Notes under the pieces: generated by a model
What the model was told of the DNA's origin: nothing
Databases searched by the model: none
What the model saw: the letters and a program-made list of their open reading frames with translations, nothing else
NCBI RefSeq assembly: GCF_014298075.1
Contig: NZ_CP060418.1
Location: 2,604,001 to 2,668,000, forward strand
Source: Enterobacter sp. JUb54
Lineage (GTDB): Bacteria > Pseudomonadota > Gammaproteobacteria > Enterobacterales > Enterobacteriaceae
DNA length: 64,000 nucleotides
Direction: 5' to 3'
Shown: one piece after another, positions 1 to 64,000 of the stretch
Layout: each line of letters starts with the position of its first letter
Numbering within the stretch: position 1 is the first letter of the stretch
Program-made: the position numbers and the translations under genes

Positions 1-2
1 TG

Positions 3-443
<441 letters not shown>

Positions 444-456
444 GGTTTTAGGGTTT

Positions 457-759
457 GTAGCCCGGACAGGCGCTTGCGCCGCCTCCGGGAATACCCCGGT
501 GGCGCTGCGCTGACCGGGCTACGGACTGTGCGGTTTTGGGTTTTGTAGCCCGGACAGGCGCTTGCGCCGCCTCCGGGAATGCCCCGGTGGCGCTGCGCTG
601 ACCGAGCTACGGACTGTGCGGTTTTGGGGTTTGTAGCCCGGACAGGCGCTTGCACCGCCTCCGGGAATACCCCGGTGGCGCTGCGCTGGCCGGGCTACGG
701 ACTGTGCGGTTTTGGGTTTTGTCGCCCGGACAGGTGCCTCAAGCATCTGTCCGGGCTAC
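457..759. repeat. Tandem REP/BIME-like array, 88-bp period
   Basis: Units beginning GTAGCCCGGACAGGCGC start at 457, 545 and 633, exactly 88 bp apart. A diverged fourth (GTCGCCCGGACAGGTGCC) starts at 721 and ends in CTGTCCGGGCTAC near 759. Each full unit holds two self-complementary parts, CCCGGACAGGCG...CGCCTCCGGG and CCGGTGGCGCTGCGCTGACCGG. The array sits between the convergent ends of the SDR gene and the amino-acid ABC operon, where it can act as terminator or mRNA 3'-end stabiliser. The overlapping ORFs here are repeat-encoded and not genes. Confidence 0.85.
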
Positions 760-767
760 TGCATTGA

Positions 768-1529
768 TTAGCGGCTGCTTTGTAAAAACTGTCTGACGCG
801 TTCGGAATCCGGGTTGGTGAAAAACTTCTCCGGCGGCGCTTTCTCAATCAGCAATCCTTTTTCAAGAAACACCACTTCATCTGACACCTGACGAGCAAAA
901 TCCATTTCGTGGGTCACCACCACCATGGTGTATCCCTCTGCCGCCAGCGCCTTCATCACCCCCAGCACCTCATTGACCAGCTCGGGGTCCAGCGCCGACG
1001 TCGGCTCATCAAACAGAATCACCTCCGGCGACATCGCCAGCGAACGGGCAATCGCCACCCGCTGTTTCTGTCCGCCGGACAGGGTAATCGGCCAGGCATC
1101 GGCTTTGTGCGCCATCCCCACCTTTTCCAACTGCTGCAGGGCGATAGCATTGGCCTCATCGCGCTTCATGCCTTTGACACGAAGCAGCGCTTCGCTGACA
1201 TTCTGCTGCACGCTCAGGTGCGGCCACAGGTTAAAGCTCTGGAACACCATCCCCACCCGCTCGCGAATCTTTGACAGCTGGCGGTGGGACATGGCCTTAC
1301 CGTTTTGTTCGTCAATCCCCAGACGCTGGCCGCCGATGTGGATCTCGCCGCGGTCCGGCTGCTCCAGCCAGTTCATACAGCGCAGAAGCGTCGATTTACC
1401 AGAGCCAGACGAGCCTAAAATACTCACCACTGACCCCTTTTCAACCGTCAGGTTGATGTCGCGCAGCACCTCAATATTATCAAACTGCTTGGAGACGTTT
1501 TTAATACTCACAGCCGTTGTATCAGGCAT
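768..1529 (-). CDS. Amino-acid ABC transporter, ATP-binding protein
   Basis: A 253-residue ATPase of the polar amino acid uptake family (GlnQ/HisP type). Walker A GSSGSGKST is at about residues 39-47, the LSGGQKQR signature near residue 150, and Walker B VILFDEPTSALD about 20 residues later, followed by the VTHEMDFA switch. It should energise import by the two permeases encoded upstream. Its start overlaps the preceding permease by 8 bp, which suggests translational coupling. It is the last gene of the operon, and the REP array lies directly behind its stop. Substrate cannot be read from this subunit. Confidence 0.95.
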   Translation of the reverse strand: MPDTTAVSIKNVSKQFDNIEVLRDINLTVEKGSVVSILGSSGSGKSTLLRCMNWLEQPDRGEIHIGGQRLGIDEQNGKAMSHRQLSKIRERVGMVFQSFNLWPHLSVQQNVSEALLRVKGMKRDEANAIALQQLEKVGMAHKADAWPITLSGGQKQRVAIARSLAMSPEVILFDEPTSALDPELVNEVLGVMKALAAEGYTMVVVTHEMDFARQVSDEVVFLEKGLLIEKAPPEKFFTNPDSERVRQFLQSSR

Positions 1530-2187
1530 GACTCATTCCTCTTTTGGCTCCCAGAGCGCTCAGTCGTTTGATCAGCAGCTCCAGCACAATGCTGACGGCC
1601 CAGTACAACGCAATGGCGACAATAAACGCGTTAAACGGGATGAAATAGGTCGCCTGGACGCTGTTGGCCGCGGCGGTAATCTCCTGAACGGTAATAATGC
1701 TCAAAAAAGCCGTATCCTTCAGGCAAATAATCAGCTGGTTACCCAGTAGCGGTAATGCTGATGAGACGATATTCGGCAAAATAATTCGCCGGAATATTTG
1801 ATAACGCGAAAAACCCTGGGCGACGGCGGCTTCGATATAGCCCCCGGAAAATACCCGGCGCTGGCTGCGCAATATTTCAAAGAAATAGGCGCCGTGGTAG
1901 ATAATTAACGCAATCAGCCCGGCGGTCCATGCTTCCATATTGATCCCGACTTCCGGTAATCCGTAATAGAGCAAATAGGCCAGAATCAGAAAAGGAATAG
2001 CTCGCATTAAGCTGACAAAGCCAATAATTAACCGGTTCAGGGTCTTTTTCTGATATTCGGTTAAATAGCACAAGACGATGCCGGCGATAAATCCAACAAC
2101 GGCCGCCGTAATAAAAAGCTCAAGGGTGGCGAGCAATCCCGCGATAAAGCTGTCGCGCACTGACCAGATAACGGCCCATTGATTCAT
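1522..2187 (-). CDS. Amino-acid ABC transporter, permease 2
   Basis: A 221-residue inner-membrane protein of the HisM/GlnP family with about five hydrophobic segments. The EAA loop appears as EAAVAQGFSRYQIFRRIILP, the site that docks on the ATPase. SLMRAIPFLILAYLLYYG matches the conserved N-terminal block of these permeases. It lies 14 bp after the first permease gene and overlaps the ATPase gene, so all three are co-transcribed. The two permeases probably form a heterodimer, as in histidine and glutamate/aspartate transporters. Confidence 0.93.
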   Translation of the reverse strand: MNQWAVIWSVRDSFIAGLLATLELFITAAVVGFIAGIVLCYLTEYQKKTLNRLIIGFVSLMRAIPFLILAYLLYYGLPEVGINMEAWTAGLIALIIYHGAYFFEILRSQRRVFSGGYIEAAVAQGFSRYQIFRRIILPNIVSSALPLLGNQLIICLKDTAFLSIITVQEITAAANSVQATYFIPFNAFIVAIALYWAVSIVLELLIKRLSALGAKRGMSHA

Positions 2188-2201
2188 AGATCCTCCTGTG
2201 A

Positions 2202-2843
2202 TTATCGCGCCAGGCGTTTAGCTTTGCGTTCCGCGATGCTTTGCAATTTCAGCAGCGTACCGATAAGCACGACGTACAGCAGACCCGCCGCAAGGATCGG
2301 CGACAAGGGTTCGTAAGTGACGGATGAAATTCGGTTGGTCACGCGGGTCAAATCGACCACGCCGATCACCGCGATCGCCGGGCTGCCTTTGATCAGGAAC
2401 GACATTTCGTTGACCAGTGCCGGCAGGCTCTCGATCCACATCTGCGGCAACATGATGTAGCGGAAATAGGCCCAGCGCCCCATCCCCACGGACTCTGCCG
2501 CTTCGCGCTGCTCACGAGGGAAAGTGCGGAAGGCGTTACGCCAGATTTCCGCGTTAAATGCCGACGTGTTGAGGGTCAGCGCGACAATAGCCGCCATGTT
2601 TTTATCGAGGTTGATCCCCACGGTAGGCAGCGAGAGAAACAGAAACAGCACCAGCGTCACCAGCGGCGTGGCGCGGGCCAGGCTGATATACACCACCAGC
2701 AGCTGATCGATAACCGGCAGGCGTAACATCCGCACCAGCGCAATCAGCAGGCCGATCATAACGCCAAAAGTAATCGCAATAGCCGAAATCCAGAGGGTCG
2801 TCCATGCGCCTTCAATCAGTAACTGCCAGGAAATTGCGTCCAT
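2202..2843 (-). CDS. Amino-acid ABC transporter, permease 1
   Basis: A 213-residue integral membrane protein of the HisQ/GltJ type. The block YISLARATPLVTLVLFLFL and the EAA-type loop EAAESVGMGRWAYFRYIMLP identify the family. It follows the binding-protein gene by 47 bp and precedes permease 2 by 14 bp. With the neighbouring permease it should make the translocation channel. No unusual features. Confidence 0.93.
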   Translation of the reverse strand: MDAISWQLLIEGAWTTLWISAIAITFGVMIGLLIALVRMLRLPVIDQLLVVYISLARATPLVTLVLFLFLSLPTVGINLDKNMAAIVALTLNTSAFNAEIWRNAFRTFPREQREAAESVGMGRWAYFRYIMLPQMWIESLPALVNEMSFLIKGSPAIAVIGVVDLTRVTNRISSVTYEPLSPILAAGLLYVVLIGTLLKLQSIAERKAKRLAR

Positions 2844-2890
2844 AGGGCCCTCCTTCGCATTAACACGCGGCGGTTACCCGCCGCAATTTG

Positions 2891-3742
2891 TCAGAAACCA
2901 GCCAGCTTATGGAACTGTTCCGGGTTGGTAATCGGCTCTGTCGGGAGGTCATCGTAGGTTTCGCCAAACCATTTTTTCTGCAGCTCGGCGAGCTTGCCGG
3001 TCTCACGCATATGGTTCATAAATTTGGTCATATAGGCCAACAACTGCGGTGAGTTTTTCGGAATCGGCCATGCCATATAGCCAGGACCAGACACCGGTAA
3101 TCCCTTGGCGAAGACCTTCGGTTTGGCTTTTGCGAGGTCGTTAACCGAAATGACCACGTTAATCACGTAATCGAGGCGCTTGTTAGCCAGGTCGGCGTAG
3201 GCTTCCGGGTAGGAAGGGTATTCCACCACCGGCCCCAGCTTGCCGCCGCCTTTCTCGAGCATCGCTTTCAGCTCCGGCAGACGCGCCAGCAGCGCGCTTC
3301 CCGCCTGAACCCCCACTTTTTTACCGCTGAGGTCGGCAATGGTATTCAGCGAATTATCACCGGCACGTTTGACAAAATAGTGCTGGGCGGACGCCCACGG
3401 CGGGGTGAAATCAAACACTTTCAGACGGTCGTCGGTAATCACCGCCCCGGTTAACGCCATATCGTACTGGCCGGTTGATACCGCCGCTAATAATCCGGTC
3501 CACGGCAAAATACTTTGCTCAACATGGAATTTTGCATATTTGCGCAATTCATCTAGCATATCTTTGTTGAAGCCATCGGCCTGGCCGTTATTCATAAAGT
3601 TAAAAGGCGCGTAATCATCTTCCGTCGCGACTTTCAGGGTGCCGGATTTTTCAATTTCCGGAAGATCTGCGGCGACTGCGTGATAAGAAAAGGCCATTGC
3701 CATTACGGCGCCAAGACACATTGAACCTAATGATTTTTTCAT
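2891..3742 (-). CDS. Periplasmic amino-acid-binding protein of ABC transporter
   Basis: About 283 residues, with an N-terminal signal peptide (MKKSLGSMCLGAVMAMAF, cleavage probably after AVAA). The family 3 solute-binding fold follows: GTLKVATEDDYAPFNF at the mature N-terminus, then DMALTGAVITDDR and KVGVQAGSA. The frame could open at a TTG one codon earlier (3745), but ATG at 3742 is better spaced from the purine-rich GGGGTGGA. First gene of the operon, divergent from the MocR regulator, which probably controls it. Ligand unknown; a polar or modified amino acid is the inference from family and neighbours. Confidence 0.93.
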   Translation of the reverse strand: MKKSLGSMCLGAVMAMAFSYHAVAADLPEIEKSGTLKVATEDDYAPFNFMNNGQADGFNKDMLDELRKYAKFHVEQSILPWTGLLAAVSTGQYDMALTGAVITDDRLKVFDFTPPWASAQHYFVKRAGDNSLNTIADLSGKKVGVQAGSALLARLPELKAMLEKGGGKLGPVVEYPSYPEAYADLANKRLDYVINVVISVNDLAKAKPKVFAKGLPVSGPGYMAWPIPKNSPQLLAYMTKFMNHMRETGKLAELQKKWFGETYDDLPTEPITNPEQFHKLAGF

Positions 3743-3772
3743 CAATCCACCCCTAAATTAATTCGCCAGACG

Positions 3773-3858
3773 TGTTCATTCCCGAACATGAAAAGGTTTT
3801 GCAAAATATGTGCCGATGGACGTTCCGGTCCGCGGCTGATGAATACATTTTTAATGTA
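3773..3858. promoter_or_regulatory. Divergent control region with two small inverted repeats
   Basis: The 235-bp gap between the binding-protein gene and the MocR gene must hold both promoters. Two short dyads are visible: TGTTC-N6-GAACA at 3773-3788 and TACAT-N5-ATGTA at 3844-3858. Either could be a MocR target, but each arm is only 5 bp, so this is a suggestion from position rather than a recognised motif. Confidence 0.3.
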
Positions 3859-3977
3859 GAGACGGTTTTAAATTTCTCGATAGAGCCAGATTCGCTACGG
3901 GGATGTGTCAGTCAATTTCAGGGTGGTATGGAATTTGCTCCAGTTCCTGTAGCACGCGTTTGCGTAAGGAGCTGAGC

Positions 3978-5441
3978 ATGATCCGACACCTGTTACACGT
4001 TGATTTCGACCCGCACCGCGGTTTGCAGGAGCAGGTGCGCGAGACGCTGATTAACGCCATTCTGGGCGGGATTTTTTCCGCCGACACCCCGCTCCCTTCC
4101 TGCCGCCAGTTGGCCAGCCAGCTGCGGGTATCACGCAATACCACCGCGCTGGTGTTTGAAAGTCTGGTGAACGAGGGCTATCTGATCAGCCGCCCGCGCA
4201 GCGGGTATTATCTGCATCCGGATTACCAGCATTCCCCTGCCGCGACCATGGATACTGCACCGCCACGCGAGAGTTCTGCACCACGATGGGGCACGCGACT
4301 GCAGATCACCCCCAGCCAGCAGGAGTCGATTCTCAAACCGGCGGGCTGGATGAACTACCGCTATCCGTTTATCTACGGGCAGCCGGACACCCGCCAGTTC
4401 CCGCTGGCTACCTGGCGTTCGGCGGCCAACTGGCTGCACGGCGGCGTGCGTGACCCGGCATGGGTGGTGGACCATATCGACCAGGATGTGCCGATGCTGA
4501 TTGAGCAGATCCGCACCCGGGTGTTGCCGAAGCGCGGGATTGTGGCGGCGCCGGATGAGATCCTGATTACCCTCGGTTCGCAAAATGCGCTGTACCTACT
4601 GACCCGCCTGCTGATGTCAGCGAAGACCCGCGTGGGCGTGGAGAATCCCTGTTTTCGTGAGGCCATCAACACCTTCCTGCTCGCCGATACCGATATTGTG
4701 CCGCACCCGGTGGATGAACAAGGTATTGTCCTTAACGACGCCCCTTGCGATTACTACTACGTCACCCCCGGCCACCAGGTGCCGACCGGCGTAGCGATGA
4801 GCAAGGCGCGACGCAGCCAGCTGCTGGAACATGCCGCCCGCCACGACGCGGTGATTATTGAGGATGATTACGACTCGGAAAGTAACTTTATGCTCAACCC
4901 GCTGCCGGCGCTGAAGGCCAGCGACCGCAGCGGCAGAGTGGTATACGTCAGCAGCCTGTCAAAAGCGCTGTCGCCGGGCCTGCGGCTGGGCTTTATGGTC
5001 GCCGACCCGGACCTGATTGACGAAGCCCGGGCATTACGCCGGCTGGTGTATCGTCATCCGCCGACCAATATTCAATATCAGATGGCCCATTTCCTCGCCC
5101 AGGGTCACTACGAAACCCATCTGCGGCGCTACCATTACGACTCCGCCCAGCGCTGGGATCGCCTGCATAATGCCCTGCAACACTACATGCCGGAGTGCCG
5201 GATTATTGCCGGCAGCGAACATGCCAACGCCTTCTGGTTGGCGACTCCGGAGCAGATCAACACCCAGCAACTGACCTGGCGCGCCGCCCACGCCGGCGTG
5301 CTGATTGAGCCCGGCGCGCGGCATTTTCTTAGCGAGGCGCCACCGGGTAACTTCTTCCGCATGGGGTTCCACGCCATTAACCCCGACGCCATCGAGCAAG
5401 GGGTCGACGTGCTGCGCGGGCAGCTGGCGCAGATGGGTTAG
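3978..5441 (+). CDS. MocR/GntR-family PLP-dependent transcriptional regulator
   Basis: A 487-residue regulator with a GntR winged helix (about residues 10-75; [17 protein letters not shown] is the recognition region) fused to a fold-type I aminotransferase domain. The PLP lysine is Lys329 in [14 protein letters not shown], and IIEDDYDSE holds the Asp that contacts the pyridine nitrogen. The frame opens at 3903, but ATG 3978 is preferred: it follows AAGGAG by 6 bases and gives the normal MocR N-terminus. MocR proteins sense PLP or amino compounds and usually control the divergent gene. Here it lies between an amino-acid importer and a peptide-type importer operon with amide hydrolases, so control of one or both is likely. 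Confidence 0.93.
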
Positions 5442-5476
5442 CGGCCGCCACAGTACCTCTCCCGGAGGCGGCGCGT

Positions 5477-5730
5477 TGCGCCTGTCCGGGCTACAAAACC
5501 CAGACGGCGGCAGCCCCGTAGCCCGCCTCCGGGTGTGTCCCCCCCAGACCGCAGCAGCCCCGTAGCCCGGTCAGCGCAGCGCCACCGGGGAATGGTGCCC
5601 AGGTTACCAACCCCCAGACGGCGGTGACCCCGTAGCCCGGTCAGCGCAGCGCCACCGGGGAATGGTGCCCAGGTTGCCAACCCCCAGACGGCGATGACCC
5701 CGTAGCCCGGTCAGCGCAGCGCCACCGGGT
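5477..5730. repeat. Tandem REP/BIME-like array, 70-bp period
   Basis: The element CGTAGCCCGGTCAGCGCAGC, continuing GCCACCGGG, starts at 5561, 5631 and 5701, exactly 70 bp apart, with a shorter diverged unit at 5517. GCGCCTGTCCGGGCTAC (about 5477-5493) is a further half-element. The core is the reverse complement of CCGGTGGCGCTGCGCTGACCGG in the array at 457-759, so this is the same family in the opposite orientation. It lies between the convergent ends of the MocR gene and the hydrolase gene. Confidence 0.85.
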
Positions 5731-5747
5731 GTGGTGTCAGGCGTCAC

Positions 5748-7016
5748 CTATACCGCTTTCGCGTACTGCAGCATCACCTGCAGCAGCACGTTCGCCCCGG
5801 CGGTAACATGCTCCGGTGAGGCATACTCGATTTCGTTGTGGCTGATACCGTCCTTACAGGGGATAAAAATCATCCCGGTGGGCGCCAGATAGCTCATGTA
5901 CACCGCATCATGCCCGGCCCCGGAGACAATCTCCCGCGCCGGATACCCCAGACGCTGCGCAGCCCCGGCAATCGCCGCCTGACATTCAGGGTGGAACGGT
6001 GCCGCCGGATAGTGGCTCACCTCTTTCAGCGCCACCGTCAGCCCGCTCTCCTGCTCGACGCGGTCGATAAAAGCCCGCAGCTGGCAATCCATCTCATCCA
6101 CCAGCGCATCGCTGAGATTGCGCATATCAATAGAAAACGTCACCTCACCCGGTACCACGTTGCGGCTGTTCGGATGGACCTGCACCATCCCTACCGTGCC
6201 GCGCCCCTCGGTGCTACGCCCGGCAATCGCCACCACTTCCTGCATAATGCGGGTCGCCACCTGCAGCGCATCCTGGCGCAGACGCATCGGCGTTGGCCCG
6301 GCGTGGGAGGCCTGGCCGGTCACCACGCAGTCGTACCAGCGGATCCCCAGCACGCCCTGCACGATGCCGATAATTTTCTCTTCATCTTCCAGAATCGGCC
6401 CCTGTTCGATATGCGCTTCGAAGTAGGCACCAATCGGATGATCCCCCGGCGTCTCGCTGCCGATATAGCCGATCCGCGCCAGCTCCTCGCCGACGGTTTT
6501 ACCTTCTGCATCCCTGGCGGCGTAGATCGTCTCCAGCGGGAAGACCCCGGCAAACACCCCGGAGCCCATCATCACCGGCACAAAGCGCGACCCCTCTTCG
6601 TTGGTCCAGAACACCACTTCAATCGGCGCCTCGGTTTCCATCTCCAGATCGTTCAGGGTGCGCACCACCTCCAGCGCCGCCAGCACGCCGTAGTTGCCAT
6701 CAAATTTACCGCCGGTTGGCTGGGTATCAATGTGGCTGCCGGACACCACTGGCGGCAGCGCTGGGTTACGCCCTTCCCGGCGCATAAACACGTTACCGAT
6801 TTTATCCACGGTGACGCGCATCCCGGCCGCTTGTGCCCAGCCAATCACCAGATCCCGCCCCTGACGGTCGAGGTCGGTCAGGGTCAGGCGACAGCAGCCG
6901 CCCTTCGGCGTGGCGCCGATTTCCGCCAGCGTCATCAGAGAATCCCACAGACGTTCGCCATTAATACGGCAGGCGGCGGTCTCGGTTACGGGAGTAAAAA
7001 GGACATCACTGCTCAT
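5748..7016 (-). CDS. Zn-dependent hydrolase, N-carbamoyl-L-amino-acid hydrolase / allantoate amidohydrolase family
   Basis: A 422-residue M20-type metallo-amidohydrolase. The two-metal ligands are visible: His in SGSHIDTQPTGG, Asp in GKFDGNYGVL, Glu in WTNEEGSRF, His in EAHIEQGP and a C-terminal His in SGAGHDAVYMS. SHAGPTPMRLRQDA is the substrate/dimer motif of the HyuC/AllC subfamily. The likely reaction is hydrolysis of an N-carbamoyl or related amide to the free amino acid, CO2 and ammonia. It overlaps the amidase stop by 11 bp and is the last gene of the seven-gene transporter operon. Substrate is not predictable from sequence; no other allantoin-pathway gene is nearby. Confidence 0.9.
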   Translation of the reverse strand: MSSDVLFTPVTETAACRINGERLWDSLMTLAEIGATPKGGCCRLTLTDLDRQGRDLVIGWAQAAGMRVTVDKIGNVFMRREGRNPALPPVVSGSHIDTQPTGGKFDGNYGVLAALEVVRTLNDLEMETEAPIEVVFWTNEEGSRFVPVMMGSGVFAGVFPLETIYAARDAEGKTVGEELARIGYIGSETPGDHPIGAYFEAHIEQGPILEDEEKIIGIVQGVLGIRWYDCVVTGQASHAGPTPMRLRQDALQVATRIMQEVVAIAGRSTEGRGTVGMVQVHPNSRNVVPGEVTFSIDMRNLSDALVDEMDCQLRAFIDRVEQESGLTVALKEVSHYPAAPFHPECQAAIAGAAQRLGYPAREIVSGAGHDAVYMSYLAPTGMIFIPCKDGISHNEIEYASPEHVTAGANVLLQVMLQYAKAV

Positions 7017-8190
7017 ATTGGTCTCCTTGCATCAATGCGCTGGCCAGCGCGACCAGCAGACGATCGCTGCCGCGCGGCCCTAAAAGTGAGATACCCAGCG
7101 GCAAACCGCCCACCTGAGCGACCGGCAGCGTCACCTGCGGCCGTCGGGTCATCACCGAAATTAACAGTAGATCGTGAGAAAGACGGCGTACCGCTTCGAT
7201 CTCTTCCGCCTGCGCCGTCAGCAGCGGCGCCCCGTCGGGAACGGTCGGCATCACCAGCACCGCATCACCGAGCTGCTGGTCCCACCAGGCGCTAAAACGT
7301 TCGCGCTGCTGGCAGGCAGCTTCAAACTGGGCGCTGGTCACCGCTTTACCCCAGAAGAAGCGCTCACGCACGTCCGGTCCCAGCTGCAGGCCATAACGCT
7401 CAATGGTCTCGCCCTGCGACTGCCACGCCTCGTAGCCCTGAATCTGGCGAAAGGCGAGATAGATCTCGTCCACGTCCGGCAGCGGCGCGCTCAGCGCGGT
7501 GACCGGCCCGAACTCACGGCTGATTCGTTGACGCACCGGCTGCAGCGCCTGCAGGCTGCGCAGCGGCAGGTGGGAAAACAGGCCATCGTGGCTTGCCAGC
7601 TGCACATTCGCGATATCCACAGACGCCTCGCCCAGCAGACAATCCGCTACGGCGGAGAAAACCGCGGCTGAACGGGCAAAGAAACCGCAGGTATCCATAG
7701 TGGCGCACAGCGGTTGGCAACCGTCGAGGGAGAGACGACCGTGGGTTGGTCGCAGGCCGTACAATCCGCAGTAGCTGGCCGGCGTGCGCACCGACCCGCC
7801 GGTATCGGTGCCGAGAGCAAAATCGCAGGCGTCATTCGACACCGCCGACGCCGACCCCGACGACGAGCCGCCGGGAATATGGTTCGGCGCGGCACCGTTG
7901 CGCGGCGTGCCGTAATGCACGTTGTGCCCGCTCATGGAGTACGCCAGCTCGCTGGTGTGGGTTTTGCCGATAAAGCGCGCGCCGTTGTCCAGCAACGTCT
8001 GCACCACCGGCGCGGTGCGATTTTTCATTCCAGACAGCGCCAGCAGATGCGGGTTGCCGCCGCCGGTCGGGTAGCCCGCCACATCGAACAAATCTTTGAC
8101 CGCAAAGGTCATCCCGCTCAGCGGCCCGCTTAACGCATGGGCCACCGGATGCGCCGGATAGGGCATAAAGGCGCGAAGATCATCCTGCAT
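7006..8190 (-). CDS. Amidase (amidase signature family)
   Basis: A 394-residue amidase-signature enzyme. The Ser-cisSer-Lys triad is visible: Lys32 in MTFAVKDLFDV, the cis-Ser in GGSSSGSAS and the nucleophile Ser in TGGSVRTPA. AS enzymes hydrolyse amides to acid plus ammonia; shorter members of this length include allophanate-hydrolase-like and indoleacetamide-hydrolase-like proteins. There is no GatB/GatC partner and the context is catabolic, so a GatA role is unlikely. A good ribosome site (AGAGGAAA) precedes ATG 8190. It lies between an ABC ATPase and the carbamoylase-like gene, suggesting it acts on the imported compound or the hydrolase product. Confidence 0.9.
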   Translation of the reverse strand: MQDDLRAFMPYPAHPVAHALSGPLSGMTFAVKDLFDVAGYPTGGGNPHLLALSGMKNRTAPVVQTLLDNGARFIGKTHTSELAYSMSGHNVHYGTPRNGAAPNHIPGGSSSGSASAVSNDACDFALGTDTGGSVRTPASYCGLYGLRPTHGRLSLDGCQPLCATMDTCGFFARSAAVFSAVADCLLGEASVDIANVQLASHDGLFSHLPLRSLQALQPVRQRISREFGPVTALSAPLPDVDEIYLAFRQIQGYEAWQSQGETIERYGLQLGPDVRERFFWGKAVTSAQFEAACQQRERFSAWWDQQLGDAVLVMPTVPDGAPLLTAQAEEIEAVRRLSHDLLLISVMTRRPQVTLPVAQVGGLPLGISLLGPRGSDRLLVALASALMQGDQYEQ

Positions 8191-8208
8191 AGTGGTTTCC
8201 TCTGTGCT

Positions 8209-9219
8209 TCAGGCGTACAGCGCCCGATGTTCAACGGACGGGCTCAGCGCCCGCCAGCGATGGCAGCTCACCACGTGGCGCGGCCCGACCTGTTCGGTGG
8301 CGGGCTGGCTCTGCGTACAGGCCGGCTGCGCGTGCGGGCAGCGTTCGGCAAAGGCGCAACCGGGCGGCAGCTGCGAGAGATCCGGTGGCGCGCCGGGAAT
8401 GCAATGCAGCTCATCGCCCTTCTTCAGCCCCTCTTTCGGGCGGCTGCCCAGCAGCACCTGGGTATATGGGTGGCGAGGACGATATAAAATGTCCTCTATC
8501 GACGCCTCCTCGACGATGCGCCCGGCATACATCACCGCCACCCGGTCGGCGATCTCCACCGCCGCGCCGATGTCGTGAGTCACAAAGATAATCGACAGAT
8601 CGCGCTGCTTTTGCTGCTCGCGCAGCAGGATCAGGATCTGGATTTGCACCGTGGCATCCAGCGCGGTGGTCGGCTCATCCGCCAGCAGCAGCTGCGGATT
8701 ACAGGAGAGCGCGAGGGCAATCATCGCCCGCTGGCGCATCCCGCCGGACATCTCGTGCGGATAGGCATCCAGCCGCCGCTCAGGGCTGGGGATGCGCACC
8801 TGACGCAACGCCTCCAGCGCCCGCTCCCGCGCCGCCTGACGCGACAGCCCTTCATGACGACGCAGGCCTTCAACAATCTGCTGCCCGACGGTGTAGACCG
8901 GGTCGAACGCCAGCAGCGGCTCCTGGAAAATCATCGCGCAGCGCGCGCCACGGTAGCGTCGCAGCTGCGAGGCGCTCATGGTCAGCACCTCTTCCTCCCC
9001 GACTTTCAGGATGCCGGAAAGGACGCTGCTTTTCGGCGGATGCAAGCGCATCAGGGCGCGCAGGGTCACGCTTTTTCCGGACCCGGATTCGCCAATCAGC
9101 GCCATCACTTCGCCTTTTTGCACATCGAAAGAGACGCCGTTGACCGCGTTGACCGTCTGACCATCGCGGCGAAACTCGACCCGCAGATCGCGGATGTGGA
9201 CATAAGCATCATGCGACAT
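8209..9219 (-). CDS. Dipeptide/oligopeptide ABC transporter ATPase (DppD-like)
   Basis: A 336-residue ATPase with Walker A GESGSGKS at residues 43-50, signature MSGGMRQR, and Walker [13 protein letters not shown]. The C-terminal oligopeptide-transporter extension has the Cys cluster in [26 protein letters not shown] precedes the ATG, which overlaps the upstream DppF-like gene by 11 bp. It forms the ATPase heterodimer with the DppF-like protein. Confidence 0.95.
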
Positions 9220-10252
9220 GGCTCACCTCCTGGATGGCGATGTTCTGATGCCAGGGCGAGGCGGGTTGCGCCATCAGGCAGGCGCTTTGATGCCCCTCGC
9301 CAATGTTTTCAAGCTTCGGCTTCACCTGCGAGCACACTGCTCTGGCATGCGGACAGCGGGTATGGAAGCGGCAACCGGAGGGTGGGGAAATCGGGCTTGG
9401 CGGATCGCCGTTCAATGGCGAGGTCAGAGTGCGATGCTGCGGGTCCATCGACGGCATCGAGCTTAATAATGCGCGGGTATAGGGGTGGGCCGAGGCGGTA
9501 AACAGCTGTTCCGCGGGGCCAATCTCGACCACTTCACCGAGATACATCACCAGGATGCGGTCCGACAGCCAGCGCACCACGTGCAGATCGTGGCTGATAA
9601 ACACATAGGTCAGCTCGAGGGTGCGCTTCAGCTCCTGCAGCAATTGCAGCACCTGAGCTTCCACCGATTTATCCAGCGCCGAGACCGCTTCATCGAGGAT
9701 CACCAACCGGGGCTTCATCGCCAGCGCGCGGGCGATATTCACGCGCTGACGCTGGCCGCCGGAGAGCGCATGGGGATAACGGTGAGCAAAACGCCCCGGT
9801 TCAAGACCAACATGCGCCAGCAGATAGCGGGCATATTCGCTGGCCTCTTTGGCGCTGACGCCATGCACCCGCTGGCCGAAGGCAATGCTCTCTTCCATAG
9901 TCATGCGCGGATTCAGCGAGGCGTAGCTATCCTGAAACACCATCTGCACCTGGCGGCGATACGCTTTCATCGGCAGGCGCGATGAGCCGACCTCCAGACC
10001 ATCAAAGATCAGCTCGCCGCTGTCCTGTTTCAGGAGCTGCATCAGCAGGCGCGCGGTGGTCGATTTCCCGCAGCCCGACTCCCCCACCACGCCGAGGGTT
10101 TCGCCTTTGAGCACCGTAAAACTGACGTCGTCCACCGCCTGCACCACGTCGCGGCCTTTGCCGCCGCCGGCGGGAAAGTGCTTGAGCAGATTATTGACCT
10201 TCAGCAGCGGCTGGGCCGGCCCGCCGAGGTCGGTATTGATAAAGGGTTGCAT
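9209..10252 (-). CDS. Dipeptide/oligopeptide ABC transporter ATPase (DppF-like)
   Basis: A 347-residue ATPase with Walker A GESGCGKS, signature ALSGGQRQR, Walker B LVILDEAVSALD, and a Cys-containing C-terminal extension (CRFHTRCPHA). The Pro of the usual DEP(T/V)SALD is Ala here, which is common in this subgroup. It starts 3 bp after the DppC-like permease and overlaps the DppD-like gene. Role: energising import of a peptide-like or opine-like solute. Confidence 0.95.
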   Translation of the reverse strand: MQPFINTDLGGPAQPLLKVNNLLKHFPAGGGKGRDVVQAVDDVSFTVLKGETLGVVGESGCGKSTTARLLMQLLKQDSGELIFDGLEVGSSRLPMKAYRRQVQMVFQDSYASLNPRMTMEESIAFGQRVHGVSAKEASEYARYLLAHVGLEPGRFAHRYPHALSGGQRQRVNIARALAMKPRLVILDEAVSALDKSVEAQVLQLLQELKRTLELTYVFISHDLHVVRWLSDRILVMYLGEVVEIGPAEQLFTASAHPYTRALLSSMPSMDPQHRTLTSPLNGDPPSPISPPSGCRFHTRCPHARAVCSQVKPKLENIGEGHQSACLMAQPASPWHQNIAIQEVSHVA

Positions 10253-10255
10253 CGC

Positions 10256-11149
10256 TTACTCCTTAATCGCCATTGCCGCACGCAGGCGGTCCGCGAGGAT
10301 ATTGAACGAAATGGAGGTAATAAAGATCATCAGGCCAGGCAGCGCCGCCACCCACGGTTGGGTGTAGATAGCCGTGCGCAGGGTATTCAGCATCAATCCC
10401 CACTCCGGCTCAGGCGGACGCACCCCGAGGCCAAGAAACGACAACCCGGAGGCGAGGATCATGCACACCGAAATCAGCCCGGTGGAGAAGACGAAAATCG
10501 GCCCCAGTACGTTGCCCAGCACCTGAACGCGAATGATGGTGAAGGCGCTGGCGCCGGTGGCCCGGGCGGCCTCGATATAGTCCATATGCCGCACCTGAGC
10601 GGTGACGCTCTCAGCGATGCGCGCCACCTGCGGGACAAACACCAGCGTCAGCGACAGCAGCGCGTTACCAATGCCCGCCCCCAGCGCGCCGGAGAGCGCT
10701 ATCGCCAGCAGCACCGAAGGGAAAGCGTAGAAGACGTCGACGGTGCGCATAATCAGGGTGTTGGTTTTCCCGCCCGCATAGCCAGCGATAATGCCGATCG
10801 CCCCGCCGATAAAGAAGGCGAAGACCACCGGCACAATGCCCATAAACAGCGACAGACGGGTGCCGAGGATCAGCCGCGACAGCATATCGCGCCCGAGTTC
10901 GTCAGAACCCAGCGGGAAACCGTCGGTGCCGATCGGCTTGAGGCGTAAAAACATCGATGTCTGATACGGATCTTTTACGATCAGCCACGGGCCAAACAGC
11001 GCCAGCGCCAACAGGATCAGGATAATGGCCCCGACGAAGACGCCGCCGGGGTCGCGCAGTAAACGGCGCATAACGCCGCGCCAGTAGCCTTGTCTGGCGG
11101 GGGTAACGGGCGTCACGGCCATGCTTTTGGGGGTCACAGTATCCACCAT
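10256..11149 (-). CDS. Peptide-type ABC transporter permease (DppC-like)
   Basis: A 297-residue permease with an N-terminal cytoplasmic tail, an oligopeptide-permease N-terminal domain and about six membrane segments. Landmarks are SDELGRDMLSRLILGTR and the EAA loop EAARATGASAFTIIRVQVLG. ATG 11149 follows AGGAGCTGACG. It pairs with the DppB-like permease, whose gene ends 2 bp upstream. Confidence 0.94.
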   Translation of the reverse strand: MVDTVTPKSMAVTPVTPARQGYWRGVMRRLLRDPGGVFVGAIILILLALALFGPWLIVKDPYQTSMFLRLKPIGTDGFPLGSDELGRDMLSRLILGTRLSLFMGIVPVVFAFFIGGAIGIIAGYAGGKTNTLIMRTVDVFYAFPSVLLAIALSGALGAGIGNALLSLTLVFVPQVARIAESVTAQVRHMDYIEAARATGASAFTIIRVQVLGNVLGPIFVFSTGLISVCMILASGLSFLGLGVRPPEPEWGLMLNTLRTAIYTQPWVAALPGLMIFITSISFNILADRLRAAMAIKE

Positions 11150-11151
11150 CG

Positions 11152-12105
11152 TCAGCTCCTCTTAATGCGCGGGTCGAGGCTGGTTTGCAGCATATCCACC
11201 AGCAGGTTGAGCACCACGAAGAACAGCGCCAGCACCCAGATGGTGCCCTGCAACAGCGGCAGGTCGCGCTGGAAAATGGCGGTATTGAGCAGCAGGCCGG
11301 TGCCGGGCCAGGAGAAGACCGTCTCCACCAGAATCGAGCCGCCCATCAGATAACCCACCTGCAGCCCCATCACCGCCAGCGCGGTTGGCGCGGCGTTTTT
11401 CACCACGTGCAGGAAGATCCGCGACTCGTTAAGCCCGCGGGCGCGCAGGCCGACGATAAACTCCTGGCTGAGAATGTCCGCCACCTGCGAACGCACGGTG
11501 CGGGCAATAATCCCGGTGGGGATCACCGACAGCGTGATCGCCGGCAGCAACATAAACTGCAGGTGCTCCCAGTCCCACTGCCAGCCCACTTCGCCAATCG
11601 GCCCGCCGCCGGTCGCCGGGAGCAGCGCGAACTTAACGCTAAAGACGATGACCAGCAGCATCCCCAGCCAGTAATGCGGCACGCTGACGCCAAACACCGA
11701 CAGCACCGAAGCCAGACGGTCAATAATGCTGTTGCGGAAGTAACCGGCGACAAAGCCAAACAGGCTACCCAGCACAAAGCCGATCACCGTCGCCAGCAAC
11801 GCCAGGCGCAGCGAGTAGCCGACGGCGGTCATCACTTCGCCGATCACCGGCCTTCCGGTCGCCACCGACATCCCCAGGTCGCCGTGCAGCGCCCGCCACA
11901 GCCAGTGGACAAACTGCAGCGGCAGCGGTTTATCAAAGCCGTAGGCCTGCATTAAGGTCTGACGCAGGGCTTCGGACGCATCCGGCGGCATCACCGAGAC
12001 CAGCGGATCCCCCGGCGCTATCTGCACCAGCATAAAACAGATCACCGCCACCCCAAGCATGGTGGGGATGGCCAGCAGGATGCGATATAGCAGCGTATTG
12101 ATCAT
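11152..12105 (-). CDS. Peptide-type ABC transporter permease (DppB-like)
   Basis: A 317-residue inner-membrane permease of the DppB/OppB family with six membrane segments. Family marks are the N-terminal MLGVAVICFMLVQIAPGDP, the RARGLNESRIFLHVVKNAA docking loop, and the C-terminal VDMLQTSLDPRIK. It is the first membrane gene after the binding-protein gene (18-bp gap). Confidence 0.94.
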   Translation of the reverse strand: MINTLLYRILLAIPTMLGVAVICFMLVQIAPGDPLVSVMPPDASEALRQTLMQAYGFDKPLPLQFVHWLWRALHGDLGMSVATGRPVIGEVMTAVGYSLRLALLATVIGFVLGSLFGFVAGYFRNSIIDRLASVLSVFGVSVPHYWLGMLLVIVFSVKFALLPATGGGPIGEVGWQWDWEHLQFMLLPAITLSVIPTGIIARTVRSQVADILSQEFIVGLRARGLNESRIFLHVVKNAAPTALAVMGLQVGYLMGGSILVETVFSWPGTGLLLNTAIFQRDLPLLQGTIWVLALFFVVLNLLVDMLQTSLDPRIKRS

Positions 12106-12123
12106 CGGTAGCTCCCGTTACGA

Positions 12124-13788
12124 TTACTCTTTCTTGCTCACCAGACTGAGGTCGATAAACCAGCTTTGCGGCTGGACTACGCCGGTGACCGCCGGAGATA
12201 TCGCCCGCGGCCCAACGTCGTGGGCGACGAACAGGAACGGCACCTGATCGACCAGCGCGGCGTGCAGTTCACCGGCGGCTTTGTCCATCTCCGCCGGGGT
12301 AAAGGCGTGCTTCACTGCGGTGGCCAGTTTTTCGGTTTCCGGAGTGGAGAAATAGCCCCAGTTAGTGGCGACCGGCGGGAAGGCTTTGGCGGTGGAGAAG
12401 CGGATCAGGCCAAAGTAGGGATCGTTGACCGCGGCGCTGACGTTGATCGCATCGATCCCTTTCGCCGAGGGATCTTTCGCCCCGAGACGCCAGTTGGTGA
12501 ACAGGGTGTTCCACTCATTCACTTTGATATCGACGTTAAAGAAGCAGCTTTTCAGGCTCTGCTGGATGTATTCGTTCATCGGCAGCGGCTGCATCTGCCC
12601 GGAGCCGGAGGCTGAGGTCGCCACCGTAACGTGCAGCGGTTTACTGGCGCTGAATCCGGCTTCGGTCATCAGTTTGCGGGCGGTTTCCGGGTCATATTTG
12701 ATCTGGAAGGTTGGCTTGCCATGCCACGGGCTGTCGGCTTCATAAACGCCGGTGGCTTCGGTCATGTAACCGCCAAGGTAGCTTTTCAGCTCGGCGCGGT
12801 TCAGGCACAGGTTGGCGGCCTTGCGCACCCGAATATCTTTCCACGGGGAGCCCTCTTCGAAGGAGAACTGCCACGGCCACAGGTGCGGCTGGGTATTGGC
12901 GTAGATTTTAAAGCCCTGGGCTTTAATCTGGTCCACCGCATCCGGGGCCGGCGCTTCGATCCAGTCAACCTGTTTAGAGAGCAGCGCCGCGGTGCGGGCG
13001 TTGGCCTCCGGCAGAGGGATCAGCACCACTTTATCCACTCTTGGGATGCGATCTTTATTCCAGTAGTCGGGGTTTTTATCGAGGATCAGCTGCTGGCGGG
13101 GAACCAGTTTTTCCATTTTGAACGGGCCGCTGCCCACCGCATGGGCGGCAAACTCGGTCCAGGCCAGCTTGCTGCGCGCGGCGGTATCGCCGGTGCTGGC
13201 CGGTACCGCGTCATACAGTTTCTGCCAGGCGGTGGGCGAGACGATAAACAAGTTGGTGATGTTGTACGGCAGCAGCGCATCCGGTTCCGAGGTGGTCAGC
13301 GCGACGGTGTGGTCATCAATTTTTTCCGCGCCGGTGAGGGTCGGCATGCGCGACAGCGTATTGCCAATCTGGCCCGGAGCATATTGCGGCGCGGCTTTGT
13401 TCAGCACTTTATCGACGTTCCAGACAATGGCATCGGGATTGACCTCAGTGCCATCATGAAACTTGACGCCCGGACGCAGGGTAAAGATCCAGCGGCTCTG
13501 ATTTTGCGGGTCAACGTGCCACTCCGTCGCCAGGCCGGGTACCAGGCCACTTGGCTTCTCACCTTGTGACAGATCCCACTCCACGAGGGCATCGTACAGC
13601 GGAATTCCGGTGAAGCGGTTCCCTTCAAAACCCTGATCGGGCTGGCCGAGGGTCAGAGGAATATCGGCCGCGGTCATGGCGATCCGCAGCGTCGAGGCGT
13701 GGGCAGGTAACGCGGCAAGCAGCGCCAGCGCCCCGCTGACCGCGACGGCGAGACGGCATTGGCGTAAGCATAATTTTTTCATCAGCAT
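12124..13788 (-). CDS. Peptide-type ABC transporter substrate-binding protein (family 5)
   Basis: About 554 residues, with a Sec signal peptide (MKKLCLRQCRLAVAVSG... ALPAHA) and an SBP_bac_5 fold like DppA/OppA. LRPGVKFHDGTEVNPDAIVW is the family motif. The frame can begin at GTG 13791, ATG 13788 or ATG 13782; ATG 13788 is best spaced from AGGGA. First gene of the seven-gene operon. An 11-bp inverted repeat sits immediately upstream. The ligand may be a modified amino acid or an N-carbamoyl or amide compound, inferred from the two hydrolases in the operon. Confidence 0.93.
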   Translation of the reverse strand: MLMKKLCLRQCRLAVAVSGALALLAALPAHASTLRIAMTAADIPLTLGQPDQGFEGNRFTGIPLYDALVEWDLSQGEKPSGLVPGLATEWHVDPQNQSRWIFTLRPGVKFHDGTEVNPDAIVWNVDKVLNKAAPQYAPGQIGNTLSRMPTLTGAEKIDDHTVALTTSEPDALLPYNITNLFIVSPTAWQKLYDAVPASTGDTAARSKLAWTEFAAHAVGSGPFKMEKLVPRQQLILDKNPDYWNKDRIPRVDKVVLIPLPEANARTAALLSKQVDWIEAPAPDAVDQIKAQGFKIYANTQPHLWPWQFSFEEGSPWKDIRVRKAANLCLNRAELKSYLGGYMTEATGVYEADSPWHGKPTFQIKYDPETARKLMTEAGFSASKPLHVTVATSASGSGQMQPLPMNEYIQQSLKSCFFNVDIKVNEWNTLFTNWRLGAKDPSAKGIDAINVSAAVNDPYFGLIRFSTAKAFPPVATNWGYFSTPETEKLATAVKHAFTPAEMDKAAGELHAALVDQVPFLFVAHDVGPRAISPAVTGVVQPQSWFIDLSLVSKKE

Positions 13789-13798
13789 CACATGGTCC

Positions 13799-13827
13799 CT
13801 GTTAAATAAATATTCGTTATTTAACAG
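13799..13827. promoter_or_regulatory. Perfect 11-bp inverted repeat overlapping the Shine-Dalgarno region
   Basis: CTGTTAAATAA (13799-13809), a 7-base spacer and TTATTTAACAG (13817-13827) are exact reverse complements. On the operon's coding strand the right arm abuts the GGGA that serves as ribosome site. It could be an operator or an mRNA hairpin affecting initiation. No known consensus recognised. Confidence 0.6.
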
Positions 13828-14107
13828 GCAAGATGCATACCAGATCTGAATTGCCGTGAAATAAGTAGAAAATAAGGGGTAAAATAAGGATGACTTATAT
13901 TATCTCAATGATTTTATTTTAAAAATAAACCTGACTTATCTTTTTGCACCGCCAGCGGGAATTCTGTTGCAGAATTGCACCAGCCGATTTTCCTGCACCC
14001 GATATCATCACGGTGCGTGACTTTATATAAAATAAATTCATCATTTTTATCCTGTTATTAATTCAGGACTGGATATACTGCCGGCTATTGCCGATCTTAA
14101 GGACCCG
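13828..14107. other. AT-rich divergent intergenic region
   Basis: No ORF. It holds the promoters of the peptide-importer operon (minus) and the glycosidase-family gene (plus). Three near-direct repeats of AAAATAAG type lie at about 13856-13890, and AATTCT-GTTGC-AGAATT is a dyad at 13960-13976. I could not assign a regulator. Confidence 0.4.
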
Positions 14108-14833
14108 ATGACCGTGCGCTTCTCTGCCCTTCTGCCGTTACTGCTTGTCTCTCTGCCCGCCGTTGCCAGCGGGAAATGCACCCTCACCGACCCCGCGCTG
14201 ACGCTGCAAAGCTATACCGTCAATCCGCAGCGCGAGCGTATTGTGATGTACTGGAAAAAAGCGGATGGCGAGGCCTTTGGCTCACTGCGTGCGTTACTGG
14301 CAGATAGCCCGCAGGCCGATCGTATCCAGATGGCGATGAACGGCGGCATTTACGATAAGGCCTACGCGCCGCTGGGGCTGTATATCGAAAAAGGGGTGCA
14401 GAAGGTTCCGCTGAACCGCGCCTCCGGCGGCGGTAACTTTTTTATCCGTCCCGGCGGAGTATTTTATCTTCAGGGGCAAAAAGCAGGGATCGCCAGCCTC
14501 GATAAATTTAAGCCCTCTCCCGCCATTAGCTACGCCGTGCAGTCCGGCCCGATGTTAATTGAAAACGGCAAGATCAACTGGCGGCTGAAGCCTTCCGCCA
14601 GTTCACGCAAGCTGCGCAACGGCGTCGGAATTAACCGCCAGGGCAAAGTGGTGTTTATGCTGAGCGAGCGCGAAACCAATTTCTATGATTTCGCCTGCTA
14701 TGCGCAGTCAACCCTCAACGTGCGCCAGATGCTCTATCTCGACGGCACCATCTCAAAGATGTACCAGAAAGGCGGCAGCATCCCGTGGCAGTACCACCCG
14801 TTCGTCACCCTGATCGCGGTAGAACGCAAATAA
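14108..14833 (+). CDS. Secreted phosphodiester glycosidase family protein (DUF2233/NAGPA)
   Basis: A 241-residue protein with a cleavable signal peptide (FSALLPLLLVSLPAVAS). The NAGPA/DUF2233 domain includes MAMNGGIYDKAYAPLGLYIEKG, the YAVQSGPMLIENGK core and the C-terminal YLDGTISKMYQKGG. Family members in E. coli (YigE type) are uncharacterised; related domains cleave N-acetylglucosamine-1-phosphodiesters. It probably acts in the periplasm. It stands alone between a divergent operon and a convergent efflux operon. Confidence 0.85.
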   Translation: MTVRFSALLPLLLVSLPAVASGKCTLTDPALTLQSYTVNPQRERIVMYWKKADGEAFGSLRALLADSPQADRIQMAMNGGIYDKAYAPLGLYIEKGVQKVPLNRASGGGNFFIRPGGVFYLQGQKAGIASLDKFKPSPAISYAVQSGPMLIENGKINWRLKPSASSRKLRNGVGINRQGKVVFMLSERETNFYDFACYAQSTLNVRQMLYLDGTISKMYQKGGSIPWQYHPFVTLIAVERK

Positions 14834-14857
14834 CCGAAACGCCCCATCACTAGATCA

Positions 14858-14889
14858 TAGCCCGGCCCAGCGAAGCGCAGGCCGGGCTA
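14858..14889. terminator. REP-like hairpin between convergent genes
   Basis: TAGCCCGGCC, a 12-base loop and GGCCGGGCTA form a perfect 10-bp stem. It lies between the ends of the glycosidase-family gene and the RND pump gene. The TAGCCCGG core is shared with the REP arrays at 0.5 and 5.5 kb. It is probably a bidirectional terminator or 3'-end stabiliser. Confidence 0.65.
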
Positions 14890-14905
14890 ATCCAGGTGAC
14901 ACCAC

Positions 14906-17900
14906 CTACATCCGCCGATGGCCCCACTCGCGCAGGCGTTGGAACAGTACGAACAGCGACGGGATAAACACGATGCCAATCACCGTTGCCACCAGCATGC
15001 CGCTGAAAACGGTGGTGCCGATAATGCGTCGGCTCTGGGCCCCGGCGCCGGTGGCGAGCATCATCGGCACAATCCCGATGATAAACGAGACCGCCGTCAT
15101 CAACACCGCGCGAAAACGCCGGGTGGCCCCTTCGCGGGCGGCGTCGACCACCGACATCCCCTCCTCTCGCCTGGCCCGTGCAAACTCAACGATCAGAATC
15201 GCATTTTTGGCGGCGAGGGCGATGAGCAATATCAGCCCTATCTGCACGTATACATCGTTGGCGTACCCTGCCAGCCACAGCCACAACAGCGCCCCGCCGA
15301 TGGCGAACAGCACCGACAGCATTACGCTGGCCGGCAGCGTCCAGCTCTCATACTGCGCCACGAGGAACAGCCACGCCATCGCCACCGCCGCCAGCACGAT
15401 CCACACCGCCTGGTTCCCGGTTTGCTGCTCCTGCCACGAGATCCCGCTCCACGCGTAGTCATACCCCTGCGGCAGATGGGCCTGTAAAATCTGCTCCATC
15501 ACGTTCATCGCCGTGCGGCTGCTGACGCCCTCACTCGCCGAACCGCTGACGGATACCGACGGGAACTGGTTATATTGCTGGATGAACGGCGCGCCCACGG
15601 TGGGCGTGATGGTCACCAGATTGCTCAGTCGAATACGCTCGCCGCTGTTGCTGCGCACAAACAGCTCGCCAATCTGCGACGCACGCTCGCGCCACTGCAT
15701 CTCGTTTTGTATCACCACATGGTACACCCGGTTGTTGATACTGAAATCACCGACGCGGGTGCCGCCAAACGCCGTTTGCAGGCTGTTGAAGACCCGCGAT
15801 ACCGGCACATCCAGCCGCGCAGCCTGATCGCGATCGACGTTGAGCGTCAACTGCGGCACGTTGCTGCTCCAGGTGGTGAACACCCGGTTCAGCTGCGGGT
15901 GCTGGTTGGCTTTCTGCAGCACCTGACGGGTCACCTGCTCCAGCTCCGCCGGAGACTGCCCGCCCTGGGCCAGAATACGTAAATTAAAACCAGATGCGGT
16001 CCCCAGCCCCGGCAGCGTCGGCGGCGCAAAGGTCATGATCGTCGCTTCCGGCATTCCCAGCAGCTGGCCCTGCAGCTTGTCCATCACCGTCTCCAGCGGC
16101 GGCCGCTGATCCCACGCTTTCAGCATCACTGAAATAAACCCGCCATTGGACGCGCTGGTGCCGTTAAGGATATTAAAACCCGAAACCTGAATCACATCCT
16201 CGACCGCCGGGTTCGCCAGCAGCAGCTCGCGCGCCTGGGTCATCACCGCTTCCGTGCGCTCCAGCGACGCGGCTTCCGGCAGCTGCACGCTGGCGAAGAA
16301 GTAACCCTGATCCTCTTGCGGCAAAAATCCCTTCGGCATATGCATAAAGCTGAACACCACCACCGCGGCGGCAGTGGCCGTCGCCATCATCGCCAGCCAC
16401 GGACGACGGTTCATCCGCCCGATCAGCGCGCCATAACCATCGCGGACCTGATCAAGACCACGATTAAACCCGCGCCAGAACGCCGCCGGTTGAGCGGGTC
16501 GTGGGCGCAACAGCAGCGCGCACAGCGCCGGCGTCAGGGTCAACGCCACCACGCTCGATACCGTTACCGCCGTCGACAGGGTGACGGCAAATTGCCGGTA
16601 CAGTTCGCCGACAATACCCGGTAACAGCGCCACCGGCACAAACACCGCCAGCAGGACCAGGGTGGTGGCAATCACCGGCCCGGCGATCTGCCGCAGCGCC
16701 TGCGCCGTCGCTTCCTGGCGGCCAAACCCTTCCGCCATCTTTGTCTCGACGCTTTCGACCACCACAATGGCGTCATCCACCACCATGGTCAGAGCCAGAA
16801 TAATGGCGAATAAGCTCAGGGTATTGGCGCTGTAGCCCAGCAGATAAAGCACGGCAAAACTGCCAATCAGCGACACCGGAATCGCCAGGGTGACGATCAG
16901 CGTGGCCCGCCAGCTCTGCAGGAACAGCGAGACCACCACCACGACCGCCATCAGGGTCAGGGCCAGCGAGACGCCGATCTCTTTGATCGTCGCCGCCACA
17001 AAGCGGGTGGTATCGAATTTCACCTCCCAGGTCATATCGGCCGGGAAACGACTGTGCAGGCGGGTCAGCTCGGCGCGCACCGCCGTCGCCACCTGCAGGG
17101 CGTTCGCCGTCGGCGTCGGGTAGATGCCGAGATAGGCAGAGTCTTTGCCATTTAGCTGCGCCCCGGAGCTGTAGCTGCGCGCCCCCAGTTCGATGGTCGC
17201 CACGTCGCTAAGGCGCACCAGCTGTCCCAGTTCGCCGCTGCGGATAATAATCTGGCTAAAGCTTTGCGCATCGTTCAGTCGCCCGATGCCGTTGATGGTC
17301 AGCGTTTGTTGCTGACCGTTGAACACCGGCGGCGTCCCGACCTGGCCGGCGGCTCCCTGCACGTTCTGCTCACGCAGCGCCTGGGCGATATCATCGGTGG
17401 TCACGTTGAGAGCGTTCATGCGATCTGGCCGCAGCCAGATCCGCATGCTGTAGTCGCGGGCGCCGAACATCTGCACTTCGCCGACGCCGGGCAGACGGGC
17501 CAGCGCTTCCCGCACCTGAGTGCTGGCATAGTTGCTGACGAACAGCGGCGAGAGCGTTTCCAGCGGTGAATAGAGGCTGACGCCCATCAGCAGGTTACTC
17601 GCCCGCTTACGCACCTGCACCCCGTTCTGCTGCGCGTCGGCAGGCAGCTGCGCCAGCGCCTGGGAGACGCGGTTTTGCACGTCAATGGCCGCCAGATCGG
17701 CATCGGTACCGGCCGCAAAGGTCAGGCTCAGACTGTAGTTACCCTCATCGGAACTGGTGGATTCCATATACAGCATATGGTCCACGCCGTTGAGCTGGGT
17801 TTCCAGCGGCGCGGCGATAGCCTCAGCCACATCCGCCGCGCTGGCGCCAGGCCAGCTGGCGCTAACATTCACCACCGGCGGCGTAATTTGTGGATATTGC

Positions 17901-17998
17901 TCAACCGGAATCACCTTCAGCGCCACCGCACCAACAAACGTCAGCAGCAGCGCGATCACCATCGCAAAACGAGGACGGCGGATAAAAAACGTCAGCAT
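14906..17998 (-). CDS. RND multidrug efflux transporter, inner-membrane pump (HAE1 type)
   Basis: A 1030-residue AcrB-type proton antiporter with two repeats of one plus five membrane helices separated by large periplasmic loops. The proton relay is intact: Asp-Asp in [16 protein letters not shown] (helix 4) and Lys in [14 protein letters not shown] (helix 10). The length equals the HAE1 norm. The periplasmic adaptor gene lies 13 bp upstream in the same operon; no outer-membrane gene is present, so TolC is the likely partner. It is not AcrB or OqxB by sequence as I recall them. It may correspond to one of the less-studied Klebsiella Kex/Eef-type pumps, but I cannot name it. Confidence 0.95.
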
Positions 17999-18011
17999 CC
18001 TTTCACCTTCC

Positions 18012-19091
18012 CTAATTCAATAGCTGCACGTTGGCGCCGTCACGCAGGCGCTGAGCGCCTTCCGTCACCACCCGCTCGCCGGCGTTCAACCCTTTCGTCA
18101 CGACAAACTGCTGTCCCTGCTGCCCGTCGAGCGTTAACCGACGCTGGGCGACGGTGGCGTTATCCGTCACCACCCAGCTAAAGAACCCCTGCGCATCCTG
18201 CTGGACGGCCGCCACCGGCACCATCAGACTCTCCTGCGGCTGACGCGGGCTGAAAATCACCGACACGCTGCCGCCCGGCAGCAGGCGATGCTGCGGATTC
18301 GCGAATTCCGCCCGCAGCACCACGCTGGCGGTGCGGCTGTCGATCCGGTTATCAACGGAGGTCAACACCCCCTCCTCACGCGTCCCCTCGGGGGCAATCT
18401 GCGCGACCCACGCCTGCTTCATCGCGCTGATATCGGCGTGCTGCCCGGCTTTGCTGTAAAACGCAGCCTCATCCAGGGCGAAAGAGACGCGAACCGGGTC
18501 AAGCTGCACGATGTCGACCAGCGTGCCGCTGCCCGGTCCCACCAGGCTGCCAACGTGAAAGCGGCTGTGGCCGATGCGCCCGCTCACCGGGGAGTCGATG
18601 CGGGTGTAATCGAGGGTGATTTGCTGCGTCGTCACGCGGGCTTTGGCCTGCTCAACGGCGGCAGCGGCAACATCGCGCTGCATCCGGGCGTTATCGACAT
18701 CGTTACGGCTAATGGAGTGGTTATTTTTCAGTTGCTGATAGCGGCTTAGTAGCTGCTGGGCCTGACGTAATGACGCCTGGGCGCTTTTCAGCTCGGCGTT
18801 GGCCAGCGCCAGCGCGGCGCGCGGCTGGGCGTCATCGAGGGTAAACAGCCGGTCGCCCTGTTTGACGTACTGCCCGTCCTGGAAGTGGCGCTGCACAATA
18901 CTGCCTTCGGTACGCGCGCGAATGTCCACGTCATGAATGGCTTCGATACGGCCGGGGATCTGGCGCTCAGCCGCATATGACTGGCGTTCGACAGCGGTCG
19001 CGCGGACCGGAGTTGCGGGGGCTGCGGTCGCCGTTAAGGCGTAACCGGCCAGGCCAACGGTCACCAGGACCAGGCGCATGATGTTTCTCAT
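18012..19091 (-). CDS. RND efflux periplasmic adaptor (membrane fusion protein)
   Basis: A 359-residue HlyD/AcrA-family adaptor. It has a non-lipidated signal sequence (no lipobox Cys), then the barrel-sandwich half [19 protein letters not shown], an alpha hairpin at about residues 95-165, the second lipoyl half [19 protein letters not shown], and a membrane-proximal C-terminal domain ending GANVQLLN. First gene of the two-gene efflux operon, linking the inner-membrane pump to an outer-membrane channel. No local regulator gene flanks it, so control is from elsewhere. Confidence 0.94.
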
Positions 19092-19113
19092 TGCGATTCC
19101 TTGCGGATGGTGC

Positions 19114-19141
19114 AGCGCCCTCCCCGGATGGCGAGGGCGCT
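19114..19141 (-). terminator. Hairpin downstream of the P-type ATPase gene
   Basis: AGCGCCCTC, a 10-base loop and GAGGGCGCT make a 9-bp GC-rich stem 7 bp after the ATPase stop codon. There is no clear T-run, so its strength as a terminator is uncertain. It separates the ATPase gene from the RND operon. Confidence 0.5.
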
Positions 19142-19147
19142 GGCAGG

Positions 19148-21862
19148 TCAGACGGTTTTACGTAACGGGCGGGTCAGACGCTTCTCAACTTCCACCACCA
19201 GGAACATCCCCAGGCCAATGACCAGGGTGATCAGCCAGTAGCGCAGCGGCAGCGACTCGGTGCCAAACATCGTCTGCATAAACGGCAGGTAGATAATCGC
19301 CAGCTGCAGGAGCAGCAGCACGCCGCTGACCATCCAGATCCCTTTGTTGCGCAGGAGGCCAACATTCAGCGAGAAACTGTCGCTGCTGCGGCAGTTAATC
19401 ATGTACAGCCACTGGGCGGTGACCAGCATCTGCAGCAACACGGTACGGATAAACTCCGGGCTATGGCCGCGCGGCGCAAGCCAGGCCTCAAGAATAAAGG
19501 CGGCAACGGCAATCATGGTGCCGACGAAGGCCACGCGCCAGACGGCGAAGGCATCCATCACGTGCTGGCCGGTTTTACGCGGCGGGCGATGCATCACGTT
19601 GCGCTCCGCGGCTTCAAACGCCAGGCCGAAGGAGAGCGTGGCGGAGGTCGCCATGTTCATCCACAGAATCAATACCGGCGTCAGCGGAATGATGTTCCCC
19701 GCCAGCAGGGCAATGATAATCAGCAGCCCCTGCGCCAGGTTGGTGGGCATGATAAACAGGATCGTTTTCTTCAGGTTGTCGTAGACCCGACGCCCCTCTT
19801 TGACCGAACTGGCGATGGTGGCGAAGTTATCGTCCGTCAACACCATGTCGGCGGCCTCTTTGGTCACTTCGGTCCCTTTGATGCCCATCGCGATACCGAC
19901 ATCGGCCTGGCGCAGCGCCGGGGCATCGTTGACGCCATCACCGGTCATCCCGACCACTTCGCCGCTCTCCTGCAGCGCTTTCACCAACCGCAGTTTATGC
20001 TCCGGACTGGTGCGGGCAAAAATGTCGTACGCCACCGCCGCTTTTGCCAGCTCGCGGTCATCCATATGCTCCAGCTGATAGCCGGTCATCGCCTGGCTGC
20101 TGTTGGTGATCCCCAGCATCTGGCCAATGCTCATCGCCGTCTGCGGGTGATCGCCGGTGATCATCTTCACGCGGATCCCGGCGGTCTGGCAGGCATGGAT
20201 AGCATCAATGGCCTCCGGACGCGGCGGATCCATCATCCCGGCAATACCGAGGAACACCAGCCCCTCGCGCAGGTCATCATGGGTCAACGTGGTGCTGCCA
20301 GCGACTGCCGGTTTGCACGCGGCGGCAACCATGCGCAGCCCCTGGCTGGCGAAACGAGAAATCTCATTCTCCCAGTACTGCAGTTCGAACGGGGCGACTC
20401 CCTGCTTGGTCATCTGCTGGCGGCACATCGCAAAGATAACGTCCGGCGCGCCGGTGATTAACACCCGCTCTTGCTGGTCGATTTTCTGGTGCGTCGCCAT
20501 GTACTTGTACTGTGAGTCGAACGGAATTTTCGCCACCAGCTGCGTCACCACCGCCGGCAGTTTTGCCTTCGCCGCCAGTACTTTTAACGCCCCTTCGGTA
20601 GGCCCGCCGGTGATCCCCCACAGGCCGCGCGCGTCCTGCACCAGCTGGCTGTCGTTACACAGGTCGATGGTGCGCAGATAGGTATCCAGTACGCTACCCG
20701 CTTTAATCTGCACCGGCTCGTCGCTGCCCTCGAGATAGATATTGCCCTGCGGCTCGTAGCTGTTCCCTTCCACGCGATAGCAGCAGTCGGCGGTGATAAT
20801 CGCTTTCACCGTCATTTCGTTCATCGTCAGGGTGCCGGTTTTATCCGAGCAGACCACGGTCATCGCCCCCAGGGTTTCGACCGTCGGCAGCTTACGGATA
20901 ATGGCGTGTTTACGCGCCATCGCCTGAACGCCCAGCGAGAGGATAATGGAGATAATGGCCGGCAGCCCTTCCGGTACGGCAGCCACCGCGAGGCTAATCA
21001 GCGACAGCAGCAGCTCGCCCATCGGGATATCGCGCAGCGCCAGGCTGAAGACAAACAGGGCGGCCATCATCGCGAGAATAATGACGAAAATCGCTTTACC
21101 CAGCTTATCCATCTGCACCAGCAGCGGCGTGCGGTGCTTCTCGATGCCGGCCATCATCTGGTTGATGTGCCCAAGCTCGGTATCCTGCCCGGTCTCGGTC
21201 ACCACCCCCACGCCGCCGCCGGCGCTGATGGTGGTGCCAGAAAAGAGCATGTTGGTACGGTCGCCGAGCGGCAGCTCCCCTTGCAGCGCGGCGGTGGTTT
21301 TATCCACCACCGTCGATTCGCCGGTGAGGATCGCTTCTTCCACCCGCAGGTTGTGGGTTTCGATAAGACGCATATCCGCCGGCACGCGGTCGCCCGCCCG
21401 CAGAATGACGATATCGCCCGGCACCAGCTCGCGAGTCGGCAGGGTTTCGTGCTTGCCGTTACGCTGCACCCGCGCGTTGCTCGACAGCATGTTGCGAATA
21501 CCCTGCAGCGATTTTTCGGCGTTGCTCTCCTGAACGTGGCCAATCAGCGCATTGATCACCGTGACCCCGAGGATCACCAGGGTATCCACCCAGTGCCCCA
21601 TCGCGGCCGTGAGCACGGCGGCGGCCAGCAGGACAAAGATCAGGACGTCGTTAAAGTGGGCGAGGAAACGCAGCCAGGCCGGCTTGCTTTTCTTTTCAGG
21701 TAAGGCGTTAGGGCCAAAAGATTTCAGGCGCTCAGCCGCGTCGGCGCCAGACAGGCCCTCAGCGCGGCTTTTTTTCTGGGTCAGCACCTCGTCAACGCTC
21801 TGCTGGTACGCCTGCCGAGGCGTAGCATCACCGGCGGGTGTTGTATTATTAGAGTTCATCAT
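19148..21862 (-). CDS. P-type cation-transporting ATPase (P2A-like)
   Basis: About 905 residues. The phosphorylation motif is CSDKTGTLTMNEM, TGES is in the actuator domain (ILTGEST), and the hinge is MTGDGVNDAPALRQADVGIAMG. About ten membrane helices are predicted, with the PEGLPAI motif of calcium/manganese-type pumps in helix 4. It probably exports or imports a divalent cation. The frame is open to 21946. MMNSNN begins at 21862, but the clearest ribosome site (AAAGGA) is spaced for a TTG at 21871, so the start may be three codons earlier. It is monocistronic and divergent from a 37-residue membrane peptide. Confidence 0.9.
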   Translation of the reverse strand: MMNSNNTTPAGDATPRQAYQQSVDEVLTQKKSRAEGLSGADAAERLKSFGPNALPEKKSKPAWLRFLAHFNDVLIFVLLAAAVLTAAMGHWVDTLVILGVTVINALIGHVQESNAEKSLQGIRNMLSSNARVQRNGKHETLPTRELVPGDIVILRAGDRVPADMRLIETHNLRVEEAILTGESTVVDKTTAALQGELPLGDRTNMLFSGTTISAGGGVGVVTETGQDTELGHINQMMAGIEKHRTPLLVQMDKLGKAIFVIILAMMAALFVFSLALRDIPMGELLLSLISLAVAAVPEGLPAIISIILSLGVQAMARKHAIIRKLPTVETLGAMTVVCSDKTGTLTMNEMTVKAIITADCCYRVEGNSYEPQGNIYLEGSDEPVQIKAGSVLDTYLRTIDLCNDSQLVQDARGLWGITGGPTEGALKVLAAKAKLPAVVTQLVAKIPFDSQYKYMATHQKIDQQERVLITGAPDVIFAMCRQQMTKQGVAPFELQYWENEISRFASQGLRMVAAACKPAVAGSTTLTHDDLREGLVFLGIAGMMDPPRPEAIDAIHACQTAGIRVKMITGDHPQTAMSIGQMLGITNSSQAMTGYQLEHMDDRELAKAAVAYDIFARTSPEHKLRLVKALQESGEVVGMTGDGVNDAPALRQADVGIAMGIKGTEVTKEAADMVLTDDNFATIASSVKEGRRVYDNLKKTILFIMPTNLAQGLLIIIALLAGNIIPLTPVLILWMNMATSATLSFGLAFEAAERNVMHRPPRKTGQHVMDAFAVWRVAFVGTMIAVAAFILEAWLAPRGHSPEFIRTVLLQMLVTAQWLYMINCRSSDSFSLNVGLLRNKGIWMVSGVLLLLQLAIIYLPFMQTMFGTESLPLRYWLITLVIGLGMFLVVEVEKRLTRPLRKTV

Positions 21863-22072
21863 TTTGGTCAAAATAAGTTTTCCTTTTAAATTCCGTGATT
21901 CGGAAAGCCTGAAATCATTTCTGGCCAATGAATAAATACATCGCAAGCGGACACGAACAAACGTGATTTAGTGCAATATTTAAACTCCCGCAAAATTAAA
22001 AAACTATGATAAGTTAATTCTTCATAGCAAATATCGCAGAGTAATATTAAACCCTAATCAAACGAGGTTAAT

Positions 22073-22186
22073 ATGTTTGGAATCTACCGCGGACGCCGCC
22101 TGGCACTGTACATCCTGCTAGCCATCATTATCGCTACCCTGGTGGGATATAGCACCTATACTTTTGTAAAACTGATGACCGGATAA
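22073..22186 (+). CDS. Small membrane peptide, 37 residues
   Basis: A short ORF starting MFGIYRGRRLALYI and ending FVKLMTG. The N-terminus is basic (R6, R8, R9), one hydrophobic helix spans about residues 10-24, and the tail is polar: a single-pass membrane topology with the basic end probably cytoplasmic. CGAGG precedes the ATG by 6-7 bases. It lies alone in an AT-rich gap, divergent from the P-type ATPase. Small proteins of this shape often modulate a transporter, but I recognise no family and assign no function. Confidence 0.6.
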   Translation: MFGIYRGRRLALYILLAIIIATLVGYSTYTFVKLMTG

Positions 22187-22358
22187 TGACGTTAACTGAC
22201 ATTTTAATGCTATTAATTTAATTACAAATAACACTCAAATTATTAACGAAGAGGTGGGAATAAATAATATAAGAGCTACGACGAATGACGTAAAATAATA
22301 ACGAGGGAAAGTATATTGCGTTAACCGGTCTTTTCCCGGACAATATGTTTTTTAACTG

Positions 22359-22622
22359 ATGATTAACAAAATAATGAAGCATCCGCTCGAAACGCTACTG
22401 TCTGCCGCCGGTATTTTATTGCTGGCCCTGCTCTCATGTTTACTGCTGCCAGCCCCCTCACTCGGGCTGACGCTGGCGCAAAAGCTGGTTGATACCTTCC
22501 ATCTGATGGATCTCAACCAGTTTTACACCCTGCTTTTTTGCCTGTGGTTCCTGGTGCTGGGTACGATCGAGTATGTGGTATTACGTTGGATCTGGCGTCG
22601 CTGGTTTTCTCTGGATCGCTAG
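22359..22622 (+). CDS. ybdJ: YbdJ inner membrane protein (DUF1158)
   Basis: An 87-residue protein that closely matches E. coli YbdJ as I recall it (KHPLETLLSAAGILLLALLS and YTLLFCLWFLVLG near the end). Two membrane helices are at about residues 15-35 and 57-80, with a basic C-terminus (RWIWRRWFSL). E. coli YbdJ begins at the internal MKHPLE (22374 here), an alternative start; neither has a strong ribosome site. Its 3' end overlaps the convergent esterase gene by 42 bp. Function unknown. Position near ramA, ybdF and nfsB agrees with the E. coli/Salmonella order. Confidence 0.88.
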   Translation: MINKIMKHPLETLLSAAGILLLALLSCLLLPAPSLGLTLAQKLVDTFHLMDLNQFYTLLFCLWFLVLGTIEYVVLRWIWRRWFSLDR

Positions 22623-24173
22623 GCCGGTAAAATCACGCATCCCGGCCACCAGCGCCTCGCACCAGGCCGCATAGTCATGGCCGCTGGATGACGGATGGAA
22701 GCTGACCCGATAGCCTTTTTCACGCAGCGCCTGCTCAAACGCGAGGGTATGACTGAAGACCCCGCCGTCAGGCCCTGAGGTCTCAAACCGCCCTGCCTGC
22801 AGCCAGAAGCGCACCGGGTAGCGCGGCGACTGTTGATACTGGCGGGTTAACCAGCAGGCCTCTTCATCTTTTGGCGCCCACCAGTAAGACCCCGACAGGC
22901 TCAGGACATTGGCAAACTGGCGCGGATAGCGCAGCGCCACCCACGACGCCGCCAGCCCGCCGTAGCTGGAGCCCGCCACCACGGTTTTTTGCCGCGTCAG
23001 GTTCAGCCCCTGCTGACGCAGCCAGGGCAGCAGTTCATGGGCCATAAAGTCGGCAAAGAAGGGATTCGGCTGCAGCTCCTTCATCCGTCGCGCCTGATCG
23101 AGGCTATCGATAAACACCACGTTCACCGGCGGCAGCATATGGTGGGCAATCAGATTGTCCAGCACGTTGGCAAAGCGGTATTCATCCTGATAGGTTTTGC
23201 CATCAAGCAGCAGCAGCGTCCAGCGGGCGGGCTGCGGCAGACGTGGCCGATAGATCCGCACTTCCCGGGTATTTTGCAGAAAATCACTGCGCAGGTGGTG
23301 GCGAGTCAGGGTGCCGTAGCGCAGCGGTTGCGCCATCCGCCGTGGAGTACAATAGCGCGCCGGATCCAGCGCCAGCAAAGAATGGCGGCCCCAGCGATCG
23401 CTGGCATGGTTGACGGTGTGTGGATTGAGCGGATCGGCCTGAGCGCTGATCAGAATCGCTCGCCGAAGTTCATCCCCTTCCCCGTCAACCTGCGGCACAT
23501 CCGGCGCCAGCTGATACTGCATCAGCGTATCAGCCGGGACAACATAGCTGCGAAACCAGACGTCAGAACCACCAAGTCGGAATAACGGGTCGTGCTCCCC
23601 CGCCGGCGATCCCAGCAGGAAGACATTGTTCTTCGCTCCACGCCACAGGAAAGTGACCCGCTTGTGCCCCGCCTCTACCGGCTCCACCATCGGCGTACCT
23701 TCAAGCTCACGCTCCTGCCAGAAAGCCGCGGTAGAACCGCCTGTCGCCAGGGTCTGCTTCAGCGCCTGCAAACGTGGGCTGATGGGATCCTGGGTCTGGC
23801 TTTTGCTCAGCGCGGTGGTCTCTTTCATCCGCCAGCAAAAACGCCAGCTGGCCCCTTCCTGGCCGTGGAAAACCAACGCCGAAGGGCGATTCACCGGCAG
23901 AGAAAACAGCAGCTGCTGCTCGCCGTCCGGCGGCCCGTCGGTCAGCAGCGTGCGCAGGCGTCGGTTATGTTCATCCAGCAACCGGGCGTCGGTTACGCCG
24001 TAAATCGTCGCCGTGACGTAATTCTCACCCAACATCGGCAGGTCAAAACAGACTTCACCGCTGGCATCGAATTTTCCCTGTAACTCCCCCTGCAGAGAGG
24101 GGGAATCGCCGTCGATCGCCGCCGCAGGCCGTGCACTCACCCCTACCTGCAGACCACTCCATGCCATCTTCAT
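22581..24173 (-). CDS. Enterobactin/salmochelin esterase-like protein (Fes/IroD family)
   Basis: A 530-residue protein without signal peptide, hence cytoplasmic. The C-terminal alpha/beta hydrolase (about residues 290-520) resembles Fes: LLLDGKTYQDEY, catalytic Ser in VAGSSYGGLAAS (about residue 403), LSLSGSYWWAP, and His in SSSGHDYAAWCE (about residue 499). The N-terminal region includes the LGGSDVWFRSYVVP type of early-set domain found in Fes. Expected role is cleaving ferric catecholate siderophores to release iron. A Fur-box-like sequence 42 bp upstream supports iron control. It is not beside an ent/fep cluster and is inserted between ybdJ and ramA, so it may be a second esterase with its own siderophore preference. 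Confidence 0.87.
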   Translation of the reverse strand: MKMAWSGLQVGVSARPAAAIDGDSPSLQGELQGKFDASGEVCFDLPMLGENYVTATIYGVTDARLLDEHNRRLRTLLTDGPPDGEQQLLFSLPVNRPSALVFHGQEGASWRFCWRMKETTALSKSQTQDPISPRLQALKQTLATGGSTAAFWQERELEGTPMVEPVEAGHKRVTFLWRGAKNNVFLLGSPAGEHDPLFRLGGSDVWFRSYVVPADTLMQYQLAPDVPQVDGEGDELRRAILISAQADPLNPHTVNHASDRWGRHSLLALDPARYCTPRRMAQPLRYGTLTRHHLRSDFLQNTREVRIYRPRLPQPARWTLLLLDGKTYQDEYRFANVLDNLIAHHMLPPVNVVFIDSLDQARRMKELQPNPFFADFMAHELLPWLRQQGLNLTRQKTVVAGSSYGGLAASWVALRYPRQFANVLSLSGSYWWAPKDEEACWLTRQYQQSPRYPVRFWLQAGRFETSGPDGGVFSHTLAFEQALREKGYRVSFHPSSSGHDYAAWCEALVAGMRDFTGLAIQRKPATPDPT

Positions 24174-24214
24174 CGCCCGGTTTACTCTTGTCAGAATTTA
24201 GCAGTAACGCTAAT

Positions 24215-24233
24215 GCAAATGGTAATGATTTGC
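24215..24233 (-). promoter_or_regulatory. Fur box upstream of the esterase gene
   Basis: GCAAATGGTAATGATTTGC matches the 19-bp Fur consensus GATAATGATAATCATTATC at 13 positions and is itself dyad-symmetric (GCAAAT/ATTTGC). It lies 42 bp upstream of the esterase start, where a promoter is expected. Confidence 0.7.
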
Positions 24234-24269
24234 AATAACACATCAAGTAATGGCAAGTCCGTTGGCGCT

Positions 24270-24287
24270 CCGCCGGTTACCCGGCGG
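24270..24287 (-). terminator. GC-rich hairpin after ramA
   Basis: CCGCCGG-TTAC-CCGGCGG, a 7-bp perfect stem with a tetraloop, begins 8 bp beyond the ramA stop on the minus strand. No T-tract follows, so termination is probable but not certain. Confidence 0.5.
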
Positions 24288-24294
24288 CGGTCAG

Positions 24295-24636
24295 TTAGTG
24301 GGCGCTGTTGTGGTTATCTTTGCGGTAGGCACCCGGCGGCTGATGAAACGTGCGGGTGAAAATGCGGGTAAACGTCTGCTGCGAGTCAAAGCCGTATTTC
24401 AGGCAGATGTCATAAACCCGCTGATCGGTGTCACGCAGGTCGCGCGCCGCCATCCGCAGTTTACGTTCGCGGATATAGCGCCCCAGACTCTCCCCTTTGT
24501 ACTGTAAAAAGAGACGTTGCAGATGCCATTTCGAATAACCGGAGTGGCGAGCAATATCGTCAATACGCAGCGGTTGATGCAGATTGTCATCGATCCAGCC
24601 GACAATCGTCTCAATGACTTGAGCTGAAATAGTCAT
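24295..24636 (-). CDS. ramA: RamA, AraC/XylS-family multidrug-resistance activator
   Basis: A 113-residue single-domain AraC activator of the MarA/SoxS/Rob group. Two helix-turn-helix motifs are present: IDDIARHSGYSKWHLQRLFL and VYDICLKYGFDSQQTFTRIF. The sequence is almost the published RamA of Salmonella/Klebsiella. The frame opens at 24678, but MTISAQVIETI at 24636 is the known N-terminus. RamA activates acrAB-tolC and other marbox genes. The gene lies 32 bp after romA in the same direction, so both come from the RamR-controlled promoter; a ramA-proximal promoter in the romA end is also possible. Confidence 0.97.
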   Translation of the reverse strand: MTISAQVIETIVGWIDDNLHQPLRIDDIARHSGYSKWHLQRLFLQYKGESLGRYIRERKLRMAARDLRDTDQRVYDICLKYGFDSQQTFTRIFTRTFHQPPGAYRKDNHNSAH

Positions 24637-24668
24637 CAGTTCTCTCCCCCGTTGAAGCACACTGGCAA

Positions 24669-25769
24669 TTACTGCCACCAGCGATGAAATGATTGTGTGT
24701 TATCGGCAACCCAAACCGGCTCGCCCTGCATCGGCGTTAACAGCCGCCATGGTCGGTCTTTGCTCGCCGCAGCCAGCTTGATGTACGGGTCGTCCCAGCT
24801 GTGTTTTGCCAGCACGAAACGCCCGGCATGCCCCGGCAATACCGCGCGAGCGCGCAGATCGTCGGCGGCCTGCGCCGTTTCGTCAGGCATCATATGAATG
24901 TATTTCCAGTCCTGGTCGTACTGACCGTTCTCCAGAATCGCCAGATCCACGGCGCCAAACTGTTCGCCGATGGCTTTAAAATGCGGGCCGTAGCCGCTGT
25001 CGCCGCTGTAGTAAATCTTCTGCTGCGGGGTGACGAACATAAAGCTGGCCCACAGAGTCTGATTACGTTTCAGCCCACGCCCGGAGAAATGACGCGCCGG
25101 CAGTACATGAACCGTCAGTTCATCACTGACCGGCACCGCTTCGTTCCAGTCAGCTTCGCTGATTTTCGCCCCGTCCATGCCCCAGTAACGCAGATGCGAG
25201 CCGACGCCAAGCGGCGTCACCACGCGGTTGATTTTCGGCATCAGCGCTTTGATGGTGGCGTAGTCGAGATGATCATAGTGATCGTGGGAGATAATCAGCA
25301 GGTCGATCTCCGGCATGTTCTCTGCCCGCCAGGGATAGTCCCCGGAGAAGGCTTTATTGAGGAAGGAGAACGGCGCGGCGTAGCTGCTGAAGACCGGGTC
25401 GATCAGGATCCGCTTCCCGGCCAGTTGCAGATACCAGGAAGAGTGGCCGAGCCACACCATCACATCCTGCCCTACCGGCAGGCTGGCAAGATCGGTCTTC
25501 ACCAGCGGCAGCGGCTGCGCCGGGCGCGCATTTTCACGTTTAACGACCAGAAATTCCCACCACGCGGCCAGCATATTTTTCTGTCCGGTAAAGCCTGGCG
25601 TGGGCAGCTGATTATGGAACTGGTTGTCACGATAGTTCGGCGACTGTTCCACCAGGCTGAGCTGAGCACCCTGCGGCGCACGACCAAACCCGGCATTTAA
25701 CACAAACGGCAAAGCGGTTGCTGAGGCTAATAACATGATGGCGACCACGCTTAGAGTGACACGGTTCAT
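24669..25769 (-). CDS. romA: RomA, MBL-fold metal-dependent hydrolase
   Basis: A 366-residue protein with a hydrophobic N-terminal signal/anchor (SVVAIMLLASATALPFV). The metallo-beta-lactamase fold has the zinc motif SHDHYDHLD, further His ligands in ARHFSGRG and LPGHAGRF, and the Asp in YYSGDSGYG. It belongs to the NAPE-phospholipase-D-like MBL group. romA precedes ramA in Klebsiella and Enterobacter and is co-expressed with it; it has been linked to lipid A and membrane changes. No sequence damage is seen. Confidence 0.94.
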   Translation of the reverse strand: MNRVTLSVVAIMLLASATALPFVLNAGFGRAPQGAQLSLVEQSPNYRDNQFHNQLPTPGFTGQKNMLAAWWEFLVVKRENARPAQPLPLVKTDLASLPVGQDVMVWLGHSSWYLQLAGKRILIDPVFSSYAAPFSFLNKAFSGDYPWRAENMPEIDLLIISHDHYDHLDYATIKALMPKINRVVTPLGVGSHLRYWGMDGAKISEADWNEAVPVSDELTVHVLPARHFSGRGLKRNQTLWASFMFVTPQQKIYYSGDSGYGPHFKAIGEQFGAVDLAILENGQYDQDWKYIHMMPDETAQAADDLRARAVLPGHAGRFVLAKHSWDDPYIKLAAASKDRPWRLLTPMQGEPVWVADNTQSFHRWWQ

Positions 25770-25822
25770 AACCTGACCAGATGAAACCCTCTATCCTGAG
25801 GGTTGTGTGATAACACTTGATT

Positions 25823-25842
25823 ATGAGTGAGTAAGCACTCAT
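25823..25842. promoter_or_regulatory. RamR operator
   Basis: ATGAGTG-AGTAAG-CACTCAT is a perfect 7-bp inverted repeat and matches the known RamR target upstream of ramA. It overlaps the start region and -10 end of the predicted romA-ramA promoter, so bound RamR would block initiation. It is intact here, which predicts normal repression. Confidence 0.92.
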
Positions 25843-25869
25843 TATTAGGAAAGCAGCGAAAGTCGTCAA
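25842..25869 (-). promoter_or_regulatory. romA-ramA promoter
   Basis: On the minus strand TTGACG (25864-25869) and TAATAA (25842-25847) are separated by 16 bases, a good sigma-70 promoter reading into romA-ramA and abutting the RamR operator. A TTGACA facing the other way at 25885-25890 may serve ramR or the small RNA reported from this gap in Klebsiella; its -10 is not clear. Confidence 0.65.
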
Positions 25870-25958
25870 GACGATTTTCAAATTTTGACATACACCGTTG
25901 CAGTGCCATGTCCAGGCATGCTTAGATCGGGGTTTCATCACATGTGAGGTAAATTGTA

Positions 25959-26540
25959 GTGGCTCGTCCTAAGAGTGAAGATAAAAAGCAAGCGTTACTG
26001 GAGGCCGCAACCGCCGCCTTTGCCCAGTCGGGCATCGCCGCCTCAACCTCCGCCATTGCTCGCAGCGCCGGGGTTGCCGAGGGAACGCTGTTCCGCTATT
26101 TCGCCACCAAGGATGAGTTGCTCAACGAACTGTACCTCACCATCAAGAGCGGCTTAGTCCAGTCGATGATTGGCAAGCTGACGCCAAACGAAAAGCGGCC
26201 GAAAGAGAACGCCCGCAACATCTGGAACAGCTATATCGACTGGAGCATCCGTCATCCGATGGAGCACAAAGCGATCCGCCGGATGTCGCTGAGCGAGCGC
26301 ATCACCGATGAAACCCGGAACCAGGTCAAAGAGATGTTTCCTGAGCTCAACGAGATGTGCCAGACCTCCATCAAACCGGTCTTTCAGAGCGAAACCTTCA
26401 GCGCCTTTGGCGATGCGCTGTTCCTTTCGCTGGCGGAAACCACCATTGAATTTGCCAGCCATGACGTGAAACGGGCGCCTGAAATCATCGCCCTCGGGTT
26501 TGAAACCATGTGGCTGGCCCTCCACGTGAAAGAACAGTAA
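25959..26540 (+). CDS. ramR: RamR, TetR-family repressor of ramA
   Basis: A 193-residue TetR regulator. The N-terminal HTH is [21 protein letters not shown] (about residues 25-45) and the remainder is the ligand-binding helical domain. The start is GTG (25959) with GAGGT 8 bases upstream, as annotated for Klebsiella ramR. The ORF is full length with no frameshift or stop, so the repressor looks functional; loss-of-function changes here commonly raise AcrAB efflux. It is divergent from romA-ramA and its stop overlaps the ybdF start. Confidence 0.95.
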
Positions 26541-26920
26541 TGGATAATACTTCGCTGCACGCTTGCGCCCATCGTCTGGCCCTGGCCTACCCGTTTACCG
26601 AGCACTGCTGGCCGTTTGGCCCGGAGTACGACGTCTTTAAAGTTGGCGGGCGCATTTTTATGATCACCGTGACCCTGCGCGGTCGTGCGCTGGTCAATCT
26701 GAAAGCCGAGCCGCAAAAATCCCTGCTCAATCAACAGATTTACCGCAGCATTGAGCCGGGTTACCACATGAATAAAAAGCACTGGATCACGGTCGTGCCC
26801 GGTGAGGATATCAGTGAGAATCTGCTGGCCGAACTGGTTGATGATTCCTGGCATCAGGTGGTGAACAAGCTGGCAAAACGAGATCAGAAACGGCTGCGCC
26901 CGGAGCGATTTTCAGGCTAA
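26540..26920 (+). CDS. ybdF: YbdF, MmcQ/YjbR family protein
   Basis: A 126-residue protein with the MmcQ/YjbR (DUF419) signature: [19 protein letters not shown] and [15 protein letters not shown], close to E. coli YbdF. The fold is a double wing related to DNA-binding and type III chaperone-like domains; function is unknown. ATG 26540 overlaps the ramR stop (TAATG), implying translational coupling with the repressor. The in-frame upstream codons (from 26510) are in ramR and are not used. Confidence 0.9.
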
Positions 26921-26945
26921 CACGATAAGTGTTATCGCATTTTTG
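26921..26945 (+). terminator. Rho-independent terminator after ybdF
   Basis: CGATAA-GTG-TTATCG (26923-26937) is a 6-bp stem with a 3-base loop followed by a T5 run (CATTTTTG), beginning directly after the ybdF stop. It separates ramR-ybdF from nfsB. Confidence 0.65.
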
Positions 26946-27040
26946 TCTCTTATCATTCCCTCGCCTTCGCTGTACTCTTCTGTCACTAACCGCTCCGTCA
27001 GGGACGGGTTAACTTGAGCATGAAATAGTGAGGAAGAGTT

Positions 27041-27694
27041 ATGGATATCATCTCCGTTGCCTTAAAGCGCCACTCCACAAAAGCCTTTGATGCCTCGAAA
27101 AAACTGACTGAGGCGCAAGCCAGCAGCCTGAAAACCCTGCTGCAATTCAGCCCGTCGAGCACCAACTCTCAGCCGTGGCACTTTATTGTCGCCAGCACCG
27201 ACGAAGGGAAAGCGCGGGTCGCGAAAGCCGCCAGCGGCACCTACGTCTTCAACGAACGCAAAATCCTCGATGCCTCTCACGTGGTGGTGTTCTGTGCGAA
27301 GACCGCAATGGACGATGCCTGGCTGACCCGCGTGGTTGACCAGGAAGAGGCCGACGGCCGTTTCGCCAGCCCGGAAGCCAAAGCCGCGAACCATAAAGGC
27401 CGCGTGTTCTTTGCCGATATGCACCGCAAAGAGCTGCAGGACGACAATCACTGGATGGCGAAACAGGTTTACCTTAACGTCGGTAACTTCCTGCTCGGCG
27501 TGGCGGCCCTGGGGCTGGACGCAGTGCCGGTAGAAGGCTTCGATGCCGCAATCCTCGATGCCGAATTTGGCTTAACCGAACAAGGTTTCACCAGCGTGGT
27601 CATCGTCCCGGTGGGCCACCACAGCGTCGAAGATTTCAACGCCGCGCTGCCGAAATCACGCCTGCCGCAGGCGACGACCATCACCGAGATTTAA
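27041..27694 (+). CDS. nfsB: Oxygen-insensitive NAD(P)H nitroreductase / dihydropteridine reductase
   Basis: A 217-residue FMN flavoprotein nearly identical in layout to E. coli Nfs[36 protein letters not shown] and the C-terminal [13 protein letters not shown]. It reduces nitroaromatics such as nitrofurans, as well as quinones and dihydropteridines, in the cytosol. AGGAAGAG precedes ATG by about 5 bases. Its stop codon overlaps the end of the convergent DUF2157 gene by 4 bp. It is intact, which fits nitrofurantoin activation. Confidence 0.96.
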
Positions 27695-28740
27695 CCCTCT
27701 CGCGCACGCCGCTCGCCGGCGTGCCAGATTTTTTCTGCATACCGGCCCAGGATCGCCAGCGACACCGCCAGGATCAGGAAGAACACCACCTTGTGCATGC
27801 TCTCCCAGAAATACTCGAAAAAGCGGGTGTAGAGATTAATGCCGAGGAACGTCAGGCCAAATCCGCGCAGCATCGCGTCTTCGGTTTTCAGACTGATGTA
27901 GATACAGATCCCCGCCGCTATGCCAAATAACAGCGCCCACGGCAGCCGCTGCGCCTGAGAAATGCTGTACCAGCGGTCGGGGTCGTGATAGCCGAAAATC
28001 GACAGGATCCACAGGGCGATAAACAACCAGGTCAACCCCATCGCTTTACTGACGGTCAGCAGCCGACGCTGCTGCAGCCAGTGGCGCAACAGCCAGCACA
28101 GCGCCAGCATCACGCCGGCAAACAGCACAAAGCGCAGCGGGTAGCTCATGCCTAGCCAGTAAGCGCCCCACCCCGATACGTAGCCGGTTTCCGCGCCAAA
28201 CCAGTTACCCAGCGCCAGCAGAAAAAACAGCCACACCAGCCCGGAGCGGGCCGCGATACCAATGGCGCCATAAATGGCGCAGCCCACCAGAAACAACGGC
28301 GCGATGTGGCCGCTGCCGTTATCCAGCCGCTCGCCGAGTTGCCAAATCGCCACCGCGGTAAAGACCACGCCGACAAACAGAATCGCCTCGGTGCTGTAGT
28401 GCCAGTGCTGCTCCCGCCGCTGGCGACGAAAGCCCCACAGGTAGCAGCCGAGCGCAATTGCCGCCGGCAGCACGATGCGCGCCAGCGCCGAGTCGCGGAA
28501 CATCACGGCCAGCCACGCCAGCAGTTCGTTATCGGCAAACAGACTGCCCAACGCAATCAACAGGCAGGCCAGCGCCGTCCAGAAGGCATAGCGGCTCAGG
28601 CGCTGCCAGTCAAAAGGCGTCACCTGCAACGTGCCCGCCAGCCGCTGGTGTTCTGCCTCGCTCAACGTCCCGGCGGCCTGCCACTCATCCAGCGCCCGGG
28701 CAATCACCCGATGTTGTTTTCTGGTTACGTTCATCTGCAT
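27691..28740 (-). CDS. DUF2157 multi-pass membrane protein
   Basis: A 349-residue protein with an N-terminal cytoplasmic domain of about 50 residues ([21 protein letters not shown], typical of DUF2157) and some nine to ten hydrophobic segments. Function of the family is unknown. It follows the XRE regulator by 12 bp in the same direction, so the two probably share a transcript. It lies between nfsB and ybdG, which are adjacent in E. coli, so it is part of an insertion in this lineage. Confidence 0.8.
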
Positions 28741-28752
28741 TCCCTGTGGTTA

Positions 28753-29631
28753 TCAGTAGAGGGCATCCTGCTTATCCAGCCAGGCCAGCGCCTGTTCGCC
28801 CGACTCGTCCATCGGCAGGTAAACCAGCAGCCGTGCGCCATTACGCGGGGCGGAATACCAGTACATCTGCTGCAGGCTGAAACGCCCGAGCTGCGGATGG
28901 TTGAAGTGTTTGACCTGATTCTCCACGCCGCGGACCTCATAACGTTGGTGCCACAGCGCTTCGAACTCGGCGGAAGCGGCGAAGAAGCGCGCCAGTTTAT
29001 TTTCCCACAGCGGATCGCCCCGATGCTCGGCCATCGCCGCGCGGAAATAGGAGACAAAAGTCGGCAGCACATCGCGGTTTTCGATGCGGAAGCGCCAGGT
29101 GTCATTGGTCAGATAGAGGTAAATACAGTTGCGGTCTTCTTCGGCAAGCTGAGCGAAATCAATCCCCATCAGGCGGCAAAAGCTGTCGTTCCACGCGACG
29201 ATATCGAAGTTGGGTTTCTGGATGCTCGCCGGCTGCGGCATCAGGCTGTCAATCAGCCGGCGGGTTCCCGGGCTGATGGCATCGCAGACCACGGCCGACG
29301 GCGCCTCCGGTGGCGTCAGTCCGGCCAGCACGAACAGGTGGCGGGTTTCCAGCGGGCTGCACTGCAGGGCGTTCGCCACCCCCACCAGCACTGCTTCCGA
29401 CGGGTTCACCTCGCGCCCCTGCTCCAGCCAGGTGTACCAGGTGACGCCGACATCCGCCAGCATCGCCACTTCCTCACGGCGCAGGCCCGGCGTGCGCCGC
29501 CGTCCGACCCGCGGCAGGCCAAGCCGCTGCGGATCCAGGCTCTCGCGGCGGGCGCGCAGAAATGCCCCCAGCTGCTTACGGCTGTCATCGGGGGCGATCG
29601 ACAGAGCTTCCCGTTGCGGCATTCCCGTCAT
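28753..29631 (-). CDS. XRE-family regulator with MmyB-like ligand-binding domain
   Basis: A 292-residue regulator. The N-terminal XRE helix-turn-helix is LRREEVAMLADVGVTWYTWL (about residues 48-70) with the typical RRTPGLRREEVA lead-in. The C-terminal MmyB-like domain (about 110-285) includes NFDIVAWNDSFCRL and FVSYFRAAMAEHRGDP, found in many regulators next to transporters or oxidoreductases. GGAGG precedes ATG 29631. It is divergent from an MFS pump gene with dyads between them, suggesting that it controls the pump and itself. Confidence 0.88.
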   Translation of the reverse strand: MTGMPQREALSIAPDDSRKQLGAFLRARRESLDPQRLGLPRVGRRRTPGLRREEVAMLADVGVTWYTWLEQGREVNPSEAVLVGVANALQCSPLETRHLFVLAGLTPPEAPSAVVCDAISPGTRRLIDSLMPQPASIQKPNFDIVAWNDSFCRLMGIDFAQLAEEDRNCIYLYLTNDTWRFRIENRDVLPTFVSYFRAAMAEHRGDPLWENKLARFFAASAEFEALWHQRYEVRGVENQVKHFNHPQLGRFSLQQMYWYSAPRNGARLLVYLPMDESGEQALAWLDKQDALY

Positions 29632-29645
29632 ATTTCCTCCAGCAT

Positions 29646-29680
29646 GGTAGTACCAATACCAGTATAGACAGGAACTGGTA
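29646..29680. promoter_or_regulatory. Candidate XRE regulator operator
   Basis: The divergent gap holds GGTAGTACC (29646-29654, palindromic) and TACCAGT-N10-ACTGGTA (29657-29663 and 29674-29680, perfect 7-bp arms). The repeated TACC/GGTA half-sites suggest cooperative binding by a dimeric regulator, most simply the adjacent XRE protein. Confidence 0.55.
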
Positions 29681-29740
29681 CCCGTTTAATTTATCGGTAA
29701 TGCTACGACCATCCGCTGAATGACGCAATGGAGCGATCCG

Positions 29741-31168
29741 ATGAATTCGTCTGCTGTTTCACCCGGCCGTGCCGGTTTACTGCTGCTGTTGACCGGTCAG
29801 ATGCTGCCGCTGATCGACACCTCAATTACTAACGTGGCGCTGGATTCGATTACCCACTCCCTCGACGCCAGCGCCACCCAACTGGAGCTGATTGTGGCGC
29901 TGTACGGCGTCTCGTTTGCTGTGTGCCTGGCGATGGGCAGCAAGCTAGGAGATAACTACGGCCGCCGCCGGCTGTTTATGTGGGGCGTAGTGCTGTTTGG
30001 CCTCGCCTCCCTGCTGTGCGGCATCGCGGGCTCCATCAGCGAACTGCTGGCGGCCCGCACGCTGCAGGGCGCAGGGGCGGCGCTGATCGTGCCGCAGGTT
30101 CTCGCCACCCTGCACGTTACCCTGAAAGGGACCGCCCATGCCCGCGCCATCAGCCTGTACGGCGGGATCGGCGGGATTGCCTTTATCGTCGGGCAGATGG
30201 GCGGCGGCTGGCTGGTATCGGCGGATATCGCCGGGCTGGGCTGGCGTAACGCCTTCTTTATTAATGTCCCGATCTGCCTGCTGGTGCTGGCGTTTAGTCA
30301 GCGCTATGTGCCGGAAACCCGCCGCGAGGCCCACGCCGCCATTGACTGGCAGGGGACCTTCAGCCTGGCGCTGATCCTCTGCTGCCTGCTGTTTCCGATG
30401 GCGCTGGGCCCGGAGCTGCACTGGCCCTGGACGTTACAGCTGATGCTGCTGGCGGTGCTGCCGCTGCTGGCCTGGATGCGGATGAGCGCGCTGCGTAAAC
30501 AGCAGCGCGGCGAGCAGCCGCTGCTGCCTCCGCGCTTGCTGAAGCTCACCAGCATCCGCTTCGGGATGGCGATCGCCCTGCTGTTCTTCAGCGCCTGGTC
30601 CGGCTTTATGTTCTGCATGGCGCTGACCATGCAGTCCGGGCTGGGGATGTCCCCGTGGCAGTCGGGCAATAGCTTTATCGCCCTTGGGGTCGCCTATTTT
30701 GTCTCGGCGCTGTACGCGCCGAAGCTGATTGCGCGCTACAGCATGGGACGCATTCTGCTGACCGGGCTGGGGGTACAGATAGCCGGTCTGTTGCTGCTGA
30801 TCGCCACCGTTCAACACTTCGGCCTGCACACCGCCGCGCTGGCGATGGTGCCGTCAACCGCGCTTATCGGCTACGGCCAGGCGCTGATCGTTAATAGCTT
30901 CTATCGTATCGGGATGCGCGACATCAGCGCCTGCGATGCCGGTGCCGGCAGCGCCATTCTGAGCACCCTCCAGCAGGCAACGCTGGGGTTAGGCCCGGCG
31001 ATCCTCGGCTCGCTGTTTTTAACCCTCGCTCAGCGCAGCGGCGGTAACTATCCCCAGGCGCTGATCGACTTCCTGGCCGTCGAGGTGGTAATGATGCTGA
31101 TATTAGGCGCCATTGCCCTGCGATTGCGCCGCCATCTGAGCGTTCACCCGGTGGCAGCGGCCTCGTAA
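29741..31168 (+). CDS. MFS transporter, DHA2-like drug/proton antiporter
   Basis: About 475 residues with roughly 14 hydrophobic segments. DHA2-type motifs are DTSITNVALDSI in helix 1, the motif A loop GSKLGDNYGRRRLF, and helix 5 GGIGGIAFIVGQMGGGWL. It probably exports a drug-like or toxic compound in exchange for protons. The frame opens at 29720, but ATG 29741 has GGAG at proper spacing while 29720 has none. It is divergent from the XRE/MmyB regulator, which is the likely controller. Substrate unknown. Confidence 0.87.
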   Translation: MNSSAVSPGRAGLLLLLTGQMLPLIDTSITNVALDSITHSLDASATQLELIVALYGVSFAVCLAMGSKLGDNYGRRRLFMWGVVLFGLASLLCGIAGSISELLAARTLQGAGAALIVPQVLATLHVTLKGTAHARAISLYGGIGGIAFIVGQMGGGWLVSADIAGLGWRNAFFINVPICLLVLAFSQRYVPETRREAHAAIDWQGTFSLALILCCLLFPMALGPELHWPWTLQLMLLAVLPLLAWMRMSALRKQQRGEQPLLPPRLLKLTSIRFGMAIALLFFSAWSGFMFCMALTMQSGLGMSPWQSGNSFIALGVAYFVSALYAPKLIARYSMGRILLTGLGVQIAGLLLLIATVQHFGLHTAALAMVPSTALIGYGQALIVNSFYRIGMRDISACDAGAGSAILSTLQQATLGLGPAILGSLFLTLAQRSGGNYPQALIDFLAVEVVMMLILGAIALRLRRHLSVHPVAAAS

Positions 31169-31199
31169 ACCCGGCGCATCACGTCTGATTTGCATAATA

Positions 31200-31232
31200 T
31201 ACATCCAGCGGTCATCATACCTGCTGGATGTA
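31200..31232 (+). promoter_or_regulatory. 10-bp hairpin immediately before the ybdG ribosome site
   Basis: TACATCCAGC (31200-31209) and GCTGGATGTA (31223-31232) are exact reverse complements with a 13-base loop. AGGAG of ybdG begins 2 bases after the stem. With no T-run it is not a standard terminator of the upstream MFS gene; an operator or a translation-affecting leader hairpin is possible. Confidence 0.55.
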
Positions 31233-31243
31233 CAGGAGACGTT

Positions 31244-32488
31244 ATGCAGGAATTAATATCGCAAATTGCCGCATTAGGCATCAAAATCACCGCAACTACT
31301 TCACTCGTCATTATCTTCGGCATTATTTTACTGACGGCGATCGTCGTTCATTTCATTCTGCACAAAGTGGTGCTGCGCGCCTTCGAAAAACGCGCGCGGG
31401 CCAGTAGCCATTTGTGGCTGCAAATCATCACTCAGAACAAACTGTTTCACCGCCTCGCCTTTACCCTGCAAGGGATTATCGTCAACGTTCAGGCGGTACT
31501 GTGGCTACAAAAAGGCAGTGAAGCTGCCGATATCGTCACCACCGCCGCCCAGCTGTGGGTGATGATCTATGCCCTGCTCTCTTTCTTTTCACTGCTCGAT
31601 GTGGTGTTCAATCTATCGCAGAAGTTCGCCACCGCTTCGCAGCTTCCGCTCAAAGGGATCTTCCAGGGGATTAAGCTGGTCAGCGCCATCATCATCGGCA
31701 TTCTGGTGATTTCGCTGCTGATTGGTCAGTCGCCGGCGATTCTGATCAGTGGCCTGGGCGCCATGGCCGCGGTACTGATGCTGGTCTTTAAAGACCCGAT
31801 CCTCGGCCTGGTAGCCGGGATTCAGCTCTCCGCCAACGACATGCTGAAACTCGGCGACTGGCTGGAGATGCCGAAATACGGTGCCGACGGCGCGGTAATT
31901 GATATTGGCCTGACCACCGTGAAGGTGCGTAACTGGGATAACACCATTACCACCATCCCTACCTGGTCGATGGTTTCAGACTCTTTTAAAAACTGGAGCG
32001 GCATGTCCGCCTCGGGCGGTCGGCGCATTAAGCGCAGCCTGAATATCGATACCACCAGCATCCATTTCCTTGATGAACAGGAGCAGCAGCGCTTAATTCA
32101 GGCAAAACTGCTTAAGCCCTACATGGATTCTCGCCATCAGGAAATCAGCGAGTGGAATCAGCAGCACGCCGCCGATAGTTCGGTGCTGAATCTGCGTAAG
32201 ATGACCAATATCGGTACTTTTCGCGCCTATTTGCAGGAATATCTCCGCAATCACCCGCGGCTGCGCAAAGATATGACGATGATGGTTCGCCAGCTGGCGC
32301 CGGACGCCGACGGCCTGCCGATCGAAATTTACTGTTTCACCAGTACGGTTGTGTGGGCCGAGTATGAGGAAATTCAGGCCGATATTTTCGACCACATCTT
32401 CGCCGTGGTTGACGAGTTTGGCCTGCGGATCCACCAGTCGCCGACCGGCAACGATATCCGCTCGTTAGTGGCGGTGGGCAGAAGCTAA
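31244..32488 (+). CDS. ybdG: YbdG, MscS-like mechanosensitive channel
   Basis: A 414-residue inner-membrane protein, one residue shorter than E. coli YbdG and strongly similar along its length. It has four to five membrane helices, then the MscS beta domain with [20 protein letters not shown] and [20 protein letters not shown], and a long cytoplasmic C-terminus. In E. coli it gives a miniconductance (MscM) response to mild osmotic downshift. ATG 31244 follows AGGAGACGTT and is preferred over the upstream in-frame 31190. It ends 3 bp before the end of the convergent LacI gene. Confidence 0.94.
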
Positions 32489-32491
32489 CGA

Positions 32492-33472
32492 TCAGGTACT
32501 GGCGCGGTCAATGACGCGCCAGTCCATCATCACCCGCTCGGCAGCGGCATCAGGATTATCGATTTTCTTCAGCAGCAGCGTCACCGCCTCGCGGCCAATC
32601 TCGCGGGACGGCTGTTCAACGGTGGTCAGCTGCGGCGAGACCATCTCCGCCAGTTCAGTGCCATCAAAGCCCATCACGGCAATATCGTCCGGCACCCGCA
32701 GCCCGGCCTGGGCTATCGCGCGTAACGCCCCCGCCGCCAGCGAATCTGCCACCGCAAACACCGCATCCGGCAACTCTTTCGCAGCCAGCAGCGTCTCCAT
32801 GGCGGCTTTACCCGCGGCGGCGCTGAGATCGCTGGCATAGGCCACCTGTTGATAGCCCATTCCCCGGACATGCAGGACGTTTTTGTACCCGCGCTCGCGC
32901 AGGCGAGCATAGCGATAGCTCAGATCGTGGTTGATCAGGGCGATGCGCTGGCGCCCGCTCTCCGCCAGGCGTGAGACCGCCCCTTGCGCCGCATCAATGT
33001 CGTTGATGCCGACGCAGGAAATCGTGCCGCTATCGGCGTATTCAGCGCACTGCACCCACGGCGCCTCGCCGATCATCATCGTCAGCTCCGGCAGACTGGC
33101 AAGGGCATTCATGGTAATAATACCGTCAACCACTTTGCCCGACAGCAGCCTCAGCCCCGAAGTGGAGCGCGCCAGATCGGAACCCGAATTACACAGCAGA
33201 ATGCGGTAGCCGTGCTTTTCCGCTTCTTCTTCAATCCCCTTCACCACTTCCGCGCAGAAAGGGTTGGCGATATTCGACACCATCACCAGAATCATGTAGC
33301 TACGCGCCGTGCGCAGCTGGCGCGCCAGCAGGTTCGGCTGATAATTGCTCTCTTTTATCGCCTGCAGCACGCGTTCACGGTTCTTCGGTTTCACGGTATC
33401 ACTGTTATTCAGCACCCGTGAGACGGTGGCCACCGACACCCCCGCCAGGCGAGCAATCTTCTGAATTGACAT
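32492..33472 (-). CDS. LacI-family transcriptional regulator
   Basis: A 326-residue repressor. The HTH is IQKIARLAGVSVATVSRVLN (residues 3-22), followed by the hinge NLLARQLRTARS and a periplasmic-binding-like effector domain (MVSNIANPFCAEVVKGIEEEA; VMGFDGTELAEMVSPQLTTVEQP). It is close to the CytR/GalR-like group. The most likely target is the three-gene minus-strand operon (34180-37613), which is preceded by two palindromic LacI-type operators. The small lipoprotein gene separates regulator from operon. Confidence 0.9.
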   Translation of the reverse strand: MSIQKIARLAGVSVATVSRVLNNSDTVKPKNRERVLQAIKESNYQPNLLARQLRTARSYMILVMVSNIANPFCAEVVKGIEEEAEKHGYRILLCNSGSDLARSTSGLRLLSGKVVDGIITMNALASLPELTMMIGEAPWVQCAEYADSGTISCVGINDIDAAQGAVSRLAESGRQRIALINHDLSYRYARLRERGYKNVLHVRGMGYQQVAYASDLSAAAGKAAMETLLAAKELPDAVFAVADSLAAGALRAIAQAGLRVPDDIAVMGFDGTELAEMVSPQLTTVEQPSREIGREAVTLLLKKIDNPDAAAERVMMDWRVIDRAST

Positions 33473-33613
33473 AACGGCTGCATTTCCTGCGATAAAAGTT
33501 ATTGTGCGAAGGCTATCATAAATACGCCGTCGATGGAGGCGTGGCGGGAGAAATCGCGATGTTCACCGCGACCTGTCGCCAGCCGTTACGGGGAAAACAA
33601 CAAATAATCGGGG

Positions 33614-33697
33614 CTATTTTCCGGGCGCGGTCAGCGCGATGATAGCGTCGTAAACCTGAGCGCCGGGACGGTGCTGTTTTACCGCCTGGCCTGACAT
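33614..33697 (-). pseudogene. 27-codon ORF, possible gene remnant
   Basis: On the minus strand an ATG opens a 27-residue frame (MSGQAVKQHRPGAQVYDAII..., ending APGK). Its composition looks like the C-terminal end of an ordinary cytosolic protein, with no membrane or signal character and no ribosome site. It lies in the 252-bp gap between the LacI gene and the lipoprotein gene. It may be a relic of a deleted gene or chance; I do not recognise the parent. Confidence 0.25.
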
Positions 33698-33724
33698 AAT
33701 AACTACGTTAAGGATGATGCCACC

Positions 33725-34141
33725 ATGAAGATTAAAATTACGCTTCTCGCTATCGGCTGTTCACTCATTGCGCTCACCGGCTGTACCTCGTCTAAATCGT
33801 CACCAGAGCGTCACGCCTACTATTTCGTTGCCCACCGTTCCGATTTTGTCGGCGGCAATTACGCCGTGAACCGCCAGGAGAACTATCGTCTCAATCTCCC
33901 GACCTTCACCGAGGCGTATCAGCGCGGTCAGAAGGATCGGAGCAGCGGCGTCAGCGAAAGCGCGGCCCGCAGCAACGCCGAGGCGATCAAGCAGCAAATC
34001 GCCAAGGGGAGCCAGACGCAGCACGCCTTTAACGGCAACAGCAGCGATAAATGGGAACATCAGATGGAAAATAAAGACGCCGTGCTGTTCGGCAACGAAC
34101 TTTCCGGCGCCTATCTGGATGGTTATCTCGGGGTGAAATAA
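33725..34141 (+). CDS. Small lipoprotein, possibly Exc2 family
   Basis: A 138-residue protein with a lipoprotein signal peptide: basic MKIKIT, hydrophobic core and lipobox LTGC (Cys20). The mature part is hydrophilic with NLPTFTEAYQRGQKDRSSGVS and AYLDGYLGVK, reminiscent of the Exc2-like lipoproteins annotated in enterobacteria (named after a plasmid entry-exclusion protein). Location is the periplasmic face of a membrane. AAGGATGATGCCACC precedes ATG. It stands between the LacI gene and the operon that LacI is thought to control. The family label is tentative; lipoprotein status is clear. Confidence 0.75.
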   Translation: MKIKITLLAIGCSLIALTGCTSSKSSPERHAYYFVAHRSDFVGGNYAVNRQENYRLNLPTFTEAYQRGQKDRSSGVSESAARSNAEAIKQQIAKGSQTQHAFNGNSSDKWEHQMENKDAVLFGNELSGAYLDGYLGVK

Positions 34142-34148
34142 CGCCCAC

Positions 34149-34168
34149 TGCGCCACCCCGGTGGCGCA
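34149..34168. terminator. Bidirectional hairpin between convergent genes
   Basis: TGCGCCAC-CCCG-GTGGCGCA is an 8-bp stem with a tetraloop, 8 bp after the lipoprotein stop and 12 bp from the dehydrogenase stop. It is followed by ACGTTTG on the plus strand. Confidence 0.6.
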
Positions 34169-34179
34169 ACGTTTGCCTG

Positions 34180-35331
34180 CTATCGCGCGACGCGAACCCA
34201 GCGCTGCTGCTGGTGACTTTGCAGAATGGCGTCAATGATGTACATCACATCCGCCCCCTCATAGAACGAGGCGAATCGCCGCTGCTCTGCCTCCGGCATC
34301 TTCCCGGCACGCACCGCCTGATAAAAGCTCAGCATCATATTTTTAAAGGCATCCGGCCAGCCCTCGATATGGCCGCCGGGAAAATGGGCGCTGGCGGCGA
34401 CATCGCGCTGCATCAGTCCGGGATCGTCGCTGAGCAACTGGTTTGGCTGCGCGCGCTGCCCAATCCACAAGCGTTGCGGAACCTCCTGATCCCACGCCAG
34501 CGAGCACTGGCTGCCGTTTAACTCCACCGCCAGGCGGTTCTTTCGCCCTGCGCTGACCTGCGATACGGTAAAGCAGCCTTTGCTGCCGTCCTCAAAGCGA
34601 AACAGCACCGACCCCATATCTTCGGTATCCACCTGCCGCGCTTCATGCTGCCGATCGTCTCCCGGCTGGCTGAAGGTTGCTTCGCCCGAAACCGCCGCCT
34701 GGCGCGTCGGCCAGACGATGGAGAGATCCGCCATCACCTCGGTGATGCGTTTCCCGGTCATGAACTGTACCGTGTCGCACCAGTGGGAGCCGATATCCGC
34801 CACCGCCCGTGAGGCACCGCCCAGCGCCGATTCCACCCGCCAGTTGTAGTCGGTTTGCCACAGCATCCAGTCCTGCAAATAGCTGCCGTGCGCTGAAAAC
34901 AGCCGCCCGACCTGCCCTTCGCGCACCATGCTGGCGGCCTGCTGGACCATGGCAAACTGGCGGTAGACAAAGCTCACGCCGTGCACCACGCCGGCGCTTT
35001 CCGCCAGCGACACCAGCTCACGCGCCTCCTCCGGCAGCATACACAGCGGCTTTTCCGAGAACAGATGCAGCCCGGCGCGCAGCACCTGACGGTTAATCTC
35101 CGCGTGCAGATGATTCGGCGTACAGTTATGCACCACCTGCAATCCCGGATGCGCCAGCAGCGCCTCAACCTGCCCGTAAGCATGAGCGACATTCAGCTGC
35201 CGCGCTTTGTGCTGCGCCTGAGACAGGTCGCTGTCACACAGCGCCACGACCTCGATATCCCCCACCCGGCGCAGCGCCTCGATATGTGCCGGGCCAATAA
35301 ACCCGGTGCCAATAATGCCGACCTGAATCAT
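34180..35331 (-). CDS. Gfo/Idh/MocA family NAD(P)-dependent dehydrogenase
   Basis: A 383-residue oxidoreductase. The Rossmann start is VGIIGTGFIGPAHIEALRR, the catalytic Lys lies in the FSEKPLC motif (about residue 95), and a C-terminal alpha/beta domain carries the substrate. Members oxidise or reduce sugars, inositols and sugar acids. It overlaps the upstream isomerase gene by 4 bp, so the two are translationally coupled. With a TIM-barrel isomerase and an MFS importer it forms a small catabolic operon, probably for a sugar, cyclitol or glycoside. Substrate unknown. Confidence 0.9.
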   Translation of the reverse strand: MIQVGIIGTGFIGPAHIEALRRVGDIEVVALCDSDLSQAQHKARQLNVAHAYGQVEALLAHPGLQVVHNCTPNHLHAEINRQVLRAGLHLFSEKPLCMLPEEARELVSLAESAGVVHGVSFVYRQFAMVQQAASMVREGQVGRLFSAHGSYLQDWMLWQTDYNWRVESALGGASRAVADIGSHWCDTVQFMTGKRITEVMADLSIVWPTRQAAVSGEATFSQPGDDRQHEARQVDTEDMGSVLFRFEDGSKGCFTVSQVSAGRKNRLAVELNGSQCSLAWDQEVPQRLWIGQRAQPNQLLSDDPGLMQRDVAASAHFPGGHIEGWPDAFKNMMLSFYQAVRAGKMPEAEQRRFASFYEGADVMYIIDAILQSHQQQRWVRVAR

Positions 35332-36356
35332 CCTTGCGCCTCCTTGCCGTTGGCAAAATCATCAAACGCCCGCCCGGAGACCGGAATGATGTGGCGGCGG
35401 ATAAACTCGCTGCCCTCACGCGCCCCGGCTTCAGCATCCTTCAGACAGCATTCCCACTCCAGCACCGCCCAGCCGTCGAAATCGTACTCGGTGAGCTTGC
35501 TGAAAATACCTTTGAAATCAATCTGCCCGTCGCCCGGCGAGCGGAAGCGCCCGGCCCGCTGCAGCCAGTTCTGGTAGCCGCCGTAAACCCCACTGCGCCC
35601 GTCGCGGCGGAATTCAGCATCTTTGACGTGGAAGGCTTTGATCCGCTCATGATAGATGTCGATGTAGGCCAGATAGTCCATCTGCTGCAGGTGTAAATGG
35701 CTGGGATCGTAGAGCATATTGCAGCGCGGATGGTTATCCACCCGCTGCAGGAAGCGCTCAAAGGTTACGCCGTCGTGCAGGTCCTCGCCGGGATGGATCT
35801 CGTAGCACAGATCGACCCCCTGCTCATCGAAGCTATCGAGCAGCGGCCGCCAGCGGCGCGCCAGTTCATCAAAGGCCTCATCAATCAGCGTCGGGTTGTG
35901 CGGCGGCCAGGGATAAAACTGCGGCCACGCCAGCGCGCCGGAGAAGGTCGCGTGGGCCTGCAGACCTAAGCGCCCCGAGGCGATAGCCGCCTGGCGCACC
36001 TTCTCCACCGCCCACTGCTGCCGCGCCTGCGGCTGACCGCGCAGCGCCGCCGGTGCGAATGCGTCAAACGCCGCGTCATAGGCCGGATGGACCGCCACCA
36101 GCTGCCCTTCAAGATGCGTGGACAGCTCGCTGATGGTCAGGCCATGCTCCGCCAGCCGCCCGCGAATATCATCGCAGTAGATCTGGCTCGCCGCCGCCTG
36201 CTCGACATCAAAAATCGCCGGATGATTACACGGGATCTGCAGCGCCTGATAACCCAACCCGGCGGCCCAGGCCGCGATCCCGTCCAGGGTGTTAAACGGC
36301 GCCTGCGGCCCGATAAACTGTGCCAGAAAAATCCCCGGTCCCTTGATCGTTTTCAT
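35328..36356 (-). CDS. TIM-barrel sugar phosphate isomerase/epimerase (AP_endonuc_2 fold)
   Basis: A 342-residue xylose-isomerase-like TIM barrel. Metal-site residues can be seen in VDLCYEIHPGEDLHD (Glu), NMLYDPSHLHLQQMD (Asp, His), FHVKDAEF and the C-terminal WAVLEWECC (Glu). Members of this group epimerise or isomerise sugars, or act as inosose dehydratases, alongside Gfo/Idh/MocA enzymes. It starts 15 bp after the MFS gene and overlaps the dehydrogenase by 4 bp. No signal peptide; cytosolic. Confidence 0.9.
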   Translation of the reverse strand: MKTIKGPGIFLAQFIGPQAPFNTLDGIAAWAAGLGYQALQIPCNHPAIFDVEQAAASQIYCDDIRGRLAEHGLTISELSTHLEGQLVAVHPAYDAAFDAFAPAALRGQPQARQQWAVEKVRQAAIASGRLGLQAHATFSGALAWPQFYPWPPHNPTLIDEAFDELARRWRPLLDSFDEQGVDLCYEIHPGEDLHDGVTFERFLQRVDNHPRCNMLYDPSHLHLQQMDYLAYIDIYHERIKAFHVKDAEFRRDGRSGVYGGYQNWLQRAGRFRSPGDGQIDFKGIFSKLTEYDFDGWAVLEWECCLKDAEAGAREGSEFIRRHIIPVSGRAFDDFANGKEAQG

Positions 36357-36371
36357 ACCACCTCCTTAAAA

Positions 36372-37613
36372 TCAGTGCTGCTCTTTCTCGTTGTACTGGA
36401 AAGAGAAAAGGAAAATCAGTGCAATAACTGCAGCCGCCACCGCCGGGATCCACCAGAAGGTGACCCACGCCTGCGGCACGGTCTGCCCGGCCACCAGCTG
36501 GTTATACAGCGCGCCGGAAATTTGCGAGCCCAGCAGCATGCCGATGCCGTAGGTAAACATGACGATCATGCTTTGCGCCTGGCCTTTGACCTTGTCCCCC
36601 GCCACGCGGTCGGTATAGATAAAGCCGACGACAAAGAAGAAGTCATAGCACACGCCGTGCAGCAGGATGCCGAGATAGAGCAGGAAGCGCCCCTCTTCAC
36701 TCACGCCGAGAGCAAAGAAGGCGTAACGGACAAACCACGCCGCCATCCCGACCAGCAGCATGTACTTCACTCCCAGACGGCGGAACAGCAGCGGGATCAC
36801 CAGCATAAAGGCGATTTCCGACATCTGACCAAACGACATCGCAGTGCTGACGTCCGCCACGCCCGCATCCGCCAGATAAGAGGCGGTATAGGCGTAGTAG
36901 GTCCCCAGCGGAATAGAGATCAGCGTGGCGCAGAGCGAGAAGATAAAGAAGTGGCGCGTCTTCAGCAGCGCGAAAGCATCGGCGCACAACAGATCGCGAA
37001 ATTTCACCGGGATGCCTTTGGCCGGTGCTGGGGTATGCGGCAGCGTCAGGCTATAGACCGCCAGCACCACCGAGCACAGCGCCGCCAGATTAAAGATAGT
37101 GGTGGTGTCAGAAATCCCGGTGACCCCGATACAGATCCCGGCAACGATCCAGCCGATGGTGCCGAAGACGCGCACCACCGGGAAGGTCTTATCGACGTTG
37201 CTCAGGCTGTGGAAGGCGATATTGTTGGTCAGCGCCAGCGTCGGCATATAGCACAGCGTATAGCCAAACAGCAGGCCGATCAGCAGCGCGCCATTCTGCG
37301 CCACCAGCGCCTGCGGGACGAACCACAGGATCACCGCGCCCGCCAGGTGCATCACCGCCATCACCTTCTGCGAAGCAAAGAAGCGGTCGACCAGCATCCC
37401 CAGCACAAACGGCGACAGGATCGAGGCAATCGGCCCGGCAGAAAACGCATCGCCAATCAGCAACGCCATATCGTAGCGGGTCATCACCAGCCCCAGGGTC
37501 ACCGACCAGCTTCCCCAGATAAAGAACTGCATAAACATCATTAACGACAAACGCGGCACCAGAAACCGGTGCTGCACGCAGGCACTTTCACGACCTTCAC
37601 TTGTGGATACCAT
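36372..37613 (-). CDS. MFS transporter, nucleoside:H+ symporter-like (NupG/YegT/XapB family)
   Basis: About 413 residues and 12 hydrophobic segments. The family-typical N-terminal LSLMMFMQFFIWGSWSVTLG and the LLHGVCYDFFFVVGFIYTD block near helix 9-10 match the NupG/XapB/YegT group. It probably imports a nucleoside-like or glycoside solute with protons. ATG 37613 is preferred over GTG 37619 because GAGGG is correctly spaced only for the ATG. First gene of a three-gene operon with two LacI-type operators directly upstream. Confidence 0.88.
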   Translation of the reverse strand: MVSTSEGRESACVQHRFLVPRLSLMMFMQFFIWGSWSVTLGLVMTRYDMALLIGDAFSAGPIASILSPFVLGMLVDRFFASQKVMAVMHLAGAVILWFVPQALVAQNGALLIGLLFGYTLCYMPTLALTNNIAFHSLSNVDKTFPVVRVFGTIGWIVAGICIGVTGISDTTTIFNLAALCSVVLAVYSLTLPHTPAPAKGIPVKFRDLLCADAFALLKTRHFFIFSLCATLISIPLGTYYAYTASYLADAGVADVSTAMSFGQMSEIAFMLVIPLLFRRLGVKYMLLVGMAAWFVRYAFFALGVSEEGRFLLYLGILLHGVCYDFFFVVGFIYTDRVAGDKVKGQAQSMIVMFTYGIGMLLGSQISGALYNQLVAGQTVPQAWVTFWWIPAVAAAVIALIFLFSFQYNEKEQH

Positions 37614-37631
37614 GTTCACACCCTCAAAAAA

Positions 37632-37675
37632 GTAATCGATTACAAAACATCTCGAAATAGAAAGTAATCGATTAC
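37632..37675. promoter_or_regulatory. Two identical LacI-type operators
   Basis: GTAATCGATTAC occurs at 37632-37643 and again at 37664-37675, each a perfect 12-bp palindrome with the central CG typical of LacI-family sites. Centres are 32 bp apart, about three helical turns, so two repressor dimers would lie on the same DNA face. They lie 19-62 bp upstream of the MFS gene start. The adjacent LacI gene is the obvious candidate regulator. Confidence 0.85.
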
Positions 37676-37735
37676 AAAAAGAAGATCCTTAGCGATATGC
37701 GTTAAGCGCGAAGACGATCACAATAATAAGCAGAG

Positions 37736-37757
37736 TGCCCCGACGGATGCCGGGGCA
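37736..37757 (-). terminator. Hairpin after pheP
   Basis: TGCCCCG-N8-CGGGGCA, a 7-bp stem, begins 7 bp beyond the pheP stop on the minus strand. It has no strong T-tract and separates pheP from the LacI-controlled operon. Confidence 0.5.
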
Positions 37758-37764
37758 AGAGATA

Positions 37765-39141
37765 TTACGCCGGACGGCGCAGCAGTTTGAAGACCACAAA
37801 CAGGAACAGGATCCAGACCGGCAGCAGAATGGCCGACAGGCGCATGCCGTCGATGGTGCACATCAGCACCAGGATCAATGCCAGGAAAGCAATGCACAGA
37901 TAGTTGCCACCCGGCGCCAGCAGCGCTTTGAACTTCGACTCGCGGCCTTTACGTCGCTGCGCGGCGCGGAATTTCAGGTGCGCCATGCAGATCATGATCC
38001 AGTTCAGCAGCAGCGTCGCCACCACCAGCGCCATCAGCAGACCCAGCGCTTTTTGCGGCAGCAGGTAGTTCAGCAGCACCACCAGCGAGGTGATCACCCC
38101 GGAGAGGATCAGCGAATTGACCGGCACGCCGCGCTTGCTGACGCGAGCGAGAAACTTCGGCGCGTTGCCCTGAACCGACAGGCCGAACAGCATCCGGCTG
38201 TTGGAGTAAACGCCGCTGTTATAGACCGACAGCGATGCCACCAGGATGACGAAGTTCAGTGCAGAAGCCACCACGTTACTGTCAAGATTGTGGAAAATCA
38301 TCACAAACGGGCTGCTGTCGGATTTGATCTCTACCCACGGGTAGAGCGCCAGCAGGACCACCAGCGAACCGATATAAAACAGCAGAATACGGTACACCAC
38401 CTGGTTGACCGCCTTCGGAATGCTCTTTTCCGGATTCTGCGCTTCCGCCGCGGTAATACCGATCAGCTCCAGGCCGCCGAAGGAGAACATAATCACCGCC
38501 AGCGACATCACCAGGCCATGCCAGCCGGTGGCAAAGAAACCGCCATGACGCCACAGATTATCAAAGCCGGCTTTACTGCCGCCGTGGCCGCCAAACAGCA
38601 TCCACAGGCCAAAACCGATCATGCCGATAATCGCCAGCACTTTGATCAACGCAAACCAAAACTCCGCCTCGCCGTACAGGCGGACGTTCACGAGGTTAAC
38701 GGCGTTGATAATCACGAAGAAGGCCGCGGCCCAGACCCAGGTGGGGACATCGGGAAGCCAGTACTGCATATAGATGCCGGCGGCGGTCAGCTCCGCCATG
38801 CCCACCAGCACAAACATCACCCAGTAGTTCCAGCCGGAGAGGAAACCGGCAAACGGGCCCCAGTATTTATAGGCAAAGTGGGCGAAGGATCCGGATACCG
38901 GCTCTTCCACCACCATTTCGCCAAGCTGGCGCATGATCAAAAACGCTACGATCCCGGCGACCGCATAGCCAATTAACACCGCCGGACCGGCCATTTGAAT
39001 CGCCGGACCAATCCCAAGGAACAAACCGGTACCGATGGCACCGCCCAGAGCAATTAACTGAATATGTCGGTTCTGTAAACCGCGATGAAGCGCCGGACCG
39101 CTATCTGCTGCGGTATCTGGCTGCGTTGACGCGTCTTTCAC
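37765..39141 (-). CDS. pheP: PheP, phenylalanine permease
   Basis: A 458-residue APC-family proton symporter, the same length as E. coli PheP when GTG 39141 is used. That codon follows AGGTGACCGAC and gives an N-terminus (VKDAST) aligned with E. coli MKNAST; the frame itself is open to 39150. Twelve membrane helices; landmarks are LIALGGAIGTGLFLGIGPAIQMAGP and MFSFGGLELIGITAAEAQNP. It imports L-phenylalanine (and tyrosine weakly) across the inner membrane. In E. coli it is next to ybdG; here a LacI regulator, a lipoprotein and a three-gene operon intervene. Confidence 0.95.
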   Translation of the reverse strand: MKDASTQPDTAADSGPALHRGLQNRHIQLIALGGAIGTGLFLGIGPAIQMAGPAVLIGYAVAGIVAFLIMRQLGEMVVEEPVSGSFAHFAYKYWGPFAGFLSGWNYWVMFVLVGMAELTAAGIYMQYWLPDVPTWVWAAAFFVIINAVNLVNVRLYGEAEFWFALIKVLAIIGMIGFGLWMLFGGHGGSKAGFDNLWRHGGFFATGWHGLVMSLAVIMFSFGGLELIGITAAEAQNPEKSIPKAVNQVVYRILLFYIGSLVVLLALYPWVEIKSDSSPFVMIFHNLDSNVVASALNFVILVASLSVYNSGVYSNSRMLFGLSVQGNAPKFLARVSKRGVPVNSLILSGVITSLVVLLNYLLPQKALGLLMALVVATLLLNWIMICMAHLKFRAAQRRKGRESKFKALLAPGGNYLCIAFLALILVLMCTIDGMRLSAILLPVWILFLFVVFKLLRRPA

Positions 39142-39247
39142 GTCGGTCACCTGTTAGTTTTTATGAAGGGGCACCTTTTTACACTTCTGCTGGCCCTACT
39201 TCAAGTTACAGATGCGCTGGCTTCGTTCGTGGATGACTCGATAGCGA

Positions 39248-39271
39248 GGAGCGAGCAGACCTGCCCGCTCC
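39248..39271 (-). terminator. Weak hairpin after the TonB receptor gene
   Basis: GGAGCG-N12-CGCTCC lies 12 bp beyond the receptor stop codon on the minus strand. The rest of the 141-bp gap to pheP (39142-39282) holds the pheP promoter, which I could not pinpoint. Confidence 0.4.
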
Positions 39272-39282
39272 TGCATAGTGAC

Positions 39283-41481
39283 TTAGAAGTCGTAGCCTAC
39301 CGACACTTTGAACGTCCGTGGTTCGCCACGGAACAGATAGGTTCCGCTGTCATCCGCGCCGGACCAGTAGTTCTCATCCGTCACGTTATCCACGCCCGCA
39401 CGCACCGTCATCTGGTTCTGATTCTCGTTCAGCGCCAGGCGATAGCGCACGCCGAGATCGAGGGTGGTGAAGCTATCGATCTTCTTGGTGTTCGCCTGAT
39501 CGGCGTACTGCGATCCGGAATGGTTGAGGCGGGCTGTTGCGGTCAGGCCATCGATGGGCTTGATGTCGTACTCTGCGCCCAGCACCGCATAGAATCCCGG
39601 TACGCCAATCGCGGTTTTACCATCGTTGATGCCATCTTTGGTTTTCGACAGCTCGGCTTCCAGCCAGGTGGCGCTGGCATTCAGGCGCAGGCCATACATC
39701 GGTTCGCCGAAGACGTTAAATTCAACGCCGCGGTTACGCTGCTCGCCGTTAAGGCCATAGTGTTTCTGGCTATCAAGGAATGCTGAGGGCATTTTAATCT
39801 CAAACAGCGCCAGCGAGCCGCCAATGCGGCCAAAATCAGCCTTCACCCCGACTTCATTCTGTTTGGAGTGAATGATGCCGATACTTTCACCATAGTTGGT
39901 CGCGGAGGTCGGAGCATTACTTCCCGGCTGCAGCGCTTCGGTATGGTTAGCGTATAAAGAGATAACCTCCCACGGCTTGTAGACCACCCCATAGGTTGGC
40001 ATCCAGCGGCTGTCGTCATACGCATCGCTTTGCAAACCGGTGGTTTTGTCGTAGTTACGCACCACCACTTTTTGATGACGTGCGCCAACGGTAAACAGGA
40101 GCGTATCGTCCAGCACGCCCAGCGTATCGCTCAGCAACCAGCCCTGCGAACGGGTACGACCGCTGGTGAGCGGATCGTAATAGTCACCGCCGAAAGATGA
40201 GTTCGCGGGAGGGGCAACCTGCTGGGTATCGTAGATATTTACCTGCGGGTTATCCGCAGCTTTAGACATCCGCCATGCCGTTTTATCGTTCTGGGTTTTC
40301 GCCGAATAGCCGACGTTCACTTTGTGCGAGACAAAACCGGTAGCAAACTCCCCGCGTATTCCGGCCATACCGCTGGCGGTATCAATGTAGCGGTTGGTAT
40401 CCAGGCGTCCCGCGGTGGCGTTACCCTCGCGATCGATCAACTTAGACGCGCTGTATAAACCAATCTCATGGGCATGCTGAGCGCCCAGCGACGCATAGGC
40501 CGTCCATCTATCGACAATGTCGTACTCCACTCTCAGCATACCAAACTCATTTTCGATATCGCTGTAGGCCCAGTCTTGCGTGTAGTTATGGGTATTACCC
40601 GGGAGGCGCGGGATAAAATCGACAGCAGAAATGTTGATTCCCATCGGACCGCCATGGAACGTTTTCTTCTGATAACCAAAATCAAAAGAGCTCCGTAGAC
40701 GTTCGCCGCGATAATCGAGGCCAATAGAGGCCAGGGTGGTTCTGCGCTTGTCATTCTCGACCGCCGCCTCACCTTCGCGATGCACCAGGTTTACCCGTGC
40801 GCCAAACTGGTTATCGTCACCAAAGCGGCGCCCTAAATCCAGCGAACCACCAACCTGAGAATCAGAGGTGTAATCCACACCGACGTGAGCCGTCGGGGTA
40901 TCTTCCGCCCGCTTAGGCTCGAGGTTAATCATCCCCCCAACGCCTGAACTGGCGGCGCCGTTAAGCAGAGAGTTCGCCCCCTTAAAAATTTCTACCCGCT
41001 CAAGCATGGCGGTATCCACCACCTGACGCGGTACCACGCCAGCCAGCCCGCTGAGGGTCATATCATCGCCATCGAATTTGAGGCCGCGAATACGGTAGGT
41101 TTCAGCGTAGTTACCATAGCCCTGTACCGGCTGGACCCCGGCATCGTTACTCACCACGTCGGTAATGGTGTGCGCCTGCTGGTCCTGAATCAGCTTAGAG
41201 GTATACCCGATGATGCTAAACGGGACGTCCATCGCGTTTTGTTCACCCAGCATCCCAAGACGACCGCCGTTCGCTACCTGTCCGTCGAGATAAGCCGGCA
41301 CCGCCAGATCGCCGCCAGATTTAAAATCACTGTCGGGAACCGCCTGGACAACCATCGTTTCTTCTGTTTTCTTGCGCTCGGCGTCGTTTTCCGCCGCCGT
41401 GGCGGAATGGGCGATCGCGCCAATGGTTAACGCCAGCAGCGTTTTCCGTAGCGGGAAAGCCGGATAGTGAGAGGTATGCAT
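39283..41481 (-). CDS. TonB-dependent siderophore receptor
   Basis: About 732 residues. A signal peptide (LRKTLLALTIGAIAHSATA) is followed by a TonB-box-like ETMVVQAV, the plug domain (about 60-180; TYRIRGLKFDGDDMTLSGLAG, ERVEIFKGANSLLNGAASSGVGG) and a 22-strand-type barrel ending in the aromatic C-terminus KVSVGYDF. The plug is of the ferrisiderophore type, so the ligand is probably a hydroxamate or other ferric chelate. ATG 41481 follows GGGA at good spacing; an upstream ATG at 41493 is possible. It lies 59 bp after a YncE-like lipoprotein gene with an intrinsic terminator between them, and the unit is headed by a Fur box. Confidence 0.92.
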   Translation of the reverse strand: MHTSHYPAFPLRKTLLALTIGAIAHSATAAENDAERKKTEETMVVQAVPDSDFKSGGDLAVPAYLDGQVANGGRLGMLGEQNAMDVPFSIIGYTSKLIQDQQAHTITDVVSNDAGVQPVQGYGNYAETYRIRGLKFDGDDMTLSGLAGVVPRQVVDTAMLERVEIFKGANSLLNGAASSGVGGMINLEPKRAEDTPTAHVGVDYTSDSQVGGSLDLGRRFGDDNQFGARVNLVHREGEAAVENDKRRTTLASIGLDYRGERLRSSFDFGYQKKTFHGGPMGINISAVDFIPRLPGNTHNYTQDWAYSDIENEFGMLRVEYDIVDRWTAYASLGAQHAHEIGLYSASKLIDREGNATAGRLDTNRYIDTASGMAGIRGEFATGFVSHKVNVGYSAKTQNDKTAWRMSKAADNPQVNIYDTQQVAPPANSSFGGDYYDPLTSGRTRSQGWLLSDTLGVLDDTLLFTVGARHQKVVVRNYDKTTGLQSDAYDDSRWMPTYGVVYKPWEVISLYANHTEALQPGSNAPTSATNYGESIGIIHSKQNEVGVKADFGRIGGSLALFEIKMPSAFLDSQKHYGLNGEQRNRGVEFNVFGEPMYGLRLNASATWLEAELSKTKDGINDGKTAIGVPGFYAVLGAEYDIKPIDGLTATARLNHSGSQYADQANTKKIDSFTTLDLGVRYRLALNENQNQMTVRAGVDNVTDENYWSGADDSGTYLFRGEPRTFKVSVGYDF

Positions 41482-41499
41482 AATGTGTCCCATCGGTGA

Positions 41500-41535
41500 G
41501 GAAAGTAAAACAAAGGGCCCGCTGCCGGGCCCGAA
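41500..41535 (-). terminator. Intrinsic terminator between the YncE-like and TonB receptor genes
   Basis: On the minus strand GGGCCCG-CTGC-CGGGCCC (41515-41532 in plus coordinates) is a 7-bp GC stem followed by TTTGTTTTAC, a typical Rho-independent terminator. It is 8 bp beyond the YncE-like stop and 34 bp before the receptor ATG, so it would reduce read-through into the receptor. Confidence 0.7.
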
Positions 41536-41539
41536 TTTC

Positions 41540-42625
41540 TTATTTCGCGTTCAGGTCGATACGGACAACGCTGTCCGGGCCTTTGGTCGAATGATCTTTG
41601 TTAAACGGCTGTTTGACGGTGACAAACAGCGTCTGGCCGTCGGCGGAGAGCAGCAGGCTGTTCGGGTTCGCCGGGATCGCCCAGCTGTGCTTCAGGGCAT
41701 AACTGGTGCCGTCGAGGCTGATAACCTTGCCGGATTCGCGCTGGGAGATATAAATCTCATTGCGTACGGGGTTGAACTGCACCGCCAGCGAGTCGCCCAC
41801 GTCCAGTTGCTTAATCACCTTGCCGCTATGAATGTCCAGCACCAGGGTGGTTTTGGCTTTCGAGTTGTCGGTGACGAACAGGCGGCCGGTCTTGCTGTCT
41901 TCGGCAAGGTTCAGCAACAACGCGGGCTTATCGCCGAGCGGTTTCCAGCGCTGCTCAATGCGGTTAGTGCGCGGGTTGATCACCAGAATTTCACCGCTGC
42001 CGTTGGCGGCATACAGACGTCCGGTTTGCGCAGAATAGTGCAGACCCGTCATCCATTTGCCGGTGTTTTTAATCCGCGTTTTCAGCTTCAGCGTGGTGGC
42101 ATCCACCACCCAGATTTGCGCCGGATCGGCAACGGCGCCGGCATACAGGGTGTTATCCAGCAGCAGGATCTGGCGCGCGCCGTACGGCAGGTCTTTGTCA
42201 TTGCGCTCGCTGAACAGCAGGCGTTTTTTCACTTTACCGGTAGCGGTGTCGATGGCGCTGATGCCGCCATCCAGCGAGTTCGTCACGAACAGCGTGCTGC
42301 CGTCTGGCGTTATCTGTACCGCAAAGTTTTTCAGGTCGGTGTAGCTCAGGCCGATCGTCTTCAGGGTTTTCGGGTCGAGCTTGTACACCGCCCCGCCCTG
42401 CACATCTTTAAACCCTTCCGCGCTGGCAACGTACAGGGCATCGCCCTTCGGGCTGAGCGCCATTTCGTACAGCCCCTCCGCCAGCTCGCGCTTCAGCGGC
42501 TGTGCGGCGGTGGTGGTGGTGGTTTTCTCTACCGCAGGCGGGGTGACAGGGGCGGAGCGGTTAGCAGCGCAGCCGCTTAAGACAGCAGAAATCGCCAGAG
42601 CTAATACCGGTATGGTGTATTTCAT
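41540..42625 (-). CDS. YncE-like beta-propeller lipoprotein
   Basis: About 361 residues. The lipoprotein signal has lipobox VLSGC, followed by a Pro/Thr-rich linker (about residues 20-42) and a seven-bladed YncE-type propeller with repeats such as ITPDGSTLFVTNSLDGGISAID and LSADGQTLFVTVKQ. It aligns with E. coli YncE, which is soluble rather than lipidated and iron-regulated beside the receptor gene yncD. ATG 42625 follows AAGGATCTCCACA; the frame is open eight codons further. Here it sits upstream of a TonB receptor behind a Fur-box promoter, so a role in siderophore or cofactor uptake at the outer membrane is likely but unproven. Confidence 0.88.
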   Translation of the reverse strand: MKYTIPVLALAISAVLSGCAANRSAPVTPPAVEKTTTTTAAQPLKRELAEGLYEMALSPKGDALYVASAEGFKDVQGGAVYKLDPKTLKTIGLSYTDLKNFAVQITPDGSTLFVTNSLDGGISAIDTATGKVKKRLLFSERNDKDLPYGARQILLLDNTLYAGAVADPAQIWVVDATTLKLKTRIKNTGKWMTGLHYSAQTGRLYAANGSGEILVINPRTNRIEQRWKPLGDKPALLLNLAEDSKTGRLFVTDNSKAKTTLVLDIHSGKVIKQLDVGDSLAVQFNPVRNEIYISQRESGKVISLDGTSYALKHSWAIPANPNSLLLSADGQTLFVTVKQPFNKDHSTKGPDSVVRIDLNAK

Positions 42626-42667
42626 TGTGGAGATCCTTAACAAAATCAATGAGCCAGTGGTAGCTCC

Positions 42668-42769
42668 GCGCCGATATTATGATTTTCCGGCCTGACGAGA
42701 GTGAGCTCCACCCTGTGCCTTCGCTGTTTCCCTGTGAGCAAGTCACTGGCGCAGGTCAGTCCATGCCTA
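42668..42769 (-). promoter_or_regulatory. Foldable 5' leader, candidate cis-regulatory RNA
   Basis: Between the predicted start site (about 42788) and the YncE-like ATG lie about 160 nt with nested complementarity on the transcript. CCTGCGCC pairs with GGCACAGG, GTGA with TCAC inside it, and an outer GGaCTGAC pairs with GTCAGgCC to close a multi-branch loop. I find no consensus for TPP, cobalamin or Moco riboswitches. The pairing is my hand reading; no folding was run. Confidence 0.4.
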
Positions 42770-42791
42770 GCCTGCAAACAAAAAGAAGAAT

Positions 42792-42823
42792 GAGAACTAT
42801 ACGCATTATCGACTCTCAGGCAA
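42792..42823 (-). promoter_or_regulatory. Promoter with overlapping Fur box (YncE-like/TonB receptor operon)
   Basis: On the minus strand TTGCCT (42818-42823) and TATAGT (42796-42801) are 16 bases apart, a good sigma-70 promoter with TGCG before the -10. GAGAACTATACGCATTATC (42792-42810) matches the 19-bp Fur consensus at 14 positions and covers the -10, so iron-dependent repression is expected. Confidence 0.75.
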
Positions 42824-43279
42824 GTGCAATCACCCTGATTAAGAGGTAAAAACGATAATATTTTTAATTTACATCATGATATGTCGATAGTTTTGTCGCC
42901 AGATTACCGCGGGGTCGACTGCCGGTTTAGCGCTATTCAGAGGCGCAGCCCAACGCCTGTGATATAAGGAATCTGGCAAAGCGAAGTAGATATGCTTCCC
43001 GCATAAACTCAAATAAAATAAACAATCCCAAGAAAAGTTAAGAAGACCAAAGATAAAATAAACTCACCTGCATTGTACCGCTCATCACCTTACTCCGGGC
43101 AGAGTCGACACCAGGTTAATACAATTAAAGTTAATTTCAGTTTATTTCTCTGGCACAGCTGTTAACGTTCAACGCCAATATAAGACTGCTGTAGTTGTAG
43201 TAATGCGCGGATAACAGAGCGGCAGTTTCTGCCCCGCAGCAGGTGGTGAAGAACCACCAACGGACAAGGGAGTTGTGCT
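42824..43279. other. AT-rich intergenic region before the first adhesin gene
   Basis: About 450 bp without a convincing gene. It must hold the promoter of the adhesin gene. A 5'-leader hairpin GGTGGT-GAAGA-ACCACC (43242-43258) lies just upstream of the ribosome site GGGAG. The lower GC than the flanks continues through both adhesin genes. Confidence 0.4.
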
Positions 43280-44393
43280 GTGATAAATACTGGAATCAAA
43301 ATTTTGCTGGGACTGACGGCCTGCCTGGCAGGGGGAAATGTCTATGCTTCGTGCGAAATGGTGCAGCGTTCAGACCTTTCCGTACCAGCTTCACCGATAA
43401 TCGGTACTGTAGCGTTGAATGCCACAGTATCTGCACCAGCCGATATGCCGCTAGGTACCATACTTTATCGAGGGGTATTCAACCGTCCGATTCAGGTAGC
43501 CATAAAATGTACTGAGCAGGGCCAGTTTTATACCTTACAGAAAATGGCAACATCGGCTGGCACTCTGGGCAAAGCCGAAGACTTTAACCCCCCCGTCCCT
43601 GTCGGCTCGGTAGTTTTTAAGACATCCATGCCCGGCGTGGGGTTTGCTTTAAATAGCGGTTACACCGTTTATGATGTTCCGCACGCAGCAGCAGTATGTG
43701 TTAACTCTAGTAATTGTATCTGGAACGGTGACAGCATAGTAAATGCCGCATCAATTATGTATTTAATCAAAACCGGGCCGATTACCCCGGGAACTATCAT
43801 CGGAGCCTCACTTCCCGTTTATTCGGAACTGTTCGGTCAGGATGGTTTCATGGTCACGACAATGGCAATGCCATTTACCGGCAGTATTACCGTGCCCCCC
43901 CCCAGCTGCACCACGCCGGATGTCGCCGTAGAGATGGGTACCTGGAGCGTGGGAGATTTTCGCGGAAAGGGCTCGGGTACTGAGTGGCAAGATACCAGCA
44001 TCCGGATGACGGGGTGCGACAATTTTTACGGTTATCGCGCAGGCCATAATCTGGATAATGGCGGAACCGCTAGTCTGAGCGAACCGGTCTACAAAAATAA
44101 ATATACCGTTAGTCTCTCCCCCCCAGTCCGCGGCCATCGACAGCAACAGCGGCATTATGTCCGTCGCGGAGGGCGATAATTCAGCCAGCGGCGTGGGCAT
44201 TCAAATAGGAATGGGGTCAGTGGCTAGCGCGGAATCCCGGCTGGTAACATTTGGTAATCCTTACCAGCAAGATATATCCAGCGCGGGTAGCACCATGACG
44301 TTTCCGCTGGCAGCCCGCTATATTCAAACGAATGAACGCCTCAGGCCAGGAAAGGCTGACGGAAAAGTCACTTTTACCATTGCATATAAATAG
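43280..44393 (+). pseudogene. Fimbrial tip adhesin-like gene, frameshifted in a poly-C tract
   Basis: GTG 43280 (GGGAG upstream) opens a 299-residue frame with signal peptide and two-domain adhesin layout: an N-terminal domain with DMPLGTILYRG and MPGVGFAL, then a pilin domain starting CTTPDVAVEMGTWSVGDF. At a run of seven C (44118-44124) the frame leaves the pilin fold and stops at 44179. With six C it continues into the frame 44157-44393 (SAAIDSNSG...ASGVGIQIGMG...GKADGKVTFTIAYK), giving a 370-residue protein matching the 373-residue downstream paralogue. Other C runs are at 43588-43594 (7) and 43895-43903 (9). It is either off-phase, decayed or a sequencing error. No chaperone or usher is nearby. 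Confidence 0.85.
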
Positions 44394-44779
44394 CTGAGCG
44401 TTTAATTACCGCCAAAGATCAGCTTTTGATTGTTTGCTTTACTACTTTTGATACAAACCACCTGACGGGAGCTGCTGCTGAGACATCTGCCATAATTTAT
44501 CGCATGCTTCGCCCCCTGCCAGCGCCAGTCTGAAGTAAAAAAACATTCAAAAAAATACGATTAATAACAAAAACCAACCGCCCTCCAATAGTGGATTCAC
44601 TATTAACCAAAGATTTATTAAGAATAAAAAACAAAACTTCAATTTCATTTTCTCTCTCTAGCCACTAACATACGCAAAATAATATTCATTAAGCTATAAA
44701 ATTGCCCAAAACATCATGACGCAACACCTGAAGATAACGCAATCAAATACAAAAAATTCAGCCTGGAGATAAAGTTTTT
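44394..44779. other. AT-rich gap between the two adhesin genes
   Basis: This 386-bp stretch has no ORF of note. It is rich in A-tracts (AAAAAACATTCAAAAAAATAC type) and must carry the promoter for the second adhesin. I see no strong dyad. Its low GC suggests horizontally acquired DNA or H-NS silencing. Confidence 0.4.
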
Positions 44780-45901
44780 ATGCGTTTTAATTTTCACATT
44801 AAATATTTATTGTCATTGTCTATGCTGTGCTCGCCATGGGCTAACGCAATAGTGCAATGTCAGCAGGATATTCCTGAAAAAAAAGAAACGTTAAGCATCA
44901 TTGCAAATAATATAACCATCGGACCCGACATGCCATTAGGCACCGTGTTATATGGCGGTACCATTTCCGCTCCGATTGAATTACATCTGAAATGTAGTTC
45001 ACCGACCCCTGAGAGCGGCAGTGTTAAATGGATGTTAGGTTTAGAGTCAGTCAATTTCCCTTTATCTTCCTGGTCCGGGTCGCCATTCGGCGGCCAAATA
45101 TATGAAACCAATATTCCCGGCGTTGGTATTGCCGTGTGGTATGCCGGAAAAGCCGTGACAAAAGAATCCCCCGTGATGGCGTTTGAGAATCTAATTACCA
45201 CCACCGAAAATCAAGCATTTTATTTTGGCATGTCCAGCATCTTTGATATTTCATTAATGAAAATAGGTAATACTCCTCCCGGAAATTACACCATTGATTC
45301 TTCCTCGTTCCCGAGCATGGTGAAATACTATGAAGCAGGGTCGAATATGGCTGGAAACTTCCCGATCATCGCCAGACGTTATCAGTTATCGGGCTCAATC
45401 AATGTCTCAGCCAGAACCTGCACGACGCCGGATGTCAAAGTTCCTCTGGGGACACATAGCGCGTCAGTGTTCTCCGCCGCCGATGGCACACCGTGGGTGG
45501 ACGCATCGATTAGACTGACCGATTGCCCTGTTTTTTCGGGCTATCACTCGGCTTATAGTCGGGTCAATTTAGCCACGGGTGATATTCCCCCCACAACCAA
45601 TAACCAGATCAGCATCAGCCTTGCGCCTGTGAACGGTATTTTTGATGCAGAAAATGGCGTGATTAATATTACGCCATCCGATGAATCGGCCAGAGGTGTT
45701 GGTATACAGATTGCTCATGGTACGCCCGGTACACCATCCCCTGAACCTTTTGCTTTTAACCGCCCGTCTGTCGTTAATTTGCCTAAAACGGGCGACAGTA
45801 CAATAACCTACCCACTTGTTGCGCGTTATGTTAAGACATCATCGGCATTTAGTTCAGGGAAGGCGGATGGGCGCGTCACGTTTACGGTTAACTATTACTG
45901 A
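44780..45901 (+). CDS. Fimbrial adhesin-like protein (two-domain tip adhesin)
   Basis: A 373-residue exported protein with a signal peptide (YLLSLSMLCSPWANA), an N-terminal receptor-binding-like domain (about 25-215) and a C-terminal pilin domain beginning CTTPDVKVPLGTHSASVFS and ending GKADGRVTFTVNYY, the donor-strand-accepting pattern of chaperone-usher subunits. Two Cys pairs are plausible (C27/C73; C217/C251 region). It resembles FimH/MrkD-type tip proteins in layout only. It is a paralogue of the preceding gene and, unlike it, is intact. No chaperone, usher or major pilin is in the window, so it must use another system or is an orphan. GGAGATAAAGTTTTT precedes the ATG. Confidence 0.85.
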   Translation: MRFNFHIKYLLSLSMLCSPWANAIVQCQQDIPEKKETLSIIANNITIGPDMPLGTVLYGGTISAPIELHLKCSSPTPESGSVKWMLGLESVNFPLSSWSGSPFGGQIYETNIPGVGIAVWYAGKAVTKESPVMAFENLITTTENQAFYFGMSSIFDISLMKIGNTPPGNYTIDSSSFPSMVKYYEAGSNMAGNFPIIARRYQLSGSINVSARTCTTPDVKVPLGTHSASVFSAADGTPWVDASIRLTDCPVFSGYHSAYSRVNLATGDIPPTTNNQISISLAPVNGIFDAENGVINITPSDESARGVGIQIAHGTPGTPSPEPFAFNRPSVVNLPKTGDSTITYPLVARYVKTSSAFSSGKADGRVTFTVNYY

Positions 45902-45927
45902 CACTCCGGTAACAGGTCAGCCGCACA

Positions 45928-47412
45928 TTAGTAGCGCACCATCACCGATTTCAGTTCGGTGTAATCATCGATAAACGCGCTACCGAATTCACGCCCTGTG
46001 CCCGACCCTTTCATGCCGCCGAACGGCACCGCCGGGTCGAGAAAGGTGTGCATGTTCACCCAGACGATCCCGGCGTTAATCGCCTCAGAGTAGCGCAGCG
46101 CCTTGCGGATATTATCCGACCAGACGCTGGCGGCGAGGCCAAACGGCGAGGCGTTGATGCGGGACAGCGCATCCGCTTCGCTCTGGTAACCGATAAAACT
46201 ACACACCGGGCCGAACGTCTCTTCCTGCATCAGGGTGCTGTTTTCGCTACGCACCTTCACCGCCGTCGGCAGGACAAAATAGCCCTCGCCGGGCAGCGCT
46301 TCGCCGCCGCAGACGATGGTGTCGCCCTCTTGCCGCGCCGTCTCAATCAGCTGCAGGACTTTCTCAAACTGCTGCCGGTTGGCCAGCGGCCCCATTGGCG
46401 TTTGCTCGTCCAGCGGCGAGCCGGGACGCAGCGCTGAAAGTCGCTGTTTCAGTAGCTCAAGAACCGCATCCAGCTTGCCTTCCGGCAGATAAAACCGCTC
46501 GGCGGCGGCGCAGATTTGCCCCTGGTTGAGATAGCCCGCTTCGATAATGCCGTCGGCCATCGCTTCGGGGGTGAGATCGTCGAGGAACAAGGCGGCATTT
46601 TTACCCCCCAGCTCCAGAGTGACGCGTTTCCCGGCCCCGGTCGCCGACTGCTGGACCTTCCCGCCGGTGACCACCGAACCGGTAAAACTGACCTTCGCAC
46701 AGGCCGGGTGGGTAATCAGCCGCTGGGCGATATCCCCCCCGGCGCCGTTAACCACGTTGATCACGCCATCGGGGATCCCTGCCGCTTTGGCCAGCTCCGC
46801 CACCCGCAGCAGGGTCAGCGGCGTATATTCGCTCGGCTTCAGCACGATGGTGCAGCCGCACACCAGCGCCGCCGCCAGCTTCCAGATAGCGATCATGATC
46901 GAAAAATTCCACGGCACGATCCCCACCACCACGCCCAGCGGCTGGCGACGGGTAAACGCCGTGTACTTCTCGCCGGCCATCGACGGAAGCGACACATCCA
47001 GGGTTTCCCCGGTGACTTTCCCGGCCCAGCCGGCAAAGTAGCGCAGGAACGCCACCGATTGATCCAGCTCGAGCATCCGCGCCAGGGAGATGGTTTTCCC
47101 GGAGCACAGGCTCTCCAGTTGCGCCAGCTCCTCACGATGCGCTGCCAGCTGGTCCGCCAGTTTCAGCAGCAGCGTGCCGCGCTGTAGCGCCGGCATCTCA
47201 CGCCAGACGGCAAACGCCTGGCTGGCGCTCGCCATCGCCTGGGCCGCCTGATCCGCATTCGCGGATGTCACGTTCGCTATCGCTTTACCGGTGGCGGGAT
47301 TGACGACCGTCAGCGTCGGTCCGTTGCCCGGCAAGGCTTCCCCGGCAATAAACTGGCCGTGGGGTTGGCGTAAAAACGCGGTTACTTCAGCAAGCAAGGT
47401 TACGTCGCTCAT
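45928..47412 (-). CDS. NAD(P)-dependent aldehyde dehydrogenase (PuuC/phenylacetaldehyde dehydrogenase-like)
   Basis: About 494 residues, the normal family length. Catalytic Glu is in TLELGGKNAALF and Cys in NQGQICAAAERFY; the nucleotide motif FTGSVVTGGKVQQ and NFSIMIAIWK are present. It oxidises an aldehyde to the acid in the cytosol. The frame is open to 47493; MSDVTLL at 47412 is chosen because family proteins begin about there. It is divergent from an FAD amine-oxidase-like gene followed by a cupin and a permease, a set like the Puu putrescine pathway, so the substrate is probably an aminoaldehyde or similar. Confidence 0.9.
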   Translation of the reverse strand: MSDVTLLAEVTAFLRQPHGQFIAGEALPGNGPTLTVVNPATGKAIANVTSANADQAAQAMASASQAFAVWREMPALQRGTLLLKLADQLAAHREELAQLESLCSGKTISLARMLELDQSVAFLRYFAGWAGKVTGETLDVSLPSMAGEKYTAFTRRQPLGVVVGIVPWNFSIMIAIWKLAAALVCGCTIVLKPSEYTPLTLLRVAELAKAAGIPDGVINVVNGAGGDIAQRLITHPACAKVSFTGSVVTGGKVQQSATGAGKRVTLELGGKNAALFLDDLTPEAMADGIIEAGYLNQGQICAAAERFYLPEGKLDAVLELLKQRLSALRPGSPLDEQTPMGPLANRQQFEKVLQLIETARQEGDTIVCGGEALPGEGYFVLPTAVKVRSENSTLMQEETFGPVCSFIGYQSEADALSRINASPFGLAASVWSDNIRKALRYSEAINAGIVWVNMHTFLDPAVPFGGMKGSGTGREFGSAFIDDYTELKSVMVRY

Positions 47413-47567
47413 CGGTGGCATCCGTGGTTTCAGAAAATGTTCCCCATCCCACCACATCCGGTTCGCGCAGCCTATCGTTCTAAAGTACGTCATTCTTTCG
47501 GACGATATTCAGCCCCCCGCCGCCATGCTGTGATGGGTGCCTTAGCCAGGCGAGACAGGGTAACGCT

Positions 47568-48869
47568 ATGAATATCAAAATCGATGCGCTGAACTACTAT
47601 GGCGCCACCAAAAAATACCAGCTGCATTTTCCGGCGCTGCAGGACGATATCGAAGCCGACGTGGTGATCATTGGCGGCGGTTTTTCCGGGATCAACACCG
47701 CGCTGGAGCTGGCGGAACAGGGCATCACCAACGTGGTGGTGCTGGAAGCCCGCCATTTAGGCTACGGCGGCACCGGGCGCAACGGCGGCCAGGTGATGGC
47801 CGGTATTGGTCACGACATTGAAGCAGTAAAAAAACATGTGGGGAAAGAGGGGCTGGAGACGCTGTTTAAAATCTCTAACCTTGGCGCGGGGATCATTCGC
47901 GAGCGCATTCAAAAATACAATATCGACGCCGACTTCGTCCCCGGCTACGGCTATCTGGCCTACAACCAGCGTCAGCTGAAGACGCTGCGCCAGTGGGAGA
48001 AAGAGTTCAAGGCCGCCACCCCGGATGAAGATATCGCCCTCTATACCGGCAGCGACGTGCAGCAGGTAGTCGGCTCCGACGTGTACTGCGGCGCGCTCAA
48101 GCACATGGGCGGCGGGCAGATCCACTCGCTGAATATGCTGCTGGGGTCGGCGCAGGCGGCGCACTCGCTGGGGGTGAAGATTTTCGAATCCTCGCCGGTG
48201 GTTGAGGTGGATTACGGTAAAACGGTCCGCGTCCGCACGGCGATGGGCAGCGTCAAGGCCGCCAAACTGCTGTGGGCCTGCGACAGCTTCCTCAACAATA
48301 TGGAGCCGGAGATTTACAACAAGACCCTGGTGACCTACTCCTATCAGGTGTCGACCGAGCCGCTGTCCGATGCGCTGATTGAACGCATCAGCCCGCTGCG
48401 CGGCGCCTTCAGCGATATTCGCCCGGTGATCAACTACTACCGCATTACCCGGGAAAACCGCCTGCTGTTTGGCAGCGCCACCCGTTATCTTGAGTATACG
48501 CCCAACGATTTCGCCGCCTGGAACCGCACCCTGCTGGCGGAGGTCTTCCCCTATCTGAAGGATGTCAAAATCGACTTCGCCTGGGGCGGCCCGATGGCCT
48601 GCAGCGCCAACCTGTTCCCGCAGATCGGCACCCTGCGCGAGCACAATAACGTCTTCTACGTTCAGGGTTACTCCGGCTTCGGCGTTACCCCCTCGCACAT
48701 CGTGTGCAAAATTCTCGCCGAGGGCATCAATGGCGGTTCCGATCGCTACCGCCTGATGAGCAGCATTCCCCACGCGACAATCCACGGTCGTGACAGCCTG
48801 CGCACGCTGCTGGTCACCGCCGGAAAACTGATGCATCAAACCGCCGGTTACTGGAAAGGCCGGAGTTAA
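47568..48869 (+). CDS. FAD-dependent amine oxidoreductase (DAO family, PuuB/OrdL-like)
   Basis: A 433-residue flavoprotein. The dinucleotide motif VVIIGGGFSGINTALELAEQG (about residues 30-50) is followed by VLEARHLGYGGTGRNGGQ, the segment of the gamma-glutamylputrescine oxidase group, and the C-terminal FYVQGYSGFGVTPSHIV closes the FAD site. It probably oxidises an amine or N-substituted amino compound to an aldehyde, producing H2O2. It lies divergent from the aldehyde dehydrogenase, which would take the product, and 13 bp before a cupin gene. Confidence 0.9.
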   Translation: MNIKIDALNYYGATKKYQLHFPALQDDIEADVVIIGGGFSGINTALELAEQGITNVVVLEARHLGYGGTGRNGGQVMAGIGHDIEAVKKHVGKEGLETLFKISNLGAGIIRERIQKYNIDADFVPGYGYLAYNQRQLKTLRQWEKEFKAATPDEDIALYTGSDVQQVVGSDVYCGALKHMGGGQIHSLNMLLGSAQAAHSLGVKIFESSPVVEVDYGKTVRVRTAMGSVKAAKLLWACDSFLNNMEPEIYNKTLVTYSYQVSTEPLSDALIERISPLRGAFSDIRPVINYYRITRENRLLFGSATRYLEYTPNDFAAWNRTLLAEVFPYLKDVKIDFAWGGPMACSANLFPQIGTLREHNNVFYVQGYSGFGVTPSHIVCKILAEGINGGSDRYRLMSSIPHATIHGRDSLRTLLVTAGKLMHQTAGYWKGRS

Positions 48870-48882
48870 CCAGGAGAACATC

Positions 48883-49248
48883 ATGCACGCATTTAAACTC
48901 GATCAACCCGTTCCCGAACTGCAGCCTATCGGCAGCGTCAGCCTGCTGGGCGCGACGCCGACCGCCGGCGATCCGCAGGTAGCGGGCGCCATGATTTACG
49001 GTGAACCGCAGGACCCCTTTACCTGCGGTCTGTTTTCCTCCACCCAGGGGAGCTTTACCATGACCTATCCGTTTACCGAACACGCCACCGTCCTCGAAGG
49101 CGAAGTGGAGCTGACCGTCGCCGGCGGCCAGCCACAGCGCTTCGTGGCGGGCGACAGCTGGTTTGTCAAACAGGGCACTGAAGTGGAGTGGAAAATCCTG
49201 ACGCCGCGCTTCGTTAAGCACTACCTGGCCAACGTCGAAAGCCGCTAA
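48883..49248 (+). CDS. Cupin-domain protein (DUF861/(S)-ureidoglycine aminohydrolase-like cupin)
   Basis: A 121-residue single cupin: PFTEHATVLEGEVELTVAGGQPQRFVAGDSWFVKQGTEVEWKI covers the double-stranded beta-helix. The classic metal-binding HxH is not present (only His in FTEHATV), so an enzymatic role is uncertain. PuuR/PuuB-type loci often carry such cupins. CAGGAG precedes the ATG, 13 bp after the oxidase gene. Confidence 0.8.
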   Translation: MHAFKLDQPVPELQPIGSVSLLGATPTAGDPQVAGAMIYGEPQDPFTCGLFSSTQGSFTMTYPFTEHATVLEGEVELTVAGGQPQRFVAGDSWFVKQGTEVEWKILTPRFVKHYLANVESR

Positions 49249-49255
49249 TGCCCCC

Positions 49256-49288
49256 GCTACTCCCCGGCGCACGGCGGCGGGGAGTAGC
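49256..49288 (+). terminator. Hairpin between cupin and permease genes
   Basis: GCTACTCCCC, 13-base loop and GGGGAGTAGC form a perfect 10-bp stem 7 bp after the cupin stop. No T-run follows; it may limit read-through into the permease 150 bp downstream. Confidence 0.5.
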
Positions 49289-49436
49289 ATCTGCTCTACA
49301 TCACAGAATCAACCGCCGTTCTCCACCTTCAGGACGATATTCATTGAGCCGGATGCCAACCTAAATTATGACTATCCGGAATGGTGCTTGCTTTGCGCCA
49401 CTCCCTGCCCTTCCCTATTTTGTGCAGAGGTTGACT

Positions 49437-50936
49437 ATGTTCAGTAAAAGACTCGCCAGCCATCTCGAACGCGGCGTCGTCGGCTTTCCCACTACCCTCG
49501 CCAGCTCCGTCGGGCTGATTATGGCCAGCCCGGTGATCCTCACCGTGACCAGCGGTTTTGGCATGGGCGGCGACACCTTTGCCCTGGCGGTGCTGCTGGC
49601 GTTTATCATGATGCAGGCACAGGTCACCACCTTTGCCGAGGCGGCCACGCTGATCCCCACCACCGGTTCGGTGTATGACTATATCGCCTGTGGGATGGGG
49701 CGTTTTTTTGCGATCACCGGCGCGCTGTGCGCCTATCTGATCGTCCATATTTTTGCCGGAACCGCAGAAACCATTCTCGCCGGGGTGATGGCGCTGGTGA
49801 ACTTCGAATCCATCAGCAGCCAGATGGCGGTGCACCAGAACACCTGGATGGTGGGCGTCGGGATGGTGGTGGTGTTCGGCCTGCTGAACGCCATTGGCGT
49901 GGAGATCTTCGGCAAGGTGGAAGTGGTGCTGACCTTCGGGATGTGGAGCACCCTGACCATCTTCGGCCTGTGCGGTATTTTTATGGCGCCGGTGACCCAC
50001 CTTTCCGGCTGGTTCGGAACGCCGCTGAACGTCAGCGACCTCTCCGGGCTGTTCGGCTATATCGGCATGGCGATGTTTATGTTCGTCGGCTGCGAACTGG
50101 TCACGCCGATGGCCCCGGAAATTAAACAGGCCCACCGCACCATTCCGCGCGCCATGGCGCTCGGTCTGTTCGGCGTCGCCAGCTGCATGTTTATCTACGG
50201 CGCGGCCATTAACCGCCAGGTCGAAAACGTGGTGCTGGATGCGGCGACCAACGTCCATCTGCTGGATACGCCGATGGCGATCCCGGCCTTTGCCGAGCGG
50301 GTGATGGGCCATGCGGGCCAGTACTGGCTCGGCGTCGGGCTGCTGCTGGCGGGCTGCGCGACCATCAACACCCTGATGGCCGCCGTGCCGCGCATTATCT
50401 ACGGGATGGCGCTGGACGGCGCCCTGCCCCGCTTCCTCACCTGGCTGCACCCGCGCTTTAAGACGCCGGTCATCGCCATTGCCATCGGCGTGGCGATCCC
50501 TTGCCTGCACGCCTGGTACCTGAACGGCGATATCGACCGGATCGTTCCGCTGATCCTCGCCGCCGTTTGCGCCTGGGGCGTGGCCTATCTGCTGGTGACC
50601 CTGTCGGTGGTGCTGCTGCGTATCCGCCGCCCGGACCTGCCGCGGGCCTATCGCTCACCGTGGTTTCCGCTGCCGCAGATTATCTCCAGCGTCGGGATTA
50701 TTATCGCCATCATCAACATCACCCCGCCGGGCATGGACAGCCGCGACGTGCTGGTGCCGTTCGGCATCATGCTCGGGCTGACCGCCGCCTACGCGCTGTT
50801 CTGGACGGTGTGCGTTCAGCGGGTTAACCCATTCCGCCCGGTGCCCGTCGAAGAGGTGGTGGAACGCGCCATCGGCAACTATGAGAAACAAAACCATGGG
50901 GAGATGACGCCCGATGTCCTCCGTCCCCTCATTTAG
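49437..50936 (+). CDS. APC-family amino acid/polyamine permease
   Basis: A 499-residue membrane protein with about 12 helices and APC marks: VGFPTTLASSVGLIMASPVILTV, TLIPTTGSVYDYIACGMGRFF and helix 6 GYIGMAMFMFVGCELVTPMAPE. It probably imports an amine or amino acid to be oxidised by the neighbouring enzymes. ATG 49437 follows AGAGGTTGACT; codons from 49368 lack the family pattern. The 3' end overlaps the DUF3156 gene by 23 bp, coupling their translation. Confidence 0.9.
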   Translation: MFSKRLASHLERGVVGFPTTLASSVGLIMASPVILTVTSGFGMGGDTFALAVLLAFIMMQAQVTTFAEAATLIPTTGSVYDYIACGMGRFFAITGALCAYLIVHIFAGTAETILAGVMALVNFESISSQMAVHQNTWMVGVGMVVVFGLLNAIGVEIFGKVEVVLTFGMWSTLTIFGLCGIFMAPVTHLSGWFGTPLNVSDLSGLFGYIGMAMFMFVGCELVTPMAPEIKQAHRTIPRAMALGLFGVASCMFIYGAAINRQVENVVLDAATNVHLLDTPMAIPAFAERVMGHAGQYWLGVGLLLAGCATINTLMAAVPRIIYGMALDGALPRFLTWLHPRFKTPVIAIAIGVAIPCLHAWYLNGDIDRIVPLILAAVCAWGVAYLLVTLSVVLLRIRRPDLPRAYRSPWFPLPQIISSVGIIIAIINITPPGMDSRDVLVPFGIMLGLTAAYALFWTVCVQRVNPFRPVPVEEVVERAIGNYEKQNHGEMTPDVLRPLI

Positions 50937-51501
50937 CACGCCGTTAATGAATGCAGTCCAGCGCGATCTCGCCGGCTGGCCAGGCGAAAAGCTCAGCGAG
51001 CGCAGCGCGGTACTGCACCTTAACGCCAGCACCGATGTCACCGTCAGCGTTCGCCAGAAACGGCTGTTTATGGCGAGCATTCACAGTTGCGAATTTGTCG
51101 TTGAGGGGCCGGTCTCCCGGCCCGCTCAGGGGAAGATCCGCGCCCATCAATCCGGCTGGCTGAAACGCCAGCCGGTCACCTTTCGCGGCAGTAAAACCGC
51201 CGCTGAACTCGCCCGCTATCTCAACGGTTTTCCCCGCTTGCAGCAAACGCTCAGCGAACTGGACTATCGCCGCTTTACCTTTACCCTCGACGACCAGCGC
51301 TGGCGCTGCTGCATTGAGCCGTGGGCCGCCAGTGAAGTGGTCTGCAAAATGCCGCCGCTGCGCCGCTATCTGCGCCTCGAAAAGCAGCAGCGCATGCTGC
51401 TGTTGAGCGTCATGAGCATGATGCATCAGGCGGTCAATCAGTGGATGCAGGAGACGCTAACAACAGAAGAGCGTTCGCAGGAGAACGCTTCTCCGCGCTG
51501 A
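50914..51501 (+). CDS. DUF3156 family protein
   Basis: A 195-residue cytosolic-looking protein with no signal peptide or membrane segment. RRFTFTLDDQRWRCCIEPWAASEVVCKMPPLRRYL is the most conserved-looking stretch. DUF3156 genes are usually found beside amine/amino-acid permease genes, as here, but no function is known. It starts inside the permease gene (23-bp overlap), so production is tied to the permease. Confidence 0.75.
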   Translation: MSSVPSFSTPLMNAVQRDLAGWPGEKLSERSAVLHLNASTDVTVSVRQKRLFMASIHSCEFVVEGPVSRPAQGKIRAHQSGWLKRQPVTFRGSKTAAELARYLNGFPRLQQTLSELDYRRFTFTLDDQRWRCCIEPWAASEVVCKMPPLRRYLRLEKQQRMLLLSVMSMMHQAVNQWMQETLTTEERSQENASPR

Positions 51502-51515
51502 TTGCGGAGAAGCGT
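51485..51515. terminator. Bidirectional terminator hairpin
   Basis: ACGCTTCTCCGC, 7-base loop and GCGGAGAAGCGT make a perfect 12-bp stem overlapping the end of the DUF3156 gene, 8 bp from the end of the convergent deacetylase gene. Confidence 0.65.
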
Positions 51516-51522
51516 GGGGCCG

Positions 51523-52638
51523 TTAGTTCAGGCCAAACTGACGCGCCAGGGTATCAAGCGCCTGGCGCTGAAAAGCGCTAAATGCTTCACGCGGTTGCTG
51601 CTGTTGAATAAATTCCAGCAGCGGATCCTCCACCGCGGTTCTCACGCCGCTCAACGCTTCCATCACCGCCAGCCCGCAGAACGGCACGTAGGATTCGGCG
51701 TAGCCCCCTTCATGCACCATCACCAGCTTACCGTCGCACAGCCGATCCGCCGCCGCCTGTACCTGTTCAGTCATCGCGCGGAAGCTGTCGCTGTGCAGCT
51801 GCATCCGCGCCAGCGGGTCCATGGCGTTCGCATCGTAGCCGCAGGCCACGATAATCAGCTCCGGTTCAAAGCGGGTCAGCGCCGGGATCACGATGGTCTC
51901 CAGCGCATAGCGCCAGCTGTCGTCTCCTGCGCCGGCCATCAGCGGAATATTGATGTTATAGCCTTCGCCCGCGCCGGTGCCGCAGTCGTCTTCCCCGGCA
52001 TAGCCTGGCGGGAAGCAACCGTCCTGGTGCAGCGAAATAGTCAGGACATCGTCGCGTTGCAGATAGATATGCTGCGTCCCGTTGCCGTGGTGCACATCCC
52101 AGTCGAGGATCGCCACTTTGCCCAGGCCATGCAACGCCTTCGCCCGCTCCACGGCAATGGGAATATTGGCGAGGAAACAGAAGCCCATCGACTGGTCAGG
52201 CAGGCAGTGGTGTCCCGGCGGCCGCGACAGCGCGTAAGCGTTATCCAGTTCACCGCGTAATACCGCCTCTACCGCGGCGCTGGCCAGCCCGGCAGACAGC
52301 GCGGCTATCTCGTAGCTGCCCGGCCCCAGCGGTGCCTCTTTCCCCAGCATGCCGCCGCCGTTATCGCTGATCGCCTTAAAGCGCTCAAGATAATGGGCCG
52401 GATGAATGCGCTGCAGATCCTCCTCGCTCGCGGCCGCCGCGCTGTACAGCTGCAGCTGGGCGGTCAGACCCGAAACATCCATCAGGTTTTTCATTCGCCG
52501 CTTAGTCTCCGGCGACTCGGCATGGCCTCCCCCTGCCGGCGGCTGTACCCAGCCCCCGACCGGTAAGGTCACCGCATGCAGGCCGGTGCTGTGCCAGAAA
52601 CAACGCTCATCAAAGAAGAAACCGGTTTTTCTTTTCAC
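51523..52638 (-). CDS. Class II histone deacetylase-like / acetylpolyamine amidohydrolase family enzyme
   Basis: A 371-residue zinc deacetylase. The active-site sequence is complete: RPPGHHCLPDQSMGFCFLANI (tandem His), ILDWDVHHGNGTQ (Asp and His zinc ligands), ACGYDANAMDPLARMQL (second Asp ligand) and HEGGYAESYVP (Gly-Tyr region). Bacterial members remove acetyl groups from acetylpolyamines or other acetylated amines. The GTG start at 52638 has an ideal AGGAGG, itself encoded by the last codons of the MFS gene, so translation is coupled to that transporter. Context suggests deacetylation of an imported acetyl-amine. Confidence 0.9.
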   Translation of the reverse strand: MKRKTGFFFDERCFWHSTGLHAVTLPVGGWVQPPAGGGHAESPETKRRMKNLMDVSGLTAQLQLYSAAAASEEDLQRIHPAHYLERFKAISDNGGGMLGKEAPLGPGSYEIAALSAGLASAAVEAVLRGELDNAYALSRPPGHHCLPDQSMGFCFLANIPIAVERAKALHGLGKVAILDWDVHHGNGTQHIYLQRDDVLTISLHQDGCFPPGYAGEDDCGTGAGEGYNINIPLMAGAGDDSWRYALETIVIPALTRFEPELIIVACGYDANAMDPLARMQLHSDSFRAMTEQVQAAADRLCDGKLVMVHEGGYAESYVPFCGLAVMEALSGVRTAVEDPLLEFIQQQQPREAFSAFQRQALDTLARQFGLN

Positions 52639-52639
52639 T

Positions 52640-53827
52640 CTATCCTCCTGTTAGATCACGCTTTCCGGCGGGCGAAGCCGCCAGAATCAATCCTGCCGAG
52701 AGCAAGGCGCAGCCGCCTGCCGCAGCCAGCAGCGCGTCGGCGCTGGAAAAATGTTGCAGCAGCGTCCCGGCCAGCGCCGGACCGGCGGCCATACCGCCGC
52801 CAATCACCAGATTGATGCTGTTCATCAAGCGGCCGCTGTTATCCAGCCCGGCGACGCGGGCGAGAATAAACGGCAGGACAAAGGTCCAGGTGAATTTGAA
52901 CAGCACCGCCGCCAGCGCGAAGCGCAGCAGCAGCGGGTGGCTGATAAGCAGAACAATGCTGAGGATCAGCAGTCCGTAGCCCAGCCAGACCGCCATGCGG
53001 TCCGGGCGCTGCGTGCCGCGTAAGGCCGCGCCGCCGGCGCCAAGAATGCCGAACACCGTCGCCACCGCCAGGACCAGGCCAATCTGCGACGCCGTCAGGC
53101 CTGCCGCGCTCCCGATGGTGCCGATAAAGGTCCATACCGCGCTGAGGCTGATATAAAAGGTCAGGACCGCCAGCACCGCGAGAAGCTTACGCAGCGGCGC
53201 GACGGCGGGCTGCCGGCGGGATGCCGACATCGGCTGAAAGCGCGGTGGAAATGCCGCTACCAGCGGCAGGCAGCAGAGCATGATGGCGGCGAGGATCAGA
53301 TACACCACCTTCAGACCGAAACTGGCAAACAGACCGGGGAGGATCAACAGTCCCACCATTCCCAGCAGCAGCTGGCCCAGCACCCAGAAGGCATACACCC
53401 GCGAAGGATTGGCGGTGCCCGCCGCGCAACTGATGCACAGGATCATCAGCGTGCCGCCGGCCAGCGAAGCGATAAAGCGGGCCAGCAGCAGCGTTTCATA
53501 GTGGCTTGCCGCCGCCGAGGCCAGGTTCGCCAGCAAAAACACCACTCCGGCCGCCAGCGCCACGCGGCGCCAGTTGAGGCGGCTCATCCACCACCATGCC
53601 GGGAGGGTCGCCAGGCTCATCGCTCCCAGCTCAGCCGAGAACAGATAGCCGATGTGCCCGGGGGACAGTCGCCACTCGCTGGCTAACTGCGCGGCCACCG
53701 CCGGAGCGGTCATCAGGATCCCCGGCGCAATCGCGGCAAAAATCACGATGGCGCACAGCAGGCGAGCGGTAAATACCAGGCCGGTCGGCCGGGATAAGCT
53801 GTTTTCAGTAACGGGTGTACTCGACAT
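52640..53827 (-). CDS. MFS transporter
   Basis: About 395 residues with 12 hydrophobic segments. It has the N-terminal MFS pattern SPGHIGYLFSAELGAMSLATLP, a weakly conserved motif A loop, and LARFIASLAGGTLMI in helix 4. ATG 53827 is chosen over 53869 because MSSTPVTENSLS is the usual type of start. Its final codons contain the ribosome site of the deacetylase gene, 1 bp away, so the two form an operon; importing the deacetylase substrate is the simple reading. Direction of transport is not shown by sequence. Confidence 0.87.
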   Translation of the reverse strand: MSSTPVTENSLSRPTGLVFTARLLCAIVIFAAIAPGILMTAPAVAAQLASEWRLSPGHIGYLFSAELGAMSLATLPAWWWMSRLNWRRVALAAGVVFLLANLASAAASHYETLLLARFIASLAGGTLMILCISCAAGTANPSRVYAFWVLGQLLLGMVGLLILPGLFASFGLKVVYLILAAIMLCCLPLVAAFPPRFQPMSASRRQPAVAPLRKLLAVLAVLTFYISLSAVWTFIGTIGSAAGLTASQIGLVLAVATVFGILGAGGAALRGTQRPDRMAVWLGYGLLILSIVLLISHPLLLRFALAAVLFKFTWTFVLPFILARVAGLDNSGRLMNSINLVIGGGMAAGPALAGTLLQHFSSADALLAAAGGCALLSAGLILAASPAGKRDLTGG

Positions 53828-53902
53828 CGTGATGCGTGCTCCAGTCAAAAAAAACCGCCCCCCGGACAATAGCCCAGGGAGTGATACCGTCTGGCATCAG
53901 GA

Positions 53903-53926
53903 AAATACCGCCATTGACGGCGGCGC
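53903..53926 (-). terminator. Intrinsic terminator after moaR
   Basis: On the minus strand CCGCC-GTCAAT-GGCGG followed by TATTTTCC forms a short terminator 21 bp beyond the moaR stop codon, separating it from the MFS-deacetylase pair. Confidence 0.5.
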
Positions 53927-53946
53927 GCGGGATGCGATGAGTCAGA

Positions 53947-54630
53947 TTACAGATGCAGCGTGCGCTGAGCGGATGGCATCCAGGTTCGGGAAACGAGCTC
54001 GGTACGATTGACCACGTCGGTCTTGGCGAAAATATTGCGTAAGTGGGTTTTCACGGTGGAGAGCGAAATATCCATCTGGCGGGCGATCAGCTTATTACTG
54101 GCCCCTTCGCGCACCATACCGACCACTTCACGCTCTTTGGCGGTCAGCATCATTGGCAGGTCATCTTCCTGCTCGAGACAGTCGTGAATAGCCAGCTCCA
54201 CCAGCGGCAGTACCGCCTGGGCGCGCAGGCGCTCTTCGCTGGAGAACGGCGCGTCGCGCATTAAGGAGATACCGGCAATTATGCGTCGGTCGCGGCGGAT
54301 AAAGACTTCCGTCATGTCGCGGACGTTATTCGGCAGCATAAACTCGTGATAATAGTGACGGTGGCGGTCGCACACCCCCGGCGTCATCGCCGCCATGGTA
54401 ATCGCCTGGTGGCTAAAGCGGGATGGCAGCAGCGGGTCCAGCGGCTGAAAACATTCCAGATATTGTTGATGCGTATTGGCCGAAATATTATGCAAAATAT
54501 AGTCTTCGGGTGTTAAACGCTGATTAACCCGATAAAAAACCGCCGATGACAGTGGAATTAACTGTGAAATAGTCTGTAAACAACGGGCAATTATCGCATC
54601 ATTACGACTGGCTTTTAATAAAGCAGACAT
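53947..54630 (-). CDS. moaR: LuxR-family regulator, MoaR-like monoamine regulon activator
   Basis: A 227-residue protein, about 26 kDa. The C-terminal LuxR helix-turn-helix is LTAKEREVVGMVREGASNKLIARQMDISLSTVKTHLRN (about residues 160-200); the N-terminal part (HNISANTHQQYLECFQPLDPLLP) has no recognised sensory domain. ATG 54630 follows GGGAGGGGAATC; the frame runs further upstream without a site. Size, class and position beside atsBA and moaEF fit MoaR, described in Klebsiella as the activator of tyramine oxidase and arylsulfatase genes. The symbol rests on this context. Confidence 0.75.
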   Translation of the reverse strand: MSALLKASRNDAIIARCLQTISQLIPLSSAVFYRVNQRLTPEDYILHNISANTHQQYLECFQPLDPLLPSRFSHQAITMAAMTPGVCDRHRHYYHEFMLPNNVRDMTEVFIRRDRRIIAGISLMRDAPFSSEERLRAQAVLPLVELAIHDCLEQEDDLPMMLTAKEREVVGMVREGASNKLIARQMDISLSTVKTHLRNIFAKTDVVNRTELVSRTWMPSAQRTLHL

Positions 54631-54728
54631 GATTCCCCTCCCGTCGAGGTGAAAGTGCGTTAAACGCGGATGAAGACCAGATAGATGAAGCATACATTTC
54701 ACATTTAAGTAACACAATCATTAACATA

Positions 54729-54775
54729 TTAACAGTGTGATATGGGTTGCAAAAAATTATTCAACACACTGTTAA
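54729..54775. promoter_or_regulatory. Perfect 11-bp inverted repeat in the moaR-atsB control region
   Basis: TTAACAGTGTG (54729-54739) and CACACTGTTAA (54765-54775) are exact reverse complements, 25 bp apart (36 bp centre to centre). They lie in the AT-rich 416-bp gap (54631-55046) between the divergent moaR and atsB genes, where a dimeric activator such as the LuxR-type protein would bind. Nothing else in the gap looks genic. Confidence 0.55.
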
Positions 54776-55046
54776 TTAAAGAGTTAATAATCCACATACC
54801 GTGTTGTTATCGACATTACATTAAAACATAAACAAAAGTTATTAACCTAATGGCCGCTCGCCGCGTCAGGGTTTTGCTCCCGCCGTTTTTTTATCAGTAA
54901 CTCGTCCTTTAGAACGAGTGATTTTTTTAAGCGCTACTCTATACCTAATAAATATTTTCTTATCCGCTGCTTAACCATTCCCGGAAGCGCAGCTTTGTGC
55001 TGCCCAAATAATAGCGTTCGCCGGAAAAATAAATACGGAGCCATTG

Positions 55047-56237
55047 ATGCTGAATATCGCCGCGCTACGCCAGCAGCAAATTCCGCTGGCCATTGAACCC
55101 CGGGCAACGGTGCCCTTTCATATTCTGATCAAGCCGATTGGCCCGGCCTGCAATCTCGCCTGTCGCTACTGTTACTACCCGCAGGGCGACACCCCGGTGC
55201 AAAAAATGGACGATGCAATGCTGGCGTCGTTTATTCGCCGCTATATTGCCGCCCAGCCCCCCAGCGCACGGGAGATCAATTTTGTCTGGCAAGGCGGCGA
55301 GCCGCTGCTGGCCGGCCTGAGCTTTTATAAAAAAGCGCTGGCGCTACAGCAGCAGTATGCCCCGCCGGGAGTGACGATCAGCAACAGCCTGCAAACCAAC
55401 GCGACGCTAATCAACGATGCGTGGTGCCGCCTGTTTCATGAGCATCGCTTTACGATTGGCGTCAGTCTCGAAGGTAGCGAAGCGCTGCAAAACCAGCACC
55501 GCCCGGATAAGCGCGGCCAGGCCAGCTATCCGGCGGCGCTGCGCGGCATCGCCCTGCTGCATCAGCATCAGGTGGAATTCAATTTACTGGTGGTGGTACA
55601 TGACGCGATGACCCGCCATGCGGCCGCCATTTACGACCACGTTGTCAGCCTGGGCGCTCGCTATCTGCAATTTCAGCCGCTGATGAGCGAAGGCGACGCC
55701 CTGCAGCAGGGCTACCAGCTGAGCGCCGACAACTGGGGACGCTTTATGGTGGCGGTCTGGCATCAGTGGCGCAAACGCTGCGATATGGGGCGGGTGTTCG
55801 TGATGAATATCGAACAGGCGTGGGGGCAATACTTCACCCATACCAGCGCCACCTGCGTCCACGCGGCCCGCTGCGGCAGCAATCTGGTGATGGAGCCAGA
55901 CGGCCAGCTGTACGCCTGCGACCATCTGATTAACGACCGTCATCACCTCGGCGCGCTCAGCGAACAGACGCTGGCCCAGGCGGTCGATAGCGCCACGCAC
56001 CTGCCCTTCGGGCGCGAAAAAAGCCGCCGCCGGGAGTGTCAGAGCTGCCCGGTGAATATGGTCTGCCAGGGCGGCTGTCCCGCCCATCTCAACGACGCCG
56101 GTTACAACCGGCTGTGTGCCGGCTACTTCCGCTTTTTTAACGCAATCCTCGCCCCGTTGCGCCCGTATTCCCGGGACATGAACGGCCTGCGGGCCTGGCG
56201 AGCCGCCTTTGTCGACAGCCAGCAGCCTGCTGGCTAA
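55047..56237 (+). CDS. atsB: AtsB, anaerobic sulfatase-maturating enzyme (radical SAM/SPASM)
   Basis: A 396-residue radical SAM enzyme. The 4Fe-4S motif [10 protein letters not shown] is near residues 35-44. A SPASM domain at about 255-365 has the auxiliary cluster cysteines in [25 protein letters not shown] and [19 protein letters not shown]. It converts the active-site Ser of the sulfatase encoded next door to formylglycine without oxygen. ATG 55047 follows CGGAG; a TTG one codon earlier is unlikely. Sequence closely resembles Klebsiella AtsB as I recall it. First gene of the ats operon. Confidence 0.95.
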
Positions 56238-56311
56238 CCGATACCACTCCCGTGTCGCGCCGTCTGCTTAGCGGGTGCGCCACCTTCCGAGCCAGTACAG
56301 GAGAATACGCA

Positions 56312-58045
56312 GTGAATAAAACAGCAGTGGCCGCCACCCTGGGCATGATCCTCTCCGGCGCAGCGCACAGTGCGCAAACCGAACGCCCCAACGTGATCGT
56401 TATTATCGCCGACGACATGGGCTATTCCGATATCAGCCCCTTTGGTGGCGAAATCCCGACGCCCAACCTGCAGGCGATGGCCGAACAGGGCGTGCGTATG
56501 AGCCAGTATTACACCTCGCCGATGTCCGCCCCGGCGCGTTCGATGTTGTTAACCGGCAATACCAATCAACAGGCGGGTATGGGCGGCATGTGGTGGTACG
56601 ACAGCACCATCGGTAAAGAGGGCTACGAGCTGCGCCTCACCGACCGCGTCACCACCATGGCGGAACGCTTTAAAGATGCCGGCTATAACACCCTGATGGC
56701 CGGGAAATGGCACCTCGGTTTCGTGCCCGGCGCCACGCCGAAAGACCGCGGGTTTAGCCACTCGTTCGCCTTTATGGGCGGCGGCACCAGCCATTTTAAC
56801 GACGCGGTACCGCTGGGCACGGTCGAGGCGTTCCACACCTACTACACCCGCGACGGCCAGCGCGTGTCGCTCCCCGACAACTTTTACTCCAGCGAAGCCT
56901 ACGCCAGCCAGATGAATGAGTGGATCAAACAGACCCCGTCGGAACAGCCGGTGTTCGCCTGGCTGGCCTTTACCGCGCCCCATGACCCGCTGCAGGCGCC
57001 GGACGAGTGGATCGCACGTTTTAAAGGCCAGTATGAACAGGGCTACGCCGAGGTCTATCGCCAGCGCATTGCCCGCCTGAAGGCGCTGGGGATCCTCCAT
57101 GACGACACGCCGCTTCCTGGCCTCGATCTCGATAAAGAGTGGGAAGCACTGACGCCGGAGCAGCAAAAATACACCGCCAAAGTGATGCAGGTCTACGCGG
57201 CGATGATCGCCAATATGGACGCGCAGATAGGCTCGGTGATGGCGACGCTGAAGCAGACCGGGCGTGATAAAAACACCGTGCTGCTCTTTTTAACCGATAA
57301 CGGCGCCAACCCGGCGGAAGGCTTTTACTACGAATCGGAACCGTCGTTCTGGAAGCAGTTCGACAACAGCTACCAGAACATCGGGCGTAAAGGCTCGTTC
57401 GTCTCCTACGGCCCGCACTGGGCCAACGTCAGCAACGCCCCTTACGCCCGCTACCACAAAACCACCAGCGGCCAGGGGGGGATCAACACCGACTTTATGA
57501 TCTCCGCTCCCGGAATTGTGCATAACGGTAAGATCGACACCTCCACCATGGCGGTGTACGACGTCGCCCCGACCTTATATGAGTTCGCCGGTATCGATGC
57601 CACTAAACCGCTGGCGAAAAAACCGGTGCTGCCGATGGTCGGCGTCAGCTTTAAGCGCTATCTGACCGGCGAAACCCAGCAGCCGCCACGCTCCTCCTAC
57701 GGCGTCGAACTGCATAACCAGGCCGCCTGGGTTGACGGCGACTGGAAGCTGCGGCGGCTGGTGAAAACCTTCCCGCAGGCCGGCGATGCGCCATGGGGGC
57801 TGTTCAATCTTAAACTCGACCCGCTGGAGACCCACGATGTCGCGGCGCAATATCCGCAGCGGGTGCAGGCGATGAGCGATGCCTATGCGGCGTTTGCCAA
57901 ACGCACCATGGTGGTCCACGCCGACGGCAAGCTGATTGACTACGCCGGTATTGACAGCAAAACCGGCCGCTATCTCGCCGTCGATCCCCAGACCATGGAG
58001 GCCGTTCCAGCCCCGCAGGCCATTCCTGTGAGCCAGGGCAACTGA
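56312..58045 (+). CDS. atsA: AtsA, periplasmic arylsulfatase (Ser-type)
   Basis: 577 residues starting at GTG 56312, which has CAGGAG 8 bases upstream; the frame extends to 56252 but that part lacks a signal. With this start the signal peptide is [21 protein letters not shown] and the modified Ser is residue 72 in [13 protein letters not shown], the site known in Klebsiella AtsA. Metal ligands include IADDMGYSD and [10 protein letters not shown]. It hydrolyses aryl sulfate esters in the periplasm to provide sulfate. The Ser rather than Cys explains the need for AtsB, encoded 74 bp upstream. Confidence 0.96.
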
Positions 58046-58050
58046 ACGAC

Positions 58051-58082
58051 CCCGGCTCTCGTTCTTCCGGACGATAGCCGGG
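58051..58082 (+). terminator. Terminator after atsA
   Basis: CCCGGCT and AGCCGGG (7-bp stem, 18-base loop) start 6 bp after the atsA stop; CCCCCTTTTTAAG follows about 10 bases later. It separates atsBA from moaEF. Confidence 0.5.
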
Positions 58083-58133
58083 ATCTGGCCCCCTTTTTAA
58101 GGTAGGAAAAACGCAGGTAACGGGAGAAACAGA

Positions 58134-58916
58134 ATGGCTAGAGTGGTGGTGGTAACCGGCGGTGGAACCGGCATCGGCGCCGCCTGTGCGCGGCAGATGT
58201 CGGCGGCGGGCGATACGGTCATTATTATCGGACGCCGCCTCGCCCCTCTGCAGGCGCTGGCACAGGAGACCGGCGCGCTGGCGCTGACCGGCGATGCCGC
58301 CAGCGGTAGCGACTGGCAGCACCATCTGCTGCCGGCCATTCTCGCGCAAGAGGGCGGTATCGACGTCTTGCTGTGCTGCGCCGGCGGAATGGGCAACAGC
58401 GCGGCGGCGCAGACCAGCGACCAGCAGTGGCGTCAGGCGCTGGAGAGCAATCTCGACAGCGCTTTCGCCAGCGTCCGCGCCTGCCTGCCGTCGCTGATGG
58501 CCCGTCGTGGCAACGTGCTGTTTGTCGCCTCGATCGCTTCTCTCGCCGCCGGTCCCGAGGCCTGCGGCTACGTCACCGCCAAACACGCGCTGATCGGCCT
58601 GATGCGCTCAGTCGCCAGGGATTATGGCCCGCAGGGGGTACGCGCCAACGCTATCTGCCCCGGCTGGGTCACCACGCCGATGGCCGACGAGGAAATGCAG
58701 CCGCTGATGGCCGCTCAGGGCATCAGCCTTGAGCAGGCCTATCGCCAGGTGTGCCGCGATGTGCCGCTGCGCCGTCCCGCCAGCGCCCAGGAGATCGCCC
58801 TCGCCTGTCAGTTTCTGTGCTCCCCGCAGGCATCGATCATCAGCGGCGCTACCCTGGTTGCCGACGGCGGCGCCAGCGCGGTGGATGTCCCGACCCTGGC
58901 GTTCTCTTCCCCTTAG
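58134..58916 (+). CDS. moaE: SDR family oxidoreductase, MoaE-like
   Basis: A 260-residue short-chain dehydrogenase. The cofactor motif is TGGGTGIGAACA (residues 8-19), catalytic Ser in FVASIASLAAG and YVTAK with Tyr/Lys, and the C-terminal SGATLVADGGAS is typical of classical SDRs. GGGAGAAACAG precedes ATG. It sits directly before a MoaF-family gene; the Klebsiella moa operon of the monoamine regulon has an SDR (MoaE) before MoaF, hence the symbol, which rests on gene order. This moaE is unrelated to the molybdopterin synthase gene of the same name. Confidence 0.8.
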   Translation: MARVVVVTGGGTGIGAACARQMSAAGDTVIIIGRRLAPLQALAQETGALALTGDAASGSDWQHHLLPAILAQEGGIDVLLCCAGGMGNSAAAQTSDQQWRQALESNLDSAFASVRACLPSLMARRGNVLFVASIASLAAGPEACGYVTAKHALIGLMRSVARDYGPQGVRANAICPGWVTTPMADEEMQPLMAAQGISLEQAYRQVCRDVPLRRPASAQEIALACQFLCSPQASIISGATLVADGGASAVDVPTLAFSSP

Positions 58917-58939
58917 TCAATAAGCAAAAAGGAACTCAC

Positions 58940-59731
58940 ATGACCGCAGAAGCCGTATTTATTCAGGTCGGCGCCCTGGCCGATGGTTTTGCCCCGCACG
59001 GCAACGTGTTGCCCGTCGCCACGTTACCCAGCGGGGAATCTCTGACCTTTTATCTGCCGGACGGAATCCGCCATCAGCTGCAGATTGCCGATGCACACAA
59101 CCTTATCTGGAACGGGCAGCCGGTTGCCGGGCGCATCACCGCCCTGCGCCCCGACGTACTGTTTATCGACTTTCTCGATCCCGATCGGCAGCACGCCAGC
59201 ATCAGCGCGGTGTGCAATCTGACGCAGCACAACGCCACCCTGGTTTACGGCGCGCTGCCCACCGAGCAAGCCGCTCGCCTGGATGCCTTCAGCCGCGTCG
59301 AGCAGGGTCTGCCGCTGACGGCGGTTGAGGTGAGTTTCCATTTTGCGCGTCTGAACCGCGAGCCGGGGCCGCTGCCGGCGTTCACCGGGGCGCTGGTGGG
59401 GATGCGCAACCAGTACACCTACAGCCCGACCGAGCGCTACGAGCATATTTATCTCAACGATAATTTCTATGCCTGGCAGTGTCTGGATGGAGTGGAAAAG
59501 GGGCTGGCGGATGTCGACCGCTGTCATTATGTGCAGGTGGCAGACGATCTGACGCTGTTCGTCTGGCGGGAAAAAATCATCCCGACGTTAGGGGTGATCC
59601 TGATCGATCTTCAGCAGATGCGCACCGACGGCAAGATCCTCGGCTATCAGGGCAGCGATTTTTCCGCGCTGAGTAATTTCCCGGTCGGGGCCAGCGCGGA
59701 GATCCTCAATGTCACGACGCATCGGTCATAA
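58940..59731 (+). CDS. moaF: MoaF, monoamine regulon protein
   Basis: A 263-residue protein with the two MoaF domains: the N-terminal lipocalin-like MoaF (about 20-110, ESLTFYLPDGIRHQLQIAD) and a C-terminal MoaF_C domain (about 150-260, YSPTERYEHIYLNDNFYAWQCLDG and VDRCHYVQVADDLTLFVWREKIIPTLGV). Despite the database name it is not linked to molybdenum cofactor synthesis; it is part of the Klebsiella monoamine (tyramine) regulon. ATG 58940 follows AAAAAGGAACTCACA, 23 bp after moaE. Confidence 0.88.
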   Translation: MTAEAVFIQVGALADGFAPHGNVLPVATLPSGESLTFYLPDGIRHQLQIADAHNLIWNGQPVAGRITALRPDVLFIDFLDPDRQHASISAVCNLTQHNATLVYGALPTEQAARLDAFSRVEQGLPLTAVEVSFHFARLNREPGPLPAFTGALVGMRNQYTYSPTERYEHIYLNDNFYAWQCLDGVEKGLADVDRCHYVQVADDLTLFVWREKIIPTLGVILIDLQQMRTDGKILGYQGSDFSALSNFPVGASAEILNVTTHRS

Positions 59732-59758
59732 CCGGCGATAACGGGACTGACGTTGAAA

Positions 59759-59782
59759 CACCGGAGCCGGCTGGCTCCGGTG
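59759..59782. terminator. Bidirectional terminator between moaF and the aldo/keto reductase gene
   Basis: CACCGGAGCC-GGCT-GGCTCCGGTG is a 10-bp perfect stem with a tetraloop between two convergent genes, 27 bp from moaF and 7 bp from the reductase stop. Confidence 0.7.
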
Positions 59783-59789
59783 CCGTAGG

Positions 59790-60752
59790 TCAGGCGCTGG
59801 CAATTTCCAGACGCGCCAGCTGCGCGGCGTTGAGCGTCAGCTGTGCCGCACGGGCAAAGCTTTCCACCTGAGCCACGCTGGTCGCACTGGCGATCGGCGC
59901 ACTCACCCCTTCACGATGCATCAGCCAGGCCAGCGCCACTTCGGCGGGTTTCGCCTTGTGCTGGGCGGCCACCTCGTCCAGCGTATCGAGAATGCGCATA
60001 CCGCGCGGGTTGAGATATTTACCAATGCCGCCGCCGCGCTGGCTTTGCGTCAGATCGGACTGCTGGCGGTATTTACCGGTTAAGAAACCGGAGGCCAGGC
60101 TGTAGTAGGTGACGACGCCAATATCGCGCGTGGTGCACAGGTCGCACAGCGCCCCTTCAAACGCCGAACGGTGATAAAGATTGTACTCCGGTTGCAGCAC
60201 CTGCCAGGCCGGCAGCCCCTCTTTGCGTGCCACCTCCAGCGCGGCGGAAAGCTGCAGCGCATCGAGATTGGACGCGCCGGTAGCGCGGATTTTCCCGCTC
60301 TGCTGCAGGCCATGAAACGCCTCTAACGTCTCCGCAAGCGGGGTTTCCGGGTCCGGCCAGTGAGCAAAATAGAGGTCGATATAATCGGTGTTCAGACGAC
60401 GCAGCGATGCTTCCACAGCCTGTTGGATCCAGGCTTTCTTCAGCCCTTTTTGCCCTGGAAGCCCTAAATCAGCCCCCACTTTGGTGAAGATTTTCACCTT
60501 ATCGCGCATGCCGGGACGCGCCTGCAACCAGCGGCCGATAATGGTTTCAGATTCGCCGCCCTGATTGCCATCCACCCAGCGGGAGTAGACATCGGCGGTA
60601 TCAATGGCGTCAAAGCCGTGATCAACGAAAGCATCAAGAATGGCAAAACTGGTTTTCTCATCGCAGGTCCAACCAAAAACGTTGCCGCCAAAGACCAGCG
60701 GGGCGATGGAAAATCCGGTTTTGCCCAAGGGACGTGTATTCATGCCGTTCAC
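59790..60752 (-). CDS. Aldo/keto reductase
   Basis: A 320-residue NADPH-type aldo/keto reductase. The catalytic tetrad is visible as DTADVYSRW (Asp, Tyr), IFTKVG (Lys) and DLYFAHWPDPETP (His). Layout is that of the YajO/YghZ-like bacterial group. It reduces aldehydes or ketones, possibly with broad specificity. AAGGAGTGAACGGC precedes the ATG. It stands alone between convergent moaF and the binding-protein gene; membership in the monoamine group is not shown. Confidence 0.92.
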   Translation of the reverse strand: MNGMNTRPLGKTGFSIAPLVFGGNVFGWTCDEKTSFAILDAFVDHGFDAIDTADVYSRWVDGNQGGESETIIGRWLQARPGMRDKVKIFTKVGADLGLPGQKGLKKAWIQQAVEASLRRLNTDYIDLYFAHWPDPETPLAETLEAFHGLQQSGKIRATGASNLDALQLSAALEVARKEGLPAWQVLQPEYNLYHRSAFEGALCDLCTTRDIGVVTYYSLASGFLTGKYRQQSDLTQSQRGGGIGKYLNPRGMRILDTLDEVAAQHKAKPAEVALAWLMHREGVSAPIASATSVAQVESFARAAQLTLNAAQLARLEIASA

Positions 60753-60837
60753 TCCTTATCGCTTATATTCTGCATCCTTCGGTACACCGCAAGGGCTGGA
60801 AAGGACAATCATGGGATAGTAAGAAAAGGAATCTTGA

Positions 60838-60859
60838 GGCGGGCTAATCCGTGCCCGCC
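60838..60859 (-). terminator. Hairpin after the binding-protein gene
   Basis: GGCGGGC-N8-GCCCGCC, a 7-bp stem 15 bp beyond the binding-protein stop on the minus strand. No clear T-run. Confidence 0.5.
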
Positions 60860-60874
60860 GGACGCATTACCACA

Positions 60875-61651
60875 TTATGTTCCGGAATAGACGTCAAAGC
60901 TAAAATATTTACCCGACAGTTTTTTATAGGTCCCGTCGGCCAGAATGGTGGCAATCGCGCCGTTAATTTCCTGACGCAGGGCGTCGTCTTCTTTGCGCAG
61001 GCCAATCGCCGCGCCGGCACCGAACAGCGTATTATCCTGCAAACTTCCGCCGACGAAGGCGAAATCTTTGCCCTGAGGCTGCTGCAGGAAGCTATAGTCC
61101 GCCATCATCCCGGACAGCACCGCGCCATCGATACGCCCGGATTCCAGATCCCGCACCACGCTGTCAGCTCCCTGATAGGCCACGATATTGATGCCCGCCG
61201 GGCGCCAGTGCTGGTTGACGTAGGTTTCCTGCGCCGACCCTTGCTCCACGCCGATGGTTTTGCCTTTCAGCTGCTCTGGCGTGTTGCCCGTCAGGGTGTT
61301 TTTGCGCGCCACGAGGAACACCGGGCCGTTATACAGTTTATCGGTAAAGCCAATCTGTTCTTTACGCTTTTCGGTCATATACATCCCGGAGAGAATCGCG
61401 TCGAATTTGCGCGCCTTCAGCGCCGGGATAATGCCGTCGAAATTGCTTTCGACCCACACGCATTTTGCCTTGAGCTGCGCGCAGATAGCGTTGCCTAAAT
61501 CAATATCAAACCCCGCCAGCTTGCCCTGCGGGTCTTTCCATTCAAAGGGCGCGAAAGTGGGATCGACGCCAAAGCGAATTTCCTTTTGCCCTGCGGCCAG
61601 CGCCGATGTTGAGGCCATCAGCGCAACCCACAGCAGAAGAGATTTTTTCAT
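60875..61651 (-). CDS. Lysine/arginine/ornithine-type periplasmic binding protein (HisJ/ArgT-like)
   Basis: A 258-residue family 3 solute-binding protein with a signal peptide (KKSLLLWVALMASTSALA). Family pieces are IRFGVDPTFAPFEWKDPQGKLAGFDIDLGNAIC, the Cys pair of the ArgT/HisJ lobe (C53/C60 region) and MTEKRKEQIGFTD. It binds a basic or related amino acid. No permease or ATPase follows, so it must share a transporter encoded elsewhere. It lies 19 bp after the M20 amidohydrolase gene in the same direction, suggesting that the hydrolase product or substrate is its ligand. Confidence 0.92.
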   Translation of the reverse strand: MKKSLLLWVALMASTSALAAGQKEIRFGVDPTFAPFEWKDPQGKLAGFDIDLGNAICAQLKAKCVWVESNFDGIIPALKARKFDAILSGMYMTEKRKEQIGFTDKLYNGPVFLVARKNTLTGNTPEQLKGKTIGVEQGSAQETYVNQHWRPAGINIVAYQGADSVVRDLESGRIDGAVLSGMMADYSFLQQPQGKDFAFVGGSLQDNTLFGAGAAIGLRKEDDALRQEINGAIATILADGTYKKLSGKYFSFDVYSGT

Positions 61652-61670
61652 TTTTTATCAGCTCCAGAGA

Positions 61671-62849
61671 TCAACGGCAGTGTGTTTCAACTAACCGGGC
61701 GAAGAATGACGCGCCGGTGGTAATAATGTCATCGTTAAAGTCATAGCCAGGGTTATGCACCATGCAGCTCCCTTTACCGCCCTTCTCGCCGTTGCCCAGC
61801 AGGAAGTAACAGCCGGGACGCGCCTGCAGCATAAAGGCGAAATCCTCGCTGGCGTTCATCGGCGCCACCGAAGGCAGCACCTGCTCGGGGCCAAAGACCT
61901 CCAGCGCCAGCGATTTGGCGAACGCCGTCTCCGCGTCGCTATTGGTCAGCACCGGATAAGAGTCGTAGACCGCAACCTCGCTGGTTGCGCCATAGCTCTT
62001 GGCGGTGAACTCGGCGATCTCATGGATACGTTTAATCAGCAGATCGCGCACTTCCGGCTTCATCGCGCGCACGGTCAGCTCCATCACCGCGCTTTCCGGG
62101 ATGACGTTGGAGGCAATACCGGCCTGGAAAGTCCCGACGGTGACAACCGCGGTTTCTCCCGGCGGCACGTTGCGGGCAACAATGCTTTGCAGCGACATCA
62201 CCAGCGCCGAGCCGGCGACAATCGGGTCGATGGCACGTTCCGGGTGAGCGCCGTGACCGCCGTAGCCGTGAATGGTTATCTTCACCGTATCCGCCGAGGC
62301 CATAAAGTTACCGGCATAGAAGCCCAGCTTGCCGACCGGCAGCCCCGGCATATTGTGCAGCGCGAAAACGCTATCGCAGGGGAAGCGTTCAAACAGACCG
62401 TCTTTAATCATCAGATCCGCCCCGCCGATGGCCTCTTCCGCCGGCTGGAAAATCAGGTGCACGGTGCCGTTAAACTGGCAGGCTGGCGAGGCAATATACT
62501 TCGCTGCCGCCAAAAGGATGGTGGTATGACCGTCATGGCCGCAGGCGTGCATTTTTCCAGGAGCGGTGCTGGCCCACGGCAGATCGGTGGTTTCAAAGAT
62601 CGGCAGCGCGTCCATGTCGGCGCGCAGACCAATCGTGCGCCCCGGCTGGCCTTTTGTTAATGAGCCCACCACTCCGGTTTTACCCAATTCACGAGTGACC
62701 GCGTAGCCCCATTCCGCCAGTTTTTCCGCCACCAGCTCGCTGGTATTAAACTCCTCCAGACTTAATTCCGGATGGGCATGTAAATAATGACGGATCGCAA
62801 TCATTTCATCTTCAGCGGCTTTAATTTCTGGAATCACAAAATCGGTCAT
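61671..62849 (-). CDS. M20-family amidohydrolase (hippurate/N-acyl-amino-acid hydrolase-like)
   Basis: A 392-residue metallopeptidase-like enzyme of the M20D group. Metal ligands are in MHACGHDGHTTILLAAAK, FQPAEEAIGGADLMI (Glu-Glu), YGGHGAHPERAIDPI and the C-terminal APMNASEDFAFML. These enzymes cleave N-acyl or N-aroyl amino acids such as hippurate or N-acetyl amino acids, and some indoleacetyl conjugates. No signal peptide, so it acts in the cytosol. It forms a two-gene unit with a basic-amino-acid-type binding protein downstream. Confidence 0.92.
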   Translation of the reverse strand: MTDFVIPEIKAAEDEMIAIRHYLHAHPELSLEEFNTSELVAEKLAEWGYAVTRELGKTGVVGSLTKGQPGRTIGLRADMDALPIFETTDLPWASTAPGKMHACGHDGHTTILLAAAKYIASPACQFNGTVHLIFQPAEEAIGGADLMIKDGLFERFPCDSVFALHNMPGLPVGKLGFYAGNFMASADTVKITIHGYGGHGAHPERAIDPIVAGSALVMSLQSIVARNVPPGETAVVTVGTFQAGIASNVIPESAVMELTVRAMKPEVRDLLIKRIHEIAEFTAKSYGATSEVAVYDSYPVLTNSDAETAFAKSLALEVFGPEQVLPSVAPMNASEDFAFMLQARPGCYFLLGNGEKGGKGSCMVHNPGYDFNDDIITTGASFFARLVETHCR

Positions 62850-63384
62850 GCCGGTCTCCGGGAATAAGGAATAAATGTCCTGAATAAATCAGGCTTCAGA
62901 CAAACGGTTGCTGGGGAGCGAGAAAGTCGGAAGCAGTAGCGTCAACGAACAGGTTCAGACAATTAACTTATCTGGATAACTATTTAATGCAAGTAGGATT
63001 TCTGATTTCTGCAGCCGACCTCATCGCATTTACTCATGATTATTCAGCATGTTATCTTTCAGCGTCGTCAGAAATGAAGTTGCCAAAACACCGCCAGCCA
63101 TCACGGAATATCCACAACACAAATCACGCAATATTCAGTTAAACAGACCATGGTTAAGGCTAAGTTTAAATATAAACTTTTAATACTTGGATTATTAACG
63201 CGTTTTTACTCTACGATTATCGGTCTTAAATCAGCGTGTCATTAGCAGGGATGAACTCAAGCAGCGTCATGGTTGCAGGATGCACAGACGCGCTCGCCCC
63301 GTGGCGTTATGCAGGCCCCGTGAGCGAGTGAGAGATAATGACAGCGCTTTATGAATGACCTGCCGAATACAGTAGAACTTAACA
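62850..63384. other. 535-bp AT-rich intergenic region
   Basis: No supportable gene. It contains the promoters of the M20 hydrolase (minus) and the SYLF lipoprotein (plus). AAGTTTA-AATA-TAAACTT (63162-63179) is a perfect 7-bp-arm palindrome, and CCTGA-N5-TCAGG lies at 62879-62893. Neither is a motif I recognise. Confidence 0.4.
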
Positions 63385-63972
63385 ATGAAATATCAGGCTC
63401 TTATCATTGCATCAGCGCTGGCGATGGCCGGCTGTAGCGCACAGGGCGACACTGCCAGTCAGCAGCGCGCCAGTATCCAGAAAATACGTAGTGAAACGCT
63501 GAGTAAACTCTATACGCTGCACCCGGAAGCGCGCAGCGATATTCAGCACTCCGACGGCTATGCGGTATTTTCCAGCAACAGCAGCAAAATTTTGGTCTTC
63601 GGATTTGGTAGCGGCTATGGCGTGGTGAAAAATACCCACACCGGCAAAGATACCTATATGAAAATGGCGCAGGGCGGCGCGGGTCTGGGCGTGGGCGTGA
63701 AGCAGCAGCGGACCGTGCTGGTATTCCATGATAAAGAGGCGCTGAATCACTTTATCACCCAGGGCTACGTCGTTGGTGCCGATGCTAACGCGGCCGCCAA
63801 ATATGACGATAAAGGCGTCGCCCCGGTCGCCGCGTCGGCCAACGGCATCGCCAAAGATACCGCTTCGCTGCCGTCGAAGGTGAATGTGTACGAAATCACC
63901 GAGAAAGGCTTGGCCGCCCAGGCGATGCTCAATGGCTATAAATACTGGCCAGATGACGAGCTAAATAAGTAA
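63385..63972 (+). CDS. SYLF/YSC84-domain lipoprotein
   Basis: A 195-residue protein with lipoprotein signal MKYQALIIASALAMAGCS (lipobox MAGC, Cys17). The SYLF lipid-binding domain follows: SKILVFGFGSGYGVVKNTHTGKDTYMKMAQGGAGLGVGVKQQRTVLVFHDKEALNHFITQGYVVGADANA. Such proteins are anchored to an envelope membrane and their role is poorly known. There is no clear Shine-Dalgarno sequence (AGAACTTAACA before ATG). It is complete and ends 28 bp before the window edge. Confidence 0.87.
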   Translation: MKYQALIIASALAMAGCSAQGDTASQQRASIQKIRSETLSKLYTLHPEARSDIQHSDGYAVFSSNSSKILVFGFGSGYGVVKNTHTGKDTYMKMAQGGAGLGVGVKQQRTVLVFHDKEALNHFITQGYVVGADANAAAKYDDKGVAPVAASANGIAKDTASLPSKVNVYEITEKGLAAQAMLNGYKYWPDDELNK

Positions 63973-64000
63973 TCATCGGTATGGTCAGCGCAAGAGGTTG

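What the first reader, a model, noticed from the sequence alone, without database searches (positions are those of the whole stretch)
43280..44393. Adhesin gene frameshifted in a poly-C run: possible phase-variable switch
The frame breaks exactly at a run of seven C (44118-44124). Removing one C restores a 370-residue adhesin whose C-terminal pilin domain matches the intact paralogue at 44780-45901. The same gene has further C runs of 7 and 9. Homopolymer runs in surface genes are classic slipped-strand switches, and phase-off is a simple reading of the break. The intact signal sequence and absence of other lesions argue against old decay.
Basis: partly seen in the sequence, partly recalled or inferred. 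Interest (0 to 1): 0.72.

Follow-up and report, generated by a model that had tools for sequence, protein, structure and literature searches.

The report
Klebsiella fimbrial adhesin gene, currently broken
A gene for a sticky tip protein of bacterial surface fibres is out of frame at a run of seven Cs; it is most likely a recent slip that switched off a spare copy, and whether it can flip back on often enough to matter is not shown.

Summary
The gene at 43280-44393 has C runs of 7, 9 and 7; its frame changes within about 16 bases holding the last run. Both halves are otherwise open and together cover one pilin domain. It encodes a two-domain chaperone-usher tip adhesin without usher or chaperone beside it, next to an intact sister, in a ~3 kb segment; 19 of 19 held Klebsiella congeners lack the gene. 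A 46-49% identical copy is intact in a fimbrial operon elsewhere. The part behind the break is still conserved, so the break looks recent. The C9 is the genome's only C/G run of 9; fimbrial genes hold 6 of 82 C/G runs of 7 or more. Against a fast switch: a 7-base run switched very rarely in a published assay; it sits at 75% of the gene; C/G runs are not in excess here; no second allele was found. I favour a recent, slow-to-revert null allele. Phase switch and assembly error remain open; 24 scorable C/G runs elsewhere are in frame, which lowers but does not remove the error reading.

The parts
43280..44179 (+). first open piece of the adhesin gene (GTG start, 299 aa: signal-peptide-like start, receptor-binding domain, first half of the pilin domain, then about 20 out-of-frame residues)
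43588..43594 (+). C7 run, in frame (Asn-Pro-Pro)
43895..43903 (+). C9 run, in frame (three CCC proline codons); the only C/G run of 9 in the 5.3 Mb genome
44118..44124 (+). C7 run at which the frame changes
44125..44393 (+). second open piece, in another frame: second half of the pilin domain with the usual C-terminal end and its own stop
44780..45901 (+). intact sister gene, 373 aa two-domain tip adhesin
42834..45922 (.). segment of about 3.0-3.1 kb that carries both adhesin genes and nothing else recognised (left edge between 42810 and 42933 by congener); G+C 36-55% against 57-65% in the flanks
41540..42649 (-). left flank: YncE-like beta-propeller gene
45928..47493 (-). right flank: aldehyde dehydrogenase gene

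Best explanation
An orphan chaperone-usher tip adhesin gene, present with a sister gene in a segment that congeners lack, has recently lost its frame by a length change in a C7 run, the usual slipped-strand error of replication. Shown: the break is at the run, both pieces are otherwise open and conserved, and an intact sister and an intact operon copy exist. Inferred: the 299-residue product lacks the second half of its pilin domain, so it cannot take the donor strand or be handed to the usher, and is degraded in the periplasm. The loss is tolerated because other tip adhesins serve the same or other fimbriae. The change could revert by the reverse slip, but at a run of 7 with mismatch repair working this would be rare. 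It is therefore a slow, incidental on/off allele rather than an evolved fast switch.
For: The frame changes at the run only. Piece 2 is 55% identical to the operon copy over 86 columns, between the 46-49% of piece 1 as a whole and the 63% of its 70-codon pilin half; differences concentrate at third codon positions in both pieces (0.60 and 0.63 against 0.25-0.36 at positions 1 and 2), so the part behind the break was under selection until lately. The AlphaFold2 model of the product as it stands is fair to good over the receptor-binding domain (block means 70-94 up to residue 210, except 56 and 64 at 141-160) and poor over the end of what is left of the pilin domain (45-57 for residues 251-299). 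Orphan setting in a segment absent from congeners. Intact operon copy with pilin, chaperone and usher genes. Published switching frequencies at 7 bases are very low (PMC4085013 section 17).
Against: Three long C runs in one gene, one the longest C/G run in the genome, and a second tip adhesin with two G7 runs, look like more than accident. No raw reads were available, so the change may be an assembly error. No strain comparison was possible, so fixation is not shown.
Confidence: 0.5

Rival explanations
1. Phase-variable contingency locus: slippage in the C runs, above all C9, turns the adhesin on and off at a useful rate, and this assembly caught an off cell line.
For: Runs of 7, 9 and 7 in one gene. 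The only C/G run of 9 in the genome. Given the protein, two or more C runs of 7 upstream of the break have P 0.0013-0.0015. 31 counted fimbrial-domain genes, 0.43% of the genome, hold 6 of 82 C/G runs of 7 or more, 0.35 expected (P 2e-6; without this gene 3 runs in 2 genes, P 0.005 by runs and 0.045 by genes). 0 of 29 relatives read (of 43 other genomes with a match) have C7 or longer, the operon copy has no C run of 5 or more and the sister's longest is C6, so the runs arose in this gene's own lineage. Bordetella surface genes with one or two coding C/G tracts (tcfA, bapC) and the short C7/C8 tract before fimX are precedents (PMC1891110).
Against: The break is at C7, not at the longer C9. A 7-base tract switched at 6.5e-10 in a meningococcal assay. 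The tract is at 75% of the gene. C/G runs are under-represented in this genome: observed 82, 14 and 1 at lengths of at least 7, 8 and 9, against 164-237, 30-50 and 5.5-10 expected. Enrichment tests are post hoc. No second allele was seen.
Confidence: 0.2
2. Sequencing or assembly error in a C homopolymer; the gene is intact in the cell.
For: Homopolymer length is a common error of long-read assemblies (recalled). The gene is otherwise intact and conserved, as an error would leave it.
Against: All 82 C/G runs of 7 or more were examined. 27 had same-strand coding signal on both sides at threshold 3; 25 keep the frame (this gene's C9 and 24 elsewhere, three of those of length 8) and two change it: this one and a run at the junction of two complete genes. 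The other 55 were not informative: 3 show a strand change, 52 have too little signal. Among 51 coding-like segments of the window no other broken gene stands out, but that scan is blind to genes of atypical codon use: it does not list the two adhesin genes themselves.
Confidence: 0.24
3. Leaky gene: ribosomes or RNA polymerase slip on the proline-codon C run often enough to make some full-length adhesin, so the gene works at low level as it stands.
For: The run is read as proline codons, a known slippery context in enterobacteria (recalled, no call). The frame behind the break is conserved.
Against: No stimulatory element was looked for. The other relatives listed have single open frames of 359-471 codons. 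A recent break leaves the same conservation.
Confidence: 0.05

Closest known systems
Two-domain tip adhesins of chaperone-usher fimbriae (FimH, MrkD, Abp2D, UcaD/UclD)
   Same: Signal-peptide-like start, N-terminal receptor-binding domain (best Foldseek match Abp2D, E 2.3e-6, TM by target 0.61; weaker ones UclD/UcaD, CupB6, FimH, E 1.4e-4 to 1e-3, TM by target 0.23-0.45) and C-terminal PF00419 pilin domain
   Different: Frame broken in the pilin domain; no usher, chaperone or pilin gene beside it; weak match only to the MrkD receptor-binding model (E 0.16, sister 5.5e-4, both under cut-off)
Slipped-strand contingency loci with coding C/G tracts (Bordetella bapC and tcfA; Neisseria tracts)
   Same: Surface gene with long coding C tracts, one of them out of frame
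   Different: Tracts are short (7, 9, 7), genome-wide C/G tracts are not in excess, no length variation demonstrated, host is an enterobacterium
Decaying surface genes with homopolymer tracts (Campylobacter capC/capD, PMC7168839)
   Same: Inactive surface-protein gene of patchy distribution associated with G tracts; there the authors favour lineage-specific decay over tract-driven switching for capC (passages)
   Different: Here only one lesion is seen and it lies in the tract itself

Membership tests
chaperone-usher two-domain tip adhesin | N-terminal signal peptide and receptor-binding domain | tested here: met
   Helix 2-17 then a beta domain in the model; Foldseek matches to Abp2D, UclD, UcaD and FimH receptor domains. 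No signal-peptide predictor was run.
chaperone-usher two-domain tip adhesin | C-terminal pilin domain PF00419 | tested here: met
   Present in the DNA in two frames: model 3-69 (sub-threshold) and 67-151 (over cut-off)
chaperone-usher two-domain tip adhesin | one uninterrupted reading frame | tested here: not met
   Frame changes at 44118-44124
chaperone-usher two-domain tip adhesin | usher and chaperone genes in the same operon | tested here: not met
   Neighbours are the sister adhesin, a YncE-like gene and an aldehyde dehydrogenase; a full operon with a 46-49% identical adhesin lies at about 2.27 Mb
slipped-strand contingency locus | simple repeat tract whose length sets the frame | tested here: met
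   Three C tracts; frame changes at one
slipped-strand contingency locus | tract of a length known to slip at useful rate | tested here: inconclusive
   7 is low by published rates, which also cover 8 and 10 but not 9 in the off state; a Bordetella screen called C/G tracts over 8, with shorter known cases
slipped-strand contingency locus | tract length differs among strains or within a clone | not testable with these tools
   One genome per species; no close relative found; protein database unavailable; no reads
pseudogene | disabling lesion | tested here: met
pseudogene | further lesions or relaxed constraint | tested here: not met
   No other stop or frame change; third-position excess on both sides of the break

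The most novel reading that the evidence does not exclude
This Klebsiella lineage keeps a set of interchangeable tip adhesins, some orphan and served by the usher of a distant operon, and uses C/G homopolymer slippage inside the adhesin genes (runs of 7, 9 and 7 here, two G7 runs early in the tip adhesin at 5.258 Mb) to vary which tip is made. This would be a contingency system in a group that is known for inversion and methylation switches of fimbriae (recalled).
Probability: 0.13. Interest if true: 0.62.

Novelty: new member of a known kind. Interest (0 to 1): 0.3.

Why it matters
If the tracts vary within clones, tip-adhesin choice in some Klebsiella would be under slippage control, and single genome assemblies would wrongly list such genes as pseudogenes. 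If not, it is one more recent null allele among redundant fimbrial genes. Counting run lengths in reads of the isolate would decide.

Tried and rejected
Old decay: rejected, since both pieces are open and conserved. Clustering of C runs as proof of selection: weakened, since two non-coding clusters exist and C/G runs are below expectation genome-wide. A second frame change at 2513361: rejected, two complete genes abut there. Comparison of run length across strains or species: not possible. Both genome-contig scans found no relative, 19 of 19 congeners lack the gene at DNA level, and relatives elsewhere are at most 38% (genomes) or 39.3% (plasmids) identical. Structure of a full-length product: not attempted. 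One search read 12 of 29 relatives on the wrong strand; one search replaces it. The PF00419 list (29 matches) missed at least the intact sister and the gene at about 4.9216 Mb, so 31 genes is a lower count; of the frames assigned to runs not every weak one was put to Pfam, so 6 runs in fimbrial genes is likewise a lower count. The Markov expectation was trained with the finding gene included; one search leaves it out. Paper searches (all but 74 and 75 show only part of their hits) listed no paper whose title or shown abstract start describes slippage control of a Klebsiella chaperone-usher adhesin. The one paper holding all three terms has slipped-strand and fimbrial adhesin only in its reference list. 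Absence is limited to this library and these terms.

Full report
Setting. The window is base 2604001-2668000 of a single-contig 5.3 Mb genome. Its genus holds 20 genomes here, this one included. One of them, G001, is 99.98% identical over 5.1 kb to Klebsiella aerogenes NCTC10006, and another, G012, 99.3% over 1.1 kb to a K. pneumoniae record, so the genus is Klebsiella in the GTDB sense. The species itself is unnamed; at the right flank its nearest held congeners are 87-88% identical.

The observation. The gene starts at a GTG at 43280 and is open to 44179 (299 aa). A different frame is open to a stop at 44391-44393. C runs lie at 43588-43594 (7), 43895-43903 (9) and 44118-44124 (7). The first frame covers Pfam Fimbrial model 3-69 (below cut-off) and the second model 67-151 (over cut-off). 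Aligned apart to the operon copy, piece 1 ends at its residue 279 and piece 2 resumes at operon residue 300, which puts the break between 44117 and about 44133.

What the gene is. Piece 1 has a signal-peptide-like start and a receptor-binding domain; the AlphaFold2 model of the product as it stands (mean pLDDT 75) matches the Abp2D receptor domain (Foldseek E 2.3e-6, TM by target 0.61) and more weakly UclD/UcaD, CupB6 and FimH. The end of what remains of the pilin domain is modelled poorly (block means 45-57 for residues 251-299). The intact sister at 44780-45901 matches PF00419 over 203-372, and by sequence, weakly, the Abp2D receptor domain (E 4e-4) and FimG (E 0.01). A third copy at 2.267 Mb is 46-49% identical to piece 1 and lies in a full fimbrial operon: adhesin, pilin, chaperone, usher, with a regulator pair upstream on the other strand (gene roles read from sequence; adhesin and pilin confirmed by Pfam). 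The broken gene and its sister have no such genes beside them. They sit in a segment of about 3 kb and lower G+C between a YncE-like gene and an aldehyde dehydrogenase gene. Of 19 congeners, the two flanks are about 200 bp apart in four (G008, G011, G012, G019), about 1.8 kb apart in two (G001, G002; the K. aerogenes record that matches G001 has an ndh gene there), and about 1.7 kb apart in two more where only a short piece of the right flank matches (G014, G018); in the other 11 one flank, short pieces or neither matched. The gene is absent at DNA level from 19 of 19 congeners; G002 and G010 have distant protein matches (E 1.5e-12 and 4e-16). That both orphan tips use the distant operon's usher is inference.

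Is the break old? It does not look so. Piece 2 is 55% identical to the operon copy; piece 1 is 46-49% overall and 63% in its pilin half. Differences at codon positions 1, 2 and 3 are 0.34, 0.25 and 0.60 in piece 2 and 0.36, 0.34 and 0.63 in piece 1. The other relatives listed have open frames of 359-471 codons; of 29 read in detail (from 43 other genomes with a match) none has a C run of 7 or more, one has a G7 and six more have a C or G run of 6. The operon copy has no C run of 5 or more and the sister's longest is 6.

Is it an assembly error? The genome has 82 C/G runs of 7 or more: 68 of 7, 13 of 8 and one of 9. Each was tested for codon-score frame on both sides. At threshold 3, 27 have same-strand coding signal on both sides and 25 keep the frame. 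One of those 25 is this gene's own C9, so 24 lie elsewhere. Two change frame: the finding, and one at the junction of two complete genes. Three more show a strand change and 52 have too little signal. At threshold 4 the counts are 24, the same two, and two strand changes; at 6 the finding itself is no longer scorable. No other broken gene stands out among 51 coding-like segments of the window, but that scan does not list the two adhesin genes, so it is blind to genes of atypical codon use. An error is therefore less likely but not excluded.

Are the runs more than chance? For: the single run of 9 is in this gene. Given protein and codon usage, two or more C runs of 7 upstream of the break have P 0.0013-0.0015 and a run of 9 P 0.018-0.037. 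Of 82 runs, 6 lie in three of 31 counted fimbrial-domain genes (0.35 expected by length, P 2e-6; leaving out the finding gene, P 0.005 by runs and 0.045 by genes). One of these is another tip adhesin, at 5.258 Mb, with two G7 runs at codons 37 and 107, frame open. Against: these tests are post hoc; two non-coding clusters of three or four runs exist; other runs sit, in frame, in ordinary metabolic and transport genes; and C/G runs are below Markov expectation genome-wide (82, 14 and 1 against 164-237, 30-50 and 5.5-10 for lengths of at least 7, 8 and 9).

Would it switch? In a meningococcal assay, poly-G of 7, 8 and 10 switched from off to on at median 6.5e-10, 2.4e-8 and 1.2e-7 (PMC4085013, section 17 and passages). 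A Bordetella screen called C/G tracts over 8, but C6 in bvgS is known to vary and a C7/C8 difference before fimX went with expression (PMC1891110, section 6 part 1 of 2 and passages). [quoted passage not shown] In Escherichia intragenic tracts are mostly of 6 (PMC8928963, passages). The broken run here is of 7 and lies at 75% of the gene. A fast, selected switch at this run is thus unlikely; the C9 would be the better switch but is in frame.

Verdict. A recent slippage-born null allele of a spare tip adhesin is the best reading (0.5), with assembly error (0.24), contingency locus (0.2) and leaky translation (0.05) as rivals. Allele comparison, which would decide, was not possible: one genome per species is held, both genome scans found no relative, the protein database was unavailable and no reads are held.

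Noticed in passing
L150:1391-2386 (G000:C1:5258251-5259246): Another chaperone-usher tip adhesin (331 aa, PF00419, directly downstream of a frame that reads like an usher) has two G7 runs early in the gene, at codons 37 and 107; frame open; no DNA match in 19 of 19 congeners.
   Followed up: partly
L144:1277-1876 (G000:C1 about 4.9216 Mb): A PF00419 fimbrial subunit gene with a G7 run inside an open frame.
   Followed up: no
L073:7073-14493 (G000:C1 about 2.265-2.2725 Mb): Full fimbrial operon with adhesin first, and a divergent pair that reads like a winged-helix regulator and a small exported protein; a K. aerogenes plasmid (pC9_001) carries a similar annotated module with two further fimbrial proteins.
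   Followed up: partly
L128 about 4469-4707 (G000:C1:3291198-3291436): Three C8 runs spaced about 115 bp apart in a non-coding stretch between genes that read like rsmC and a GGDEF protein, perhaps a repeat element.
   Followed up: no
L114 and L115 (G000:C1 about 2.026 and 2.031 Mb): Two apparently non-coding stretches with clustered C/G runs of 7 (2 and 4) whose chance translations share long identical stretches, so probably copies of one repeat.
   Followed up: no
window 42650-45927 and congeners: The site between the YncE-like and aldehyde dehydrogenase genes varies in the genus: about 200 bp in four species, about 1.7-1.8 kb in four (an ndh gene in the K. aerogenes record), the adhesin pair here.
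   Followed up: partly
L152 (LR134125.1): A 770 kb record labelled plasmid of K. aerogenes carries ordinary chromosomal genes (pheP, ybdG-like, nfnB) and is probably a chromosome piece; its yncE is annotated as two overlapping genes.
   Followed up: no
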